This document shows, one piece after another, positions 1 through 64,000 of a stretch of DNA of 64,000 nt (position 1 is its first letter; each line of letters begins with the position of its first letter). Below the pieces are notes generated by a model. It ran no database searches and had not been told where the DNA came from. It saw only the letters and a list, made by a program, of their open reading frames with translations. The position numbers and the translations under genes were made by a program. This DNA is from Candidatus Kapaibacterium sp. (lineage in GTDB: Bacteria > Bacteroidota > Ignavibacteria > Kapaibacteriales > UBA2268). Where the stretch lies: the NCBI GenBank assembly GCA_023957315.1, contig JAMLHE010000007.1, forward strand, positions 1 to 64,000, in the 5' to 3' direction.

Positions 1-69
1 GTCAATTATTAAATTTAGAATACTTATTATAACAATTAGTCCCATTTTATCACCTTATTGAAAGCCAAA

Positions 70-130
70 GAGGCTGCCCTTGTGAGACAGCCTCCTATGT
101 TTCTGTCCCGTCAGGCGTTACACCTGACGG
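70..130 (-). terminator. two tandem hairpins after the cytochrome c gene
   Basis: Two inverted repeats lie just downstream of the minus-strand cytochrome gene. Positions 108-115 pair with 123-130 (8 bp, 7-nt loop), and 70-76 pair with 88-94 (7 bp, 11-nt loop). Neither has a strong T-run on the minus strand, so they could be weak terminators or mRNA 3' end stabilisers. Confidence 0.45.
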
Positions 131-152
131 AACTATAAAATAATGAGCTACC

Positions 153-575
153 TTACTCTTGCGTCCGCAAATATTCGAGCAGATTGCGGACGTCACTTTC
201 CGCCAAATCGCCAACTGCCATAGTAGCGGCTCTTTTTCGCTTTAATTCGATTGCAATCGGGTCTTTCTGAAGCATCTCCGATGTATTCATGACCAAGTTC
301 ATAATCCATTCGGGGGAGCGTCGGTTTGTAATGCCTCTCAGTGCCGGACCGATATGGTCAGCGTCTAACTTGTGGCACATTTGGCAAACTTGCTTGAATG
401 TCTTCTCGCCTTCGGCTGCCATCGCGGGATTGATGTCGCCCAATGTAACTGATGATATCGGACCGATACCCTTGTTTTCCATCGGGTCGGCGTCAGGAGC
501 ATCGCTGCCACATGAAATAACAAAGCTTACAATAGCTAAAGAGGCTAAAATTTTAAATAGATTTTTCATATTCAC
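153..575 (-). CDS. monohaem c-type cytochrome lipoprotein
   Basis: A 140-residue protein with a lipoprotein signal: hydrophobic residues 5-21 end in a Cys at about 22 (VISC). One haem-binding CxxCH motif (CQMCH, residues 64-68) follows, and the Met at about 119 is a plausible axial ligand. The short domain ends in a helix (NLLEYLRTQ) typical of class I cytochromes c. The likely role is single-electron transfer at the outer face of the inner membrane or in the periplasm, tethered by lipid. The partner is not visible: no oxidase or reductase gene is adjacent. It is transcribed alone on the minus strand and followed by hairpins. The haem motif is seen directly; the redox partner is unknown. Confidence 0.85.
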   Translation of the reverse strand: MNMKNLFKILASLAIVSFVISCGSDAPDADPMENKGIGPISSVTLGDINPAMAAEGEKTFKQVCQMCHKLDADHIGPALRGITNRRSPEWIMNLVMNTSEMLQKDPIAIELKRKRAATMAVGDLAESDVRNLLEYLRTQE

Positions 576-654
576 TCAGCACTTAGTTAAAAAGTCAAAT
601 ATAAGTGCTTTAGATAAGACTATAAAATCTGATATGAATGTGGGTTTTAACTAC

Positions 655-993
655 TTAGGATTTTACTAATATTTCGGCTATCGCTTTCTTCAATTCCGGG
701 AATTCGTAAACTAAAATCTCATCGACTATCATCAAATCAATGCCGTCATAGTCGTGAGTAATCCGGTTTCTTATAGAATATGATTCTTTGATGGGCAATA
801 CTTCTCTAATGCTTTGAGTTTCAATTTTGTTTAGTTTTTCTCCAATTTGCAAAAGATTAAACAAAATTGCGTTTTTACCTTCAAAATCGTTTAAAGCAGA
901 ATACGCACTACCGTATCTTTCGATTACTTTCTCTGCTTCTTCTATCATTTGCATTGTAAATTCTAACAGAGCCTTGTCTTTATCAGTCAACAT
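655..993 (-). CDS. hepT: HepT-like ribonuclease toxin (HepT/MntA family)
   Basis: A 112-residue all-helical DUF86/HepT protein. The family signature RX4HXY is present as R75, H80 and Y82 (RNRITHDY). In characterised pairs this is the HEPN RNase active site, and the Tyr is AMPylated by the antitoxin. The start codon overlaps the end of the upstream nucleotidyltransferase gene by 11 bases, so translation is probably coupled. Length is normal for the family. The toxin role is known for the family and inferred here from the motif and partner. Confidence 0.85.
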   Translation of the reverse strand: MLTDKDKALLEFTMQMIEEAEKVIERYGSAYSALNDFEGKNAILFNLLQIGEKLNKIETQSIREVLPIKESYSIRNRITHDYDGIDLMIVDEILVYEFPELKKAIAEILVKS

Positions 994-1294
994 AGTAAAC
1001 CTCGGGCAAAATGTACTTTGCAGAAACTGTCCCGAGATATTTCTTTTGTACCAAATCAGCTTGAATGCCGAGAATTAAGGAAATGTATTCTTGGATTGCA
1101 TCTAAACGTGCGACAGCTTTAAAACCTTTATACTTATCCCTAAAAACATTGTCCAAATCATACAAAATGTCAATGTCGCTGTTTGTGTCGGATTCGTCTC
1201 GTCTGAAAGAGCCAAAGACCCCTTCTATCACAAAGCCCTCAGCCAACAGCTGCTTCTTCAACTTACTTACCTTATTTAAAATTTCTTTATTCAT
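983..1294 (-). CDS. mntA: MntA-like nucleotidyltransferase antitoxin
   Basis: A 103-residue minimal nucleotidyltransferase. The family motif GSX10DXD fits exactly: G28-S29, ten residues, D40 and D42 (GSFRRDESDTNSDID). MntA-type proteins neutralise HepT by adding AMP residues to the toxin's active-site Tyr. The gene lies directly upstream of and overlaps hepT, the usual antitoxin-first order. The intact motif suggests a catalytically competent antitoxin. Confidence 0.85.
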   Translation of the reverse strand: MNKEILNKVSKLKKQLLAEGFVIEGVFGSFRRDESDTNSDIDILYDLDNVFRDKYKGFKAVARLDAIQEYISLILGIQADLVQKKYLGTVSAKYILPEVYYVD

Positions 1295-1348
1295 TTTACA
1301 TATATATTTATTCTCTCAAATCTCAACGTGCAATATATAAAAATATTT

Positions 1349-1483
1349 CTAAATCGCTGTATCAGCTACATCTGTCATTCGCATTTTGCCATCTTCGGCA
1401 GCCATTTTCAACCGGTTACAATTTGTAACCGTTTCATTGCCTTCTTTGGATGTAACACCCGCTAACCACCTCTTGAGAAGCTC
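1349..1483 (-). pseudogene. relic of a Bro-N / DinD-type protein
   Basis: An open minus-strand segment of 44 codons lies between stops and lacks a start with a ribosome site. Its translation resembles the core of the Bro-N domain found in phage antirepressors and DinD/RhuM-like proteins: EGNETVTNCNRLKM followed by DGKMRMTDVADT. It stops where the family normally continues with RLIQSIPSPKAEPF. Nothing recognisable remains on either side, so it looks like a decayed fragment next to the toxin-antitoxin pair. Family assignment is from remembered motifs, not a search. Confidence 0.5.
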
Positions 1484-1566
1484 TCAGTGCCGCTCTCGTG
1501 AGGGGCTGATGAGGGGGCGATATGGTGTGGGAGGGTAATCTTGAAACCGTCGTTTATATTTTATGA

Positions 1567-2043
1567 TTAACCATTAAAATGTGCAATATCTATCAGAAGC
1601 ACTTTGCCATGAATGGTCGCGAAATCAAAACTGATATATTGATCATAGTCATCGACGGAATGACACTTTCGTTTCACATCAATCGAAAACATATCTTTAG
1701 CAAGGTGATTATAACGATAAGGAAATCCACTTTTATAGAAATCTGAGATTTCAAGATTTTTTACCTTTTGTATAAAATGAATTGGTCCAGTATAAAATTC
1801 CGGGAAAGTTCTATCAAAATATTCAGGATTATAATAATCGCTGTTTTCAAATATTTCAACTATTTGATTAGGATTGTCAATGATTTTTTGTACAAATTCT
1901 CTTTCCTTTTTAGTCTCAGCTTTAAACTTTCTATATGTTGGAGTTAACTTCCAATATAAGTCATCAATCCCACGAATTCCTGTGCATGAATTCATAATGC
2001 CACTCAATATTATAGCTAATACGATATACATTTTCATCTTCAT
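1567..2043 (-). CDS. small lipoprotein, unknown function
   Basis: A 158-residue protein with a lipoprotein signal peptide: a hydrophobic stretch at residues 5-18 and a lipobox ending in Cys20 (MNSC). The mature part is polar and rich in aromatic residues, with no family recognised. It is a single gene downstream of the ATP synthase terminator. A consensus Bacteroidota-type promoter lies about 55 bases upstream (2098-2128) and is shared in sequence with one near 50.5 kb. Confidence 0.6.
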   Translation of the reverse strand: MKMKMYIVLAIILSGIMNSCTGIRGIDDLYWKLTPTYRKFKAETKKEREFVQKIIDNPNQIVEIFENSDYYNPEYFDRTFPEFYTGPIHFIQKVKNLEISDFYKSGFPYRYNHLAKDMFSIDVKRKCHSVDDYDQYISFDFATIHGKVLLIDIAHFNG

Positions 2044-2097
2044 ATTTTCGACCTAATTTGCATATTTAGTTTGAATTTTTATCCAATTACTATTTTG

Positions 2098-2128
2098 CAA
2101 ACATATAAAAAAAACGAATAGCATCAAA
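2098..2128 (-). promoter_or_regulatory. promoter-like element, copy A
   Basis: On the minus strand this reads TTTG, 19 bases, then TATGTTTG, matching the Bacteroidota consensus TTTG-N19-TAnnTTTG. The spacer contains TGCTATTCG and a T-run. Almost the same sequence occurs at 50510-50537. It would place the transcript start about 45 bases before the small lipoprotein gene. Confidence 0.55.
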
Positions 2129-2164
2129 TTCAAATTACAAAATGTCTTGTTCCCCTTCTTGAGG

Positions 2165-2187
2165 CTGTCAGTTGTAACAACTGACAG
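2165..2187. repeat. perfect 10-bp inverted repeat
   Basis: Positions 2165-2174 pair with 2178-2187 around a 3-base loop. It lies between the small lipoprotein promoter and the ATP synthase terminator. No T-run follows on either strand, so it is not a classical terminator. Confidence 0.6.
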
Positions 2188-2188
2188 G

Positions 2189-2222
2189 ACAAAAAAAAAA
2201 AGCTGCCCATTCGAGCAGCTTT
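2189..2222 (-). terminator. Rho-independent terminator of the ATP synthase operon
   Basis: On the minus strand AAAGCTGC (2222-2215) pairs with GCAGCTTT (2206-2199), followed by an uninterrupted T-run through 2191. It lies 24 bases past the atpG stop. This is a textbook intrinsic terminator closing the operon. Confidence 0.92.
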
Positions 2223-2245
2223 CTTGATATTTATTTTCTTAGTGT

Positions 2246-3130
2246 TTAGGCACTCTTGAGAGCGTCGGCACCACCGATGATTTCGAGCATTTCTTTTGTG
2301 ATGTCGGCTTGGCGGGCTTTGTTGTATTGCAACTCGAGGAATGTAATCAATTCCTTGGCGTTGCGTGTCGCATTGTCCATTGCTATTCTGCGGGCGGCTT
2401 GCTCTGCGGCGTTGGATTCGAGCAGGGCGCTCCAAATTTTGATGTCCACAAGCTTTGGCAGCAAATCATCTATAATTGCCTCTTTCGATGGCTCGAAAAT
2501 GTAATCAACTGATGTATTGGACTGTGTCGTTTGCTCGATATTTTCGATTGGCAACACGTTTCTGATTGACGGTGCTTGCCTCATGACGTTGATAAATTCA
2601 TTTGTCACGACGACGACTTTGTCATATTGCCCTTCGATAAATTTTCCTGCGAATACATCCACAATTTGTCGTGTGTGTTCGAAATTTAATTGAGCAAAAA
2701 TCCCCTGAAATTCGGCTATTACGTTGTAGTTGCGTTTTTTGAGAAATGATATGCCTTTTTTGCCGATTGCTACAAAATGGATGACCGCTCCGGGATATTG
2801 CATTTTCAATTCTTCGGAATGGCGAACGGCTTCTTTGAGCAAATTGGTGTTGAAACTACCACATAGTCCACGGTCGGAAGTCACAACGACGAGAGCGATA
2901 TTCTTGACTTCGGTCGTTTTTCTGAGCAAAGGATGCGTGTAATCATCCGATAGCGAGGAGACAAGATTGGACAATATGAAGTCAATTTTGCGAAAATAGG
3001 GGCGAGCCGATTCAATTGACGTTTGGGCACGCTTCAATTTTGCAGTTGCAACCATTTTCATCGCCGAAGTGATTTTCGATGTACTTTTTACACCTTGAAT
3101 CCGTTGTCTTATATCTCTTAATGTAGCCAT
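2246..3130 (-). CDS. atpG: ATP synthase F1 gamma subunit
   Basis: A 294-residue gamma subunit, the central rotor stalk coupling proton flow through the c-ring to catalysis in the alpha3beta3 head. The conserved N-terminal helix (TLRDIRQRIQGVKST...ITSAMKMVA) and the C-terminal helix (ITKEMLEIIGGADAL) are both present, so it is full length. It is last in the minus-strand atp operon and separated from atpA by hldD. A strong intrinsic terminator follows. Confidence 0.96.
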   Translation of the reverse strand: MATLRDIRQRIQGVKSTSKITSAMKMVATAKLKRAQTSIESARPYFRKIDFILSNLVSSLSDDYTHPLLRKTTEVKNIALVVVTSDRGLCGSFNTNLLKEAVRHSEELKMQYPGAVIHFVAIGKKGISFLKKRNYNVIAEFQGIFAQLNFEHTRQIVDVFAGKFIEGQYDKVVVVTNEFINVMRQAPSIRNVLPIENIEQTTQSNTSVDYIFEPSKEAIIDDLLPKLVDIKIWSALLESNAAEQAARRIAMDNATRNAKELITFLELQYNKARQADITKEMLEIIGGADALKSA

Positions 3131-3151
3131 ATTCTTTCGTCGTTATTTTGC

Positions 3152-4117
3152 TTAATATATTTTTTGATTTTTTTCCAAGTAAGCGTTCACGTAATCCGCA
3201 ACGCTTTCCTCGAGTGTTCTGAACTTGTATTTCAATCCCGATTCAGCTAATTTGCTCATGTCTGCTTCAGTATAATTTTGGTACTGATTGGCAATTGATT
3301 CCGGCATATCAACGTATTCGATGTCGGGCTTAATTCCCAAAGATGCAAAAACTGCATTTGCCAAATCATTCCAACTGCGAGATTGACCCGTTCCCAAATT
3401 GTAAATGCCCGAAAAACTGCTGTCAAGGAACATTTTCCAAACCACTTCGACTACATCCATTACATAAATGAAGTCGCGTTTTTGACCGCCGTCGCCAAAT
3501 TCGGACGTGTTCGACTTGAACAAGCTAACTTTTCCGGTCTCTTTGATTTGCTTATATGATTTGAATACCATACTTGCCATTCCGGCTTTATGATATTCGT
3601 TCGGACCAAACACGTTGAAAAATTTAATTCCCGTGAAAGTTTTGTCCAATCCCGAATCAATTACCCAATTATCAAAGAGTTGTTTGGAAAATCCGTAGCA
3701 ATTCAAAGGCATAAGTCCGTCAAAATTCTTATCAGAATAACCCAAACTTCCGTCACCATAAGTTGCAGCACTACTTGCGTAAATGAACTTTATATGATTT
3801 CGGTCAGCGTACTCGGCAAGGTCAATGCTGTAAGCCAAATTATTATCCAATAAATATTCGGCATCAGTTTCCGTAGTGGACGAGCATGCTCCGAAATGAA
3901 TAATTGCGTTAATTCCTGCGGCAAATTCCCTTTGCTTTAGTTTTTCGCGAAATTCATCCTTGTTGTAATAATACTTGAACTTTTTGCCCAACAAGTTTTT
4001 CCATTTTTCATGGGTTCCCAAATTATCAACGACGAGGATATCTTTGATACCCTCATCGTTAAGTTTTCTCAAAAAACATGAACCTATGAAACCGGCTCCG
4101 CCTGTAAGGACTAACAT
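3152..4117 (-). CDS. hldD: ADP-L-glycero-D-manno-heptose 6-epimerase
   Basis: A 321-residue short-chain dehydrogenase-type epimerase that makes ADP-L-glycero-manno-heptose for the lipopolysaccharide inner core. Seen: the N-terminal NAD(P)-binding glycine motif TGGAGFIGS (residues 5-13), the YASSAATYG strand and the catalytic Tyr141-x3-Lys145 (YGFSK). HldD is the closest family; a related GDP- or UDP-sugar epimerase is less likely. The gene sits one base after the atpA stop and 21 bases before atpG, inside the ATP synthase operon, an unusual position for a cell-envelope gene. Confidence 0.85.
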   Translation of the reverse strand: MLVLTGGAGFIGSCFLRKLNDEGIKDILVVDNLGTHEKWKNLLGKKFKYYYNKDEFREKLKQREFAAGINAIIHFGACSSTTETDAEYLLDNNLAYSIDLAEYADRNHIKFIYASSAATYGDGSLGYSDKNFDGLMPLNCYGFSKQLFDNWVIDSGLDKTFTGIKFFNVFGPNEYHKAGMASMVFKSYKQIKETGKVSLFKSNTSEFGDGGQKRDFIYVMDVVEVVWKMFLDSSFSGIYNLGTGQSRSWNDLANAVFASLGIKPDIEYVDMPESIANQYQNYTEADMSKLAESGLKYKFRTLEESVADYVNAYLEKNQKIY

Positions 4118-4118
4118 A

Positions 4119-5675
4119 TTATTTTTTCAAACTTTTCATAAAAGTCGAATTGAAGCTCTTAATCAAATCGTTAAGACGCTTCTTAATATCGTCGGTAAGT
4201 TCGTTTTTGTCCAAAATTTCTACTAACAAATCTGCGTGTAAATTATCAAAATACTCGTAGTATTCTTTTTCGTAACGTTTGATTTCATGCAAAGGAATAT
4301 CGTCCAAGAAGCTGTTTGTAGCTGCATAAATCAACACAATTTGCTTTTCGACCGGTATTGGGTGGAACTGTGGTTGTTTCAAAATTTCTGTCAACAATCC
4401 ACCGCGTTTCAATTTCGCTTGAGTTGATTTGTCCAAATCCGAACCGAATTTTGCAAATGCTTCCAATTCACGGAACATCGCTAATTCGAGTTTCAAGGGA
4501 CCTGCAATCTTTTTCATTGCTTTAATTTGAGCGGCACCGCCCACACGAGATACCGAGATACCAACGTTCAATGCAGGACGAACGCCCGCGTTGAACAAGT
4601 TTGGTTCGAGATAAATCTGACCGTCGGTGATTGAAATCACGTTCGTCGGGATATATGCCGAGACGTCGCCTGCTTGAGTTTCGATAACCGGCAATGCAGT
4701 CAACGAACCGCCACCTTTACTGTCGTGTAATTTTGCAGCACGCTCTAACAAACGGCTATGGAGATAGAACACGTCACCCGGATATGCTTCGCGTCCCGGT
4801 GGGCGTCTGAGTAGCAATGAAACTTGGCGATAAGCCGCAGCTTGTTTCGACAAGTCATCATATACGATAAGTGCATCCATTCCGTTATCGCGGAAATATT
4901 CACCCATCGAGCATCCGCAGAAAGGTGCGATGAACTGAAGTGGTGCGGGGTCGGAGGCATTCGCAGTTACGATGATAGTATATTCCATCGCTCCGTATTC
5001 TTCGAGATACGATAATACGTTTGCAACTGTAGAACCTTTTTGACCAATTGCTACGTAAATACAGTAAACCGGTTTGATACCGCGTGCTTTGGCGTCTTCG
5101 GAGTGAGTATATTTTTGGCTGATGATTGTGTCGAGTGCCACAATTGTCTTGCCTGTTTGGCGGTCACCAATTATCAACTCACGTTGACCTCTACCAATTG
5201 GAATCAATGCGTCAATAGCCTTGATACCTGTCTGAAGCGGAACATTTACGGGTTGACGAAACATTACACCCAGAGCTTTTCTTTCAATCGGGTAAAATTG
5301 ATTTGTATCAATAGGACCTTTGCCATCAATGGGAATGCCGAGCGGATTGACCACTCTGCCCAATAATTCTGTACCGATTGGCACTGATGCCACACGATTT
5401 GTACGGCGAACAGTATCACCTTCTTTTACTAAATTGTCATCACCAAATAATATGACGCCGACGTTGTCTTCTTCCAAATTTAGTACCATTCCGTACACAT
5501 CATTCGGAAATTCGACAAGTTCAGCCGCCATTACGTTTCTCAATCCGTAAACGCGAGCTACACCGTCACCAATTTGAAGCACCGTCCCGACTTCGTAGAT
5601 ATCGGTTTCGTTTTCGAATCCTGATAACTGTCGTCTTAATATTGCTGATATTTCATCCGGACGAACATCTGCCAT
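4119..5675 (-). CDS. atpA: ATP synthase F1 alpha subunit
   Basis: A 518-residue, full-length regulatory nucleotide-binding subunit of F1. The Walker A motif GDRQTGKT lies at residues 170-177. The family signature around [22 protein letters not shown] and the C-terminal helical domain are intact. It follows atpH by 29 bases and precedes hldD by one base. The partner beta subunit gene (atpD) and epsilon (atpC) are not in this window, consistent with the split atp operons of Bacteroidota and Chlorobi. Confidence 0.97.
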
Positions 5676-5704
5676 TGTAAAACCTTTATAATAATTTTAA
5701 TTTT

Positions 5705-6262
5705 TTAATTGATTTCAACATCAAGAGTTTCTTTTAGTCTAACTCGTAAATTTTCTAATTTATTGCTAATCGAAGCATCAAATACTTTGTCGGCGATTCG
5801 CACCATTATTCCACCTTTGATAGACGGATTGATTACGAATGTCGGTTTTATTTTCTTCGCGGTAGATTTGGTAAGCGCTGCCAATACATTTGCCTTGGTA
5901 GCTTCGTCCATTTCACGGGCAGTAGTGATAGTTGCTTCGACAATATTATTTTCACGATTGTAAATTATCTCAAATTGTCTGATTATGCTAAGAATTAGCC
6001 ATTCACGTTGCTTGTGAGCCAAAAGTTTGATGAATTCTAAGGTAGTTTCACCAATTTGGTTCGTAAATATTTCATCAAAAATTGCTTCTTTTTTGCGATG
6101 ATTGATTACCGGACTTTTGATAAAGCTCAATAATTCCGAATTAGATGAAATTGTTCGCTGAACATTCAACATATCGGCATAAACTTTTTCTACCGAATCG
6201 AATTGAACAGCGATTCCGTATAATGCTTTGGCATATCTGCTGGAAACTTTTTGTTCAACCAT
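5705..6262 (-). CDS. atpH: ATP synthase F1 delta subunit (OSCP)
   Basis: A 185-residue delta subunit connecting the b-subunit stator to the top of F1. The N-terminal helical bundle (SSRYAKALYGIA...) and C-terminal region (GGIMVRIADKVFDASI, typical of the family) are recognisable. It lies 2 bases after atpF. Length is normal. Confidence 0.92.
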   Translation of the reverse strand: MVEQKVSSRYAKALYGIAVQFDSVEKVYADMLNVQRTISSNSELLSFIKSPVINHRKKEAIFDEIFTNQIGETTLEFIKLLAHKQREWLILSIIRQFEIIYNRENNIVEATITTAREMDEATKANVLAALTKSTAKKIKPTFVINPSIKGGIMVRIADKVFDASISNKLENLRVRLKETLDVEIN

Positions 6263-6264
6263 GA

Positions 6265-6759
6265 TTAATTATTCGGCAATTTATCAATGAAATCATTAAT
6301 TAGCTTTTTGTCTTTTGCACCGTCCAATTTTTCCATCAAAATCTGCTCGGTAGCTTGAACAACAAGGTCGGCAACTTCGGAGCGTAATTGCACAAGAGCC
6401 GCTTCCTTAGTTCTTTCAATTTCTTTCAGAGCATCTTGAATTTTTGATTTTTTGACAGCTTCAGCCTCTTCGGTAGCTTTTTTGATATGCAAATCGGCTT
6501 GTTCTCTGCCTTTTGCCATCATTTCTGCTACTTGAGCTTGAGTATTATCTAACTTTTCTTGGCTTTCAACGAGCAATTTCATTGCATTTTTATTGGCTGC
6601 ATCGGCGCTATCTATCGCATGTTGGATTGATTGTTCTCTTGCATTAATAGCATTGACAATGCCTTTGCCACCAAATTTGATAAGCAAAAACAAGAAAATA
6701 CCAAAGTTGATAACAGTCCAGAAAACTAAACCGTGAGGTATATTTAAAATGGAATCCAT
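6265..6759 (-). CDS. atpF: ATP synthase Fo b subunit
   Basis: A 164-residue stator subunit. One N-terminal membrane segment (about residues 9-29) is followed by a long charged helix rich in Ala, Glu and Lys that forms the peripheral stalk. Only one b-type gene is seen, so the stalk is probably a homodimer. A 107-base gap containing a hairpin separates it from atpE, the largest gap in the operon. Confidence 0.93.
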   Translation of the reverse strand: MDSILNIPHGLVFWTVINFGIFLFLLIKFGGKGIVNAINAREQSIQHAIDSADAANKNAMKLLVESQEKLDNTQAQVAEMMAKGREQADLHIKKATEEAEAVKKSKIQDALKEIERTKEAALVQLRSEVADLVVQATEQILMEKLDGAKDKKLINDFIDKLPNN

Positions 6760-6803
6760 ATTTCCTCAATAATGAATTAAATAATAAAAATGATACATAT
6801 TCT

Positions 6804-6843
6804 AAAAAAGAGTGTGGAACGGAATACTTTAATATTCCGCTCC
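6804..6843 (-). promoter_or_regulatory. hairpin between atpE and atpF
   Basis: Positions 6816-6826 and 6833-6843 form an 11-bp stem with a 6-base loop. The single mismatch seen on the plus strand becomes a G-U pair in the minus-strand transcript. Six T residues (6809-6804) follow after a 6-base gap. It resembles a leaky terminator or RNase barrier directly after atpE. Confidence 0.6.
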
Positions 6844-6866
6844 AACTCGAAAAAATTCAATCGTTA

Positions 6867-7094
6867 TTACTTAATTGCAAGCAATAAGCAAATAACGGCA
6901 GCGAACATCGCGATACCTTCGATAAGAGCGGCGGCAATAATCATGGTAGTTCTGATATCACCTGCAGCTTCGGGTTGTCTGCCCGATGCTTCTAAGGCTG
7001 ATGAAGCCAATTTACCGATGCCCATACCGGCGCCGATTACTGTCAAGCCTGCTCCAAGTCCGGCGGCTAAAAATGCTAATGAATTTGCGTCCAT
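6867..7094 (-). CDS. atpE: ATP synthase Fo c subunit
   Basis: A 75-residue c-ring proteolipid with two membrane helices around the polar loop GRQPEA. The ion-binding carboxylate is the Glu in ALIEGIAMFA in helix 2. Helix 1 reads GAGMGIG, without the Gln of sodium-specific rings, so proton coupling is likely. The start was set at 7094, not the longer frame opening at 7130, because a GGAG site lies 7 bases before that ATG and the length then matches the family. Confidence 0.94.
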   Translation of the reverse strand: MDANSLAFLAAGLGAGLTVIGAGMGIGKLASSALEASGRQPEAAGDIRTTMIIAAALIEGIAMFAAVICLLLAIK

Positions 7095-7141
7095 TTCAAA
7101 TCTCCAATTTTTGTTAGAATGATATATCAAATAAATTTAAA

Positions 7142-8206
7142 TTAATGTGCATGACTTTCGTTTCCATGCTCGTGAGCATGGTCACCAATTGCTAAACCTA
7201 CAAATATTGCCGTCAACATTGTGAACAAATAGGCTTGGATTGTTGCTACCAACAACTCGAGGGCGTAAATGAACAGTGAAAAAGCTGTGATTGCCGGCGA
7301 AAGTGCCAATGTCTTGAAAAAGAATAAAATCCCTAATAACGAGAGCAAAATCACGTGTCCCGCGGTCATATTTGCAAAAAGACGTATTGTGAGAGCGAAC
7401 GGCTTGATGAACATACCAACTACTTCGATAGGAACCATTATGAAGGCTAACCACCAGGGAGCTCCGCCGAGTAAATGTTTGAACCATGCCCCAACACCCG
7501 AAACTTTCATTGCTGTTATATTGATTACGAGGAATGAGATTATAGCCAAACCTGCTGTGGTTGCAATTGCACCTGTCGCTGTATGACCTCCCGGGATTAA
7601 TCCCATCAAATTCATCGTCCAAATGAAGAAAAATACGGCTAAGAAATAGGGGAGTAAGAAATCCGCCACTGCTACCGAAGGTATGTTTGGGCGAACCATT
7701 TGGTCGCGTACATATACTACAATCGATTCGACTGCATTTTGAAACCCTGAGGGTGCTTTGCCCGGACGCTTCTTGTATCCTACAAATGCTTTGCGGAATA
7801 CTGCAACACAAATAAGAATTGCAAGCCATTGGAAAACTACAAAGTTGGTAATGGATAAATCCAAAGCAGGTGCAAGACCGGTTTCCTTATTAACTATTGA
7901 TTTGTGACCTTTGTGCTCGGTCACTGTATATAATCCTGATTCTTTGACGGCATCAGTATTTTTAAAGAAATGAAAACCGTTGTCTATGTAAATTTTGGGG
8001 AGGTCGGTGATTTTGTATGCTCCAAAGTATAGAGCATCGTGGTCGTTTAATTTTCCCAACAATTGCATGAAAATCGAATCTTCTTGCTCTCCATGCCCGT
8101 GTGTTGTGTCGGAATGTGAATGAACGTGTTCATGAATTTCTAATTCGTCCGTTGAAATTTTAGTATCTATCAAATCCAACTTTGTGTTGGAATTATTTTG
8201 ACTCAT
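7142..8206 (-). CDS. atpB: ATP synthase Fo a subunit with His-rich termini
   Basis: A 354-residue membrane stator subunit forming the proton half-channels. The essential Arg is in TIRLFANMTAGH, within a hydrophobic C-terminal half of several helices. The protein is longer than the enterobacterial form (about 270) because of a roughly 120-residue N-terminal extension before the first strong membrane segment. Both ends are His-rich: HEHVHSHSDTTHGH near the start and HAHEHGNESHAH at the end. These tails could bind metal, but this is not shown. It is in operon order before atpE. Confidence 0.95.
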   Translation of the reverse strand: MSQNNSNTKLDLIDTKISTDELEIHEHVHSHSDTTHGHGEQEDSIFMQLLGKLNDHDALYFGAYKITDLPKIYIDNGFHFFKNTDAVKESGLYTVTEHKGHKSIVNKETGLAPALDLSITNFVVFQWLAILICVAVFRKAFVGYKKRPGKAPSGFQNAVESIVVYVRDQMVRPNIPSVAVADFLLPYFLAVFFFIWTMNLMGLIPGGHTATGAIATTAGLAIISFLVINITAMKVSGVGAWFKHLLGGAPWWLAFIMVPIEVVGMFIKPFALTIRLFANMTAGHVILLSLLGILFFFKTLALSPAITAFSLFIYALELLVATIQAYLFTMLTAIFVGLAIGDHAHEHGNESHAH

Positions 8207-8228
8207 GCAAAAATCCTTTGTTTATCAT

Positions 8229-8525
8229 TCATTTGAATTTTATCACGCTATAACGTTTGTTGATATATAATATTTCAACCAACAAAGCCAGAAAATGAGA
8301 CGCTACAAAACTAATTGCGAAAACTACTTGGTCGAAACCACTGAACATTATAATAGCTACAACAATAACTACCGAAACCAAGAATTTGATTGCCAGCATT
8401 CCAAAAAATTTACTGACAAAATCCTTCCAATTCTGCTTCTCCATAATTTTTTCGAGCCTTTTGATTACTATAAAAGCCCCGATTGCATTAATGACGACTG
8501 ACGTAAGTATAGCTAATAATGTCAA
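8229..8525 (-). CDS. AtpI-like membrane protein of the atp operon
   Basis: A 98-residue protein with about three membrane segments (residues 3-24, 40-61 and 67-88). It lies between atpZ and atpB and overlaps the atpZ stop region by 4 bases. Size, topology and position fit the ATP synthase I chain, which helps assemble the c-ring. Sequence similarity in this group is weak, so the assignment rests mostly on position. Confidence 0.6.
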   Translation of the reverse strand: MTLLAILTSVVINAIGAFIVIKRLEKIMEKQNWKDFVSKFFGMLAIKFLVSVVIVVAIIMFSGFDQVVFAISFVASHFLALLVEILYINKRYSVIKFK

Positions 8526-8787
8526 AGAGTTTTCTTGTCCTTAATTTCTTTACTTCTTTTACCTTCGGAATTTATCATTGCGACAGTTTTGAACAACTTG
8601 TACATACTGACTATGAAACCAAACAAACCAAGCACAAGAGTCCACAAAGGGGTTGTTCCGTACTTTTGGTCTATCCAATAATGACCAATCAACACACCAA
8701 ATGCAGCAGGCAAGAAGGTCTCCAGACCAATAGTAATGTACCTTCCTGATTGCGACCAATTTCTTGGTTTTGATGAATTTCTGTCAT
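8522..8787 (-). CDS. atpZ: AtpZ-like protein with apparent frameshift
   Basis: The frame ending at 8522 encodes two membrane helices joined by IDQKYGTTPLW, typical of AtpZ, preceded by WSQSGRYITIGLE. This homologous part extends upstream of the only in-frame alternative start (TTG at 8713), and no ATG or GTG is available. An ATG at 8787 sits correctly behind the operon promoter but in another frame. Adding one A to the A4 run (plus-strand T4, 8768-8771) joins both into MTEIHQKPRNWSQSGRY..., a normal AtpZ of about 88 residues. So a one-base deletion, real or a sequencing error, is likely. Confidence 0.6.
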
Positions 8788-8820
8788 TTTTTATTTCAAA
8801 TTTCCGAAAATATTAAAGTT

Positions 8821-8851
8821 CAAAAATAAGACTTTTATACAAGACTAACAA
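8821..8851 (-). promoter_or_regulatory. ATP synthase operon promoter
   Basis: The minus strand reads TTG (8851-8849), 20 bases, then TATTTTTG (8828-8821), matching the Bacteroidota -33/-7 consensus. Transcription would start about 27 bases before the ATG at 8787, the presumed original atpZ start. Confidence 0.6.
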
Positions 8852-8893
8852 GATATTTTGTCATGAATTTATTTTAATATGACATTGTCGTAT

Positions 8894-10255
8894 CTAAAAG
8901 CCGTATTCAAACAAGTTTTTAATTACATCTTCGGTGAAAATATTTTCGGATTGACCATACCATTTGCCATCGGGAATCAAAATTAGAGAACCGTAAGTTG
9001 ATGGGTCATAAGGAATGAAAGCAGAAGTAGCAATTTCCGTTTTCTCTTCCGGGCGATATTCATTGTCATAGTCTATGACGACAAATGTGCATCCGATTTC
9101 GTAAAAATCTTCATCAAGTGGATTGCCTTCATAGCCAAACAAAGTGAAGGGTATTCTAAATTTGAGCACGTAGCCTAAACTGTCGTCCAAATAATTTGCA
9201 ACTGCTTTTATCAATTTCGAGTCTGCTTTCTGGATTTCAGTCAATTCATCATTTGTCGAAACTTTTACATAAGGTTCTTTATCCAAGAAATTTCCAGGGA
9301 ATATGCTTACTCGGTACAAACCTTTGGTTGATTTTGTCCGGAAATCTACTTTTTTTCCGTTTCGTTCGGTGAATCTATCATAGCTAGGGTTTGGATTGAT
9401 GTCAAACCAAATGTCTAAATAATCGGTAATGCAAGTGTCGCAGCTTTGGGTTACTACAACATCGTCAATGATTTCCACAGTAAAATACAAATAATCATCA
9501 TCAAATGCGGAAGTAACTCTGAATGAGCAATCCTTCTCGCCTTTCCAATCATATGCACCTTCGTGAACGAAATCGGTATAATTTGCAAAAGTGTCCCCGA
9601 AATAACCTTTGTAAACAGTTCTGCCGCGTCTGTAAGTCGGTATGCTCAAGAAATCTCTGTAAAACAGCTCTTTTCCGCTTCGAGTATTAATATATTTTTC
9701 ACTGCCGCGCAATGTCTTGTAGTTTCGGACACTTTCATGAGTCAAATCGCCGACTCGACCTGTATTGAAAACCTCACTTAGCAAAATTGAGCCGTTATCA
9801 TAAGTATAGCCGTCCATTTTCCAGTGATTTTCTTCAAATTTTTTGGTAACAAAGCAAATATTATTTCTTATTACAACTCCAATTTCGAGCGGTAATTCGA
9901 CAAATTGATATGTATGGTGGGCTACTTTTCGTAGAAAGCCGTCAATATCCACAAAAAGATAAACTTGCATGTTTCGCGACCTATCTCCGGCAAGTCTTAG
10001 AGTAATCCCAAGGTCAGAATGGTCATCGCCCGAGAAATCGCCAACATCATAGCCCCAAATAAAATAATCAACGCCTTGGGGCAATTGCTTATAAACGTCA
10101 TCAATTAGTAGCCTATCAAAATATGGCTCCAATCGTTGGGCAAGTTCAGAAAATTTAAGACCTGATTGGCTATATGATATAGATGAGCCAAACAAGAAAA
10201 GTGCAATAAAAATTAAAAAATACTTTGCTATACTGTTAACTTTCATCAATTGCAT
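8894..10255 (-). CDS. secreted protein with CBM9-like region
   Basis: A 453-residue exported protein with a signal peptide over about residues 1-29, ending SYSQ; the true start may be the Met at residue 4. Residues about 225-400 resemble family-9 carbohydrate-binding (DOMON-like) domains: a conserved WKGEKDCS, DDDYLYFTVEIIDD and a D.WFDINP strand. No enzyme domain is evident. It is the last gene of the udg-ddl-pfkB run (4-base gap). The binding role is inferred; the ligand is unknown. Confidence 0.6.
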   Translation of the reverse strand: MQLMKVNSIAKYFLIFIALFLFGSSISYSQSGLKFSELAQRLEPYFDRLLIDDVYKQLPQGVDYFIWGYDVGDFSGDDHSDLGITLRLAGDRSRNMQVYLFVDIDGFLRKVAHHTYQFVELPLEIGVVIRNNICFVTKKFEENHWKMDGYTYDNGSILLSEVFNTGRVGDLTHESVRNYKTLRGSEKYINTRSGKELFYRDFLSIPTYRRGRTVYKGYFGDTFANYTDFVHEGAYDWKGEKDCSFRVTSAFDDDYLYFTVEIIDDVVVTQSCDTCITDYLDIWFDINPNPSYDRFTERNGKKVDFRTKSTKGLYRVSIFPGNFLDKEPYVKVSTNDELTEIQKADSKLIKAVANYLDDSLGYVLKFRIPFTLFGYEGNPLDEDFYEIGCTFVVIDYDNEYRPEEKTEIATSAFIPYDPSTYGSLILIPDGKWYGQSENIFTEDVIKNLFEYGF

Positions 10256-10259
10256 ACCA

Positions 10260-11252
10260 TTATTTATTTAAATTATAAATTGAAGTCTTTATTTCAGTTA
10301 GTCCTGAGGCAATTCTTGCTCCAAGTTGCGATACCACTTTTGCTCCGGCTGATGAAGCTAATCTACCTGCAATTCTCAATGAATTTGTATCAATCAAACC
10401 ATACATAAATGCTCCTGCAAATACATCTCCTGCACCTGTGGTATCTACCAGTTTAGCAGGATAAGCATCAATATGTTGCTTTTTGCGATTCCACAAGATT
10501 TGGCTACCCTGAGCCCCCATAGTGATGACTACATTTTGGCTTCTATCCGCAAAAAAGTCCATTGCTTCATCTATGGTTGATTTGCCTGTAAATGATAAGG
10601 CTTCGGCTTCGTTACAAAAGACTAATTCGCTATCATTGACAACTCGGTCTAAATTCGCTTTGAAATTATCGGTTATGAATGTATCCGAAAAAGTAACGGC
10701 AACTTTTGTATGATGAAGCCTTGCATATTCCATAGCTTTGAAAACGGCTTTTGTGCCTGATGGGTTAGAAAATTTATACCCTTCGATATAAAGCCATTCG
10801 GCGCGCTTAATCAATTCTTCATCAATATTTTTTTCTGTGAATAATGCAGTAGCTGCAAGAGATGTGTGCATTGTCCGCTCCGAATCGGGAGTTATGAGCA
10901 CAACACATGTTCCGGTAGCTTTCTTGGGAATAGTTTGAGCACTTAATATTATGCCTAATTTCTTAAATTCTTGTGCGTAAAAAAGCCCAAATTCATCATC
11001 ACCCACAACAGTCTTATATGCCGCTTTTCCACCAAGCTGACTAAATGCTATAATAGTATTAGCAGCCGAACCGCCACTACAGCGATTCATAGCTTTGCCT
11101 GCCAATGATTTTAAAATTTCAGATTGGATATCATCTTCGACAAGTCGCATTTCGCCCCGTCGAAGCCCAAGTTTTGCAAATTCAGCATCACTAAGTTCAT
11201 ATTGCAAATCCACTAATCCATTACCAAGCCCGAGAAGTTGAATATCTTTCAT
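10260..11252 (-). CDS. PfkB-family sugar/nucleoside kinase
   Basis: A 330-residue ribokinase-fold kinase. The family N-terminal motif SGGSAANT (residues 59-66) and the C-terminal DTTGAGDVFAGAF (270-282) are intact, the latter with catalytic base Asp276 and the anion hole. It transfers phosphate from ATP to a hydroxyl of a small sugar or nucleoside. Overall resemblance is to adenosine-kinase-like members (CxGGSAANT, FxxEF), but substrate cannot be read from the sequence. It lies 3 bases after ddl. Confidence 0.85.
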   Translation of the reverse strand: MKDIQLLGLGNGLVDLQYELSDAEFAKLGLRRGEMRLVEDDIQSEILKSLAGKAMNRCSGGSAANTIIAFSQLGGKAAYKTVVGDDEFGLFYAQEFKKLGIILSAQTIPKKATGTCVVLITPDSERTMHTSLAATALFTEKNIDEELIKRAEWLYIEGYKFSNPSGTKAVFKAMEYARLHHTKVAVTFSDTFITDNFKANLDRVVNDSELVFCNEAEALSFTGKSTIDEAMDFFADRSQNVVITMGAQGSQILWNRKKQHIDAYPAKLVDTTGAGDVFAGAFMYGLIDTNSLRIAGRLASSAGAKVVSQLGARIASGLTEIKTSIYNLNK

Positions 11253-11255
11253 CTT

Positions 11256-12284
11256 TTAATCTTTTTCCTTATTTAATGCTAAATTTACGATTTTTTCGCA
11301 GAGTTCAGGGAATTCTATACCGATTTCCTTTGCAGCCATTGGTACTAAACTTTTAGACGTAAAGCCCGGTATAGTATTTAATTCCAAACACCATGGCTGA
11401 CCTTCGTCGTCCAATCGGAAATCAACTCGCGCAAATCCTTCACATCCCAATACATTATATACAATTGATGCCATTGTCGAAGTGAATTCGGCGATGTCAT
11501 CAGTCAAATCAGCAGGACAAATATATTCGGTTTTACCTTTTGTATATTTGTGTTCATAGTCATAAAATCCGTCGTGTGTTATAATTTCAATTATTGGCAA
11601 CACTTCGTCACCAATTATCCCTACTGTTAACTCACGTCCTTCAATATATTTTTCGACCATCACCGGGTCTGAATATTTAGAAGCTAAGACAATTGCATTG
11701 TGAATATCGTCCAGATTGCCATTGTCAATTATTGTCAGCCCAATTGTTGAGCCTTGGTCGTTGGGTTTGATGACTAATTCTTTGCCCAATGATGAACGCA
11801 AATCTTTATAAACTTCCAAATTATCAATATCTTTTTTATGAACCATTTCCCATTGCGGAGTAAGAACACCTGCGGAGGAAAACATCATTTTCGAGGATGC
11901 TTTATCGCTCGAAAGGGCACTCGCTTTGACTTTGCTCCCGGTATAGGGAATACCGCGTAATTCGAGCAGCGATTGAATTAGCCCGTCTTCGCCATATTTT
12001 CCGTGTAATACTATGAATGCAACATCAATTGTATCGAATACATCGGACCCTATACAATCTATATATGCACGTGTTTCGAATTGCTTGAGGTCTTCAATAT
12101 CATGAAATTTTTCAATATCGGCGATTTGTTCTTCACTCCGAGCTAAAAAATCAGCACCATAAGCCGGGTCAACGGGCACAACTTCGTAATTTAAAGAACG
12201 TAATGCCTCGATAACGGCTTTACCACCCGTGATTGCAACATTTCTTTCAGTTGAGATTCCACCATAAACAACAGCTATTTTCAT
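11256..12284 (-). CDS. ddl: D-alanine--D-alanine ligase
   Basis: A 342-residue ATP-grasp ligase making the D-Ala-D-Ala dipeptide of peptidoglycan precursors. Seen: the N-terminal VVYGGISTERNVAITGG, the central VIKPNDQGST and the C-terminal metal-binding ELNTIPGFT. Length is normal. It starts immediately after the uracil-DNA glycosylase stop with no gap, so the two are co-transcribed. No other mur or fts genes are nearby. Confidence 0.95.
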   Translation of the reverse strand: MKIAVVYGGISTERNVAITGGKAVIEALRSLNYEVVPVDPAYGADFLARSEEQIADIEKFHDIEDLKQFETRAYIDCIGSDVFDTIDVAFIVLHGKYGEDGLIQSLLELRGIPYTGSKVKASALSSDKASSKMMFSSAGVLTPQWEMVHKKDIDNLEVYKDLRSSLGKELVIKPNDQGSTIGLTIIDNGNLDDIHNAIVLASKYSDPVMVEKYIEGRELTVGIIGDEVLPIIEIITHDGFYDYEHKYTKGKTEYICPADLTDDIAEFTSTMASIVYNVLGCEGFARVDFRLDDEGQPWCLELNTIPGFTSKSLVPMAAKEIGIEFPELCEKIVNLALNKEKD

Positions 12285-13088
12285 TTATTTTCCAGAATTT
12301 AGTAAATATTCGTCATATAATTTTCTTAAGAATCGTACATCATCCCATACGAATTGTTTCCAATTCGGATTTCTGAGCAATGCCGCAGGATGATATGTTG
12401 TGAGCATTTTAATGTGGTGATAATCCATCACTTTTCCACGAATTTCGGACATCTTATGCGTTTTTTTGAGCAATGTATCAACCGAAGTCAGTCCCAACGA
12501 AAGTATGAAAGCAGGTTTTATCAAATCAATTTGCTTCTTCAAATATTGTTCGCATTTGTCAACTTCCTCTTTGACCGGTCTGCGATTGCCCGGAGGGCGA
12601 CATTTGATGATATTTGCTATAAAGACTTCCTCGCGACTCAAATTGATTGATTCGAGTATTTTTGTCAGCAATTGCCCCGCACGCCCTACAAATGGCTTGC
12701 CTTGTTCGTCTTCATCTGCTCCGGGAGCTTCGCCAATCACCATTATATCAGCATTGGGATTGCCCGTGCCGAATACAAATTTGATTCGCGTTGCCCCAAG
12801 CGGACACTCTACGCATGTGTTGATTTGCGAATCAAGCTCGTCCAATGTAGAAGCGAATTTCCATTTGCTTGAAATGCTCAGCTTGCTTTCAGTCGCTTGT
12901 GGCGGCGAAATACTTTGTGTTTTCGGTTTGATTATTTCTTCCACTGTCAAAATTTCCTTTTGTGCTATCTTAGTTTCAGGCATTTTGAATTCAATTCCAA
13001 CCTTATTATCAAGCAATAATCCGTTGCCGTATAGTTCGGCATTGAATTTCATATACTCGATAAGTCCGTTTTTTATGTTTGATTTCAT
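12285..13088 (-). CDS. family 4 uracil-DNA glycosylase (Fe-S)
   Basis: A 267-residue protein that removes uracil from DNA in base excision repair. Motif A is GEAPGADEDEQGKPFVGRAG (from residue 119) and the His motif is TYHPAALL (His233). Four Cys (92, 95, 163 and 179) have family 4 spacing and would hold a [4Fe-4S] cluster. The first 75 residues are a family-specific N-terminal extension of low complexity. It is first in a four-gene run; a TACTTTTG element at 13117-13110 fits its -7 box, but no good -33 box was found. Confidence 0.92.
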   Translation of the reverse strand: MKSNIKNGLIEYMKFNAELYGNGLLLDNKVGIEFKMPETKIAQKEILTVEEIIKPKTQSISPPQATESKLSISSKWKFASTLDELDSQINTCVECPLGATRIKFVFGTGNPNADIMVIGEAPGADEDEQGKPFVGRAGQLLTKILESINLSREEVFIANIIKCRPPGNRRPVKEEVDKCEQYLKKQIDLIKPAFILSLGLTSVDTLLKKTHKMSEIRGKVMDYHHIKMLTTYHPAALLRNPNWKQFVWDDVRFLRKLYDEYLLNSGK

Positions 13089-13246
13089 ATATGCTACCTG
13101 TCAACTATACAAAAGTAAGAAAAATGAACGACTTAAATTTAGACAATAAATCGGAATCAAAAACACGGTTTATTCATAAAATGATATTATTTTTGTATTT
13201 AGTATTGTTTAATGTGAACAAAATGTAAATTAAATGGAGAAAAGCC

Positions 13247-14143
13247 ATGGAGATTAAGTCATTAAATAGCTTTGTTGATATAGCCAAAAGTAAAGTCAAG
13301 AAGAATCTTGTAGTAGCTGCTGCAGAAGATGAACACGTATTAGGTGCAGTCAAAGACGCAGTTTCAAATGATATAATTGAGCCAATCTTCGTTGGAAACA
13401 AATCTAAAATAGATGCTATTGCTGCAAAAATTGATTTTGATATTTCAAAATTTGAACTAATCGAAGAAAGTAATCCCGCAACTTCGGCTCAAATTGCAGT
13501 CAAACAAATAATTGACGGGCACGCTCAGATTTTGATGAAGGGATTGGTTGGTACTGCCGATTTTTTGAGGGCTATTCTACAGAAAGACAGCGGTTTGCGA
13601 AAAGGAGACTTATTATCTCATATCGGATTTTTCGAAGTCCCGACTTATCATAAAATCATTGCTCTGACCGATGCCGCACAAAATATCGCTCCCGATTTCA
13701 ACGAAAAAATTGCTATATTGAAAAATTCACTCGATATGTTCAAACATCTCGGCTATGAGCGTCCAAAAGTGGCATGTCTGGCTGCGATTGAAGGTGTCAA
13801 TCCCAAAATGCCTTCAACTATGGAAGCAGCCGCATTAACACAGATGAATCGCAGAAATCAAATCAAAGGATGTATCATAGACGGTCCTTTAGCTTTGGAC
13901 AATGCTATTTCTAAGCTATCAGCTGAACATAAGGGAATCGAAAGCGAAGTCGCAGGCGATGCTGACTTACTTTTTGCTCCAAATATCGAAGTCGCAAATG
14001 TATTATACAAATCATTAACATATTTTGCTAATGCAACGGTTGCTGCTATTATTCTCGGTGCGTCTGTGCCGGTCGTGCTTACGTCGCGTTCGGATTCGGA
14101 CAAGAGCAAGCTTATGTCAATCGCTTTAGCAGCATGTTATTAA
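13247..14143 (+). CDS. ptb: phosphate butyryl/acetyltransferase
   Basis: A 298-residue member of the phosphate acetyl/butyryltransferase family. It interconverts acyl-CoA and acyl phosphate. The C-terminal block (DGPLALDNA, GDADLLFAPNIEVANVLYKSL, then GASVPVVLTSRSDS) is characteristic, and the length fits Ptb rather than long Pta. GGAG precedes the start. Together with the adjacent acyl kinase it would make ATP from acyl-CoA, probably butyryl- or branched-chain CoA. Substrate range is inferred from family and neighbour. Confidence 0.9.
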   Translation: MEIKSLNSFVDIAKSKVKKNLVVAAAEDEHVLGAVKDAVSNDIIEPIFVGNKSKIDAIAAKIDFDISKFELIEESNPATSAQIAVKQIIDGHAQILMKGLVGTADFLRAILQKDSGLRKGDLLSHIGFFEVPTYHKIIALTDAAQNIAPDFNEKIAILKNSLDMFKHLGYERPKVACLAAIEGVNPKMPSTMEAAALTQMNRRNQIKGCIIDGPLALDNAISKLSAEHKGIESEVAGDADLLFAPNIEVANVLYKSLTYFANATVAAIILGASVPVVLTSRSDSDKSKLMSIALAACY

Positions 14144-14169
14144 AATTTTATCCAACAGGAAAATGAATC

Positions 14170-15240
14170 ATGAAATTACTTGCTATTAACCCCGGTTCGA
14201 CTTCAACGAAAATCGGTGTTTACGAAGATTTAAACTTATTATTCGATAAAACTTTGCGTCATAGTGTCGAAGATTTGGATGTTTTCCCATCTATCATTGA
14301 CCAATATGACTTTCGCAAAAATGTGATTATCGAGGCATTGAAAGAAAATAATATTGATATTCGGGAAATTGAAGCCTTTGTGGGTCGCGGTGGATTAGTC
14401 AAACCAATTCCCGGCGGCGTTTATCGCACGAGCGCAGCGCTATTGGAAGATTTGAAAAAGGGTATTCTCGGCGAGCACGCTTCCAATTTAGGTGGAATTT
14501 TAGCTTATGAATTAGCCCGAACTGTCGGCAAACAAACGAATTCCTTCATTGTGGACCCGGTAGTTGTTGATGAATTGGATGATATTGCTCGCTATTCAGG
14601 GCGACCCGAAATGCCGAGAGTGAGCATCTTTCATGCTTTGAACCAAAAAGCAGTTGCAAGACGTTTTGCTCGCGAACGCGGGAAAAAATACGAGGACTAC
14701 AACTTAATTGTAGTTCATCTCGGTGGTGGTATAACCGTTGGTGCTCACAAGAACGGACGTGTAATTGATGTGAACAATGGTCTCGATGGCGAAGGACCAT
14801 TCTCGCCCGAAAGAGCGGGCAGCCTTCCTATAGGCGCACTTACTAAGATTTGCTTTTCCGGCAAATATCAATTGCACCAAGTTAAAAAGATGATTACCGG
14901 GCAAGGCGGCATCGTGTCCTATCTTGGCACAAACAATTGCATGGAAGTGGAGGAAAAAATCGAAAAAGGCGACCAACAAGCAAAAATGGTTTACTTGGCG
15001 ATGGCATACCAAATTTCTAAGGAAATCGGCTCACTTGCTACTGTACTCGAAGGTAAAATTGATGCGATTATTCTCACAGGCGGAGTAGCTTATTCGGAAT
15101 TGCTCACGAAGTGGATTCGCAAAAGAGTTGCATTTTTAGCTCCCGTTTTCATTTATCCCGGCGAAGATGAATTGCAAGCCTTAGCCGAAGGTGTATTTTT
15201 CGCCCTTAATGGCGAAATTGAAATCAAGGAGTATATTTAA
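14170..15240 (+). CDS. buk: butyrate kinase
   Basis: A 356-residue ASKHA-fold acyl kinase. Motifs include the N-terminal AINPGSTSTKIGVY, VVHLGGGITVGAHKNGRVIDVNNGLDGEGPFSPERAG split around the phosphate site, and the C-terminal ILTGGVAYS. It converts butyryl phosphate and ADP to butyrate and ATP, or the reverse. It follows ptb by 26 bases in a typical ptb-buk operon. Branched-chain acids are also accepted by many relatives. Confidence 0.94.
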   Translation: MKLLAINPGSTSTKIGVYEDLNLLFDKTLRHSVEDLDVFPSIIDQYDFRKNVIIEALKENNIDIREIEAFVGRGGLVKPIPGGVYRTSAALLEDLKKGILGEHASNLGGILAYELARTVGKQTNSFIVDPVVVDELDDIARYSGRPEMPRVSIFHALNQKAVARRFARERGKKYEDYNLIVVHLGGGITVGAHKNGRVIDVNNGLDGEGPFSPERAGSLPIGALTKICFSGKYQLHQVKKMITGQGGIVSYLGTNNCMEVEEKIEKGDQQAKMVYLAMAYQISKEIGSLATVLEGKIDAIILTGGVAYSELLTKWIRKRVAFLAPVFIYPGEDELQALAEGVFFALNGEIEIKEYI

Positions 15241-15286
15241 AGCCGTATTGACGGCATTTGTTTAATTAAATGTTGAGGTGTTAAAA

Positions 15287-16828
15287 ATGTCTCTCGCTAC
15301 AAAAATAATAGATTTTTTTTCAAGAAAGAAAAAAATTGACGAGCCCGCTAAAGAAGGTAAGCTAAAACAAGCCAAAATGGGCAAATTGACGGCTCGGGAA
15401 AGAATAGAAGCGATTTTGGATGATGGTTCTTTTCACGAATATGACCTTTTTGTCGAGCACAAATCCGAAGATTTCGGAATGGACAAAAAGTATCTGCCAC
15501 GTGATGGTGTTCTGACAGGCACAGGAACTATTATGGGCTATCCGGTTTGTATCTATGCTCAAGATTTTACTGTTGCAGGTGGCTCCCTTGGGTTGGCTCA
15601 TGCTCGGAAAATCACAAAAATCATGGACCATTCCATAAAATTAGGTATTCCGCTAATTGGTATCAATGATTCCGGTGGTGCAAGAATCCAAGAAGGCGTT
15701 AACTCTCTTGCCGGATACGGCGAAATTTTCTATCGCAATACTTTGGCTTCGGGTTTTATTCCGCAAATTTCAGTTATTTTGGGTCCATGTGCAGGTGGAG
15801 CAGTGTATTCTCCCGCTTTGACCGATTTCGTTTTCGTCGTTGATAAAATTTCGAAGATGTTCATTACCGGTCCTGAGGTTATCAAAACCGTGCTTGGTGA
15901 AGAAATCAGCATGGAAGATTTGGGCGGTGCAAGAGTTCATGCCGAAATTACAGGCAATGCACATTTCTTTGCGGATTCGGAGCTTGCATGTTTTGAGCAA
16001 ATCAAAAAACTCGTCACATTTATTCCTTGGAATAGTACCAAAAAGCCTGAGAAATTCCCTGCAAAGCCACCAAAAATCAATATGAACATCAATGACATCA
16101 TACCCAAAGAACCGACAAAACCTTATGATATTCGTGATGTTATTAAAGGAATCGCAGATGATTCGGACTTTCTCGAAGTTCAGGAATTATGGGCTGCAAA
16201 TATCGTAATCGGCTTTGCTCGATTCAATGGCGAAACAGTTGGCATTATTGGCAATCAGCCCTTGGTTTTGGCAGGTGTGTTAGACGTTGATTCATCGGAC
16301 AAAGCTGCCAGATTTATAAGATTTTGCAATGCCTTCAATATTCCGTTGCTCACGCTCGTGGATTTGCCAGGGTATTTGCCCGGCATTGACCAAGAACATG
16401 CAGGTGTCATTCGACATGGTGCAAAGATACTATACGCTTACAGCGAAGCATCTGTGCCAAAAATCACTATTATACTCCGCAAAGCCTATGGCGGTGGTTA
16501 TATTGCAATGTGCTCGCGCCATCTTGGTGCAGATTTCGTGTTTGCACTTCCCCAAGCTGAAATCGCCGTAATGGGTCCGGAAGGTGCAGCAAACATTATT
16601 TTCAAAAAAGAAATCACCGAATCGGACGACCCCGACAGAACTCGCAAAGAAAAAGTTGACGAATATATCGAAAAATTTGCGAATCCTTTCAATGCAGCTG
16701 CCGCAGGCTATATTGATGCTGTAATCGTACCGGACGAAATGCGTGATTACGTACTTCATTCATTACATATTTCCACCAACAAACAGGAAGCCAGACCCAC
16801 CAAGAAGCACGGCATCCCACCATTTTAA
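15287..16828 (+). CDS. acyl-CoA carboxylase carboxyltransferase subunit
   Basis: A 513-residue carboxyltransferase of the propionyl-/methylmalonyl-CoA type: crotonase-fold halves with GKLTARERIEAILDDGSF at the start, the oxyanion-type GGSLG and GGARIQEG motifs, and a C-terminal GGGYIAMCSRHLGADF. It exchanges carboxyl between biotin and an acyl-CoA. The start was set at the ATG at 15287, 8 bases after GAGG. The downstream gene supplies the biotin carrier; no biotin carboxylase or decarboxylase membrane subunit is in the window, so propionyl-CoA carboxylase, methylmalonyl-CoA decarboxylase or transcarboxylase roles remain open. Confidence 0.92.
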   Translation: MSLATKIIDFFSRKKKIDEPAKEGKLKQAKMGKLTARERIEAILDDGSFHEYDLFVEHKSEDFGMDKKYLPRDGVLTGTGTIMGYPVCIYAQDFTVAGGSLGLAHARKITKIMDHSIKLGIPLIGINDSGGARIQEGVNSLAGYGEIFYRNTLASGFIPQISVILGPCAGGAVYSPALTDFVFVVDKISKMFITGPEVIKTVLGEEISMEDLGGARVHAEITGNAHFFADSELACFEQIKKLVTFIPWNSTKKPEKFPAKPPKINMNINDIIPKEPTKPYDIRDVIKGIADDSDFLEVQELWAANIVIGFARFNGETVGIIGNQPLVLAGVLDVDSSDKAARFIRFCNAFNIPLLTLVDLPGYLPGIDQEHAGVIRHGAKILYAYSEASVPKITIILRKAYGGGYIAMCSRHLGADFVFALPQAEIAVMGPEGAANIIFKKEITESDDPDRTRKEKVDEYIEKFANPFNAAAAGYIDAVIVPDEMRDYVLHSLHISTNKQEARPTKKHGIPPF

Positions 16829-16838
16829 GGAGATTGAA

Positions 16839-17150
16839 ATGAATAATGATTTATATGACTTAAACATTGACGACACTTATTACGAGACAAAATTAACCAA
16901 AAAATTTGTCACGAGAAAGCGTTATGTACCACAAAATCATAAATTGATTAATGCTTTTATTCCCGGGACAATTCGGGAAATTTATGTCAAACCCGGGCAA
17001 TTGGTCGAAATCGGACAGGATCTGCTTGTACTCGAAGCCATGAAAATGAAGAATCTTATCAAATCAGGCATCCAAGGCAAAATCCTGAAAATCCATGTTG
17101 AAATAAACAAAACAGTTGCCAAAAACGAATTACTCATCGAATATGAATAG
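16839..17150 (+). CDS. biotin carboxyl carrier protein
   Basis: A 103-residue carrier: a short N-terminal extension, then a biotinyl domain with EAMKM. Lys69 is the biotin attachment site. The start at 16839 follows AAGGAG at the normal distance; an upstream extension of the frame lies inside the carboxyltransferase gene and is rejected. It is co-transcribed with the carboxyltransferase (10-base gap) and overlaps the next gene (ATGAATAG). Confidence 0.92.
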   Translation: MNNDLYDLNIDDTYYETKLTKKFVTRKRYVPQNHKLINAFIPGTIREIYVKPGQLVEIGQDLLVLEAMKMKNLIKSGIQGKILKIHVEINKTVAKNELLIEYE

Positions 17151-17457
17151 CATTGAAAATATATTTTCAAATTTACCCCAATCAACGGACGAGATAATCG
17201 AAATACTCGTCCGTTCTCCGAATGTCAGAATCGAACGAATTATTTCAAGCTGCAACAACTCGCCTGATGGATTTTGGTATGACCAAGACGAAAATGAATG
17301 GGTGATTTTGCTTCAAGGCTCGGCAAAAATCGAATTTGAAGACGAGATGATTGATTTGAAAACCGGAGATTATTTATTAATTCCATCCCACAAAAAGCAT
17401 CGTGTAGCCGAAACTTCCCCAACGGAAAAAACTATTTGGCTTGCAGTGTTTTATTAA
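17143..17457 (+). CDS. cupin-domain protein
   Basis: A 104-residue single-domain cupin. The barrel motifs are NEWVILLQGSAKIEFE and TGDYLLIPSHKKHRV, with His residues in the second that could bind metal. Similar short cupins are often annotated as phosphoribosylaminoimidazole carboxylase-like or sugar-binding, but no function is established here. Its start overlaps the biotin carrier stop, so it is translationally coupled to the carboxylase module. Confidence 0.75.
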   Translation: MNSIENIFSNLPQSTDEIIEILVRSPNVRIERIISSCNNSPDGFWYDQDENEWVILLQGSAKIEFEDEMIDLKTGDYLLIPSHKKHRVAETSPTEKTIWLAVFY

Positions 17458-17542
17458 ACAAAAATAAAATTTTGTCAATATTAAACTTTTTCGTAATTTA
17501 AGTGTTATTAGAATATGATTATTCATTATTTTCTGAAAAATT

Positions 17543-19210
17543 ATGAAAAGAAGGGACTTTTTATCCGGTTTTGTAGGAAACGCTACAGTTGCAAGCAAGC
17601 GTTCTGAACAATTTCTCGAAGAACCCAGCGGCGGTTTAGAAAAGTATGAAGGAATTTGGAGCCGAGCCGAAGCAGCGCATTTAGCGAAAAGAACACTTTT
17701 CGGATATAATAAGTCCGATTTGGACACTTTATCTGCTATGAGCATGGAGGATGCAGTTGCCAAATTATTAGAACCTGCTCCTGAACCCGACTTGCCAAAA
17801 TATCCCTTTAAAGACGAATCCGGCATTGCTTATGGTGAAACATGGATAAACACAGGCTACGATCCCATGTTCGATGGAAATAAATTGCAGAGTTTACTTT
17901 CATGGTGGGTTGGGAATATGTTAGCCCAAAACCTTTCAATTACCGAGAAATTGATGTTGTTTTGGCATAACCATTATGTCACAGAATCTTTAATTGTATC
18001 TGATTCAAAAATCATGTACAAATATTTAGAATTAATTCGTAAAAATTCTCTCGGCAATATCCAAACTTTCACCGAAGAAATGACCATTAGTCCTGCGATG
18101 CTGCTATATTTGAACGGAGATACAAACATATTGGGCAGTCCGAATGAAAATTATGCCCGAGAGTTGTTCGAATTATTTACAATCGGCAAGGGACCAAATA
18201 TTGCTCCGGGTGATTACACAACTTATACTGAGGAAGATGTCCTCGAAGCCTCCCGTGTACTAACAGGTTGGCGGGCAAACAAAGCCAATGCTATTGCTTT
18301 TTTCTTACCTAAGAGACATGACGCAGGAATCAAGAAATTTTCTAAAGCATTTGATTTCGCAGAGATTAGCAATGAAGGAGCGAATGAATATAAGACCTTA
18401 ATCTCGATGATTTTTGCCAAATTTGAAACAGCTCTGAATTTAACTCGAGCAATCTACAAATGGTTCGTTTATTATGAAATTTCAGAAGAAACTGAAAAAA
18501 ATGTTATCCAACCATTAGCTAAGCTACTAATCGAAAATAACTATGAAATCAAACCCGTTTTGAAAGCTCTATTTGAAAGTGCACATTTTTACGATATGCA
18601 AAATAGAGCAGTAATGATTAAAAATCCTTTTGATTTTCTTATTGGTATGTATAAAAATTTCGATACTGAATTTCCTGATATTCAAGACTATGAAAAGCGC
18701 CACACGCATTTATTCAATTTTGGATTTTATCAAGCTTTTGTCCAAGGAATGTTCCTCAGTAATCCGCCGAGTGTTGCCGGATGGCCCGCATATCATCAAG
18801 AACCATCATTCTATAGGTCGTGGGCGAGTTCAGTTTCAATTCAGTATCGAACCTTTTTAAGTGATGTTTTTATTTTAAATGGTTTGAAACAAGCAGAATT
18901 CACTCTTCAAGCAGATTTATTTAAAGTGGTAGCAAATTTCAGCCAACCCGAAAAACATCTCGAACTAATTAAAGACGCTCTTAATTTCCTTCTGCCTGAT
19001 GTATTGGCTGAGAATATAATTCAAAATCAAAGTATGATGGATTACTTCTCCGAAGTAGTTTTGCAGACTAATCCCGATTATGAATGGACTTCCTTTTGGT
19101 TGTATATGGTTGATAATCCGGATAACAAGGAAGTTAAGAATGCAATTTTGTATCGGCTCAAATTATTATTTAGAAGTATTTTATCATCAGCTGATTATCA
19201 TTTAATGTAG
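17543..19210 (+). CDS. DUF1800 family exported protein
   Basis: A 555-residue DUF1800 protein. It starts MKRRDFLSGF, a twin-arginine-like signal, and contains the family hallmarks: AAHLAKRTLFG near the start, LFWHNHYVT, NYARELFELFTIGKG and VLEASRVLTGW. Function of the family is unknown; members are always paired with DUF1501, as here (2-base gap). It is exported, probably to the cell surface with its partner. Confidence 0.88.
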   Translation: MKRRDFLSGFVGNATVASKRSEQFLEEPSGGLEKYEGIWSRAEAAHLAKRTLFGYNKSDLDTLSAMSMEDAVAKLLEPAPEPDLPKYPFKDESGIAYGETWINTGYDPMFDGNKLQSLLSWWVGNMLAQNLSITEKLMLFWHNHYVTESLIVSDSKIMYKYLELIRKNSLGNIQTFTEEMTISPAMLLYLNGDTNILGSPNENYARELFELFTIGKGPNIAPGDYTTYTEEDVLEASRVLTGWRANKANAIAFFLPKRHDAGIKKFSKAFDFAEISNEGANEYKTLISMIFAKFETALNLTRAIYKWFVYYEISEETEKNVIQPLAKLLIENNYEIKPVLKALFESAHFYDMQNRAVMIKNPFDFLIGMYKNFDTEFPDIQDYEKRHTHLFNFGFYQAFVQGMFLSNPPSVAGWPAYHQEPSFYRSWASSVSIQYRTFLSDVFILNGLKQAEFTLQADLFKVVANFSQPEKHLELIKDALNFLLPDVLAENIIQNQSMMDYFSEVVLQTNPDYEWTSFWLYMVDNPDNKEVKNAILYRLKLLFRSILSSADYHLM

Positions 19211-19212
19211 GA

Positions 19213-20775
19213 GTGAAAATGAAAAGAAGAGATTTCATCAAAACGAGTTTGGCAGCTTCTACTTTACCTATTATGATAAATGGGATGCCTGTTAATTTGA
19301 TGTCGAGCCCATTTAATGAATTAATGGGATTTTTAGGGCAAGAAAATGACCGAATATTGGTTTTGATTAACCTTGTGGGTGGTAATGATGGGCTTAATAC
19401 CGTAATCCCTATTGATAGATACGACTTACTTTCCAAATTTAGAGGACAAGTAATTATTCCCGAAAAAGATGTTCTCAAAATTAATGACGTAGTAGGCTTG
19501 CACCCATCTTTGCAGGGCTTGAAGAATTTACATGATGACGCCAAATTGGAGATTGTTCAATCAGTTGGCTATCCTAACCCCAATTTTTCACATTTTCGCT
19601 CTACAGATATTTGGACTTCGGCATCGGATTCGGATAAAGTTGTAACAACAGGATGGCTTGGGCGTTATCTTTCGGAATATCATCCCGATTTCCCGGCTAA
19701 TTACCCAAATCAAGATTTCACCGACCCATTGTCAATTACAATTGGCGGTGTGGTTTCGGAGACTTGCCAAGGGCACGTCGCTTCCATGGGAATGGCATTA
19801 ACTCCAAATGGGCAATTCTACGATTTGAATGACATTCCTTATGATAGTGAACTTGATATTCGCGCCGGATTGGAATTGAAATATATCAAATCTATTATCA
19901 GCCAAACCAACAACTATGCAGAAACGCTCAAAGGTGCTTTGGAAAAATCAACAAATTTGGCAGAGTATCCCGACGCTGCACAAAATCAATTATCTGAACA
20001 GCTCAAAACAGTTGCCAGACTTATCGCCGGTGGTCTGAAAACTAAAGTTTATGTTGTAAGTTTGGGCGGTTTTGATACTCACTCAGACCAAGTCCTGAGT
20101 GGAAATCCTCTTTTTGGTCTTCATGCTACTTTATTGCAAAGTGTTGCTGAAGCAGTAGGTGCATTCCAGCAAGATTTGAAACTTCATGGCTTAGAAGATA
20201 GAGTAGTTGGCATGACATTTTCCGAGTTCGGCAGACGAATTCTTGCGAATGCAAGTTTTGGAACTGACCATGGAACGTCGGCGCCAATGTTTTTGTTCGG
20301 TTCGATGGTCAATCCCGTTATACACGGAAGTAATCCATATATACCGGATGAAGTTACCGTCCGAGATAATCTGGATTATCAATTTGATTTCAGGTCTGTG
20401 TATTATTCGTTGCTTATGGATTGGTTTGAAGTTCCGCAAGATAAATTGGAAAAAATCATGCTCGGCAAATTTGATTATATGCAACTAATCAGGTCTTCAT
20501 CGAGTGTTGGGGAATCGAATTTGCCACAAGCCCATTTATCGGTTTATCCAAATCCGGTCGTCAACAGAGCCTTCATCAATCATACTTTCGACGGTACAAG
20601 TGCCGCAAAATGCAGCATTTTGGATTATACAGGCAGATTACTTTTTGAATCGAATATAAATATAATTAACGGAAATGCTATTGAGTTAGATTTATCGCAA
20701 TTCCCAAGTGGAACATACATTGTCAAAATTTCAAATGGTAAAAAATTTGGAACTATTAAATTGATGAAAATTTAA
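19213..20775 (+). CDS. DUF1501 protein with Tat signal and T9SS sorting domain
   Basis: A 520-residue protein. The N-terminus KRRDFIKTSLAAS matches the twin-arginine consensus. The body is a DUF1501 (sulfatase/alkaline-phosphatase-like) domain with VNLVGGNDGLNTVIP, FSHFRSTDIWTS, VVSLGGFDTHSDQ and FSEFGRR. Residues about 445-520 form a type IX secretion C-terminal domain: YPNPV, a beta-rich stretch, then PSGTYIVKI. It should therefore cross the inner membrane by Tat and reach the surface by T9SS. It pairs with the DUF1800 gene. Confidence 0.88.
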   Translation: MKMKRRDFIKTSLAASTLPIMINGMPVNLMSSPFNELMGFLGQENDRILVLINLVGGNDGLNTVIPIDRYDLLSKFRGQVIIPEKDVLKINDVVGLHPSLQGLKNLHDDAKLEIVQSVGYPNPNFSHFRSTDIWTSASDSDKVVTTGWLGRYLSEYHPDFPANYPNQDFTDPLSITIGGVVSETCQGHVASMGMALTPNGQFYDLNDIPYDSELDIRAGLELKYIKSIISQTNNYAETLKGALEKSTNLAEYPDAAQNQLSEQLKTVARLIAGGLKTKVYVVSLGGFDTHSDQVLSGNPLFGLHATLLQSVAEAVGAFQQDLKLHGLEDRVVGMTFSEFGRRILANASFGTDHGTSAPMFLFGSMVNPVIHGSNPYIPDEVTVRDNLDYQFDFRSVYYSLLMDWFEVPQDKLEKIMLGKFDYMQLIRSSSSVGESNLPQAHLSVYPNPVVNRAFINHTFDGTSAAKCSILDYTGRLLFESNINIINGNAIELDLSQFPSGTYIVKISNGKKFGTIKLMKI

Positions 20776-20776
20776 T

Positions 20777-21418
20777 TTACCAATCCGGTTGGTCAATGAA
20801 TTTTTCTAATCCGCTCGGGGTGTAGTTTCCTTCGCGTTTCATCATTTTTTCGATATATTTACCCAAAATATCGAATTCTATGTTAATTTTTTGACCGGGT
20901 TTCAAAGTTCGCAATGTAGTAACATCCCATGTATGCGGGATAACGGAAACCATAAAAGCGGAATTGTTCTCTCTCGCAACTGTCAGACTTACACCTTCAA
21001 TCGCTATCGAGCCGTGAATTACGACGTATTTATAATACTCTCGGGGATATTCGACCCAGACGAGAATTCCGGTTTGCTCTTTTTCGATGGATTTGATATA
21101 TGCAACACAATCCACATGCCCTTGGACTATATGCCCTCCGAGCCTGTCGCCGACAGCGGCAGCACGCTCCAAATTGACTTTGTCGCCATTTTTGAAATGT
21201 CCCAAAGTTGACTTTCGCAAAGTTTCTTCGACTGCTGTTACTTCAAATGTTTTATCGGTCAGAGAAACTACAGTTTGGCAAACTCCATTGATTGAAACTG
21301 AGTCATCAATTTTCAAATCGTCCATAATTTTCTTGGCAGCAATTATGAAATGCTTGCCGCCGCCAATGTTTTTGACCGAATCTATAGTTCCGATTTCTTC
21401 GATTAATCCTGTAAACAT
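20777..21418 (-). CDS. ribE: riboflavin synthase
   Basis: A 213-residue alpha-type riboflavin synthase that dismutates two lumazine molecules to riboflavin. The two homologous barrels are visible: MFTGLIEEIG and INGVCQTV in the first, GGHIVQGHVD and IEGVSLTV in the second. Length is normal. It is the last gene of a minus-strand run, 6 bases after rnr, and converges with the DUF1501 gene with no space for a terminator. Confidence 0.95.
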   Translation of the reverse strand: MFTGLIEEIGTIDSVKNIGGGKHFIIAAKKIMDDLKIDDSVSINGVCQTVVSLTDKTFEVTAVEETLRKSTLGHFKNGDKVNLERAAAVGDRLGGHIVQGHVDCVAYIKSIEKEQTGILVWVEYPREYYKYVVIHGSIAIEGVSLTVARENNSAFMVSVIPHTWDVTTLRTLKPGQKINIEFDILGKYIEKMMKREGNYTPSGLEKFIDQPDW

Positions 21419-21424
21419 GCGTGC

Positions 21425-23554
21425 CTATTCGATACTATCAACATAAGCAAGGTCAATATTTCGTTTATTGATATTGACTTTGATAATTTTCACTCTCACT
21501 CTCATCCCGAGACCAAAGATTTTTTTGGTTCGCTTGCCGACTAATCTATATCTCGCTTCTTCAAAAACGTAGTAATCATCGTTAATATCACGAATATGAA
21601 GCAATCCTTCTGCCCATATATCATCCATTTGGACAAATAATCCAAATCCGGTGACACCCGTTATTGTACCGTTAAATGAACTTCCGATATGCTTTTCGGA
21701 CATTACGGCATGAGTCAATTTGATTGACGCGCGTTCAGCTTCCATAGCGGTTCTTTCGGTGCTTGAAGTATGAAATCCGCAATCTTTGACAAACATTTTC
21801 AGAAAAACTAATCTGTCGGGAGACGGTTTGCCTTTTGCATATTCCTTAAGTAACCTATGAACGATTAAATCGGGATAACGCCTAATAGGTGATGTGAAAT
21901 GCGAATAATCCGTAAATCCGAGTCCGTAGTGACCAACATTTTTATCAGTATAAATCGCTTTTGCCATAGAGCGTATCAAAACTTGGTTCACAACTCGTTC
22001 TTCGGGCTTGCCATCGAAACTTTCCAGAATTTTATTGATATCCGAAGATGTAATTTTCTTCTTTTTGGTTTTGTGACCCAAAGAAGCTATGAATTCCAAA
22101 ACTTCGGTGATTCGTTTCGGGTCCGGTTCTTCATGAACTCGGTACAAAAACGGCAATTCCATGTAATATTCTTTACGCAATTTTTTGATATGCAGCGTTA
22201 CTGTTTGATTTGCCAGTAGCATACATTCCTCGACAAGCGAAGTCGCTTTTGTTGTCTTTTTGAGCAAAACTTCGACCGGTTGCTTGTTTTCGTCGAGAAT
22301 GAATTTGAATTCGGTAGTATCGAAATTGATTCCACCGTTACGGAACCTGTTATACTTGAGCCTTTCGGCTAAATCATGAAGTAGCAATATCAATTGTGCA
22401 TTATCACCATTTTTGGATTCGATAATATCCAATACTTCATCGTAGTTGTAGCGTCTCTTGCTTTTGATAATTGATTCCGCAATTTCGTAATCAACTACAT
22501 TGCCCTTCATATCAATTTCCATAAAAACCGAAAATGTAAGGCGAGGGACATTTGGATTCAGAGAGCAAATTTCATTCGATAATAATTCGGGTAACATAGG
22601 GACCACTCTATCCACAAGATAAACACTATTGCCGCGATAACGTGCTTCAATATCAGTTTCGCTATTTTCCGGGACATAATGGCTAACGTCGGCAATATGC
22701 ACTCCAAGCTTGTAGTTGCCGTTTGGGAGCATATCTAATGACAATGCGTCGTCAAAATCTTTTGCATCGAATGGGTCAATTGTTATAATCAGCTTATTTC
22801 GCAAATCCATTCTGCCGGGTGGTTTTCGTTTAATATCCGGGACTACAGCCGCAAGTTCTTTCATTACGCCATCGGGAAATTCCGTGGGCAATTCAAATTC
22901 GCGAATTATAGAATCAAATTCTACAACCGGAACGCCCGATTTGCCGATGATTTCTTTTACTTCGGCGGTTGGAGACTGAAGTGGGTCATCCCAATGCAAA
23001 AGGCTTGTTTTGACTTTATCGCCGAGTTTTGCACCTTTGAGTTTTGTTTCCGGAATCAGAAAATCAACATAATAATGTGCTTCGTCAGGTATGAGGAAGT
23101 AGTAGTAGCCGTTATAATCTATCGTTCCGACGATTGCTGTTTTATTTCGTTCGATAATTTTTGTGACTTCACCGCGAGCTTTTTTGCCCTTTTTTTGTGC
23201 ATGAAGTTGCACTACAACTGTATCGCCGTGAAGCGCTGTGTTCAAATTTCGAGTTTGAATGCTGACTTTCGGTGCAAATGATAGTTGTGTCTCAATAACT
23301 CCCTTATCATTTTCAATTCTAATGGTACCTGTAATCGTCGAGTCGGAATCATTTTGCTTGAAAATATATCTGCGTTTAGCGGTCTTTTCGATTACACCTG
23401 TTCCGATAAGATGCTCGAGAGAACTTTGCAATATAGCATAATCTTCAGTATCAGATTTGATACCGAGTGATTTTGAAATATCCAAAAGCCTCAATGGAAC
23501 TTCAGAATTTAGAATCAAATCGAGAAGTTGAGTTGTTAATTTTTCGCGTTTCAT
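21425..23554 (-). CDS. rnr: ribonuclease R
   Basis: A 709-residue 3'-5' exoribonuclease of the RNB family. It has an N-terminal winged-helix region and cold-shock domains. The RNB catalytic core contains DPFDAKDFDDALS, carrying the metal-binding Asp residues. The HYGLGFTDYSHFTSPIRRYPDL signature and a C-terminal S1 domain follow (GTITGVTGFGLFVQMDDIWAEG). It degrades structured RNA. It is slightly shorter than the E. coli enzyme but complete, and co-transcribed with ribE. Confidence 0.95.
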   Translation of the reverse strand: MKREKLTTQLLDLILNSEVPLRLLDISKSLGIKSDTEDYAILQSSLEHLIGTGVIEKTAKRRYIFKQNDSDSTITGTIRIENDKGVIETQLSFAPKVSIQTRNLNTALHGDTVVVQLHAQKKGKKARGEVTKIIERNKTAIVGTIDYNGYYYFLIPDEAHYYVDFLIPETKLKGAKLGDKVKTSLLHWDDPLQSPTAEVKEIIGKSGVPVVEFDSIIREFELPTEFPDGVMKELAAVVPDIKRKPPGRMDLRNKLIITIDPFDAKDFDDALSLDMLPNGNYKLGVHIADVSHYVPENSETDIEARYRGNSVYLVDRVVPMLPELLSNEICSLNPNVPRLTFSVFMEIDMKGNVVDYEIAESIIKSKRRYNYDEVLDIIESKNGDNAQLILLLHDLAERLKYNRFRNGGINFDTTEFKFILDENKQPVEVLLKKTTKATSLVEECMLLANQTVTLHIKKLRKEYYMELPFLYRVHEEPDPKRITEVLEFIASLGHKTKKKKITSSDINKILESFDGKPEERVVNQVLIRSMAKAIYTDKNVGHYGLGFTDYSHFTSPIRRYPDLIVHRLLKEYAKGKPSPDRLVFLKMFVKDCGFHTSSTERTAMEAERASIKLTHAVMSEKHIGSSFNGTITGVTGFGLFVQMDDIWAEGLLHIRDINDDYYVFEEARYRLVGKRTKKIFGLGMRVRVKIIKVNINKRNIDLAYVDSIE

Positions 23555-23569
23555 ATACGTTTAAGGGAA

Positions 23570-25948
23570 TTAGTAAAACAAGTGCACATTATTAGTACGT
23601 TCGAGAGCTTTGTTTAATGCACTACCTGCGTTATTGATAAACGATGATATATCGTGGTCGGAGCTTGATAGCCCTGCAATACCTATGCTTAAAGTAACGC
23701 TAAATTTGCTTCCGTCAACGTTCAATACCGTGTTTGCGATTTCTGCTCTGGCACGTTCAGCAATTAATTTGACTTGATTTGATTCTTTGGCAACGAAAAG
23801 TACACCATAAGTTGACTCATCAATATGTCCGAATTTTTCATAATGTTTGAGATATTTCTTCACTTTTTCAATTACCATCATTTGAGCGAATTCGTAGCGG
23901 TCCCAATGTTTTTCGGGGTCGAGCGCTGCATATCGGTCAATTTTAAATATACATAATGTCAAATCTGTGTTCATATCTCGGCTTCTGTCCATTTCTTCTT
24001 CAATTCGCTTATAAAACGCCGTAGGGTTGAGCAAACCTGATTCATTGTTTAGCAGTTGCGAACTATTCAGGCTTTCCATTAGGTGCATTCGTTCGATAGC
24101 ATTTCCGGCATGAATCCCCAAAATTTCCAAGATAGTTATATCGAAATCTGATAAATTGTTAGGTGACACATTTTCAACAAACATTGCTCCATAGACGCCG
24201 GTTGCTGAACGAAGCGGAATACTGATAAATTCGCCCGATTCCAATTTTGGTTCAAACTTTGTATGCCTGACACCGCGAATATCTTTTGCAGTATGTCTGG
24301 AAGTTTTGCAAGAGGTAATTGTATTGCCCACGATTGAATCTTCGAATGTTATTTCCTGACCTGCGGAATAGTTGAAAGCCGATTTGACTGCTTTAAGTTC
24401 CCAAATTTGCTTTTCGGAATTGAAACCTATTACGCCTGTGGTTTGATAATCAAATAATCTCGATACCGAATCAACAATAATTTCAGCCAAATTTTCTGTA
24501 CCGTCTTTGCTCGAAGTAGCAATATAATTGAACAAATTGACTGCTTCCAAGGTTTTCGATGCTTGCAATAAATCATATTTTTGCGTATAGCTTTTGACAA
24601 GTGCAGAAATTAGCTTGGTAAAATGCCCCAAGAATGCAACTGTTGACGAGCTGTAAGCATCGTTTGAAGAGGAATCGGCACAAAGAACACCAACAGGATG
24701 CTCGCCCCAAAACACAGGCACACCAACAAAGGACATCATCTGAGAATATTGGTTGTAATAAGGAATCAAATCAAGTTCGGCAGATGGATTAATATCAGTC
24801 AATATTTCAGGCTTTGCATTTTCCAAGATTTGGCTCAATATATCGGATGAAATCGGAATCCGTTTTTTACCTGAAAGTAATTCCGGTTTATTAGTAGCAA
24901 AAGCTTCCAAAATAAATTCGTTGTTATCGTAATCGGCAAGCAAAAACAAAGCTGTACGCGAATCGGTTATTGAGCGTATTATTATTAAAATTCGAGACAA
25001 AAAGTATTCAAATTCTTTGCGAGGCTCATCCCCGAGTATTTGGTCTGTTTCAGTAAATACCGAAATTGGTATGTCAATTTTCTTCTCTGTGAATCTTTTC
25101 GGCTCTTGATTAGTTGGTATCTTGGGTTGCTCTTCGATAACTTTTTCATGTGTCTCAACCGGTCCGGCAAGCTCTTCAACTATTGGCTCTATATCTTGAA
25201 CATCATAAATTTCCTCAAGTTCATCGTACTCCTCACTTGTCATTGTTTTTTTAGCTTCCGGTTCATTTTCATCTTGATGAATTTGTTCATTTTCATCTTG
25301 ATGAATTTGTTCATTTTCATCGTAATGTTCAATCTCTTCAGCAATATTTGTATATGTGTTTTCAGAATTTATTTTGTCTTTAATCAATATCTTTTCTTCT
25401 AATTCAGTATTTTTTGCCATTTCTTCGGGAGTTGTCGAAACCGCAGTATGAGTACGTTTTGTAATACCTACAATACGCATACCGGAAGTGCTTTCGTTAT
25501 ACGAAAATCCCGAAGAGCGAGTATCAGCTGCATATGATTTTGATGCGACTTTGGAGTTCTCTCGATTTGATTTCTCTTTAGTTTTATCAGTTTCAGAATC
25601 GAATTTCATGTAGGCTTTTTCAGCCATCGGGAATTCATCGTCTTTGCCAAATGATTCCTCAAAATTTTCTACCGTACGCCGAGTACCGGTATAATCTTTT
25701 GTTGTAGTTACCTCAAAATCGTGTCCCTCTGAGGCTTTTGGAAATGGATTTCGGACAACATCAGAATTACGTTGCGAAATCAGCATGAATAACGCTACCG
25801 CACCGAGTACTGCCACACTGACGCCGATAAGTCGCACTGCACTGTCCTCGAAAAAAATTGCTATCACCAAACCGATTAGAACTACAATTACAGGTATTAC
25901 ATCAATCGGCGAAATAATTTCCTTAAAATTGGACTTTCTCTTGCTCAT
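23570..25948 (-). CDS. membrane GAF protein with degenerate GGDEF domain
   Basis: A 792-residue protein with two membrane helices near the N-terminus (about residues 15-33 and 37-57). A long acidic linker follows, then two GAF-like regions (around 320-450 and 475-620) and a C-terminal GGDEF-like domain. The signature position reads GHIDES instead of GGDEF, so diguanylate cyclase activity is unlikely. The linker contains a tandem 8-residue repeat (ENEQIHQD) encoded by a 24-base direct repeat. A sensory scaffold or inactive c-di-GMP-related protein is inferred. Confidence 0.7.
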   Translation of the reverse strand: MSKRKSNFKEIISPIDVIPVIVVLIGLVIAIFFEDSAVRLIGVSVAVLGAVALFMLISQRNSDVVRNPFPKASEGHDFEVTTTKDYTGTRRTVENFEESFGKDDEFPMAEKAYMKFDSETDKTKEKSNRENSKVASKSYAADTRSSGFSYNESTSGMRIVGITKRTHTAVSTTPEEMAKNTELEEKILIKDKINSENTYTNIAEEIEHYDENEQIHQDENEQIHQDENEPEAKKTMTSEEYDELEEIYDVQDIEPIVEELAGPVETHEKVIEEQPKIPTNQEPKRFTEKKIDIPISVFTETDQILGDEPRKEFEYFLSRILIIIRSITDSRTALFLLADYDNNEFILEAFATNKPELLSGKKRIPISSDILSQILENAKPEILTDINPSAELDLIPYYNQYSQMMSFVGVPVFWGEHPVGVLCADSSSNDAYSSSTVAFLGHFTKLISALVKSYTQKYDLLQASKTLEAVNLFNYIATSSKDGTENLAEIIVDSVSRLFDYQTTGVIGFNSEKQIWELKAVKSAFNYSAGQEITFEDSIVGNTITSCKTSRHTAKDIRGVRHTKFEPKLESGEFISIPLRSATGVYGAMFVENVSPNNLSDFDITILEILGIHAGNAIERMHLMESLNSSQLLNNESGLLNPTAFYKRIEEEMDRSRDMNTDLTLCIFKIDRYAALDPEKHWDRYEFAQMMVIEKVKKYLKHYEKFGHIDESTYGVLFVAKESNQVKLIAERARAEIANTVLNVDGSKFSVTLSIGIAGLSSSDHDISSFINNAGSALNKALERTNNVHLFY
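25262..25321. repeat. 24-base tandem repeat, 2.5 copies
   Basis: Identical 24-base units at 25262-25285 and 25286-25309 are followed by a half unit to 25321. They lie in frame inside the GAF/GGDEF-like gene and encode a duplicated acidic octapeptide. Unit number may vary between strains by slippage without breaking the frame. Confidence 0.85.
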
Positions 25949-26075
25949 TTTATTATCATAAATGTATTAGAAATTGCAAACCCCCTGAAAAAAAAATATG
26001 ATATGATAAAATATACCATACCATATTCTCTAAGATAAGCAATTTTTGCCAAATAGCAAAAACATGTTTAAAGGT

Positions 26076-27047
26076 TTACCACATATACATATTTTCTAAT
26101 TTCCAATGTCTTGTAGTTTCGATTGTTTGCTTAAAATCTTCAGACAATAGCGGATAGGTAAAATCCAACTTATAAACAGCCTTGAATTCATTTACTGTTC
26201 CGCGTGGATGAAGCATCATTGTATAATTGGCAGTTCCTGTGACGTCTGATAGTTTCAATAATCTCAATATATCGAACATGCGGACATTTGAAGCTTGTGG
26301 AGTGAATTTTTCAGATTGACCTACTATTACATAATTCTTAGGTGTAATTTGTGAAAGAGTAAATTTTGCCGAATCAATAAATTGGGAATTTTCAATCGAG
26401 ACAGTAAATGCCTTTGTCCATGATGTATCCTTAGCTGCTTTGAACGTAGGAGGTATTGATTTTACAATATCGAAATAATTATTCAGAATGCCATCCGATA
26501 AGCCGATAAGCCAAGTATTTTTGACTAAGGAATCGCTGGGACCTGTTTTTGGGTTTGTCAGATATTCTCTTTGTGCTTCCAATCTATCTCCCTCGACATT
26601 CACTATTTCATTGTAGGGAGAATAAGTAATCTTATATGTCATCCCTAAAGGAATTGAAGCGATTTTGTAATCATCAATTCCGGGCATTCTCATATCATCG
26701 GCTTGAGAATTGAAAACAATTGTTGTATCTCCGTCCGAAAACTTGTATTCCAATGAATCTACTGAAACTTCAATTTGGTTGAACCCATCTTTTGATGCTT
26801 CATTCGGCGCTCTCAAACCAAAGTGATATGTCAATTCTCTGTCGAATTTCTTGGATGTGCCGTCACTAAAATTTCGAGTGATTTTCGAAATCTCAGTAAA
26901 TGTATAGGTGTGATGCACATTGACAGGAAAATTCACCCTAACTGTATATGTCATTGGTTCTGTTCCGGGGCTTGCTTTTTCCTGAGAATATAAACTTTCA
27001 GAGCCAATCAGAACAGTCAAAATTAAAATGGCAAAAAATACTTTCAT
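26076..27047 (-). CDS. secreted protein, unknown function
   Basis: A 323-residue protein with a signal peptide (residues 1-21, ending YSQ). The rest is predominantly beta-strand-like: YTVRVNFPVNVHHTYTFTEIS, a central GMTYKITYSPYNEIVNVEG and a C-terminal TANYTMMLHP. The pattern recalls periplasmic or surface DUF6263-like proteins, but I cannot assign it firmly. It is co-transcribed 3 bases after a Nudix gene. Confidence 0.55.
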   Translation of the reverse strand: MKVFFAILILTVLIGSESLYSQEKASPGTEPMTYTVRVNFPVNVHHTYTFTEISKITRNFSDGTSKKFDRELTYHFGLRAPNEASKDGFNQIEVSVDSLEYKFSDGDTTIVFNSQADDMRMPGIDDYKIASIPLGMTYKITYSPYNEIVNVEGDRLEAQREYLTNPKTGPSDSLVKNTWLIGLSDGILNNYFDIVKSIPPTFKAAKDTSWTKAFTVSIENSQFIDSAKFTLSQITPKNYVIVGQSEKFTPQASNVRMFDILRLLKLSDVTGTANYTMMLHPRGTVNEFKAVYKLDFTYPLLSEDFKQTIETTRHWKLENMYMW

Positions 27048-27050
27048 TTC

Positions 27051-27584
27051 CTAAACTCCTTTGATACACAATTTATATAAACTCCATGCAGCAAGTGTCA
27101 TTCCATCCCACAACTCGCCACTCTTGATTAACGAATCAATCTCAATTTCGTTAAATTTCAAAATCGAGAATTCCTCTCCGGCATCCGGTTGATTATCTTC
27201 AAAACTCAACTCTTCAGCAAAAAACACATGACAAATTTCGTTTGTCACCCCATTTAAAGGATTAAACTCGCCAATTTTTTTAATCGAACCTGCGATTAAT
27301 CCGGCTTCTTCCTTTAGTTCACATTTGGCATTATCTTCAATACTGTTGGCTGATTTGATTCCACCACCAGGGAATTCTATGCTGAATCTGCTGTTTAGAT
27401 AACGAAATTGCTTGACAAGGACAAAATTCCCATCCTTTAATCGTGGAATTACAAATACAGAGCCGGGTGTTTCAATAAAAAAGTAATCGCCGACTTCGTT
27501 ATTTGGCATTCGGTATTCATTTTTCCGATAAACCCAATATGGGTTTGCGTGGATTATTTCTTGCTTTATCGTATCAAATTTCAT
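27051..27584 (-). CDS. Nudix hydrolase
   Basis: A 177-residue ADP-ribose-pyrophosphatase-like Nudix protein. The Nudix box is recognisable as PGGGIKSAN...CELKEEAGL. Two consensus positions differ: the first Glu is Asn and the conserved Arg of REXXEE is Cys. The metal-binding EEAG core is intact, so hydrolysis of a nucleoside diphosphate derivative remains plausible, with altered catalysis possible. It sits between ndk (20 bases) and the secreted protein gene. Confidence 0.8.
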   Translation of the reverse strand: MKFDTIKQEIIHANPYWVYRKNEYRMPNNEVGDYFFIETPGSVFVIPRLKDGNFVLVKQFRYLNSRFSIEFPGGGIKSANSIEDNAKCELKEEAGLIAGSIKKIGEFNPLNGVTNEICHVFFAEELSFEDNQPDAGEEFSILKFNEIEIDSLIKSGELWDGMTLAAWSLYKLCIKGV

Positions 27585-27604
27585 CTTTTTCCCACTGGAA
27601 TTTA

Positions 27605-28033
27605 CTATTTGTTTACAGCGACTATTTCACTTTCGGGGAAGAAAAATCCAATTTCGCGTAAAGCATTTTCATCGGAATCGCTTCCATGAATTGCATTTGC
27701 TTCGATTCCTGTCCCAAATCTTGCTCGTATTGTACCGGCTTCAGCTTTCTTTGGGTCTGTAGCTCCGATTAAAGTACGAAATGATTCAACTGCATTATCT
27801 TTTTCCAATGCAAGTGGCACGATTGTTCCGCTTGTCATATAGTCAATTAGTTCGCCGTAAAAGGGTCTTTCTTTGTGAACAGCGTAAAATTCTCCGGCTA
27901 CTTCCGGGCTAATTTTTGTAAGTTTCATACCCAAAATCCTGAATCCTGCTTGTTGTATAGCAGCTATGATTTCGCCACTAACATTTTTAGCGGTTGCATC
28001 AGGTTTGATAATTGCTAAAGTTTTATTCGACAT
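27605..28033 (-). CDS. ndk: nucleoside diphosphate kinase
   Basis: A 142-residue enzyme equilibrating NTP pools by a phospho-His intermediate. The active site reads NAIHGSDS with the catalytic His, and the N-terminus TLAIIKPDA is typical. The start at 28033 was chosen because GGAGG ends 4 bases upstream; an in-frame ATG 12 bases earlier overlaps that site. Family length is matched exactly. Confidence 0.96.
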   Translation of the reverse strand: MSNKTLAIIKPDATAKNVSGEIIAAIQQAGFRILGMKLTKISPEVAGEFYAVHKERPFYGELIDYMTSGTIVPLALEKDNAVESFRTLIGATDPKKAEAGTIRARFGTGIEANAIHGSDSDENALREIGFFFPESEIVAVNK

Positions 28034-28100
28034 TGCATCCTCCATAATTATAATAACACATTAGTTTGTTTTTTATCTCAAAGTCAATTGATTTATTTTC

Positions 28101-28132
28101 AAAAATAAAAGCGATGTTTAGTAACACCGCTT
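28101..28132 (-). terminator. terminator after sucD
   Basis: Positions 28109-28118 pair with 28123-28132 (10 bp with one G-U pair in the minus-strand RNA, 4-base loop). TTTTATTTTT follows on the minus strand. It separates sucD from ndk. Confidence 0.75.
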
Positions 28133-28159
28133 CTAAAATAAGACGATTAATATTCATTT

Positions 28160-29875
28160 CTATTCATTGTTGCTTGCATTATCGTCGCTCGAATCAAACA
28201 CAATCACGTTTTTAGGATTATCGGGAAACTTAACTACTGGCTCCTCAACCGGTTTTGTCTCAACCGGAGGTTTTGCCGTCGTTACTGTGATACCTTTTTT
28301 GCGTCTGCCTCTTCTGCGAGCGATTGCTCTTTCCAAAGGTGTCATATTCGATGTATCAAGGACTTTCTTTGGCTTTTTCGGTGCTTTTTCTTTTGCTTCC
28401 GGAGAGTCAACCGACCCGGTAGCAACTGCTTTAGCAGCAGTCCTTTCATCTTTCGGCGGTCTTCCTGGTTTTCTTTTAGGAGTTCCGTCAGTTGCTACGG
28501 GCGTTGCAGTTTTTGCAACGGCGGCTTCATTTTTAAATGGTCTTCCACGCTTTTTTTTAGGTGCTGCATCTGTTGCTACGGGAGCCACAGCTTTAGCAAC
28601 TGATTCTTCATTTTTCGGCGGTCTTCCTGGTTTTCTTTTAGGAGTTCCGTCAGTTGCTACGGGAGCCACAGTTTTTGCAACGGCGGCTTCATTTTTAAAT
28701 GGTCTTCCCCTCTTTTTTTTAGGAGCAGCATCCGTCGCTACCGGAGCCACAGCTTGTGTAGCGGTAGCCTCCGTCTTGCGTGGTCTGCCTTGTCTTCTTT
28801 TTGGAGCAACTTCAGTCGCTGCGGGAGCCACAGATTTTGCAACGGCGCTTTCACTTTTTGGTGGTCTGCCTTGTCTTCTTTTTGGAGCAGCTTCAGTCGC
28901 TGCGGGAGCCACAGTTTTTGCAACGGCGCTTTCACTTTTTGGTGGTCTGCCTTGTCTTCTTTTTGGAGTTGATGAAACCAATTTCAAAGCATCAAGCACT
29001 GTTTGACCAATTTTTGCTGGTGTTTCAACAACAAATATTCCTGCTGCTTTGAGAGCTTTGATTTTTTCCTCAGCAGTACCTTTTCCACCGGAAATAATGG
29101 CACCTGCATGTCCCATACGTCTTCCGGGAGGTGCCGTTCTACCTGCTATGAAAGCTATTACAGGTTTTTGCACATTTTTCGCAATATATGCTGCAGCATC
29201 TTCTTCCGCCGAACCACCGATTTCGCCAATCATGACGATTGCATGAGTGTTAGGGTCTTCGTTGAAATATTTGATTGCATCAATATGTTGAGTTCCGATA
29301 ATCGGGTCGCCGCCAATTCCAATACAAGTTGATTGACCTAAACCCAAATCGGTTAACTGCTTTACTGCTTCATAAGTCAAAGTGCCGGAGCGAGAAACAA
29401 CACCGATATTACCTTTTTTATGAATAAAACCGGGCATAATACCAATTTTTGCTTCATCAGGCGTGATTACACCCGGGCAATTCGGTCCAATAAGTATTGA
29501 GTTAGAATTGTCCAAGGCATGCTTTACCGGAATCATATCACGAATAGGAATGCCTTCCGTAATACAAATTATAACCTTGATTTTTGCACTAATTGCTTCT
29601 AAAATCGCATCAGCAGCATAAGGTGGCGGAACAAAAATTACCGAAGTATTTGCACCCGTTTTTTTGACTGCTTCACTTACGGAATTGAAAAGTGGCACAG
29701 CGGATTTGAACATAATGTCGCCTTTGCCGCCATACAACATTCCACCTTTGCCCGGAGTTACACCCGCTACAACAGGAGTGCCATACTCAATCATTTGCGA
29801 AGTATGAAAAGTACCTTCCGAACCTGTGATGCCCTGTACGAGCAATTTTGTTTGTTTTCCTACTAAAACACTCAT
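28160..29875 (-). CDS. sucD: succinyl-CoA synthetase alpha subunit fused to AT-hook repeats
   Basis: Residues 1-300 are a complete succinyl-CoA ligase alpha subunit. CoA-binding motifs ([11 protein letters not shown]), [10 protein letters not shown] and [10 protein letters not shown] with the phospho-His at 256 are all present. The normal protein ends near 290-300. Here the frame continues for 271 residues: seven AT-hook-like motifs ([18 protein letters not shown] or KRKPGRPPK) spaced exactly 27 residues apart, starting at 305, 332, 359, 386, 413, 440 and 467. A further basic RRRGRRKKG and an acidic end follow. AT-hooks bind the minor groove of AT-rich DNA, so the enzyme may be nucleoid-associated; that is inference. 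The sucC partner is not in the window. Confidence 0.9.
28451..28963. repeat. seven 81-base repeats encoding AT-hooks
   Basis: Seven in-frame 81-base units (27 codons) encode the AT-hook-like motifs of the sucD gene. Units 4-7 alternate as two types, giving a 162-base higher-order repeat: the stretch at 28451 recurs almost exactly at 28613. Units 1-2 are also nearly identical. This indicates recent duplication or homogenisation. Confidence 0.9.
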
Positions 29876-30003
29876 TAGTCGTTCCTGAATTATTTTTTAA
29901 TTGTATTTCAAATTATTATTTTTTAAATTATTTTAATATTTGCTAAATTATTAATTAACTACGAATGATAATGATAGAAAATATTTTAATAATTTTATTT
30001 TTT

Positions 30004-30363
30004 TCAAAAAGCATTTTCAATATGTGTTATTTCAAATGGGCGAACTGTTGCATCAATACCGACAAAATCCAGCCTGCACTCTCTATCGTTTATTTTATTA
30101 ACATATAAATATCCTTCGGCTGTTTTGCGAATCGTTTTTCGCTTTGATAGTGGTACAGTATCGTAAATTGTACCGTATTCAACTGATGTTCGGGCTTTGA
30201 CTTCTACGAAAACAAGTATTTTGCCAATTTGAGCAACTATATCTATTTCGCCCAATTTCCCAAAATGAAAATTCCTCTTAATTATTGTGTAACCTTTTTC
30301 GGTCAAATAATTAGCCGCAATATCTTCAAATTTTGAGCCGATTGAGCGCGTTGAATCAGTCAT
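30004..30363 (-). CDS. YraN family (UPF0102) putative endonuclease
   Basis: A 119-residue restriction-endonuclease-fold protein. The core GEIDIVAQIGKILVFVEVKARTS carries the family's GEID...EVK catalytic-type signature. The biological role of YraN is unresolved; a Holliday-junction-like nuclease activity has been proposed. The start overlaps the end of purF by 8 bases, so the two are coupled. Confidence 0.88.
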   Translation of the reverse strand: MTDSTRSIGSKFEDIAANYLTEKGYTIIKRNFHFGKLGEIDIVAQIGKILVFVEVKARTSVEYGTIYDTVPLSKRKTIRKTAEGYLYVNKINDRECRLDFVGIDATVRPFEITHIENAF

Positions 30364-31873
30364 TTGTATTTACATCTACTCCATTTTTTTCTATTTCAAT
30401 TGGATAATCACCTGTAAAGCAAGCTGTACAATAATCAATCCCTTCTTCCTGAGGGACAGATTCCATCAATTTCTCTTTCGATAAATAATGAATTGAGTCA
30501 ACACCGATATATTCGCCAATTTTTTCAATCGAATCGTGATGATTTGCAATTAATTCCTCTTCACTTGGGAAATCCATTCCATAAAAGCACGGATGCTTGA
30601 TTGGCGGCGAACTGATTAATAAATGCAATTTTTTGGGATTTGCTTCTCGGACTAATTTAACCAATGCCTTTGAAGTTGTTCCGCGTACTATCGAATCATC
30701 TACGAGCACAACGGTTTTGCCTTCAATAACACCTTTCACCACATTGAATTTCGCTTTTACCCTAAATTCTCTGTTATTTTGCCCCGGGGCGATAAATGTT
30801 CTGCCAATATAGTGACTTCGGATTAATCCCAACTCAAATAAGGTTTCGTTGCCGTTTGCCGAGTTAACTCTCGAAAAACCGATAGTTGCGGTATTTGCAC
30901 TGTCAGGCACTGGAACTGCTCTGATTTTATCATCTTTATCGACGATTGGCATTTCTTCACCCAATTTTTTACCAAGTTTTCGGCGAACCTTATCTACACT
31001 ATGCCCAAAAATTTTGCTGTCCGGACGCGAAAAATAAATATATTCGAATATGCAATGGTGGGCGATAGGTGTTTCGTCAACGATTTTAAAAGATTTAATT
31101 TCGCCGGTTTTTAAAGTGTCTTGGTCAATTTGAATAATCTCATTGTGATGGACGCTTCGGATATATTCGGCACTTATAATATCGAATGCTGCAGTTTCGG
31201 AGGCAACTATATATGCCCAACCGTGCTCGGTTTTTAATCTTCCGATGCTAAGAGGGCGAACACCATGTGGGTCACGAGCTGCAATTAGTGTATCATCGGT
31301 CAACATTGTCAATGAATAAGCACCGTGAGCAGTTTGGAGTGCATCTCTGACTTTTTCGATTCGGGTTTCTTTTTTACTTTTGGCGATTAAATGCAAAAAC
31401 AATTCGGAATCTGTTGTAGTTTGGAAAATCGAACCTTCCTGAATCAATTTATTTCGTAATGTCTTTGTATTGGTCAAATTGCCATTGTGAGCCAAAGCAA
31501 AAATCCCGTCATTATAAATCATGCTAAAAGGCTGAATATTATTTGCCGATGATGAGCCTGTCGTCGAGTAACGATTATGCCCGATAGCCATATCGCCTTT
31601 TAGAGTTTGGGTCAAAACATTAGGCTCGGAAAAAACATCTAACACCAAGCCCGGACCACGTTTTGCAGCAAATCTCTTTTTGTTTTTTTTCTCATCATGG
31701 TAAATACTTATTATTCCGGCTGCTTCTTGCCCGCGATGTTGCAAAGCATGAAGAGCATAATAGGTCATGATTGATGCTTGGGGATGCCCGTAAACTCCTA
31801 CAATTGCACAATTTGGACGAGCTTTGTCTAATTCGGAAACTAAGATAGATTTATTATTTGGATGTTGCTTCAT
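30356..31873 (-). CDS. purF: amidophosphoribosyltransferase
   Basis: A 505-residue enzyme for the first step of purine synthesis: PRPP plus glutamine to phosphoribosylamine. The Ntn glutaminase starts at CAIVGVYGH, preceded by about 23 residues that would be removed as a propeptide to expose the catalytic Cys. The PRPP site VVLVDDSIVRGTTS is intact. The C-terminal CTACFTGDYP is typical of the Fe-S-containing type. It is first in a two-gene unit with yraN. Confidence 0.95.
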   Translation of the reverse strand: MKQHPNNKSILVSELDKARPNCAIVGVYGHPQASIMTYYALHALQHRGQEAAGIISIYHDEKKNKKRFAAKRGPGLVLDVFSEPNVLTQTLKGDMAIGHNRYSTTGSSSANNIQPFSMIYNDGIFALAHNGNLTNTKTLRNKLIQEGSIFQTTTDSELFLHLIAKSKKETRIEKVRDALQTAHGAYSLTMLTDDTLIAARDPHGVRPLSIGRLKTEHGWAYIVASETAAFDIISAEYIRSVHHNEIIQIDQDTLKTGEIKSFKIVDETPIAHHCIFEYIYFSRPDSKIFGHSVDKVRRKLGKKLGEEMPIVDKDDKIRAVPVPDSANTATIGFSRVNSANGNETLFELGLIRSHYIGRTFIAPGQNNREFRVKAKFNVVKGVIEGKTVVLVDDSIVRGTTSKALVKLVREANPKKLHLLISSPPIKHPCFYGMDFPSEEELIANHHDSIEKIGEYIGVDSIHYLSKEKLMESVPQEEGIDYCTACFTGDYPIEIEKNGVDVNTND

Positions 31874-31962
31874 TTTAAAATGTGTTTCTCATATACTCAA
31901 ATTACAAAAATACGGATTTATTCTTTTTTCTTCCGAAAGTGGAAAACTTTTTGAGTTTAGTT

Positions 31963-32430
31963 TCAATTGTCTCGAAAATAATATTCGCTTAAGTCATCAA
32001 ATTTTATGTTTGTTATTATCCAATCGTGCTTTGGTGAACGATAAAAAGTGAATATCCATCGCACAGGATAATTTGAATGTATGCCTAAATAGTTCAATCT
32101 GATGTAAGAATTACTTACTAAGTCTGCATATACAGGCTCGTAGCTGTATATTTTACCATATAATCCGATTGCTCTTCTGGTTTGGACAACTAAGTTATTC
32201 AAATCCTCTTTTTGGTTCATTATCGGACTATTTTGCAACAATTCCTCGTATGCCTTATTTAAGTCTTCTGATTTCAATGTTTCAAAAAAATTTCCGACTC
32301 GGTTTTTCAGGCTCGTTGGGACTTCGTCAAAACCTTGTCCTTGAGTATTAGAAGCAGAGTGTTGCAATCCGCCGTCTTGGGCAAACATTACAAAGCTCAT
32401 CAAAAAAAACATAGCTAACAGTATTTTCAT
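31963..32430 (-). CDS. small exported protein, unknown
   Basis: A 155-residue protein with a signal peptide (residues 1-17, ending FAQ). The mature part has a helical N-terminal half (SLKNRVGNFFETL) and a beta-rich end (RWIFTFYRSPKHDWIITNIKFDD), resembling small NTF2-like or DUF3887-type periplasmic proteins; this is a guess from pattern. It is a single gene. Confidence 0.5.
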   Translation of the reverse strand: MKILLAMFFLMSFVMFAQDGGLQHSASNTQGQGFDEVPTSLKNRVGNFFETLKSEDLNKAYEELLQNSPIMNQKEDLNNLVVQTRRAIGLYGKIYSYEPVYADLVSNSYIRLNYLGIHSNYPVRWIFTFYRSPKHDWIITNIKFDDLSEYYFRDN

Positions 32431-32495
32431 TTTATTCTTTTGTCGTTATTTCAAATCTAAAATTACAAAAAATATTGGAAAAAAAAATGCTTTGT

Positions 32496-33314
32496 TTAAT
32501 TTAACTTTACGATTTTTTTCACATGTTGCAATTCTTTACGGTTTAAATGTCTATAGGTTCCTCTTGGCAACCCCGATACGTTTATCCCTGCAAATGTCTT
32601 CCTGTCAAGTTGTTTGACTTCATACTCGAAAGTTTCAAATATCCGTCTTACTTCGTGATTTTTCCCTTCGCGTAATGTAATCGTAACTTTCGATTTATCA
32701 TAAGTATGGATGAATAATTCGCATGGTTGTGTCATTTCGCCGTTTTCGAGTTCTACGCCCTGCGAAATTGCTTTTGCGTCTTCGGTCTTAAGTACTTGGT
32801 CTAATTTCACATCATAAACGCGCTCAATTTCATAAGATGGATGAGTCAGCCTATGAGCAAGTTCGCCATCGTTAGTCAGCAAAAGCACTCCTGTTGTATT
32901 ACGGTCTAATCGCCCTACAGGATAAATTCTTGCATGTTTTTTGACTATATCAAGAACGGTTTTTCTACCTAATTCATCGTCGGTGGTAGTTATCACATTT
33001 TTGGGTTTATTCAGTACAATGTAAATGGGCATAGTCTTTTCCTTCACGGGGTCGCCATGCACAGTTACAAAGTCTGTTTTGTTCACTTTCGTGCCGGGTT
33101 GGTCAACCACTATACCGTTTACTTTTACGGCACCATCCAGAATCAATTCATCGGCTTTTCGACGCGAAGTTATTCCGGCGTCGGCGATAAATTTGTTCAA
33201 CCTGATATCAACATCAAGCTCACTTTCGCCTTTTTTCTTTGGGCGAGTGCTCTTTGCTTTTGTCGTAGTTTTGTTCGAGCTGACAATTTCTCTTTTTTTC
33301 GTCACAGTTTTCAT
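32496..33314 (-). CDS. RsuA/RluB-family pseudouridine synthase
   Basis: A 272-residue protein. A basic, Lys-rich tail (residues 1-30) precedes an S4 RNA-binding domain (RLNKFIADAGITSRRKAD) and the pseudouridine synthase core. The catalytic Asp is in GRLDRNTTGVLLLTNDG. It modifies a uridine in rRNA; RluB-like large-subunit modification is the likeliest. It lies 13 bases after the EamA transporter gene. Confidence 0.9.
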   Translation of the reverse strand: MKTVTKKREIVSSNKTTTKAKSTRPKKKGESELDVDIRLNKFIADAGITSRRKADELILDGAVKVNGIVVDQPGTKVNKTDFVTVHGDPVKEKTMPIYIVLNKPKNVITTTDDELGRKTVLDIVKKHARIYPVGRLDRNTTGVLLLTNDGELAHRLTHPSYEIERVYDVKLDQVLKTEDAKAISQGVELENGEMTQPCELFIHTYDKSKVTITLREGKNHEVRRIFETFEYEVKQLDRKTFAGINVSGLPRGTYRHLNRKELQHVKKIVKLN

Positions 33315-33327
33315 TTTTTCAATCCGT

Positions 33328-34242
33328 TTAAGTCAGAAACAACATGGCAACACCGATTACTGAAACCGATGCTCCTATTAATGCTCTTGCATTTATTTTT
33401 TCTTTGTAAAATATGTAAGTTACGGGTAATATCATAATTGGTACAGTTGACATTAGTGTTGCGGCGATTCCTACCTGAGTGTTTGTCAATGCTACAAAAC
33501 TCAGCGTTATGCCTAAGTATGGTCCAATCACCGAACCAAGTGCTACGAGTCCAAATGTCTTTTTATCTCTTTTGTATAATTTTACCGGATTTTTGTATCT
33601 GCCTATAAAAAATGCTGCCGGTAACAAAAATACTACAGACGATGCAATACGGACAAAAGTGGCTGTGATGCTATGAATATCTCCATCAGAATATGCCATT
33701 TTTGCAAGTATCAACCCAATGCCTTGCCCTGCGGCACCTAATAATGCGTACATCAGTCCTTTGGCAGTCATCTGAAATTGTCGGTTGCCTGTGCTTGGTC
33801 TGCGGTCAATTATGACAATAAAAATCCCGCTGAGAGTTACTAAAATTCCAATTATTGCATAAAAGGACATCACTTCGCCGAGTACGAAATATGCCAGAAT
33901 GCCGGCGATAGCGGGATTGACAGAATAAATTAGCATTGTCATCCGAGGTCCAATCGCACTGAATGATTTGAATAGAAAAGAATCTCCAACCACCAACCCA
34001 ACTATACCGCTTAATGTCAACATCAGAAGTTGGTAACTCGTAACTGAGTAACTCAGCCCAAAAATCAAAATGGTAATAGCTAACAAGATTGTTGCTAACG
34101 CCATTCTGTCAACGTTAAGTTGGATGGGACCTAATTTAATGGTTGCAGCCGTGAATACTATAGACGCATTAGACCATAGTAAAGCTGCTGTAAGTGCCGA
34201 AATTTCCCCTATAAACAAATTATGTCCCAAAGTAAAATGCAA
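33328..34242 (-). CDS. EamA/DMT-family transporter
   Basis: A 304-residue integral membrane protein with about ten hydrophobic helices in two tandem EamA repeats (around residues 10-145 and 165-303). Such transporters export or import small metabolites; the substrate cannot be predicted. It lies 27 bases after the asparagine-synthetase-like gene in the same transcript direction. Confidence 0.85.
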   Translation of the reverse strand: MHFTLGHNLFIGEISALTAALLWSNASIVFTAATIKLGPIQLNVDRMALATILLAITILIFGLSYSVTSYQLLMLTLSGIVGLVVGDSFLFKSFSAIGPRMTMLIYSVNPAIAGILAYFVLGEVMSFYAIIGILVTLSGIFIVIIDRRPSTGNRQFQMTAKGLMYALLGAAGQGIGLILAKMAYSDGDIHSITATFVRIASSVVFLLPAAFFIGRYKNPVKLYKRDKKTFGLVALGSVIGPYLGITLSFVALTNTQVGIAATLMSTVPIMILPVTYIFYKEKINARALIGASVSVIGVAMLFLT

Positions 34243-34269
34243 AAATACGAAACATTTAATGAAATTTGC

Positions 34270-35988
34270 TTAACTCTTTTTGGGACTTTCGATTGAACGT
34301 CGGAAAATTTCGAATGTCAATAGTGAATCCAAATCATTGCATGATTTAGGATTTGCCAAATTTGCATTGTTGACTATATTTTGCACAATATCCTTGTCGT
34401 AATAGCCACTTGAGAGTGTTTCTGAGGAATTGAGATAATCGCGAATTTCACTCCCAAATAACCTGAACATCTCCACAGCATAATCTCTGCGATATTTACT
34501 CTTGGTGAGTTTTATATAGAGCCTGGAAGTAAGAGTGCCAAAATTGAAAGGAATTACGTGCGACCCTTTGATTAAATTTATCTCAGCGAGTTGAGGATAA
34601 GTTTGTTTAATTGTTTCTTTATAAAATTTTCCATTCGATTTACGATTGAAGTCTAATTCAACCAAAGCTCGGTTCATTATGGGTTGGTTGAATGGACTTA
34701 AGCTGATAGAGCTATTATCAGCCCGACTTTGTTTTCCGGAAATATTGTTGCCGATTTTGTAATCAATTGCGAAACTATCTAATCGTTTTTCTAAATTTTG
34801 AACTTGGTTCAAAGCATATAAATTAATAATTTCATCTGCTTTTTCGAGAGATATGCTTTTTATTTTTTGTTTGAGAGCTTTATCAAAAAAACGAGGTCTT
34901 GGTGATTTCAATAGTTCATATAGTCTGAATTTATCAATTTTTCCCAATCCATATTTAGATGAATAATATATTGCCGAAAAGTCAGAATGCCGCCCGATTT
35001 CTGCCCAACCGGCATCTATTTGAATCAGCCCTGATTTGTAAATATTGTCACTCAGACGCATGAATAGATATTCCGAAGCGACAGAATTGCTTTTATTGCC
35101 CTCTACATAATTGATAATATCATCAAAAGTAAAAGGATAGCTTTCCAAATCGTCACTATCTAAAATCGAGTGTTCAATACCCACTAATTTACAAATTTTT
35201 GCGGCTGTAATATTGTCGGGGTGGTCGGCAAATCCTATGCTGACTGCCTTCAAATCCGATTTGGCGGGCTTCATCAACGAAAGTAGAAATCTCGAATCTA
35301 ATCCGCCGGACATTGATATTGCTGACTGAAAATCATCAATTTCCGGAAATGAAAGTTGAATAATCTCATTTTTGATTTCTTCTTCAGTTTTTGGATATTC
35401 ACTGGGGGCTTGTAATTTGGAGCGTTCCCGAATTAGCCCCTTTTCAGTCAATTTCAGCTGCAACATCTCAGCACCGCAATACCTTGTGATGCCGTGAGCA
35501 TAAGATTCTTTGTCAAGCTGCACTTTAAGCAAAAATCCGGTTGCTAACCAATTTTGATTAAGTTTGAACCCACCGACAATATCAGCAATAAATCTCGCTT
35601 CGGTACTTATTATGCTGTACCCGTCGCCGGCGTATTCATAGAATTCACGAAAGCCCAGAATATCATTAGCTACAGTTAGCGTGTTGTTGCCTCTGGTGCA
35701 AAAAATAAAATGCCCCTCAAAAGAACTCGCTTTTGAAGGGTTTTGTGCGACTTCATCGAGATTTTCATTTCTGACTAATATATACTTGTCTTTTATTTTT
35801 TGTAGGGGCACTCCGCATACAGCTATGTCCGATTCGGAATTTCGTCTGTAAGCAAAAGTTTCTTTAAGTCCGCCACCTGCGAGCAGGTAATCAGGCGAAG
35901 AGATAATCACTTTATCTCCAAATCTATTGGCGGCAAGCTCCCGAATGGATTCAGGAATATGTCCGAACACTGCAAAAATAAAAGTCAA
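34270..35988 (-). CDS. asparagine-synthetase-like protein lacking the glutaminase Cys
   Basis: A 572-residue protein with an N-terminal region of glutaminase-like fold (FEGHFIFC, GFREFYEYAGDGYSIISTEARF). The synthetase domain carries the PP-loop SGGLDS (227-232), so it should adenylate a carboxylate. The residue after the start is Thr, not the Cys2 used by glutamine-dependent enzymes, so it probably uses ammonia or an internal amine, as in lasso-peptide cyclases, beta-lactam synthetase or sugar amidotransferases. The TTG start is 2 bases after a 20-codon ORF. Substrate unknown; a flippase gene lies divergently. Confidence 0.75.
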   Translation of the reverse strand: MTFIFAVFGHIPESIRELAANRFGDKVIISSPDYLLAGGGLKETFAYRRNSESDIAVCGVPLQKIKDKYILVRNENLDEVAQNPSKASSFEGHFIFCTRGNNTLTVANDILGFREFYEYAGDGYSIISTEARFIADIVGGFKLNQNWLATGFLLKVQLDKESYAHGITRYCGAEMLQLKLTEKGLIRERSKLQAPSEYPKTEEEIKNEIIQLSFPEIDDFQSAISMSGGLDSRFLLSLMKPAKSDLKAVSIGFADHPDNITAAKICKLVGIEHSILDSDDLESYPFTFDDIINYVEGNKSNSVASEYLFMRLSDNIYKSGLIQIDAGWAEIGRHSDFSAIYYSSKYGLGKIDKFRLYELLKSPRPRFFDKALKQKIKSISLEKADEIINLYALNQVQNLEKRLDSFAIDYKIGNNISGKQSRADNSSISLSPFNQPIMNRALVELDFNRKSNGKFYKETIKQTYPQLAEINLIKGSHVIPFNFGTLTSRLYIKLTKSKYRRDYAVEMFRLFGSEIRDYLNSSETLSSGYYDKDIVQNIVNNANLANPKSCNDLDSLLTFEIFRRSIESPKKS

Positions 35989-35990
35989 GG

Positions 35991-36053
35991 CTACCCACCC
36001 TCCCTGCCATTAGTCAGTATTTCTTGTGGGCTATACTTTTTTTCGTTACCCAT
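35991..36053 (-). CDS. 20-residue ORF coupled to the asparagine-synthetase-like gene
   Basis: ATG at 36053 is preceded by GGAGGTGA (36067-36060), nearly the ideal anti-SD complement, 9 bases from GGAGG to ATG. It encodes MGNEKKYSPQEILTNGREGG and stops 2 bases before the TTG of the downstream synthetase-like gene. The gene's own GGGAGGG site lies inside it. It may be a leader peptide for translational coupling or, more speculatively, a small peptide substrate. No family recognised. Confidence 0.5.
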   Translation of the reverse strand: MGNEKKYSPQEILTNGREGG

Positions 36054-36113
36054 TAAGCATCACCTCCAAAATTTATACTTATTGTTAGACAGATAATTCT
36101 TAAATTGCAAAGT

Positions 36114-37373
36114 ATGAATAAAAAAAACGGAAATCAAATTTTAAAAAAAAATATATCGGTTTCGATTCTCTACTTAATGTCCGCTGACTTTGTCAACGCT
36201 GTATTAGGTATTTTATTTGCGTTTGTTCTGGGAAGATTTTTCGGAGCTGAGTATCTCGGGATATATACATTTTCATTTATGCTCGCCACAATGCTCTGGA
36301 CTTTGGGCGAATCCGGTTATGAAGTCGAAATACCGCGTGAAATTGCTCAAAAGCCCGATAGGATGAAGGAACTCATCAGCGATGCACAGGTATTTAAAAC
36401 GCGTATTCTCTTGTTCGGATTCCCGATTTTTTGCCTTTATGGTATCATTGCTCTCGGTGAATTGTCTTTTCTGGCAATTATACCATGGGTGATTCCGGCT
36501 TCTACGAATATGACTTTGAGGTCTGTTTGTCGTGGACTAAAGATGTTCCCGAGTATTTCAGTAATCGAAATCAGCACAGCATTATTCATGTATCCGGCGA
36601 TGGCTTTTACTCTGTGGTTTACCGAGAATATTGCTTATGTCTTTCTGGTATTGGTCGCCTCTGAGTTTATTAAAATGCTCTTGTATTTATATACAGTACG
36701 CAAAATCGAAAATTTTCCATTAAGCTTGCTATTGCCCTATAATAAGTCATTGTTCTCCTTCAGTTCGATGATAGCAAGAATCAAAGAGCGACGTGGATTC
36801 ACTTTTGTAAATTTGCTGTCGATGATGCAATACAGGTCAACATTGTTGATTTTACCCATGCTTCAAAGCAACTACATGGTTGGAGTTTATACTGTGGGAA
36901 TGCGATTTGTCACGCTTCTTAAGTTGCTCCCGGCGTCCACAATCAATGTTCTTTTGCCTGAATTTTCCTCCGAAAACAAGACCGAGCATAAGTCATTACT
37001 AGTGAAATCGCTTTCGTTTATGTTTTTAATCAATGCAGCGATTGCTTTCACAATTTTTGCATTAGCTGAATTAATAATTGATTTGACATTTCAAATTCCC
37101 GAAGCGATTGAAATTCTGAGAATAATGATATGGGCAATCATACCAATTTCGATGCACCAGATAATCGAATCATATTTGATTTCGCGGAACTTTGAACTGC
37201 AAATCTCCAAATCCTTGTTTGGTACTGCTTTGTTTACATTACTGGCGGTAATAGTTGTAAATTTCTTTTATGGTATTAACAGTATAGCTTATATCTTTGT
37301 AGTTAGTGAAATTGCACTTTTAACACTTTACTTATTTTTATTGAAAAAAAGTGGAAAACGAGAAAGAAAATAA
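36114..37373 (+). CDS. polysaccharide flippase (Wzx/MATE-like)
   Basis: A 419-residue membrane protein with about twelve hydrophobic segments and the N-terminal NAVLGILFAFVLGRFFGAEYLGIYTFSF region typical of polysaccharide biosynthesis flippases. It would move lipid-linked oligosaccharides across the inner membrane. The start was set at ATG 36114; a TTG 9 bases earlier is possible. It overlaps tatC by 23 bases and has no glycosyltransferases nearby, so its substrate is unknown. Confidence 0.82.
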   Translation: MNKKNGNQILKKNISVSILYLMSADFVNAVLGILFAFVLGRFFGAEYLGIYTFSFMLATMLWTLGESGYEVEIPREIAQKPDRMKELISDAQVFKTRILLFGFPIFCLYGIIALGELSFLAIIPWVIPASTNMTLRSVCRGLKMFPSISVIEISTALFMYPAMAFTLWFTENIAYVFLVLVASEFIKMLLYLYTVRKIENFPLSLLLPYNKSLFSFSSMIARIKERRGFTFVNLLSMMQYRSTLLILPMLQSNYMVGVYTVGMRFVTLLKLLPASTINVLLPEFSSENKTEHKSLLVKSLSFMFLINAAIAFTIFALAELIIDLTFQIPEAIEILRIMIWAIIPISMHQIIESYLISRNFELQISKSLFGTALFTLLAVIVVNFFYGINSIAYIFVVSEIALLTLYLFLLKKSGKRERK

Positions 37374-38109
37374 AGATTCAGGCGAAGAAAAAGAAGAAAT
37401 TGGCTTTATGGGGCATTTGGATGAACTCAGAAAGCGGATAATATTTGCATTTGTTGGCATAGTCATCGGCTGTATTATATCCGGTTTCTTCATCGAACAA
37501 CTAATGGACTACATACTGCTCGCACCGGCTCAAGCAGCTAAATTAAGTTTGCAAAATTTGCAGCCATTCGGTATACCGTTTTTGTATTTCAAAGTGATAT
37601 TCATAACCGGCTTCATAATCTCATTTCCATTTTTGCTTTGGCAAATTTGGCTCTTCATAGCCCCGGGCTTGTATGAGAATGAGAGAAAGTGGGCAAGTAA
37701 GATTACTTTCTTTACTTCGATATCCTTTTTCGTTGGTGTTGCATTCGCTTACTTTTTAATGATTCCGTCTATGCTTGGCTTTGCTGCAACTTTCGGTACG
37801 GATAAAATCAGAACAGATATTGATGTCAACGCCTACTTCGGATTTGTGACATTAATGATTTTAGCTTCCGGGATAATATTCGAAATGCCAATGGTATCCT
37901 ATGTCTTGGCTAAAGCAGGTTTAATCACATCAAAAGGACTTAGGTCCTATTGGCGGCACGCAGTTGTTGTTATTATCATTTTAGCTGCCATACTTACTCC
38001 GACACCCGACCCAATTAACCAGATGTTTTTTGCGTTGCCGCTTTTTATTTTGTATGAAATTAGTATTTGGATTGTTAAATTAGTCGAAAAGAAACCAAAA
38101 GATGAATAA
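37351..38109 (+). CDS. tatC: Tat translocase subunit TatC
   Basis: A 252-residue core receptor of the twin-arginine translocase. The N-terminal FMGHLDELRKRI motif, six membrane helices and the TPTPDPINQ end region are characteristic. It starts at a GTG inside the end of the flippase gene. A charged 19-residue N-terminal tail precedes the motif. TatA/B are not in the window. Twin-arginine-like signals on the DUF1501 and DUF1800 proteins indicate substrates. Confidence 0.93.
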   Translation: MENEKENKDSGEEKEEIGFMGHLDELRKRIIFAFVGIVIGCIISGFFIEQLMDYILLAPAQAAKLSLQNLQPFGIPFLYFKVIFITGFIISFPFLLWQIWLFIAPGLYENERKWASKITFFTSISFFVGVAFAYFLMIPSMLGFAATFGTDKIRTDIDVNAYFGFVTLMILASGIIFEMPMVSYVLAKAGLITSKGLRSYWRHAVVVIIILAAILTPTPDPINQMFFALPLFILYEISIWIVKLVEKKPKDE

Positions 38110-38189
38110 TACGATAAGTAATATATTTTCGTTACTAATTTATTATTCAAGTATGAATTTTTCGTACTATAAGTAATTTTATTAAAAAG

Positions 38190-39167
38190 ATGATGACTTT
38201 AAACGATATAATAAAACCTGTAAAAGATGATTTGAAAGAGTTCTCGAGCTATTTCAAAGGAACACTTAACACTAATGTTCCCTTGTTGAACTTAATAATC
38301 AAATATGTCGCTCAACGCAAGGGCAAGCAACTTCGTCCGATTTTAGTTTTCCTTTCTGCGAAAATATGCGGCGAAGTTAATCCACGTTCGTTTGTAGGAG
38401 CATCATTGGTAGAACTGCTCCATTCGGCTACTCTGATTCATGACGATGTAGTTGATGAAGCATCCGAGCGCCGCGGTTTGGCTTCAATCAATGCCAAATG
38501 GAATAATAAAATTGCTGTACTCATAGGTGATTTCTTGCTTTCCAAGGGGTTGTTGACTGCAATCGACAATGAAGAATTTGATTTTTTACATGCTGTTTCA
38601 GTTGCTGTAAAACGTATGAGCGAAGGGGAATTATTATCCATTGACAAAAGTCGCAGCACATCAATAGACGAGGAAACTTATTTCCGTATAATTGGCGATA
38701 AGACTGCTTCATTGCTGTCATCTTGTTGTAAAATTGGTGCCATGAGCGCCACTACAAATACTGAGTATCACCAAGCTCTAAGCGAATATGGCGAAAACAT
38801 TGGCATTGCATTCCAAATCAAAGACGATATGCTTGATTATACTTCACGCAGCGTTTTAATCGGCAAGCCCGTCGGCAACGACATCAAAGAGAAAAAAATT
38901 ACGCTGCCATTGCTCTATGCTTTGAGCAAATTGGACGAAAACGATGCCGATAAAATTAAAAAAAGAATTTTGAAAGGTAAAATGACTAAGGGCGAAATTG
39001 TCGAACTCATCGAGCAAGTTGTGCAAATGGGAGGTATAGATTATGCTGAAAGAATTGCAAAAGAATACGTTGACAAAGCGAAATCATATCTTGAAATTTT
39101 CCCTGAATCTCCGGCAAAAACTTCCTTTTTGCAATTTGCTGATTTTGTTATTTTGCGTACAAATTAA
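38190..39167 (+). CDS. polyprenyl diphosphate synthase
   Basis: A 325-residue trans-prenyltransferase that elongates isoprenoid chains, probably for the quinone side chain. The first Asp-rich motif HDDVVDEASERRG and second KDDMLDYT are intact, as is KGKQLRPIL. The second motif lacks the third Asp of DDxxD, as often in long-chain synthases. Chain length cannot be read here. Confidence 0.92.
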   Translation: MMTLNDIIKPVKDDLKEFSSYFKGTLNTNVPLLNLIIKYVAQRKGKQLRPILVFLSAKICGEVNPRSFVGASLVELLHSATLIHDDVVDEASERRGLASINAKWNNKIAVLIGDFLLSKGLLTAIDNEEFDFLHAVSVAVKRMSEGELLSIDKSRSTSIDEETYFRIIGDKTASLLSSCCKIGAMSATTNTEYHQALSEYGENIGIAFQIKDDMLDYTSRSVLIGKPVGNDIKEKKITLPLLYALSKLDENDADKIKKRILKGKMTKGEIVELIEQVVQMGGIDYAERIAKEYVDKAKSYLEIFPESPAKTSFLQFADFVILRTN

Positions 39168-39188
39168 TAATATTGGGATTTGATTAGC

Positions 39189-39902
39189 ATGGAAGATATT
39201 AATGTACTTTTTGCAATAGAAGCGGAAGAACTTCTCGCCGAAGGTCGGATTGATGAGGCTATATCGCTTTGCGAGCGTGGGCTCGAAGTTTACCCCGATT
39301 ACGCTGCCGCTGTTGCTATCTTGGCTCATGCTTATTCGCTTAGCGGAGATTCGCAACGTTCGCAACAAGTTATCGAAAAATTTGCTGTCAATATTATCCA
39401 AAACAAGCCTTCTAAAAATAGGACAAAAGAAATTCAATCTGAACCAATTGAAAACATTGTCGAAACATTTGATAAGATGGAGGAGATTAATGAAACAATT
39501 GAAGCTGAAACCGAAACTGAACTCGAGCAGATTAATGAGGCAGAAATTCCGGTTCGTACTGACATTAAATTAGCCGCATTTTATACGAAATCTAATGATG
39601 AATCAATTGAATTGAAAAAGAATCGAAATCAAAAATTAACAATGTCGAGATTTTATTCCGATGCCGGCAATCGCAAATTGGCTCCCAAATATCGTAAAAA
39701 AATTGTCAGGACAATTGCTATCGAAAGCGATGAATTTTTCAAATTGGATGATATTCGCGGTTTGCCGGTGACTGAAACCTATGCAAATATTCTTATCCGT
39801 CAAGGAAATTTCAGCAAAGCAAAGGCAATTTATAGAGAACTAATCAAAATTCAGCCCGAAAAAGAACAATATTTCGAATCAAAAATTTCCGAAATCAACT
39901 GA
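39189..39902 (+). CDS. TPR-like protein, unknown
   Basis: A 237-residue protein with one or two tetratricopeptide-like units near each end (residues about 8-60 and 195-232), separated by an acidic, Glu-rich linker (EETEAETETELEQ-like). No signal peptide. It probably acts as a cytoplasmic protein-protein adaptor. ATG at 39189 was preferred over a TTG 9 bases upstream. It converges with the SRAP gene, the ends overlapping by 8 bases. Confidence 0.65.
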   Translation: MEDINVLFAIEAEELLAEGRIDEAISLCERGLEVYPDYAAAVAILAHAYSLSGDSQRSQQVIEKFAVNIIQNKPSKNRTKEIQSEPIENIVETFDKMEEINETIEAETETELEQINEAEIPVRTDIKLAAFYTKSNDESIELKKNRNQKLTMSRFYSDAGNRKLAPKYRKKIVRTIAIESDEFFKLDDIRGLPVTETYANILIRQGNFSKAKAIYRELIKIQPEKEQYFESKISEIN

Positions 39903-40578
39903 CAACTAAGTCATCGCCTTGCGGAATAAGGCAATCTACATTATTATATTGCGGATTATTTACCGAATAAGTCACCGGATACGCCCTCAATTTATATGAA
40001 TGAATTGGTTTCAGCTTATCTTGTAACATATTAAAGTCAACTTTAGTATCCAACCACAGGCTTATATCCTCAGGGTCCAAAATCACGGGCATTCGGTTGT
40101 GAATAAGTGCCATCAATGTATTTGGCTCGGTTGTAATAATTGTTGCCGTAGTAATTATTTCGTTGTTCTCGTTTTTCCAGTTATCGTACAAACCTGCAAA
40201 ACACATCACTTCGTCTTTATTCATTGTGATGTAATGCGGTATTTGGTCATTGCTCGCCTTGAACCATTCGTAAAAACCGGATGCAAGAATTATACATCTA
40301 TAGCGATTCAAAAGCCGCTTGAACGAAGCTTTATCTGCAAGTGTTTCAGCTCGTGCATTTATCATTTTATTTCCGATAGAACTGTCCTTAGCCCAAGACG
40401 GAATTAGCCCCCATCTGAAATATGAAAGAGCAATCGATTCTCCTTCACTCTTCAAACATGCAATTGATGCTGTAGGAGCTATGTTATAACTATTTCTTAT
40501 TTCATTCTGAATCTTAATATTGGGCACCAATTTCTCAACATCTTTTGCCGTTGCTTTTAGTGCAAATCTTTCACACAT
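39895..40578 (-). CDS. SRAP-family (YedK/HMCES) abasic-site protein
   Basis: A 227-residue SOS-response-associated peptidase-type protein. It caps abasic sites in single-stranded DNA by a covalent bond through Cys2. The start at 40578 gives MCERF, exposing that Cys; the longer frame opening at 40644 would hide it and is rejected. Other conserved pieces are WGLIPSWA, NARAETL, ASGFYEW and HNRMPVIL. Confidence 0.93.
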   Translation of the reverse strand: MCERFALKATAKDVEKLVPNIKIQNEIRNSYNIAPTASIACLKSEGESIALSYFRWGLIPSWAKDSSIGNKMINARAETLADKASFKRLLNRYRCIILASGFYEWFKASNDQIPHYITMNKDEVMCFAGLYDNWKNENNEIITTATIITTEPNTLMALIHNRMPVILDPEDISLWLDTKVDFNMLQDKLKPIHSYKLRAYPVTYSVNNPQYNNVDCLIPQGDDLVVS

Positions 40579-40674
40579 ATTCAAAAACCTAAACATTTTC
40601 CAATTTCCAAAATTAATAAAAAAATCGTTACTCCGTTGTATCATTCATTATGTAAAATAGATGTATTTTTGAAC

Positions 40675-42003
40675 ATGAATGATAAAACGGCAAAAGAAGC
40701 TACTCGCAAACGATTGAATGAAATTGAATCGGAGCTCACATCATTAAAAGCTAAACAAGGAATTTTGTCTGCGAAATGGCTTAGGGAAAAGAGTGCTATT
40801 AGCACTATCAGGGCTTGTAAAAAAGAATTAGAGAACCTGAAAATTTCTGCGGAAAATTTTGAACGTGACGGCGAACTTGCGAAAGTTGCCGAAATCAGAT
40901 ACGGAAAATTGCCCGAAATCGAGAAAAAACTTCATGATGCTAATCAATTTCTCCAAGAAATTCAGTCCGACGGAAAAATGTTGAAAGAAGAGGTTGATGC
41001 CGAAGACATCGCCGAAGTAGTATCAAAATCTACCGGTATTCCCGTTAATCGAATGTTGGAATCCGAACTAATCAAATTGCTGAAAATGGAAGAACGTATC
41101 CATGAAAGAGTAATCGGGCAAGAAGAAGCAGTCATCGCCGTTTCCAATGCCATCAGACGCTCAAGAGCCGGATTGCAAGATATAAATCGCCCGATAGGTT
41201 CCTTCATCTTCATTGGCTCTACCGGTGTCGGGAAAACAGAATTGGCGAAGGCATTAGCAGAATTTTTATTCGATGACGAGCAAGCTGTCATTCGCATTGA
41301 TATGAGCGAGTATATGGAAAAATTCTCAGTTTCGAGATTGCTGGGTGCACCTCCCGGCTATGTCGGTTATGAAGAAGGTGGGCAACTCACCGAAGCTGTT
41401 CGCCGAAAACCATATTCTGTACTACTTTTGGACGAATTTGAAAAAGCTCATGCGGACGTTTTCAATATTTTATTGCAAGTGCTCGATGACGGAAGATTAA
41501 CTGACGGCAAAGGCAGACTCGTTGATTTCAAAAATACGATTATAATTATGACATCAAACTTGGGCACGGAATTTATCCAAGACAAATTGAATCTAATTGA
41601 TGAAAGCAATCGTGAAGAGATTATGTCCGATATAAAAATCCTAATTGTAGAGCAATTACATAAACGATTAAGACCCGAATTCTTGAACCGTGTTGATGAA
41701 ATAGTGCTTTTCAAACCTCTGACAAGTAAAGAAATCAAAAAAATTGCCGAACTACAATTAGGCAGGCTTGGTAAAATGCTCGCTCTGAAAAATATGGGTT
41801 ACGAAGTTTCCGAAGCCGCTTTAGAATGGCTTGCAAATATTGGGTTCGACCCGCAATTTGGAGCCAGACTGCTCAAACGTGCTATTCAGAAGTATATTAC
41901 TGACCCTTTATCGGTTAAATTGCTTTCAGCGGAATTTAGTTCGGGAGATAAAATTTACATAGATTGCTTAGAAAATGGAAAATTTATTTTTTCTAAAAAG
42001 TAA
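40675..42003 (+). CDS. ClpB-like disaggregase fragment: middle domain plus second AAA+ domain only
   Basis: A 442-residue protein matching only the C-terminal half of ClpB. Residues 1-110 are the coiled-coil middle domain. A complete second AAA+ domain follows, with Walker A GSTGVGKT (181-188), Walker B LLLDEFEKAH (about 250) and the C-terminal GARLLKRAIQ. The N-terminal domain and first ATPase domain are absent, and upstream DNA is occupied by the opposite-strand SRAP gene. All motifs are intact, so it is probably functional, like the single-ring mitochondrial Skd3 architecture. It differs from ClpB at otherwise invariant spots (GSTG for GPTG, DEFEKAH for DEIEKAH). Confidence 0.82.
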   Translation: MNDKTAKEATRKRLNEIESELTSLKAKQGILSAKWLREKSAISTIRACKKELENLKISAENFERDGELAKVAEIRYGKLPEIEKKLHDANQFLQEIQSDGKMLKEEVDAEDIAEVVSKSTGIPVNRMLESELIKLLKMEERIHERVIGQEEAVIAVSNAIRRSRAGLQDINRPIGSFIFIGSTGVGKTELAKALAEFLFDDEQAVIRIDMSEYMEKFSVSRLLGAPPGYVGYEEGGQLTEAVRRKPYSVLLLDEFEKAHADVFNILLQVLDDGRLTDGKGRLVDFKNTIIIMTSNLGTEFIQDKLNLIDESNREEIMSDIKILIVEQLHKRLRPEFLNRVDEIVLFKPLTSKEIKKIAELQLGRLGKMLALKNMGYEVSEAALEWLANIGFDPQFGARLLKRAIQKYITDPLSVKLLSAEFSSGDKIYIDCLENGKFIFSKK

Positions 42004-42022
42004 ATTGATATAAATTGCTTAT

Positions 42023-43915
42023 ATGAATAAGTTATACTTTAAAAAACATATTTTATTTGTGGCATTCGCTGTTTTAATTGCAGCGATGGGTGGCAATTCA
42101 TGCTCAACACCAAAGGAAGTAGCCATCAAACCACTCTATTTCCCTGCTGTTTCCGAAATTCAGAAGGGCGAATCAGCAAAATTATCCTGGAAGTTTGAAG
42201 GTGCTGAAAAAATCAGAATCGAAAATTTGCGCCGAAATTACGACCCAACTGATAGCATAACCGTCAAACCGGACGCCACTACTATCTACAATTTCCTTGC
42301 AATTCGAGGAATTGATACAGTATTGTTCAAATGGCATGTATTTGTCAAAGTGCCCGAAGATATTATTACTACCGGCACAGACCATGTAAGCGATGTAACT
42401 CCCTCATTTTTGCAATCTGAATATTTTTCAGGTTTGATTAATTATACTGCCAATGTAAAGCCAAAAAATTTTCGCATACTTTCTCATATGATTGACAATG
42501 ACAAAATCAATATGAATCTTTTGGTTTTCGATGAATTCGGGAATTTCATCAGAGGGCTTGATAATAATTCAAAGTTTGGCAATGATTTGGTCGCTACTAT
42601 GATTGACATCCCTTCCGAAAAAATTAGCAATCTAAAAATTTTATCATTCAAAAAATATCAAAATGAATCAAAACATATTGATATGGCTGTATTGCTTGAT
42701 AACTCCGCTATTGCCGGTGATTACTATCCGATTTTCGATAATTTTAAAACTTTTACCAAAGGATTGAGCGACAAAGACAGAATCATGTTTCGCTCATTCA
42801 ACCAAAAAATAAATACATCAGTCGCTTTACAAAATGCCGACAAATTTAATAATTTCATTCGTAATGTCGGTATAGAAAAAGCGAGTGGTTTCAGTGCTGT
42901 TTACAAATCAGGGCTCAGCACTTTGCAAGCTTTTGCTTCGCAGAAATCAGACAATAAACAAATTTTCGTATTGATTGCATATAGCACGGACAATTCCTCG
43001 CTTGTTTATGACCGAAATGATATGGTAGAGTTTGCCGTATCGCAAGGTATTCCGATTTATGTAATCGGAATCGGAAATGCGGTAGATACTTACTCATTAA
43101 AATATCTTTGCGATAACACAGGTGGAAAATACTACGGTTTGGACGATACTCAGATTAATGATTTGCCAAAAGTTTTCAATGAGATTGCATTTTCAGTCCA
43201 AAAAGGCTATGCACTGACTTTGTCCTATAAAAATTCCGAAAATCCAAGTGAAAATTATAGAAATGTTATCCTCAGCCACAATACGATTTTGCCCAGAATT
43301 GCAGATACAGTCAAAATTCCGATTACACGCGAAAAGCAGTTCTTCCGCTATCAAGCCGTTGCATCATTCGAGCAACGCGATACTGTCTTGAGCCGCGATT
43401 TCGACGAGACAATCAGCACACTCGCTCGCGTTTTATCCGAAAGTCCCGGGCGGAAAATTGAATTGATTGGCAATAGCAGTATAGAGGGCAATGATGAAGA
43501 ATCACACAAATTGGCACTGAAACGTGCTCAAGAGGTCAGACGCAGACTTATCGAATTAGGAGCCGACCCCGCTATGATACGGATACGTTCCGAAGGCTCG
43601 AACAATCCGATTTATTATTTGCAAAATTCATATTGGGCGCAATATTACAATCGCCGAGTGGAATTGCGTTGGCTCGACCCGGACTATTTGCCATTTGAAA
43701 TAATTTCGGGCTATGAAGATTCGGAATATGACGCACTTCTCCAAGTGGAAGAATGGGAAAATATCGGCTATCGCTCATACTACGACCGAGTTTTGCAGAA
43801 TAATCTTCCATTGTATCGCGTTAAAATTTGGGGATATAAAACTCAACAAGATGCCCAAGAAGTAGCTTCGAAGCTTGCCAAACGATACACTGATTTTCAA
43901 TTTGAAATTCGCTAA
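42023..43915 (+). CDS. lipoprotein with VWA-like, OmpA-like and SPOR-like regions
   Basis: A 630-residue protein. Its lipobox Cys is at about 27 (GNSC). Residues about 225-400 form a von Willebrand A-like domain (HIDMAVLLDNS...IFVLIAYSTDNS, IPIYVIGIG), with an incomplete MIDAS (DNSAI rather than DxSxS). Residues about 455-555 resemble the OmpA C-terminal peptidoglycan-binding domain (IELIGNSSIEGNDEESHKLA, RAQEVRRRLIELG). The last 40 residues look like a SPOR repeat. It is likely an outer-membrane lipoprotein anchoring to peptidoglycan. It overlaps the convergent amine-oxidase gene by 4 bases. Confidence 0.75.
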   Translation: MNKLYFKKHILFVAFAVLIAAMGGNSCSTPKEVAIKPLYFPAVSEIQKGESAKLSWKFEGAEKIRIENLRRNYDPTDSITVKPDATTIYNFLAIRGIDTVLFKWHVFVKVPEDIITTGTDHVSDVTPSFLQSEYFSGLINYTANVKPKNFRILSHMIDNDKINMNLLVFDEFGNFIRGLDNNSKFGNDLVATMIDIPSEKISNLKILSFKKYQNESKHIDMAVLLDNSAIAGDYYPIFDNFKTFTKGLSDKDRIMFRSFNQKINTSVALQNADKFNNFIRNVGIEKASGFSAVYKSGLSTLQAFASQKSDNKQIFVLIAYSTDNSSLVYDRNDMVEFAVSQGIPIYVIGIGNAVDTYSLKYLCDNTGGKYYGLDDTQINDLPKVFNEIAFSVQKGYALTLSYKNSENPSENYRNVILSHNTILPRIADTVKIPITREKQFFRYQAVASFEQRDTVLSRDFDETISTLARVLSESPGRKIELIGNSSIEGNDEESHKLALKRAQEVRRRLIELGADPAMIRIRSEGSNNPIYYLQNSYWAQYYNRRVELRWLDPDYLPFEIISGYEDSEYDALLQVEEWENIGYRSYYDRVLQNNLPLYRVKIWGYKTQQDAQEVASKLAKRYTDFQFEIR

Positions 43916-45231
43916 TCCAAAGCTTTTTTGGTCAATTTTGCTGCATTTAATCCACTGATTGCAGCACCTTCTATCGTTGCGGGAAGCCCTGTATCGCACC
44001 AATCACCCGCTATGAACAATCTCCCTATTTCGGTAGATTCGCGTGGGCGTTGCTTTTCGTTTTCGCAAGTAAAAAGCGGTGTTGCAAATTTTTCGATTAT
44101 CACTTTTTGCCTGATTGCTTTAATTTCCTTGCCTAATTTGAAAATCTCTCTAATTTCCTCGAAAACGAGCTCTGCTATTTCATCTAAAGACATTTTCATG
44201 AGACTTTCAGCGGCGCTGACAGTAACTGTAATATGTCCGCCAAACTTGGGCGATTCTACATCTATCAGGCGTCTGCGGTTGAAGACCCATTGCGAATGAT
44301 AGCCAATAATTCCGGCAAAATCAAAATCGAACAAATCCTGCTCAAACCAAAAATAAACCGAAATAATTGGAGAGTAGTTCATTTTTGCAGTGAATTCCGC
44401 AATCGGCGAATTTGCAGGAAGTAATTTCTGAAGCGAATAGGGTGGAACGGCTATTATCACTGCATCAGCTTCGATTATTTCCCCGTTCGATAAAGTAACT
44501 CCGGTGCAAACATTATCAACTATATTCAATTTATCAACTTTTGCCGATAATCTGAGCTTAGAATTATGCATCGCAAGAAATTCTCCGAGCGGCTCCAACA
44601 AATGATTCAAATCTTTCGTTGGGAACATCAACACAGCGGATTGTCTATCTGCAAAAAAGGCTTTTTTCAATACATTTACGAGCAATTTTGCAGGAGCAAT
44701 TTTCAATTCGGCGTTGATTGTGGCTAATATCAAAGGTTCCCAAAATAAAGTGATTAAGTCGTCGCCCTGATTATGCCTCTTTAGAAAAGTGAGGCAATCT
44801 TCATCAGTATTGCCTTCCAAACCCGCTTTCAGCTTTACAGCAAGTGAAATTGCAGCAAGTTTTGACGAAAATTTGATATTTTTGAGAGCTAATAATCCGT
44901 AAAACATTCCCAAACTACCCGGCAATTTTGAAGTGTCTAAACTCGTAATTCCATCTTTTGTATAAAAATCAATAGACAAAGATTTTTGCTTCTTAATTTT
45001 ATCATCTGTACCCAAAATTTCGAGAATTTTAAGGAATCTGAGGTATGCACCCGTAAGCAAATGTTGCCCGTTATCAATCAAATCGCCCGAAGCTTTGTCT
45101 TCGATAGAGTAGATTCTGCCACCGATTTGAGCCTTTTGCTCAAGCAACTCGAGCTCAAATCCAGATTGGCAAATCTCTAACGCTGCGGAAATTCCGGCAA
45201 CACCTGCTCCGATAATAATCACTTTTTTCAT
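43912..45231 (-). CDS. FAD amine oxidase, HpnE-like
   Basis: A 439-residue flavoprotein. The FAD-binding motif IIIGAGVAGISAALE starts right after ATG 45231, so the longer frame from 45288 is rejected. The C-terminal GRLFIAGDWCDTGLPATIEGAAISG is characteristic of hydroxysqualene dehydroxylase HpnE and related phytoene-desaturase-like enzymes. HpnE makes squalene for hopanoids; no hpnC, hpnD or cyclase is nearby, so a carotenoid desaturase is an alternative. Confidence 0.8.
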   Translation of the reverse strand: MKKVIIIGAGVAGISAALEICQSGFELELLEQKAQIGGRIYSIEDKASGDLIDNGQHLLTGAYLRFLKILEILGTDDKIKKQKSLSIDFYTKDGITSLDTSKLPGSLGMFYGLLALKNIKFSSKLAAISLAVKLKAGLEGNTDEDCLTFLKRHNQGDDLITLFWEPLILATINAELKIAPAKLLVNVLKKAFFADRQSAVLMFPTKDLNHLLEPLGEFLAMHNSKLRLSAKVDKLNIVDNVCTGVTLSNGEIIEADAVIIAVPPYSLQKLLPANSPIAEFTAKMNYSPIISVYFWFEQDLFDFDFAGIIGYHSQWVFNRRRLIDVESPKFGGHITVTVSAAESLMKMSLDEIAELVFEEIREIFKLGKEIKAIRQKVIIEKFATPLFTCENEKQRPRESTEIGRLFIAGDWCDTGLPATIEGAAISGLNAAKLTKKALD

Positions 45232-45298
45232 GTACAAAAGTAACAAGCATTCGTCATGTAATTCAAAGAAATTTTTGAATATTTGCAAAACATATTTT

Positions 45299-45326
45299 TT
45301 TGTGATTTAAAATGATATTATATTTG
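45299..45326 (+). promoter_or_regulatory. tRNA-Leu promoter
   Basis: TTTG (45299-45302), 16 bases, then TATATTTG (45319-45326), matching the Bacteroidota -7 box exactly with a slightly short spacer. The tRNA begins 15 bases after the -7 box. Confidence 0.5.
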
Positions 45327-45340
45327 TAATCTGTATTTTT

Positions 45341-45422
45341 GCGGACGTGGCGGAATTGGCAGACGCGCTAGACTTAGGATCTAGTACCGAAAGGTGTGAG
45401 AGTTCGACTCTCTCCGTCCGTA
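45341..45422 (+). tRNA. tRNA-Leu (anticodon TAG)
   Basis: An 82-base class II tRNA. The acceptor stem GCGGACG pairs with CGTCCGT (one G-U pair), with discriminator A at 45422. The anticodon stem CTAGA/TCTAG holds the loop CTTAGGA, so the anticodon is TAG, reading CUN leucine codons. The extended variable arm and TTCGACTC T-loop are present. CCA is not encoded. It lies 22 bases before tig. Confidence 0.95.
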
Positions 45423-45444
45423 CTTTAATAATTGTCTTAGGATT

Positions 45445-46905
45445 TTGAAATTGGAACACTCGATAAAAGAACTGAATGCGAGCGAACAAGAGATTACTGT
45501 AACCTTGAGCGGCGACTATTTGCGTCCTGAATACGAAAAGGCTTACAGGAAAGTTCAACCCGATATTCAACATGGGGGTTTTCGCAAAGGAAAAGTGCCC
45601 ATAAATTTAATCAAACAGCTTTACGGCAAATCTATCGAAGCCGAAGCTGAACAAGACATTATTTCGGATGCTTTTGCTAAGATTGCCACCGATAACAAAA
45701 TTCATGTGGTCGGTCAACCTCACTTGCATGATGTCAAGCATGAAAATGGGAATTTGACTTTTATCGTTCATTACGAAGTTATTCCTCAAATTACCCTAAA
45801 CGAATACAAGGGGTTGGTGATTGACGAGCCTGTTCATACTGTCAATGATGAGGAAGTTGACAATTATGTCAAAAATCTTTGCGTCCAAAATGCTAGCTTC
45901 GAAAATACTGAGCAAGTTGTAGATTACGACCATGTGGTTGGAATCAAACTCACCGAAATGGACGAGCAATCGGGATTGCCATTGATTGGCGCCAAAACCG
46001 AAGAAATGCACGTTTATTTGAATGATAAGCAGTTAGCAGACTCGCTCAAACAATCATTGCTCAACACTAAAAGCGGCGATACTTTCACTTATATTCATGA
46101 AATTCCAAATCAGGGCACCAAAAAGTTCCAAGTTACGGTAAATGAAGTTCAAAAAGTTGTACCCGCCGAATTCACTGACGAATTCGTTGTAGAAATTTCC
46201 AAGGGTAAGTATTCCAATGTTGCAGATTTCCGTGAAGAAGTCGGATTTATGCTTCAAGATGATTGGGACAAACGTAGTCGCAGCGAGATGGAAAACAATC
46301 TCATAAACAAAATTGTCGAACTCAACCTCGAGTTCCCATTGCCACAATCCATAGTGAATTTGGCAGCAATTGATTATTATCGCGATATGGTCAAACAATA
46401 CGACCCCAAGGCGAAAGTTGACAAAATTGACACATTGCCTGACCAACTAAAAGAGCATATCACTCCAATTGCAGAGCGTCTTGTCAGATGGGAGTTAATA
46501 CGCACTAAAATTATCGAACTCGAAGACTTGAAAGTCGAAGACCACGACATCGAGGAATTCATACAAAAGAATGCCGAAAAGGCAGGATTAGAATCGGACA
46601 AATTAAGACATCAATTATTACATGATGAAAGATTTACTAACACTATTTTGGTTAAAAAGACAATGGATTTATTATTAGACTTTTCAGTGACGAACGAAGT
46701 CCCGTTCGGCAGTGGTGAAAATGACTATGACCCACTTGCGATGGGCGGAATTGATGATTTCGACGATGAAATCGATGATGATGAATTCGATGATGATATT
46801 GACTTCGACGAAGACGATATCTTAGACCCCGACTTGATTGACGATGAATTAATGAACGAGGATTTTGACGACGAAGACGACGACGACGAAGAAGAAGACA
46901 AATAA
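45445..46905 (+). CDS. tig: trigger factor with Asp-rich tail
   Basis: A 486-residue ribosome-associated chaperone and prolyl isomerase. The ribosome-docking GGFRKGKVP motif lies near residues 34-42, followed by the central domain and C-terminal arms. The last roughly 55 residues are almost purely Asp, Glu, Ile and Phe (for example DDFDDEIDDDEFDDD), an unusual acidic tail. It starts at a TTG with AGGA upstream; no ATG fits. It precedes clpP and clpX as in many bacteria, with a terminator between. Confidence 0.93.
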   Translation: MKLEHSIKELNASEQEITVTLSGDYLRPEYEKAYRKVQPDIQHGGFRKGKVPINLIKQLYGKSIEAEAEQDIISDAFAKIATDNKIHVVGQPHLHDVKHENGNLTFIVHYEVIPQITLNEYKGLVIDEPVHTVNDEEVDNYVKNLCVQNASFENTEQVVDYDHVVGIKLTEMDEQSGLPLIGAKTEEMHVYLNDKQLADSLKQSLLNTKSGDTFTYIHEIPNQGTKKFQVTVNEVQKVVPAEFTDEFVVEISKGKYSNVADFREEVGFMLQDDWDKRSRSEMENNLINKIVELNLEFPLPQSIVNLAAIDYYRDMVKQYDPKAKVDKIDTLPDQLKEHITPIAERLVRWELIRTKIIELEDLKVEDHDIEEFIQKNAEKAGLESDKLRHQLLHDERFTNTILVKKTMDLLLDFSVTNEVPFGSGENDYDPLAMGGIDDFDDEIDDDEFDDDIDFDEDDILDPDLIDDELMNEDFDDEDDDDEEEDK

Positions 46906-46950
46906 TTCATTTGTTTGACCCCAATTTCAAAACTGATGATTTTAAATTAA

Positions 46951-46988
46951 TGCCTATCTGAATTCGTTTATAGATAGGCATATTTTTA
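46951..46988 (+). terminator. intrinsic terminator after tig
   Basis: TGCCTATCT (46951-46959) pairs with AGATAGGCA (46972-46980), followed by TATTTTTA. It lies between tig and clpP, 20 bases before the clpP start. Confidence 0.8.
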
Positions 46989-47008
46989 AATTTTAGGAAA
47001 GATTCTGA

Positions 47009-47632
47009 ATGAACAACCAATTAATACCGATAGTAATCGAACAAACAAGCAGGGGAGAGAGGTCCTTTGATATTTATTCACGTTTGCTGAAAGAGAGAAT
47101 CATTTTTATTGGGCAACCAATTGATGATTATATGGCAAACTTAGTAATTGCACAATTGCTATTCTTATCGAGCGAAGACCCCAAAAAAGACATAAATTTG
47201 TACATCAATTCCCCGGGCGGAAGCGTTACTTCCGGTTTGGCTATTTACGATACAATGCAATTTGTCAAACCCGATATAAGCACCATTTGCATGGGTATGG
47301 GAGCCTCGATGGCTCAAGTATTGTTGTGTGCAGGAGCAAAAGGCAAACGTTATGCATTGCCAAATGCGAGAATTTTATTGCACCAACCATCAGGTGGAAC
47401 ACAAGGGCAATCCACAGACATAGAAATTTATTCGAGAGAAATCATTCGAATGAGAGACAGTCTATATCAAATTATTGCCAAACACACAGGCAAAGATGTA
47501 GAACAAATCAAAATTGATGCGGACAGAGACAAATATATGTCCTCACGCGATGCCGTTGAATATGGAATCATTGACTCAATTTTGGAAACAATTCCCGATT
47601 CCCCCAATGCTAAACCTGAAGAATCGAAGTAA
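47009..47632 (+). CDS. clpP: ATP-dependent Clp protease proteolytic subunit
   Basis: A 207-residue serine protease subunit forming the double heptamer. The catalytic Ser is in [11 protein letters not shown], the His in LLHQPSGG, and the Asp lies in the C-terminal third. It works with ClpX, whose gene follows 5 bases later. Length is normal. Confidence 0.97.
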
Positions 47633-47637
47633 TTGTA

Positions 47638-48885
47638 ATGAAAACTAAAGAAAATGTAAAATGTTCCTTTTGTGGCAGAAATGCCAAGGACGTCACCGGA
47701 CTAATCGAAGGACCGGAAAAAGTCTTTATTTGTGATTTTTGTGTTGATAGTGCCGTTGATATTTTGCGACATAATAAAGTTAGTTCGCTCGAATTGCAAG
47801 ACCGCCACGAAATTCCCAAGCCGTCAGAAATAAAATCATATTTAGACGAATATGTAATCGGTCAAGATTACGCCAAGCGAGTGCTAAGTGTCGCTGTCTA
47901 TAATCATTACAAGCGAATTCGCTCCAACGAAGCACGTTCCGGCAAAAACGATATCGAACTCGAAAAAAGCAATATTTTGTTTATAGGACCAACCGGTACA
48001 GGGAAGACTTTAATGGCAAAAACTCTTGCCAAATTTTTGAAAGTACCATTTGCGATTGCCGATGCAACTACGATTACGGAAGCGGGATACGTTGGCGATG
48101 ATGTTGAAACAGTCTTGCTCAATTTGCTCCAACATGCTAACTACAATGTAGAAGCCGCCCAACGCGGAATAATTTACATTGACGAAATTGACAAAATCGG
48201 TCGCAAAAGCGAATCTTCGTCAATCACTCGCGATGTTTCCGGCGAAGGCGTCCAACAAGCATTGCTGAAAATTCTCGAAGGCACTCGCTCGGGAGTTCCG
48301 CCCAAAGGTGGGCGAAAACATCCCGAACAACCTTTGATTTATATTGATACAACCAACATTCTCTTCATTTGCGGTGGTGCATTTGAAGGAATGGAAAAAG
48401 TGATAGCGACACGGCTGAAAAACAGCACAATCGGATTTACTGCTGAATCGGGCGAAACGGTCGAAGAAAATTTGGGATTACTCAAACATGCAGAACCGCA
48501 AGATTTGCTCAAATTCGGCTTTATACCCGAAATTATTGGCAGATTGCCCGTGCTCGCAGCGCTCGAAGAACTGACAGATTCGGCTTTGCTCGATATTTTG
48601 ACACGTCCGAAAAATGCGATTATCAAGCAATTCGAAAAACTCTTTTCTCTCGAAAATGTAGAAGTCGAATTCACAAGCGATGCTTTAGAAGCCATCGTAG
48701 CGAAAGCAAAGTTACGCAAAACGGGTGCTCGCGCCCTTCGCTCAATCGTCGAAGAATCAATGTTGAATGTTATGTACGAAGTTCCGGACAAGAAAAATCT
48801 CCATAAAGTGATTATTGCTAAGGAAGTCTTCTCCGAAAACGCAGAACCGCAATATATTTACAAAAAAAATAAGCAAACTGCATAA
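47638..48885 (+). CDS. clpX: Clp protease ATPase subunit ClpX
   Basis: A 415-residue AAA+ unfoldase. The N-terminal zinc-binding domain has CSFCGR and CDFCV. Walker A is GPTGTGKT, Walker [14 protein letters not shown], and the [13 protein letters not shown] pore/loop region is intact. It feeds proteins to ClpP. It is co-transcribed with clpP. Confidence 0.97.
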
Positions 48886-48901
48886 TTTTTTGCAAATTTT
48901 G

Positions 48902-48932
48902 TTTGCACTAACAAATTTAACTCGTATATTTG
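48902..48932 (+). promoter_or_regulatory. rplU-rpmA promoter
   Basis: TTTG (48902-48905), 19 bases, then TATATTTG (48925-48932): a full match to the Bacteroidota -33/-7 consensus. It lies 38 bases before rplU. Confidence 0.72.
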
Positions 48933-48969
48933 TAGTTCTATTAAGTAAAAAAATTGGAAATAATTTAAA

Positions 48970-49278
48970 ATGACTGCAGTAGTTGAAATAGCAGGTGTAC
49001 AATTTACGGTACATCAAAACGATATGCTCAATGTTCCATTGCTTCCGGGCGAGCCGGGCAACACAGTGAGCTTCGACAATATTCTATTTGCTGAAAAAGA
49101 CGGTGCTACTCAAATTGGTACTCCATACCTCGAAGGCAACGTACAAGCAAAGATTATTGAGCACGGCAAAGGCGACAAAGTTCTTGTATTCCACAAGCAC
49201 CGCCGCAAAGGATACCGTAAACTAAACGGACACCGTGCCAAATATACTCAAATTGAAATTACAAATATCAACATTTAA
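48970..49278 (+). CDS. rplU: 50S ribosomal protein L21
   Basis: A 102-residue ribosomal protein binding 23S rRNA. The family C-terminal motif HKHRRKGYRKLNGHR is present. It is followed 14 bases later by rpmA, the usual order. The N-terminus AVVEIAGVQFTV replaces the more common AIIKTGGKQY. Confidence 0.95.
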   Translation: MTAVVEIAGVQFTVHQNDMLNVPLLPGEPGNTVSFDNILFAEKDGATQIGTPYLEGNVQAKIIEHGKGDKVLVFHKHRRKGYRKLNGHRAKYTQIEITNINI

Positions 49279-49292
49279 TTAAGGCTTAGACA

Positions 49293-49550
49293 ATGGCACA
49301 TAAGAAAGGTATGGGCTCGACCAAAAACGGTCGAGATTCGCAATCCAAGCGTCGTGGTGTAAAGAAATTCGGTGGCGAAAGTGTTGTCGCAGGCAATATC
49401 ATTATCCGCCAAGTAGGCACTAATATCCATCCCGGCGATAACGTCGGAATGGGCAGAGATTATACTATCTTTGCATTGATTGACGGCAAAGTCGAATTCC
49501 AAAGAAAAGACAGAGATCGCAAGAAAGTTTCGGTATATCCGTCTAACTAA
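49293..49550 (+). CDS. rpmA: 50S ribosomal protein L27
   Basis: An 85-residue ribosomal protein whose N-terminal tail reaches the peptidyl transferase centre. Signature: [19 protein letters not shown] and [18 protein letters not shown]. It starts directly with MAHKKG, without the cleavable N-terminal extension of some Firmicutes. It closes the rplU operon before an intrinsic terminator. Confidence 0.97.
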
Positions 49551-49591
49551 TTGTATTAATAACATAATGGTGTTCATCACCACTTGCAATT

Positions 49592-49632
49592 GGGCTTGAC
49601 AGAACTTCGCGTTCCGTCAAGCCCTTGTTTTA
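49592..49632 (+). terminator. intrinsic terminator after rpmA
   Basis: GGGCTTGAC (49592-49600) pairs with GTCAAGCCC (49616-49624). An inner 4-bp stem (49602-49605 with 49611-49614) closes a short loop, and TTGTTTTA follows. Confidence 0.85.
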
Positions 49633-49677
49633 TAGCATCAGACCACTTGCTTTAACCACCACGCCACCCCATTGTCC

Positions 49678-49744
49678 AACATAGCCCACGGTTTCAACCG
49701 TGGGAAGAATGAACGAAAACATAGCCCACGGTTTCAACCGTGGG
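49678..49744. repeat. two direct copies of a GCCCACGGTT palindrome
   Basis: Two 27-base direct copies with 40-base period (49678-49704 and 49718-49744), each containing a 9-bp-arm palindrome CCCACGGTT-TC-AACCGTGGG (49685-49704 and 49725-49744). The same core recurs at 52771. REP-like extragenic palindromes. Confidence 0.85.
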
Positions 49745-49756
49745 AGAGAATGCAAC

Positions 49757-50347
49757 TTATTTATCATTAATTAAGTTCTTACGCATACGCATCTCGTTTT
49801 GAAGAGAATCAAGCCTATTTATATAGTCGTAATCAGTCCACTCACCTCTCTGGTGGAGATCATTCATATAATCAGTCATCTCGCCTTCGTATAAATAAAA
49901 ATCAAACTTATAGTTATTTAAAATGTCGACAAAAACTTCTTCGAAATCTTCATTATCACGATCAGTATAATATTTACATTCTAAATTCCATTTCTCTTTA
50001 AAACATACTGTTAAGAAATAGTGTTTATTTACATCTGCTAAAATATGAATACCCAGAACTCTCCAACCATCATTTTCAATCACACGCCCAATATAAATAA
50101 AATCATTTTCTTTAGATTTAAGAGTTTCATACAAATTATGCTCAAACAATTCAACACCCATAAACTTTTTTGCCTTCTTCAATCCAAATGAAGTAATATA
50201 AATGTTGTCAGTTTGACTCGGATTGCCCAAAAATTCGCAGGGATTTTTGAATTCCGGAAACTTGAAATCCTCATCAAGTTGAACATCATTTTGACAAATT
50301 GCAACGCTAAGGAAAGCGCACAATAAAAACAGAATCATAAGTTTCAT
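49757..50347 (-). CDS. small exported protein, unknown
   Basis: A 196-residue protein with a signal peptide (residues 1-18, ending AICQ). The mature part is acidic with many aromatic residues and several Cys (including residues around 37, 127 and 133), which could form disulfides. No family recognised. It is preceded by a 190-base leader containing a hairpin (50425-50442) and a promoter-like element shared with the 1567-2043 gene. Confidence 0.55.
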   Translation of the reverse strand: MKLMILFLLCAFLSVAICQNDVQLDEDFKFPEFKNPCEFLGNPSQTDNIYITSFGLKKAKKFMGVELFEHNLYETLKSKENDFIYIGRVIENDGWRVLGIHILADVNKHYFLTVCFKEKWNLECKYYTDRDNEDFEEVFVDILNNYKFDFYLYEGEMTDYMNDLHQRGEWTDYDYINRLDSLQNEMRMRKNLINDK

Positions 50348-50424
50348 ATCATTTTCTCCGCAAAAGGTTCATTATGTCTCATCCTAAAATCCTGAAATAA
50401 GTTGACAGCTGAAAAGTCTCGTTA

Positions 50425-50442
50425 CCCCTCTTGATAGAGGGG
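50425..50442. repeat. 7-bp hairpin in the leader region
   Basis: CCCCTCT (50425-50431) pairs with AGAGGGG (50436-50442) around TGAT. It lies between the promoter-like element at 50510-50537 and the exported-protein start; no T-run follows on the minus strand. Confidence 0.5.
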
Positions 50443-50509
50443 GAACAGCTTTTGCGATTCATTCTACTTCATCCCGGTATTTCATGTTTACTTTGAAAAC
50501 TTTTTTTCA

Positions 50510-50537
50510 CAAACATATAAAAAACGAATAGCACAAA
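50510..50537 (-). promoter_or_regulatory. promoter-like element, copy B
   Basis: The minus strand reads TTTG, 16 bases, then TATGTTTG, with the spacer containing TGCTATTCG. It is nearly identical to the element at 2098-2128. It lies just past the stop of the C39-peptidase lipoprotein gene and would drive the 49757-50347 gene. Confidence 0.45.
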
Positions 50538-50540
50538 TTC

Positions 50541-52667
50541 TTACTTTATACTTATATACATTTGCGATTCGCTGTTGCATTGGTAGCTCAGCAAATCAAC
50601 GGAGCAGCCATCCACTGCTTCAGGTGTGTATTTGTATCGCGTATCAATTATGTATTTGCAAACATCGGATTCGTATCTCCATAGCATCAGTTGAGAGCCG
50701 ACTTTGTCCGCATCGCCGATTTCGATATCGCGCATTTCCATATTAACTTTAGCTGTTCCTTGCAAAGCATTATCATATAGCACTTCGGTTATCATTTCGA
50801 TAGACAGATACTTGATGTACTTCGGATTGACTTCACTGTCGTATTCCAGAACTACATTGCGAGTTATCCTATATGATGATGTATTATCTTGGCTTGTTCC
50901 GGTGTATTTTTTTCCAACTCCGTTGAGCATCATTTTCTGTGCTCCCACAGAAATGTTGCCTTCGGCTTCTGAACTGTTGTCGGGACAAGTTGTGAGGTGA
51001 TTGCCCGATACTGTAATCATGCTGATGAATTCAATTTGTTTCTTGGGAGCAAGTTTGAATCTGATAGTATATCCGTCGAGATAATTTCCGCCATCCCACA
51101 ATGCGAATTTCATCATTACATCGAGTTCCTTTTTATTGTCCACTAATTCCGATAGTGGGATTTCGGCTTCGACGTATTGAGTACCCGAGTTACACGATTT
51201 CATTGTACTCGCTTCGAATATCAGCCCTCCGGCTTCGTAATCATAAGCACGAACATCCAGATGAAGGCTTTTCGATGATTTTGTAGCATTGTAAACAGGC
51301 AATCTCAGTTTCATGCTTGTTGCCGAATCCGGTATTACTTCCACTTTCACATTACCTAAGTTGTAAATCCATACGTAAGCTTGGCTAACGCTGTTGTCGT
51401 ATCGCATTTGCACCGGAAAATCAATAATCCTTCCGTCGGAAGGACGCTTGATTGGAACGATGAATGAAAGCTCGCCAAAATAGTCTTTGAGTGGCATTCC
51501 AAGCGTATAGAGAGCTCTTGTTGCAGGGACTGCCTGGTCTGCATAAAGTATTTGAAATGCTTCTGTTGCATATTTATCCTTGACAAGCCAATCATAATCA
51601 GCCTTTTTGTAAAATCCGTCAGTCGCTTGGTTTTGAGGATTGTGATAAATTAGTTTGACTGAAATTTTTGCTGCAGATACCAAGTCAACCTCGTACCCAA
51701 CTACGAGTATGACGTGTGCTCCAACACCCGGGTAGCGTAAGTTCAGGATTACAGGAATGTTCTGGTCTAATTTGCGGCGAATTTCGCGCAAAAGATTTGT
51801 TTTAGAAACAAAAGATGATGCTTCGAATTTGACATCTGTCATACTTGTTAATTGAGTTGGTAATGTGCGGCTGAACGCCCATAATCCGAGACCTTCATCT
51901 AAGCTTGGGTGCCCCATACGCCTTACAAAATCAATAATTCTGATTTCTTTTTCGCGGTCATTCACAGGAGTGTAAGCTCTGCCAAGCATTGCTGCACAAG
52001 TTGCCCAGCAAGTATTGCCGGGTTGCTCGTAAAATGGCATTTCAATTGTTCGAGTGTCGGCTCCTTCAGCAAGTTCTTCGCGTCTGACCCAGCTGATATT
52101 GACACGCGAATATTTTCCGGCACCGCTTTGTAATTGTGGTGTGTCACCTTTTGCAGAACTTAAAATCGGATTGTCAGACGGTGCTGCAAAGATTGCTCTC
52201 AAAGTGCCACTTACTTGGTCATAAGTGAAAGCAATTTCTTCAGCATCTAATTCCACTTCCGAAGTTCCCGGAGAATAAATTATTACCGAAATATCTTCTG
52301 CAACAAGGTTTGACGGCAGTTGTTGTTCTAATTCAAATACCAAAGAAGCTTTCATTTTCGAAAAGTCAAACACAAGGTTATTTGGAGAATTAAAATACCG
52401 CTCTCCGCCGATTTGTGATATGCTGACACTTTGTTTTGCGGTACCGGTATTGTTAAGTCGCGTAACTTTGAACGATACTCCGGTGGCAAAGTCGAGTGAA
52501 ATATCGTTGTCATCGTATTCCTTAGTGATTTCGTTTAGTACAGTTTCATTTTCAACGAGCCCTGTCAAATTTTTGTCGGGGTCGGGTTGAGTAGTTTCGT
52601 CACATGCCATTGAGCATAGAAGTAAGAAAAGAGTAATAGAGACCAATAGAACCAAAGACTTTTTCAT
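50541..52667 (-). CDS. lipoprotein with C39-like cysteine peptidase domain
   Basis: A 708-residue lipoprotein (lipobox Cys22, CSMAC). Residues about 205-370 form a papain-like/C39-like domain. The Cys is in YEQPGNTCWATCAAML, the His in GVGAHVILVVGYE, and YHNPQ supplies the third residue. The N-terminal 190 residues and C-terminal 330 are beta-rich, probably adhesion or substrate-binding modules. Export to the periplasm or outer surface is predicted. Such peptidases process secreted peptides or proteins; the target is unknown. Confidence 0.75.
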   Translation of the reverse strand: MKKSLVLLVSITLFLLLCSMACDETTQPDPDKNLTGLVENETVLNEITKEYDDNDISLDFATGVSFKVTRLNNTGTAKQSVSISQIGGERYFNSPNNLVFDFSKMKASLVFELEQQLPSNLVAEDISVIIYSPGTSEVELDAEEIAFTYDQVSGTLRAIFAAPSDNPILSSAKGDTPQLQSGAGKYSRVNISWVRREELAEGADTRTIEMPFYEQPGNTCWATCAAMLGRAYTPVNDREKEIRIIDFVRRMGHPSLDEGLGLWAFSRTLPTQLTSMTDVKFEASSFVSKTNLLREIRRKLDQNIPVILNLRYPGVGAHVILVVGYEVDLVSAAKISVKLIYHNPQNQATDGFYKKADYDWLVKDKYATEAFQILYADQAVPATRALYTLGMPLKDYFGELSFIVPIKRPSDGRIIDFPVQMRYDNSVSQAYVWIYNLGNVKVEVIPDSATSMKLRLPVYNATKSSKSLHLDVRAYDYEAGGLIFEASTMKSCNSGTQYVEAEIPLSELVDNKKELDVMMKFALWDGGNYLDGYTIRFKLAPKKQIEFISMITVSGNHLTTCPDNSSEAEGNISVGAQKMMLNGVGKKYTGTSQDNTSSYRITRNVVLEYDSEVNPKYIKYLSIEMITEVLYDNALQGTAKVNMEMRDIEIGDADKVGSQLMLWRYESDVCKYIIDTRYKYTPEAVDGCSVDLLSYQCNSESQMYISIK

Positions 52668-52764
52668 TTTGACTCCTGATTGACTTATTTTTCAAATAAA
52701 TTAATTCACAAGTTCAACATTACGAAAAAATTAATTGATTTCCAAGAAAAAAATATTGGTTGAG

Positions 52765-52800
52765 AAACATCGCCCACGGTTGAAACCGTGGGCGATGTTT
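52765..52800. repeat. perfect 17-bp palindrome with the CCCACGGTT core
   Basis: Positions 52765-52781 and 52784-52800 are perfect inverted copies around GA. The core CCCACGGTT/AACCGTGGG is shared with the two copies near 49.7 kb. On the minus strand a T-rich stretch follows after about ten bases, so it could terminate the Mor-like operon. Confidence 0.85.
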
Positions 52801-52827
52801 GCCAAGGTATTTTAGGATTAAGAAGAC

Positions 52828-52871
52828 AAATCCCCCTGCTCGCAAGCTCACTCTTTGCCAAAGGGGGATTT
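52828..52871. repeat. AAATCCCCCT inverted repeat
   Basis: AAATCCCCCT (52828-52837) and its complement (52862-52871) flank a 24-base spacer. This form resembles small non-coding repeat elements seen in Bacteroidota intergenic DNA. No coding sequence lies between 52668 and 52887 apart from these repeats. Confidence 0.6.
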
Positions 52872-52887
52872 CTTGTTGTATTCAGTC

Positions 52888-53151
52888 CTACGCCTTCATT
52901 TCGGCGATTTTGTTTCGGAGGTATTGTTCGGAGACTCCGAGTTGGATGGCGGTGTATTTTAGGGGTTTGTCCTTGTTTTGATTGTAGAATCTGATTACAA
53001 ATCTGTCAAATTTGCTCATCTTTGGGATGTAGAATTGTGTTCCGCCCAAATGACGCAGTATTTGGCGCATTGCTTCTTCGCCACAAACATCTGCCAGCAG
53101 CTGCATGTCGGGCGTCACTTCGTCAATCGTGATTATATCATAAACATCCAT
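52888..53151 (-). CDS. Mor-family-like transcription activator
   Basis: An 87-residue protein resembling the phage Mu Mor/C activator domain: LADVCGEEAMRQILRHLGGTQFYIPK, followed by a C-terminal helix-turn-helix (TAIQLGVSEQYLRNKIAEM). The start was set at ATG 53151, which follows GAGGAGG; the longer frame from 53172 is possible. In phages Mor activates the middle promoter as a dimer. Here it overlaps the upstream small gene and lies divergent from a repressor pair. Confidence 0.65.
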   Translation of the reverse strand: MDVYDIITIDEVTPDMQLLADVCGEEAMRQILRHLGGTQFYIPKMSKFDRFVIRFYNQNKDKPLKYTAIQLGVSEQYLRNKIAEMKA

Positions 53152-53446
53152 AAAAATCCTCCTCTTCTTCAAAATTATTAGAATCTAACAAAAAATTGTC
53201 GTTACGTAAGATTGTGTTGTTTTCCATGTAGTCCTCGAATAGAAATATGAGGTCGTCGGCGTTGCTCGCTTCGATGAAGCCTTTCTCGGTCAGCAATTTG
53301 ACCATTTTCCCGAGAAAGTAAAGTGCGATTGCGTGCTCTAATTCAAGTTCATCGTTTTGCCGGGTGGATGCCGGACACACCAGCCGCACTAAGATAAGCC
53401 CGTCACTGACATCGAGTGAATCCGCGATTGAATGAGTATTTGACAT
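53138..53446 (-). CDS. small acidic protein, unknown
   Basis: A 102-residue acidic protein with a helical centre (ELEHAIALYFLGKMVKLLTEKGF) and an Asp/Glu/Asn-rich end. GGAG precedes the ATG. It overlaps the Mor-like start by 14 bases and is first in that minus-strand operon. The small size and partner suggest a regulatory or antirepressor-type partner, but no family is recognised. Confidence 0.55.
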   Translation of the reverse strand: MSNTHSIADSLDVSDGLILVRLVCPASTRQNDELELEHAIALYFLGKMVKLLTEKGFIEASNADDLIFLFEDYMENNTILRNDNFLLDSNNFEEEEDFYGCL

Positions 53447-53496
53447 AATTTACTCCAAAAATTTTGATATTTAAGAAAAATGCTTTATATTGCATA

Positions 53497-53509
53497 TGTA
53501 ATTATTACA
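53497..53509. promoter_or_regulatory. operator-like inverted repeat O1
   Basis: TGTAAT-T-ATTACA, a perfect 6-bp inverted repeat with one central base. A second overlapping repeat TTACA-N5-TGTAA covers 53505-53519. It lies between the divergent Mor-like and HTH genes, just upstream of the HTH gene. Confidence 0.6.
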
Positions 53510-53532
53510 CATTATGTAAATATTTTACGAAA

Positions 53533-53563
53533 CAAAAATATGTAGAATCTACACAATAAGCAA
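53533..53563 (-). promoter_or_regulatory. promoter of the Mor-like operon with operator O2 inside
   Basis: The minus strand reads TTG (53563-53561), 20 bases, then TATTTTTG (53540-53533). The spacer contains O2, TGTAGA-A-TCTACA (53541-53553), the same design as O1 44 bases away. A repressor bound at O2 would block this promoter. Confidence 0.6.
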
Positions 53564-53585
53564 GAAAAAAATTTAGAAAATATTT

Positions 53586-54002
53586 ATGAATGATTATAAT
53601 AATGAAGTAGGGCGCCGATTACGGCTTATACGCAATGTGTTCAACGAAGGCGGCAAATTGACTGCCGACCAGTTTGCTTTCTTGCTTGGCGAAACGCGCG
53701 ATAAAATCACGAATTATGAGCTTGGCAGGGCTTCGATTCCCATCAGATTACTCTATGAGCTGTATAATAGGGGCATCAATCCAATTTATCTCATCACCGG
53801 CGAAGGTTCCTGCTTTGCAACAAATAAAGCAGGTAAAGATTTTGCTGCTAAAATGCTCTATCGGCTCGAAAACGGCTATATCACTGACCGCAAAACGATT
53901 GCAATGTTAAGCGAATTTGTGGGCGATTTTGATAGCCTTAAATCTAAACAGCCCGTGCATGTTTATAAAGTCTCTGCCGGACGTTTGGAGAAGGATAAAT
54001 AG
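53586..54002 (+). CDS. HTH DNA-binding protein (CI/XRE-like)
   Basis: A 138-residue protein. Its first 75 residues form an XRE/CI-type helix-turn-helix: GRRLRLIRNVFNEGG, LTADQFAFLLGETRDKITNYELGRASIPIRLL, then NPIYLITGEG. It lacks the S24 peptidase domain that phage CI repressors carry in the same chain; the S24 domain is encoded by the next gene, which starts on the following base. O1 and O2 upstream are likely binding sites. Known from family: lysogeny-type repressor. Inferred: repression of the divergent Mor-like operon. Confidence 0.72.
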   Translation: MNDYNNEVGRRLRLIRNVFNEGGKLTADQFAFLLGETRDKITNYELGRASIPIRLLYELYNRGINPIYLITGEGSCFATNKAGKDFAAKMLYRLENGYITDRKTIAMLSEFVGDFDSLKSKQPVHVYKVSAGRLEKDK

Positions 54003-54638
54003 ATGGCAATTAGCGACGAAGTTCGGGATTATGACAAAGATGAAATCAGCTTCATGAATGAGGTCAGGAAAAATTATCTGCTCAGTTTGAAGGGGCTCAA
54101 ACACGCCGAGCTTGAACTCGAGCGACTGCATAAGTTTGCAATTAACAAAAGTATGCTCGAAAATTTTGAACTTGCCATTGAAACGGCTGAATCGGAAATT
54201 AATGTAGCCGGAAGATTCGCACCGGACATAAACACGCTCAATCACGGTTTCCAGGATTTATCGCCGGATTTACGGCATCGAATTTTGGAATATTTCCCAA
54301 CAACAACTGAAAATTTCAAAACTACGAACGAAGACTTATTCGACAGAGTTGGAATTTCGGAAGCAGATTTAGTCGTTTGCGATGTTGTGGGCGATTCGAT
54401 GATTGGAGCCGGAATCAAATCAAGTGACCTTTTATTGGCAAATTCATTTGAAATTCCTGAAAACGGTAAGATTGTAATCGCTGAAATTGATGGCAAACTA
54501 TACGTCAAACGTTACTCAGTGATAGGTGGAGTAGTACATCTTATTTCTGAAAACCCTGATTATGAACCGATTATAATCAATTCGCACCACAAATTCAGAA
54601 TAAAAGGTGTTGTCAAACACATCCTGAGTAAAATTTAA
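54003..54638 (+). CDS. S24/LexA-like self-cleaving peptidase domain protein
   Basis: A 211-residue protein. Residues 1-100 are helical; residues 115-211 are an S24 domain with the Ser132 nucleophile (VVGDSMIGAG) and Lys169 (KLYVKRY), the LexA/CI dyad. A possible Ala-Gly scissile pair is at 69-70, but its distance to Ser132 is longer than in LexA. No helix-turn-helix is present. It abuts the HTH gene with no gap, so the two may form a split CI-type repressor responsive to RecA. Confidence 0.72.
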   Translation: MAISDEVRDYDKDEISFMNEVRKNYLLSLKGLKHAELELERLHKFAINKSMLENFELAIETAESEINVAGRFAPDINTLNHGFQDLSPDLRHRILEYFPTTTENFKTTNEDLFDRVGISEADLVVCDVVGDSMIGAGIKSSDLLLANSFEIPENGKIVIAEIDGKLYVKRYSVIGGVVHLISENPDYEPIIINSHHKFRIKGVVKHILSKI

Positions 54639-54671
54639 TTTTGTGTATAACTAAATTTTATTTATATTACA

Positions 54672-54703
54672 TTTGATTTTGATACCAAAAACTTTTACTT
54701 TTG
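54672..54703 (+). promoter_or_regulatory. response regulator promoter
   Basis: TTTG (54672-54675), 20 bases, then TACTTTTG (54696-54703), a full match to the Bacteroidota -33/-7 consensus, 32 bases before the response regulator start. Confidence 0.65.
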
Positions 54704-54735
54704 AACCAAATTGATTTAACAGATAGGGAAATTTA

Positions 54736-55206
54736 ATGAACAGACCGTATGTATTAGTTGTAGATGATAACAAAATAACTACGAAATTGCTTAAACGCTA
54801 TCTCGAAGCAAATGGATACGAAGCCGGTGAGGCTTTTGACGGAATTGAGTGTTTAGAGAAAGTGGATGCAAGAATGCCCGACGCCATAGTCTTAGACGTG
54901 ATGATGCCACGAATGGACGGGTACGAAACGGTTTCCAAATTAAAGGAGAACGGCGACACAAGACATATTCCCGTGGTTATTGTCACCGCTCTAAATGATA
55001 TTCCGAATCAATTAAAATCTATCGAATCCGGTGGCGACGATTTCTTGAGCAAACCAATCGAAGAAAAGTTACTTGTTGCAAAAGTCAAATTGATGACTAA
55101 TTTGAATCTGGCAAACAAAGAACTTAATAAGTACAAGAGCCTCTTAAATGATTTAGTGGACGGCAAAATCTCGAAAGATGATGCTAAGAAAGCTTTAGAA
55201 CTGTAA
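54736..55206 (+). CDS. single-domain response regulator
   Basis: A 156-residue CheY/PleD-type receiver. It has the acidic pair DD at 10-11 (VVDDNK), phospho-acceptor Asp54 (IVLDVMMP), Thr (VTALND) and Lys (SKPIE), all in place. About 35 residues past the receiver form a coiled tail (NKELNKYKSLLNDLVDG) without a recognised output domain. The histidine kinase partner is not in the window. Confidence 0.9.
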   Translation: MNRPYVLVVDDNKITTKLLKRYLEANGYEAGEAFDGIECLEKVDARMPDAIVLDVMMPRMDGYETVSKLKENGDTRHIPVVIVTALNDIPNQLKSIESGGDDFLSKPIEEKLLVAKVKLMTNLNLANKELNKYKSLLNDLVDGKISKDDAKKALEL

Positions 55207-55226
55207 AATTTCACATATTTGATTCA

Positions 55227-55258
55227 GACCAACGAAATATTTTTGTTGGTCTTTTTTT
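55227..55258 (+). terminator. intrinsic terminator after the response regulator
   Basis: GACCAACGAAA (55227-55237) pairs with TTTTGTTGGTC (55241-55251) with one G-U pair, a 3-base loop and TTTTTTT after it. Confidence 0.9.
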
Positions 55259-55313
55259 ATTTTGCAAATTGATTCGTCATACTGATGTATCAACTAACTA
55301 TAATGGTGAAATT

Positions 55314-55943
55314 ATGAAAAAAAATGTGATAATATTGACAGCTTTAGCTTTTGTGCTTTCGGCTTTCATTTTTCAAGGTTGCAATGCAATCAAAGACATT
55401 TCCAACACGCTCGCAAATGTCTCCAAATTGCAATTCAAGCTCGATAATGTTACTAATTTCCGGCTCGTGGGGATTGATTTGGGAAGCAAGCGCTCAGTAA
55501 CCGATTTCAACATCAGTGATGGGTTGAAATTAACTAATGCTTTCGCTACAAAAAGCTTTCCGGCAACTTTTGTCGTTAATCTAAACGCTTTAAACCCAAA
55601 CGACGGCACAAATAAAACTCAAAAAACAAATGCCACAATCGCAGGGCTGGACTATAGATTGATTTTGGACGAGGTTCCGACTATTGCAGGCGATATTCAA
55701 GCACCAATCAGCGTTCCCGGCACCGGACAATCTGTGACTATTCCTTTATCGATGTCGCTTGACTTGCTGCAATTCTTTGGCAATCGTGGCTATGAAAGTC
55801 TCATGAATTTGGCGTTAGCACTTGGGGGAGTAAACGGTACGGCAGCAAAAGTCAAACTTGATATCAAACCAACTGTAAATACAGCAATTGGTCCACTTAC
55901 ATATCCAAGCCGTATAACAGTAATTGATAAAGAGTGGAGATAG
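55314..55943 (+). CDS. LEA14-like lipoprotein
   Basis: A 209-residue lipoprotein: start ATG 55314, lipobox Cys23 (FQGC). The mature part resembles LEA14/WHy beta-sandwich proteins: repeated NFRLVGIDLGSK, DLKLTNAFATKSFPATFVVNLNALNPN and LDYRLILDE. Such domains occur in stress-related or outer-membrane-biogenesis lipoproteins. The longer frame from 55269 is rejected because it would displace the lipobox. Confidence 0.65.
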   Translation: MKKNVIILTALAFVLSAFIFQGCNAIKDISNTLANVSKLQFKLDNVTNFRLVGIDLGSKRSVTDFNISDGLKLTNAFATKSFPATFVVNLNALNPNDGTNKTQKTNATIAGLDYRLILDEVPTIAGDIQAPISVPGTGQSVTIPLSMSLDLLQFFGNRGYESLMNLALALGGVNGTAAKVKLDIKPTVNTAIGPLTYPSRITVIDKEWR

Positions 55944-55949
55944 CCGTAA

Positions 55950-57272
55950 CTATTTGTTGTTGCGGTGTTTCCAGAGTGATTTAAGACGTAAAGCTATTTC
56001 GGCTTCTTTACCAATTTCTGTGGCATTGTAATAAATTTTGGGCTTTAGCGAATCCGGGAAATATTTTTCTTCAACAAAATGTCCTTCAAAATCATGAGGG
56101 TACTTGTAGTCTTTGCCGTACCCTTCAGATTTCATGAACTTAGTCGGAGCGTTTCTCAGTTTCATCGGCACAGTTGTGTCAATTCCATTGCGAATGTCGC
56201 CCATAACTTGGTTAATTGCAAGGTATGAAGCATTGGATTTGGGTGCCGAAGCAAGGTAAGTTACTCCTTGAGCCAAATTAATGCTACATTCGGGCATTCC
56301 AATGAAAGTTACAGCTTGGAAAACCGATACAGCTACCGACAATGCCATTGGGTCGGCATTGCCAATATCCTCGCTTGCAAATACTACCATTCGTCGAGCG
56401 ATAAATTTCGGGTCTTCGCCGGATTCGAGCATTTTTGCCATCCAAAATAATGCAGCATCAGGGTCCGAGCCACGCATAGATTTGATAAATGCAGAGATTG
56501 TGTCGTAGTGGGATTCGCCCGATTTATCGTAAAGTGGAACTTTACTTTGGATTACTTTTTCGATTACACTTCTGTCAATTACTACATCAGTTTCGGATTC
56601 GGTTGCAACAAAAGCGACTGCCGATTCCAAAATATTCAGTGCCGTTCTCGCATCCGAACCTGATGGAATTAGAATCGCTTCCCAATCTGCAATCGTAATA
56701 TTGAATTTTGAAAATGCCGCATCTTCGGTGATAGCTTTAGTAATCAATTCCTTCAGGTGCGTATCTTGTAAAGGCGATAATTTATAGACTCGGCAACGGC
56801 TGAGTAGGGCTGAATTTACTTCAAATGATGGATTTTCTGTCGTCGCACCAATCAAAACTAAGATGCCACGCTCCACTGCATGAAGCAAGGCATCCTGCTG
56901 TGACTTGTTGAATCTGTGAATTTCATCTATAAATAATATAGTCCGAATGCCGCGAGACCTATTGGCTTGTGCGGAGTTGATGATTTCTCGTAACTCTTTT
57001 ACTCCGGCTTCTACTGCGGAAATTCGCAAAAATCTGTAGTCACTTTCGGAAGCAATTGCGTATGCAAGAGTCGTTTTCCCGACTCCGGGAGGTCCCCAGA
57101 ATATGATTGACTGAATGTTCCCCGATTTGACCATACGAGTAATCGCACCGTCAGCGGCGAGTAGATGCTCTTGACCAATAATATCGGTTAATGCTTTGGG
57201 TCTCATGCGCTCAGCAAGCGGAACAGAAACGCTGTCGCTTAATGATTCCGCCGATGCAAAGAGTTCATCCAT
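55950..57272 (-). CDS. rarA: replication-associated recombination protein A
   Basis: A 440-residue AAA+ ATPase (MgsA/RarA) acting at stalled forks. Walker A is WGPPGVGKTTLAYAIA, Walker B TILFIDEIHRFNKSQQDALL, sensor 1 IGATTENPSFEVN. The clamp-loader-like C-terminal region (NLAQGVTYLASAPKSNASY, DFEGHFVEEKYFPD) is intact. Last gene of a six-gene minus-strand run that starts with the S41 peptidase. Confidence 0.95.
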   Translation of the reverse strand: MDELFASAESLSDSVSVPLAERMRPKALTDIIGQEHLLAADGAITRMVKSGNIQSIIFWGPPGVGKTTLAYAIASESDYRFLRISAVEAGVKELREIINSAQANRSRGIRTILFIDEIHRFNKSQQDALLHAVERGILVLIGATTENPSFEVNSALLSRCRVYKLSPLQDTHLKELITKAITEDAAFSKFNITIADWEAILIPSGSDARTALNILESAVAFVATESETDVVIDRSVIEKVIQSKVPLYDKSGESHYDTISAFIKSMRGSDPDAALFWMAKMLESGEDPKFIARRMVVFASEDIGNADPMALSVAVSVFQAVTFIGMPECSINLAQGVTYLASAPKSNASYLAINQVMGDIRNGIDTTVPMKLRNAPTKFMKSEGYGKDYKYPHDFEGHFVEEKYFPDSLKPKIYYNATEIGKEAEIALRLKSLWKHRNNK

Positions 57273-57302
57273 TTTTGTTGGTTTATTTTATTCGGTCTTA
57301 TT

Positions 57303-57971
57303 TCAACCGAATGATGAATAAGACTGTGGTTCTCGCTCTCGAGCTTGTCGGGATGCCACTCTCATAAATCTGATGAAGTAAACGATGGCAAATATCACAA
57401 TCGCAATGGTTAATAGCCTTCCGAAATTGAATGTTGGCGGATAAACGTCAACTGTGCCGTCCTCGTTTTCTACGTAATTAGGTCGTGTGTAAAAGAACGC
57501 CGGAGCAGTCATCCACCAAGCCATATTGCCCAACATGTAACCTGTCATCAATGAGCTCGAAAATCCACCATAATGATTGACGCGGTAATCCATCTGCCCA
57601 CCGGCTGCATTGTTTGTACGAACAGATTCAGTTCTTCTCGGTGCTCCGTACCTTGCTTGGGCAGTCTGGCTGGTCATGCGTTGACCACCAAATGATGGTT
57701 GCTTTTGTTTATTAACAGGTGCCGACCTTGCTTGAGTGCCGGTTCTGCTCGAACGCGTTCGAGTTGCTCCGCGAGAACGCCCGAAACTACCACCACGACG
57801 TGATTCGAATGATTTTTGCCAATCGAATGAATTTAAATCAATCCCAAAATTTGGAACTGAAAATTTGAATTTGAAATCGGAATTTGATGTACTTTGAAAA
57901 TCGGTACTTGAAAAGGAAATGCTAATATTTATGAAAAATGCTACAACAAAAAAAATGATAAACTTCATCAA
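57303..57971 (-). CDS. membrane protein with RG-rich segment
   Basis: A 222-residue protein with a signal peptide (residues 1-22). An Arg/Gly/Ser-rich low-complexity segment lies at about 58-125 and a C-terminal membrane helix at about 187-206 (LLTIAIVIFAIVYFIRFM). It overlaps the upstream gene by 4 bases. No family recognised; the basic segment could bind polyanions. Confidence 0.5.
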   Translation of the reverse strand: MMKFIIFFVVAFFINISISFSSTDFQSTSNSDFKFKFSVPNFGIDLNSFDWQKSFESRRGGSFGRSRGATRTRSSRTGTQARSAPVNKQKQPSFGGQRMTSQTAQARYGAPRRTESVRTNNAAGGQMDYRVNHYGGFSSSLMTGYMLGNMAWWMTAPAFFYTRPNYVENEDGTVDVYPPTFNFGRLLTIAIVIFAIVYFIRFMRVASRQAREREPQSYSSFG

Positions 57972-58441
57972 AAAATCTCCTCTGTTTCTAATGTATTATC
58001 CATATTCCTGAAGGTTATTTCTGCTCTGAATTCGACCAAATCAGGAATGGAATTTTTATTGAATAACGACTTTAGCCCACTTTTGTTTTCGGTAGGTTTG
58101 ATATGAATAAATATATTTACAACTCCGTCGAGTTGTTCTTCATCTAAAAAAATCTCTGTATTGTCTATGATTCCATCGCTTTCGATAGTAAATAATCTCA
58201 AACTTTTCGCTTCTTCGGCAGTAAAAACTGCAGGAGTAACTTTGACATTATCGAAGTAATCGAAAAATATGTCCTTTGTATGGATTTTCTTGTCTGTACC
58301 TTCGTATTGTATGATTGCATCATAAGTGCCGTCTTCGTCCAAGTTCAGAAATAGTTCTTTCAATCCCGAAAGTTGCTCACCATTATAATAAATTGCGGTT
58401 TTTTCCAATCTGCCATTGCTTTCAATAGAAAATGTTGCCAT
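57968..58441 (-). CDS. conserved-looking protein, unknown
   Basis: A 157-residue cytoplasmic protein with two similar halves. FSIESNGRLEKTAIYYNGEQLSG (residues 4 onward) and FTIESDGIIDNTEIFLDEEQLDG (about 84 onward) are an internal duplication. It probably folds as two related beta modules. It overlaps the RG-rich membrane gene by 4 bases, so the pair may act together. Confidence 0.55.
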   Translation of the reverse strand: MATFSIESNGRLEKTAIYYNGEQLSGLKELFLNLDEDGTYDAIIQYEGTDKKIHTKDIFFDYFDNVKVTPAVFTAEEAKSLRLFTIESDGIIDNTEIFLDEEQLDGVVNIFIHIKPTENKSGLKSLFNKNSIPDLVEFRAEITFRNMDNTLETEEIF

Positions 58442-58453
58442 AAATCCCTTAAA

Positions 58454-59596
58454 TTATTGTGCAATATTCAAAATGTTGATAATATCCTGCTTATTGAATT
58501 CTTTGATTTTCCCGACTTCGCCTATCAATAAAGCATTTTCGGCGATTTTCTCGAATTCATCCGGTTCAATGTCTAATTCACTCAAGGAAACGGGCGCTCC
58601 CCAGTATTTGAATTTTTCTTTCATTTTTTCGATTCCTGCCGCGACTGAATCTACTTCCCAAACGTTTTTAGCCCAGCGCTCGAAAATATGCGGTTTGAGC
58701 GAACTTACGTATTCAATCCATGCCGGAAAAAGCACCGACAAACCTTCTGCATGGGCAACAGTTGGGTACAATGCACTAATTGCGTGTTCGATTCTGTGAC
58801 ATGCAAATTCTCCACCACCCATCGAAACGCTGGTGATACCTTGCAATGCAAGAGAGCTGCACCAAGCCAGATTTGCCCGCCAATCGTAATTCAAGGGGTC
58901 TGACACTAATTCATCTACCGATTTGATAACAGTCCGCATCAATGCTTCGTTGATTGATAGCGTGGATTCCTCATTCTCGCCCATGAAATAGAATTCCATA
59001 ATATGGGAAAGTGTGTCAACGCCGCCATTTATAGTTTGATTTATTGGCAAATGTTTCTGAACTGTTGGGTCAATTATTGAAACTTTGGGATAGACATGCG
59101 GCGAGCCGCATGACCATTTTTTATTCTCCCTATCATTTGTCAATACAAAAAATGAGTTGATTTCGCTTGCAGTAGCTGACAAAGTCAGCACTGTAAACAG
59201 CGGCAGAGCATTAGTCGCTTTGTAAGTTTTTTCGAATAAAGACCAAATATCAGGAGCGTAATATGCTGCGGCTATAGCTTTAGCTTCATCAATGACCGAG
59301 CCACCGCCAACTGCTAATATCGCCTGAACTTGTTCTTTGCGAGCTATTTCGAGAGATTCTTCAGCATGGCTGAGTACGGGATTGGGGGTTACTCCCCATT
59401 GTTCGACATAATCAATTCCGAACTTTTCGAGCGAATCAGTCACTTGCTCGTAAACTCCGTTCTTTTTCACTGAACCGCTACCCATCAAAATCAATACTTT
59501 CGAAATACCATAGGAATCTATCTCGGAGCCAATTTCGCGAATTGTATCTTGCCCGAAAATGATTTTAACAGGATTGTGAAATTTAAAATTATCCAT
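58454..59596 (-). CDS. iron-containing alcohol dehydrogenase
   Basis: A 380-residue group III alcohol dehydrogenase of the YqhD/BdhA type. The NAD(P)-binding GGGSVIDEAKA and metal-binding His residues in GGGEFACHRIEHAISALYP and TVAHAEGLSVLFPAWIEY are present. It reduces aldehydes or oxidises alcohols, possibly linked to the butyrate module elsewhere in the window. It is the third gene of the minus-strand run from the S41 peptidase. Confidence 0.88.
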   Translation of the reverse strand: MDNFKFHNPVKIIFGQDTIREIGSEIDSYGISKVLILMGSGSVKKNGVYEQVTDSLEKFGIDYVEQWGVTPNPVLSHAEESLEIARKEQVQAILAVGGGSVIDEAKAIAAAYYAPDIWSLFEKTYKATNALPLFTVLTLSATASEINSFFVLTNDRENKKWSCGSPHVYPKVSIIDPTVQKHLPINQTINGGVDTLSHIMEFYFMGENEESTLSINEALMRTVIKSVDELVSDPLNYDWRANLAWCSSLALQGITSVSMGGGEFACHRIEHAISALYPTVAHAEGLSVLFPAWIEYVSSLKPHIFERWAKNVWEVDSVAAGIEKMKEKFKYWGAPVSLSELDIEPDEFEKIAENALLIGEVGKIKEFNKQDIINILNIAQ

Positions 59597-59614
59597 TATT
59601 ATCTATTTTTCCAC

Positions 59615-60442
59615 TTAAAATTTATTTGTCGGTGTTGGAGTTTCAGTTGTAAAATCAAGCTCTGACCCCATGACGCTGTGCGGAATCAGATAAATTGCCA
59701 ACAATACTCCGGCAGCAATCAATGCCCACCAAGTTTGTTCAGGATGTCGTTTTAGTCTCCAGAGTGCAATCAACCAAGCCACAAATGAAATAAGGGTCTT
59801 GTTGTCGGTCAAATCAGTTCCGAATGGCAGCCCGGTCCAGAAATCCCCGAAAGCATACCATTGAATAATCGGACCAAGCAAAAATCCGCCGATGAAAAAT
59901 AATATCGTAGTCCAAAGTGCGAGTTTGAACACATTATTTCCCTTGAAAAGCACTTCAAGAGCCGCACGGGTAGAAAATACCATTGCCAAAAACATCGCCA
60001 AAACGTGAGGAATCAGGAAATAAGTAGGCACATAACCTTTGTATCGCATCACTACATCATTTTTTGTGATTGATTTGAGCAAATCATCTTGTTTGCCGAG
60101 TAAAATTTCATATTGCACCTTACCGGCAGGTGGTTGGCTCGGAATATACGAAATCAAAGTATCGCCACGGCGCTCCATATCTACAATTGTCCATTCGTCA
60201 TGGCTTTTGAAGCGTTTGTATTTCATCTTACCGATAATCGAACGGTCTTCGTTCACAATTGTAACCGGACAATCTCCCGGGTCGCCAAAACTCCTTGGTA
60301 AGCTGAAGTTGACCGTTGTACCGCTAATTTCCACTTTGCCTTTTGCAGGATAAGTTGGTCCGGTTGAACGCTGATAAATGGCAATTATAACCATGAACAC
60401 AACAGCGATTACCCACAAAAGGATGTTTTTACTTTTCGACAT
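59615..60442 (-). CDS. membrane protein, unknown
   Basis: A 275-residue protein. One N-terminal helix (7-23) is followed by a soluble beta-rich domain (about 32-125) that is probably extracytoplasmic, then four hydrophobic helices (about 130-160, 170-195, 210-225 and 238-260). The N-terminal domain recalls ligand-sensing modules. No enzyme motif recognised. It lies between the alcohol dehydrogenase and the S41 peptidase. Confidence 0.5.
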   Translation of the reverse strand: MSKSKNILLWVIAVVFMVIIAIYQRSTGPTYPAKGKVEISGTTVNFSLPRSFGDPGDCPVTIVNEDRSIIGKMKYKRFKSHDEWTIVDMERRGDTLISYIPSQPPAGKVQYEILLGKQDDLLKSITKNDVVMRYKGYVPTYFLIPHVLAMFLAMVFSTRAALEVLFKGNNVFKLALWTTILFFIGGFLLGPIIQWYAFGDFWTGLPFGTDLTDNKTLISFVAWLIALWRLKRHPEQTWWALIAAGVLLAIYLIPHSVMGSELDFTTETPTPTNKF

Positions 60443-60462
60443 ATATCTTATACCTTCAATAA

Positions 60463-62091
60463 TTATTTAATTAATGCTTTAGATTCATTCATAATTTTGA
60501 TTGATTTCTTTACAAACGGGTCTGTCCTTACCATAACTTTGTTATATTCGTTCGAGCCCCATTTCACATATGCAATCAATGCTTTTAAGTGAAATAATAT
60601 GTAATTTCTGTCAATCTTAAACATTTCTGCGTTCCAAATATTGTTGGCAACACAGAAGTTTGCAAAATGTACAATATCATCATTTGTAAAATTAAAGGTT
60701 TTATCGAACAATTCAAAAGTTTTATATTCATTTTCGAACTTTTCGTAATTATTTTCGATAAAATACATTGCCCAAGTCATCATAATTGCCTTTGCTCTCA
60801 GGACTCTCGTGAGTGTCGTTGTTGTATCATAATTGACGAAATAATCGGGGACAATGCCACCACCGCCAATGACTGTACGTCCTTTGGGAGTCTTGAAAAT
60901 CGGCATATTAGTTTTTCCGCCATGTTTTTGAATCATTTCGTTTATTTGCGAAAATTTCTCATCGTCCATGTGCAATCTTGCTGATTGGTCTAATTCTACT
61001 GTTTCAGCCGAAGTCAAATTTTTCTGGATTGCACGTCCAAGTGGCGTCTCATAATGAGCGACAGTAATCCTGAACGAAGAACTATCGGCAATGTTGAAAA
61101 ATTTCTGTGCCGAGGCTTTACCATATGATGACATTCCCACAACTAAGCCTCTGTCGTTATCTTGCATCGCTCCGGCTATAACCTCAGCACCGGAAGCAGA
61201 ATTTGAATCCATCATAATTACAAGTGGCATATCCTTCAAAGTACCATTACCTGAAGCAGCAAAAACTGAATCATATTCAGGTGTTTTTGATTGTGTTCGG
61301 CAAATAATTTGTCCTTTTTCCAGAAATTCATCTGCAATTTGAGCAGATTGCCCCAAATAACCGCCGGGATTATTTCGCAAATCAAGCAAAAAATAATCGT
61401 AATCACTTTTGTTCAGTTCGTTTAATGCTTCGGCGAACTCTGTTGGCGTTTTTTCCGAAACTCTATTAAGTAAAATATAAGCGACTCGAGTTCCGGCGAT
61501 TACGAAATTGGCTCCCACACTTGGCGAATCATATTTAAGTCTCGAAATGCTATGCTTTTCGATTTTTCTTGTGGGGAATTTCCGTATTTCAATATCAATC
61601 TTTGTGCCTTCGTCACCTTGCAAGAGTGCCAATACATCTTCTCGTTTCATTCCGACTGTGCTAATCAAATCAATTGCCGAAATCCTATCGCCGATTCTTA
61701 AACCGATAGCCTCAGCCGGGCTACCTTCTGCAACATTGGCAATTGTAGCCGTATCGCTAATTACGATTAAATCTACTCCAATGCCGACAAGAACTCCTTT
61801 GTAGCGTTCGCGAATGTAACTTGACATTTCCTTGGAATAATACTCTGATTGCGGGTCGAATTCTTTCAGCAAACTTGAAAAAGCCTTGTCACAAGCGGCA
61901 ACAATATCGAGCGAATCGAAATGATATTTCTCTGCCATTTCGAGTATATATCTTAATTTTGCTGACTGAAAGTTGATTAGTTCGTTTCTATTTTCTTGTG
62001 GGAAGCATTCGGAGGTAGAAATCACAATAAGTGATAGGATTATTAATAGCTTGTGTTGAAAAAAAAATACAAAAATATTCTTCATAATCAT
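60463..62091 (-). CDS. C-terminal processing peptidase (S41)
   Basis: A 542-residue periplasmic serine protease. An N-terminal signal or anchor (residues 11-25) is followed by a PDZ domain (VAEGSPAEAIGLRIGDRISAI). The S41 core has the catalytic Ser in NSASGAEVIAGAMQDNDRG and the Lys in SYGKAS. It trims or degrades exported proteins. Prc/CtpA-type; the C-terminal 150 residues form a family-variable helical tail. Confidence 0.9.
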   Translation of the reverse strand: MIMKNIFVFFFQHKLLIILSLIVISTSECFPQENRNELINFQSAKLRYILEMAEKYHFDSLDIVAACDKAFSSLLKEFDPQSEYYSKEMSSYIRERYKGVLVGIGVDLIVISDTATIANVAEGSPAEAIGLRIGDRISAIDLISTVGMKREDVLALLQGDEGTKIDIEIRKFPTRKIEKHSISRLKYDSPSVGANFVIAGTRVAYILLNRVSEKTPTEFAEALNELNKSDYDYFLLDLRNNPGGYLGQSAQIADEFLEKGQIICRTQSKTPEYDSVFAASGNGTLKDMPLVIMMDSNSASGAEVIAGAMQDNDRGLVVGMSSYGKASAQKFFNIADSSSFRITVAHYETPLGRAIQKNLTSAETVELDQSARLHMDDEKFSQINEMIQKHGGKTNMPIFKTPKGRTVIGGGGIVPDYFVNYDTTTTLTRVLRAKAIMMTWAMYFIENNYEKFENEYKTFELFDKTFNFTNDDIVHFANFCVANNIWNAEMFKIDRNYILFHLKALIAYVKWGSNEYNKVMVRTDPFVKKSIKIMNESKALIK

Positions 62092-62103
62092 AATAATAAT
62101 TGC

Positions 62104-62146
62104 TATATTTGAAAATCTGTAACTATAAGACGAAGATTATCGTCTT
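62104..62146 (+). promoter_or_regulatory. -7-like box and leader hairpin of the repeat protein gene
   Basis: TATATTTG (62104-62111) matches the -7 consensus but no good -33 box was found. Downstream AAGACGA (62127-62133) pairs with TCGTCTT (62140-62146), a 7-bp hairpin in the divergent intergenic region. Either strand's transcript could carry it. Confidence 0.35.
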
Positions 62147-62200
62147 TAGATGCAATTTAAAAGTTGAAATTGACGATAATAAATATTGCGGAGTATCCGA

Positions 62201-64000
62201 GTGTTGATAAAAAGCTGCATCACCATTGCAATTACAAGCATACTGCTACTATTTTACCCGGCACAAAATGCCAAATCAAATTACCTACTTGATTCGAATC
62301 TTGCCTTCAATGGCACTGTAAGGGCTATCGTCAATCACAATGGAACCAATTATGTAGGCGGCACTTTCACCAAAATTTCGTTTTTGACAGGAAGTGGTAC
62401 TATCGTTGATGGCGATACAGGCGAATTTCTTCCCGGATACCCAAAAATCAACGGCAAAGTTAATATTGCTATTCCGGATGGTCACGGTGGTTGGTATATT
62501 GGTGGAGAATTTACAAGAGTTGGTGGCTTCGAGCGAAACAGGCTCGCACAAATTGATGCTTCCGGAAATTTGACTTCGTGGGCGCCGAGCGTTGATATCG
62601 GACGTTACCCTTATGTTTATGATATGGTAAAATATGGCAATTTGATTTATGTCAGCGGTTCTTTCCAAGGCATCAACAATGAATTTCGCAGCTATATGGC
62701 TTGCATAGATTTGAATGGCTATCTTACTACGTTCAAACCAAAAATTGATGATGAAGTTTTTTCGATTGCTATTGTAAATGATACTATTTATGCCGGTGGT
62801 AATTTTCGTTATATAAATGATGTCAAACGAGACTTTTCAGGAGCATTGAGCATCAATGGGACTCTTGCTTCATGGAATCCGGAAGCAAATAATTTCGTTC
62901 GTACTATTGAAATTGATGGCGATAAAATTTATCTTGGTGGTGCTTTCACAAGACTCAAAGGCGAAACTGTCAACCGACTTGGTATAGTTAAGACAAACGG
63001 ATTGCTCGAACCATGGTTTCCAAACGTAAATAGTGTTGTCGAATCAATATCCTTAAAAAATTCCAAAATTTACATAGGTGGCAGATTTACCAAAGTTAAT
63101 AATTTGAATCGTTCGTATTTGGCATCTTTCGATATGAGTGGAGTTCTCCAAAATTGGACGCCGGCAGCAGATGGCAATGTGTTATTTGTTGATTATTTGG
63201 GCGATAAACTCTATGCCGCAGGAGCTTTCGGCAAAGTAAATAATCAAGACCGTGCGGGATTTGCTTCAATCAATGATGATGGCTCTCTTTCGGATTGGAA
63301 TCCATCATCTAATGGTACAGGATTAGCAATTTCGAAGATAGGTGACGATATTTTTATTGGTGGCAATTTTACCGGTTTGGGAGGCGTGAATCGAAATTAC
63401 GTTGCTGCAATTGATGCAGACGGCAATTTTACTTCGTGGAATCCTAATCCGAATGCTGACGTTTCGGGAATTTCATATATGAACGGCAATATTTATATTT
63501 CCGGCAATTTTACAAAATTGGGTGCTATAAATCGTAAATATTTAGCCGCAGTAAGATTGGACGGCACGCTCAGTCCATTTTCAATCAATCCGAGCGCTCC
63601 TGTTTACGCAGTAAAAGCTAAAAATGACTTGATATATGTAGGCGGAAATTTTTCAAAAATCAATAATATTGACCGTAAATATGTAGCAATATTAGATACC
63701 AACGGGGCGCTTACTCCTTGGACATGCACTCCAAATGCTTCAGTTTATTGTTTAGACGTCAACGATGGCGATGTGTATATCGGCGGTTTCTTTACAATGG
63801 TCAACGGAAGCCAACGTAATCGTGTAGCAGCGATAGATTCGGATGGCAATTTGATGTCATTCAACCCTGATGCAAATAACGTTGTTCTAAGCATACTATA
63901 TTATAAAGAGAATATTTATCTTGGTGGTTGGTTCAGTAGCGTGATGGGTACCTCGCGAAGCCGGTTAGCTGCTTTCAACGCAGACGGCTCATTATTAGAT
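62201..64000 (+). CDS. exported beta-propeller-like repeat protein (cut by window edge)
   Basis: Open frame of 600 codons running off the window. GTG 62201 with GGAG upstream begins a signal peptide (IAITSILLLFYPAQNA). The rest is more than ten repeats of about 45-50 residues carrying the pattern xDxIYxGGxFTKxNxxxRxYLAAxDxxGxLTSWxP, typical of delta-60/Kelch-like beta-propellers. Probably a cell-surface adhesin or scaffold; a C-terminal T9SS domain would be expected beyond the window. Confidence 0.85.
   Translation, partial: MLIKSCITIAITSILLLFYPAQNAKSNYLLDSNLAFNGTVRAIVNHNGTNYVGGTFTKISFLTGSGTIVDGDTGEFLPGYPKINGKVNIAIPDGHGGWYIGGEFTRVGGFERNRLAQIDASGNLTSWAPSVDIGRYPYVYDMVKYGNLIYVSGSFQGINNEFRSYMACIDLNGYLTTFKPKIDDEVFSIAIVNDTIYAGGNFRYINDVKRDFSGALSINGTLASWNPEANNFVRTIEIDGDKIYLGGAFTRLKGETVNRLGIVKTNGLLEPWFPNVNSVVESISLKNSKIYIGGRFTKVNNLNRSYLASFDMSGVLQNWTPAADGNVLFVDYLGDKLYAAGAFGKVNNQDRAGFASINDDGSLSDWNPSSNGTGLAISKIGDDIFIGGNFTGLGGVNRNYVAAIDADGNFTSWNPNPNADVSGISYMNGNIYISGNFTKLGAINRKYLAAVRLDGTLSPFSINPSAPVYAVKAKNDLIYVGGNFSKINNIDRKYVAILDTNGALTPWTCTPNASVYCLDVNDGDVYIGGFFTMVNGSQRNRVAAIDSDGNLMSFNPDANNVVLSILYYKENIYLGGWFSSVMGTSRSRLAAFNADGSLLD

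Follow-up and report, generated by a model that had tools for sequence, protein, structure and literature searches.

The window, by which we mean the whole 64,000-nucleotide stretch of DNA that was analysed, belongs to a 3.55-Mb genome (G000) and carries four open reading frames arranged around a 139-bp intergenic region. On the forward strand, the gene for an HTH repressor subunit of 138 aa (53586–54002) is followed immediately by the gene for an S24 Ser/Lys peptidase subunit of 211 aa (54003–54638), the TAG stop of the former (54000–54002) abutting the ATG of the latter (54003) in the same frame. The same in-frame abutment is seen in G001, in G002 and, with TAA as the stop, in G012. The reverse strand encodes a divergent operon in which a small acidic protein of 102 aa (53138–53446) comes first and a Mor-like activator second (52888–53151; 87 aa counted from the ATG at 53151), the two genes overlapping by 14 bp. 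The back-to-back and divergent arrangement of the original prediction is thus present as described. All four ORFs are under purifying selection within the window's genus (dN/dS 0.02–0.16) and are therefore not chance ORFs; by this measure the HTH protein (0.02–0.06) evolves much more slowly than the S24 protein (0.15–0.16), and the values are 0.03–0.04 for the Mor-like and 0.09–0.16 for the acidic protein. Downstream of the S24 gene lies a CheY-like response regulator (54736–55206, forward strand), a conserved neighbour in several genera that probably has its own promoter. At the other end of the cassette, two strong inverted repeats at 52770–52880, between the Mor-like gene and a C39-type peptidase-like gene, are possibly terminators or repeat elements.

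The Mor-like protein matches Pfam Mor (PF08765; E 7.8e-6, 26.3 bits against a cut-off of 24.9) as well as the late activators of PHROG 836 (E 1.4e-7). Eleven of 60 Mor-like relatives pass the Pfam cut-off and the remainder lie just below it. The acidic protein gave no match in Pfam, PHROG or NCBIfam; its counterparts evolve fast and sit ahead of the Mor-like gene in most genera.

The HTH protein consists of an XRE/CI-type HTH domain (residues ~1–75), a linker (84–128) and the C-terminal motif V129-S130-A131-G132. Its matches to Pfam HTH_19 and HTH_3 are below threshold, and the XRE-type fold comes from model comparison. The linker is hypervariable (entropy ~3 bits per column) and ends in the tail motif [VA][AS]-A-G, in which A131 is invariant and G132 is present in 24 of 25 aligned members. 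Altogether, 37 of 39 HTH tails carry A-G (28/30 in the first set and 9/9 in further genomes); G007 has A-K in its place, and G029 has lost it. The residues that are kept correspond to P1 Ala and P1′ Gly, as at the cleavage sites of LexA and CI, and in LexA the scissile bond is Ala84-Gly85 (PMC3834820). Judged by its sequence, the conserved motif of the HTH tail has the form of a LexA/CI scissile site. Since this predicted site lies on the HTH protein and not on the S24 protein, any cleavage would be expected to take place between two polypeptides.

The S24 protein is composed of an N-domain of ~95 aa and an S24 catalytic domain (PF00717 Peptidase_S24, E 1.9e-20), with UmuD-like and CI-like PHROGs among its matches. 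Ser132 and Lys169, the catalytic residues named in the original prediction, are intact, and the Ser/Lys dyad is kept in 30 of 31 S24 partners. None of these 31 proteins has A-G or C-G 31–40 residues before the Ser. The window's protein aligns with the Pfam S24 profile from position 30 onwards and the split proteins from positions 17–30; in the one single-chain homologue that was scanned, from the sister families, the match runs from position 1. The strand with the cleavage site is therefore missing from the window's S24 protein, and it is present on the HTH protein. Single-chain homologues of the sister families carry [RAS]VSAG 35–36 residues before the Ser; read as one chain, the window pair has its A-G ~140 residues before the Ser, owing to the ~95-aa domain. 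The position of VSAG and the starts of the S24 matches therefore indicate that the chain is interrupted just after the cleavage site and that the peptidase gained its N-domain: in this family, a CI/LexA chain seems to have been split just behind the cleavage site. As two ORFs, the pair stands outside the single-chain CI/LexA class, in which HTH and S24 domains share one polypeptide, and the S24 gene of most genera differs in frame from the HTH gene, overlaps it or is found elsewhere in the genome. The idea that the two proteins together equal one CI repressor is partly correct: the S24 protein has an extra N-domain, which is absent from CI and LexA, and the cleavage-site strand is placed on the HTH protein.

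Several variants of the S24 protein were seen among the relatives. The gene product is shortened in G005, and the S24 relative of genus g25 (G026, G321 and G391) is 176 aa long. Glu takes the place of both Ser and Lys in G026, yet the A-G tail of the HTH protein is retained; the g25 protein could be a pseudo-peptidase partner. UmuD-like S24 proteins are also present in most genomes. Elsewhere in the window's genome, two HTH-less S24 proteins are encoded in tandem, flanked by a MiaB/MtaB-like gene and the gene for RNase H (G000:C3:160913-161695); several relatives also have pairs of S24 genes separated by a few hundred bp.

For structure modelling, the G000 HTH and S24 proteins were joined through the in-frame stop, with TAG read as an artificial Q. 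The AlphaFold model (mean pLDDT 79.5, ~45 in the tail) sets the tail strand 125–130 against the S24 domain, which has the LexA/UmuD′/CI fold (Z 13–16). By VIA-align, the match starts at model residue 124, equivalent to residue 77 of LexA, 83 of P. aeruginosa LexA and 104 of lambda CI; if the alignment is ungapped, Ala131 would fall on LexA Ala84 and CI Ala111. A second AlphaFold model, of the G020 proteins, has the same domains with the tail undocked and part of the S24 chain in that place. Of the two, the G000 model hints that the tail may dock in the S24 domain.

The intergenic region between the HTH and acidic genes holds two operators. O1 (TGTA-ATTAT-TACA, 53497–53509) sits where transcription of the HTH-S24 operon probably begins, just downstream of a candidate promoter of Bacteroidota type on the forward strand (53463–53492) that consists of TTTG (53463–53466), 19 bp and TATATTG (53486–53492). 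The Bacteroidota promoter consensus is TTTG/TAnnTTTG, to whose second part TATATTG is a weak match. Together with the genes nearby, the kind of promoter suggests that the window comes from a Bacteroidota-related lineage. O2 (TGTA-GAATC-TACA, 53541–53553) is 44 bp (2 × 22) from O1, in the stretch that separates the -33 and -7 elements of the divergent promoter. This candidate acidic-Mor promoter (53533–53564, reverse strand) is made up of CTTG (53564–53561), 20 bp that include O2, and TATTTTTG (53540–53533), a full match to TAnnTTTG; the element GCAAAAWTATGTANNNNNTACAT around it recurs in relatives. Across the family, 26 of 29 upstream regions contain GTA-N5-TAC, with 47 sites in all, versus 0.8 sites expected (maximum 4) from shuffles preserving dinucleotide content. 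When spacers of 0 to 12 were compared, those other than N5 yielded 0–3 sites each. Paired dyads are 22 bp (13 times), 44 bp (5 times) or 66 bp (once) apart, and these multiples of 22 bp correspond to two-turn helical phasing. At one locus (G024:C245), the HTH gene has apparently been swapped for that of a different HTH protein and the operator seems to have changed (TTTTACTAAAACGTAAAA), with the Mor-like and S24 genes kept.

The suggestion that the switch controls genes elsewhere through further operator copies was not borne out. Three congeneric genomes each contain the double operator only once, and strict single sites (TGTARWNWYTACA) occur 15, 12 and 12 times per genome compared with 15, 15 and 9 times for a reversed-pattern control, that is, without excess. 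The clearest regulon candidate shared by two genomes was rejected after ~3 kb around every other site had been read: TGTAATTATTACA precedes an ABC metal-transporter-like operon (G000:C22:14573), a similar dyad occupies the same locus in G001 (G001:C14:2564), and the site resembles, and probably is, a metal-regulator box unrelated to the switch. Another dyad, TGTAAAATTTACA (G000:C4:218061), is situated near a phage-type repressor fragment and a tail-completion/Neck1-family gene (E 2.2e-17), in what is probably a prophage. TGTA-N5-TACA is absent from the recA and umuDC loci, the search at other genes revealed no copy of the operator and umuD-type promoters have no clear dyad in common, so that it is solely from the absence of LexA that we infer an SOS role of the switch. 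The Mor-like protein might still exert indirect control over SOS genes.

A canonical LexA above the curated cut-off was detected in none of 36 family genomes and in about half of 24 sampled genomes of sister families, several of these families possessing it. The S24 protein itself scores 57.9 bits with the canonical LexA model (TIGR00498), below the curated cut-off of 110.95. Nearly full-length LexA-like proteins just under the cut-off are encoded in two members, at G018:C232:8303-8953 (109.6 bits) and G029:C134:2949-3593 (100.6 bits). In G029 the LexA-like protein coincides with the loss of the A-G tail and of the S24 partner.

The HTH gene is single-copy and confined to one bacterial family, where it occurs in more than 20 genera. 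A first search yielded a single HTH orthologue in each of 30 out of 36 family genomes; with a profile, 34 of 37 family members gave matches of E ≤ 1e-39, the best value outside the family being 2.6e-16. The Mor-like gene is conserved in 29 of 30 family loci and divergent from the HTH gene in 28 of the 30; it is in tandem in G022 and was not found in G025. The S24 gene adjoins the HTH gene in 23 of 30 loci, and in six of the seven non-adjacent cases an S24 protein with the same N-domain is encoded elsewhere in the genome, G029 being without one. The genes around the window's cassette (a C39-type peptidase-like protein, the response regulator, a lipoprotein and a RarA-like ATPase) recur in other genera. 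In particular, the order HTH-S24-response regulator is common to several genera and the lipoprotein gene after the regulator recurs too, indicating vertical inheritance.

Such a single-copy chromosomal locus with conserved flanking genes, found in nearly all family genomes, agrees with the original prediction of a phage-type switch outside a prophage. Among the immediate neighbours checked there are no phage structural, integrase or replication genes, as predicted, and the search of relatives turned up a family-wide locus instead of a cassette restricted to prophages. Neither the HTH nor the Mor-like protein has a match in INPHARED (50,697 phage records), and of 13 viral contigs that fit an HTH peptide pattern none carries a relative of the HTH protein; the idea that phages carry this same cassette found no support in these records. 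A tailocin or other contractile system was likewise rejected as the target of the Mor-like protein, Phage_sheath_1 being absent from 40 of 40 genomes and matching in control genomes. Related HTH, S24, N-domain and Mor-like genes do occur together on a mobile element in G001 (C66), G021 (C58) and G034 (C1), which also carries phage-type replication genes (Sak4-like annealase, primase/helicase). Its HTH protein ends in ..ALAGQKIK, its UmuD-like S24 protein has 143 aa, and a further protein of 214 aa joins the chromosomal N-domain (HMM E 1.9e-11) to a degenerate S24 domain. By gene content, the element is a plausible phage-like relative of the source of the switch. Domestication of the chromosomal switch fits with these relatives, and the module was probably derived from a phage-like mobile element.

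We favour, at a probability of roughly 0.55, the reading that the locus encodes a chromosomally fixed split CI/LexA (S24) repressor that faces an activator under its control and is cleaved in trans. The HTH protein would bind the operators as dimers; it would repress the acidic-Mor operon, O2 being between the -33 and -7 elements, and would limit its own synthesis through O1 at the start point. Its tail would enter the cleft of the S24 protein, much as LexA accommodates its own cleavage strand in cis, which would make the S24 protein both a partner and a latent protease. Upon formation of RecA filaments, the S24 protein would cut the HTH tail in trans at Ala131-Gly132; the repressor would be lost, and the new -SA or -AA end could be a signal for ClpXP. 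The Mor-like protein would then be made and might activate its target promoters in the manner of PrtR/PrtN. A more far-reaching version is possible but doubtful: that a LexA-type repressor split within its peptidase domain, with trans cleavage as the damage signal, has replaced LexA family-wide and acts through a phage-derived activator relay and not through direct derepression of repair genes.

The tail and its partner can also be read without cutting in trans. In one such reading, which we regard as unlikely, the S24 protein is a non-cutting co-repressor that grips the A-G tail of the HTH protein (dimerisation, cooperativity), and induction occurs by release. Genus g25, which keeps A-G in the tail although both catalytic residues of the G026 protein are Glu, suggests that the tail may serve binding and not cutting, and the slow evolution of the HTH protein relative to the S24 protein in the window's genus points in the same direction. 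A dyad preserved in all but one of the S24 partners would, however, be needless for pure binding, and the tail residues under constraint are those on either side of the LexA and CI scissile bonds. Alternatively, the tail might do another job, being recognised by a UmuD-like S24 protein or by a general protease, for example, with the linked S24 protein acting on something else. UmuD-like proteins are at hand in most genomes and g25 keeps its tail without an active partner, but partners with the same N-domain are retained at unlinked positions in every case where the linkage is broken and the tail kept, and G029 loses tail and partner together; we consider this reading quite unlikely.

Two further explanations appear very improbable. 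In the window's genus, readthrough or restart at TAG-ATG could produce what is effectively a single-chain CI, in keeping with the in-frame abutment of stop and start codons in G000, G001, G002 and G012 (TAA). The S24 gene is elsewhere, overlapping or out of frame in most genera, however, and the ~95-aa domain would leave A-G ~140 residues before the Ser and not 35. Nor does the locus look like the remains of a mobile element, now decaying or silent and without a function: related parts are found on an element in G001, G021 and G034, g25 has a degenerate S24 protein and that of G005 is shortened, but dN/dS values of 0.02–0.16, the conservation of the locus in more than 20 genera, the conserved operators and the shared neighbours all speak against it.

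LexA, CI and UmuD are textbook examples of self-cutting proteins and, to our knowledge, most work on cleavage in trans has used engineered fragments or dealt with it as a side reaction. What is new here is the placement of a conserved, predicted scissile motif on the tail of the HTH protein and of the Ser/Lys dyad on a separate S24 protein. Our literature searches, which covered papers outside subscription journals, returned no report of a natural split LexA or CI. If trans cleavage holds true, substrate and enzyme would be available as separate co-inherited genes, and binding, RecA activation and catalysis could be measured separately. It would also show the takeover of a phage switch by a host that lost LexA, and supply a family that has no apparent DNA-damage control with a definite candidate for it.

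The two-gene logic is shared with ImmR/ImmA and DdrO/IrrE, in which a protease distinct from the HTH repressor inactivates it. In those modules the enzyme is a zinc metallopeptidase, whereas here it would be a Ser/Lys S24 protein of the LexA fold. With lambda CI and E. coli LexA the window pair has in common an HTH, an A-G scissile bond (in our case predicted) and a Ser/Lys dyad, and as in lambda the operators are placed at helical spacing between divergent promoters. CI and LexA differ in that self-cleavage takes place in one chain and the peptidase has no extra N-domain. The Mor and C activators of Mu belong to the same sequence family (Pfam Mor, PHROG 836) as the small divergent protein, but the Mor-like gene is chromosomal family-wide and lies outside a transposing phage. 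PrtN is, as far as we know, not a Mor relative. PrtR/PrtN of Pseudomonas aeruginosa likewise has an S24-type repressor that controls an activator gene, the activator in turn driving distant genes (PMC8609362); PrtR is one chain. In Francisella, FddR is a phage S24 repressor taken over by the host, acting on its own gene and on divergent ones; it is a single S24 protein with the motif GTG-N11-CAC, and the abstract mentions no Mor-like activator (PMC13148647). Non-canonical LexA proteins of Bacteroidetes are CI-derived chromosomal S24 repressors, taken as phage-derived, that occur where LexA is absent and bind CTAA-N5-TTAG, GGA-N5-TCC or TTAC-AAATT-GTAA (PMC8565304). They share with the window switch a CI-type HTH combined with S24, N5-spaced palindromic operators, a chromosomal location and LexA-less hosts. 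These proteins are single polypeptides, many of which control recA, umuDC and other SOS genes (PMC8565304), whereas the window switch consists of two proteins and has its operators only at its own and the divergent promoter.
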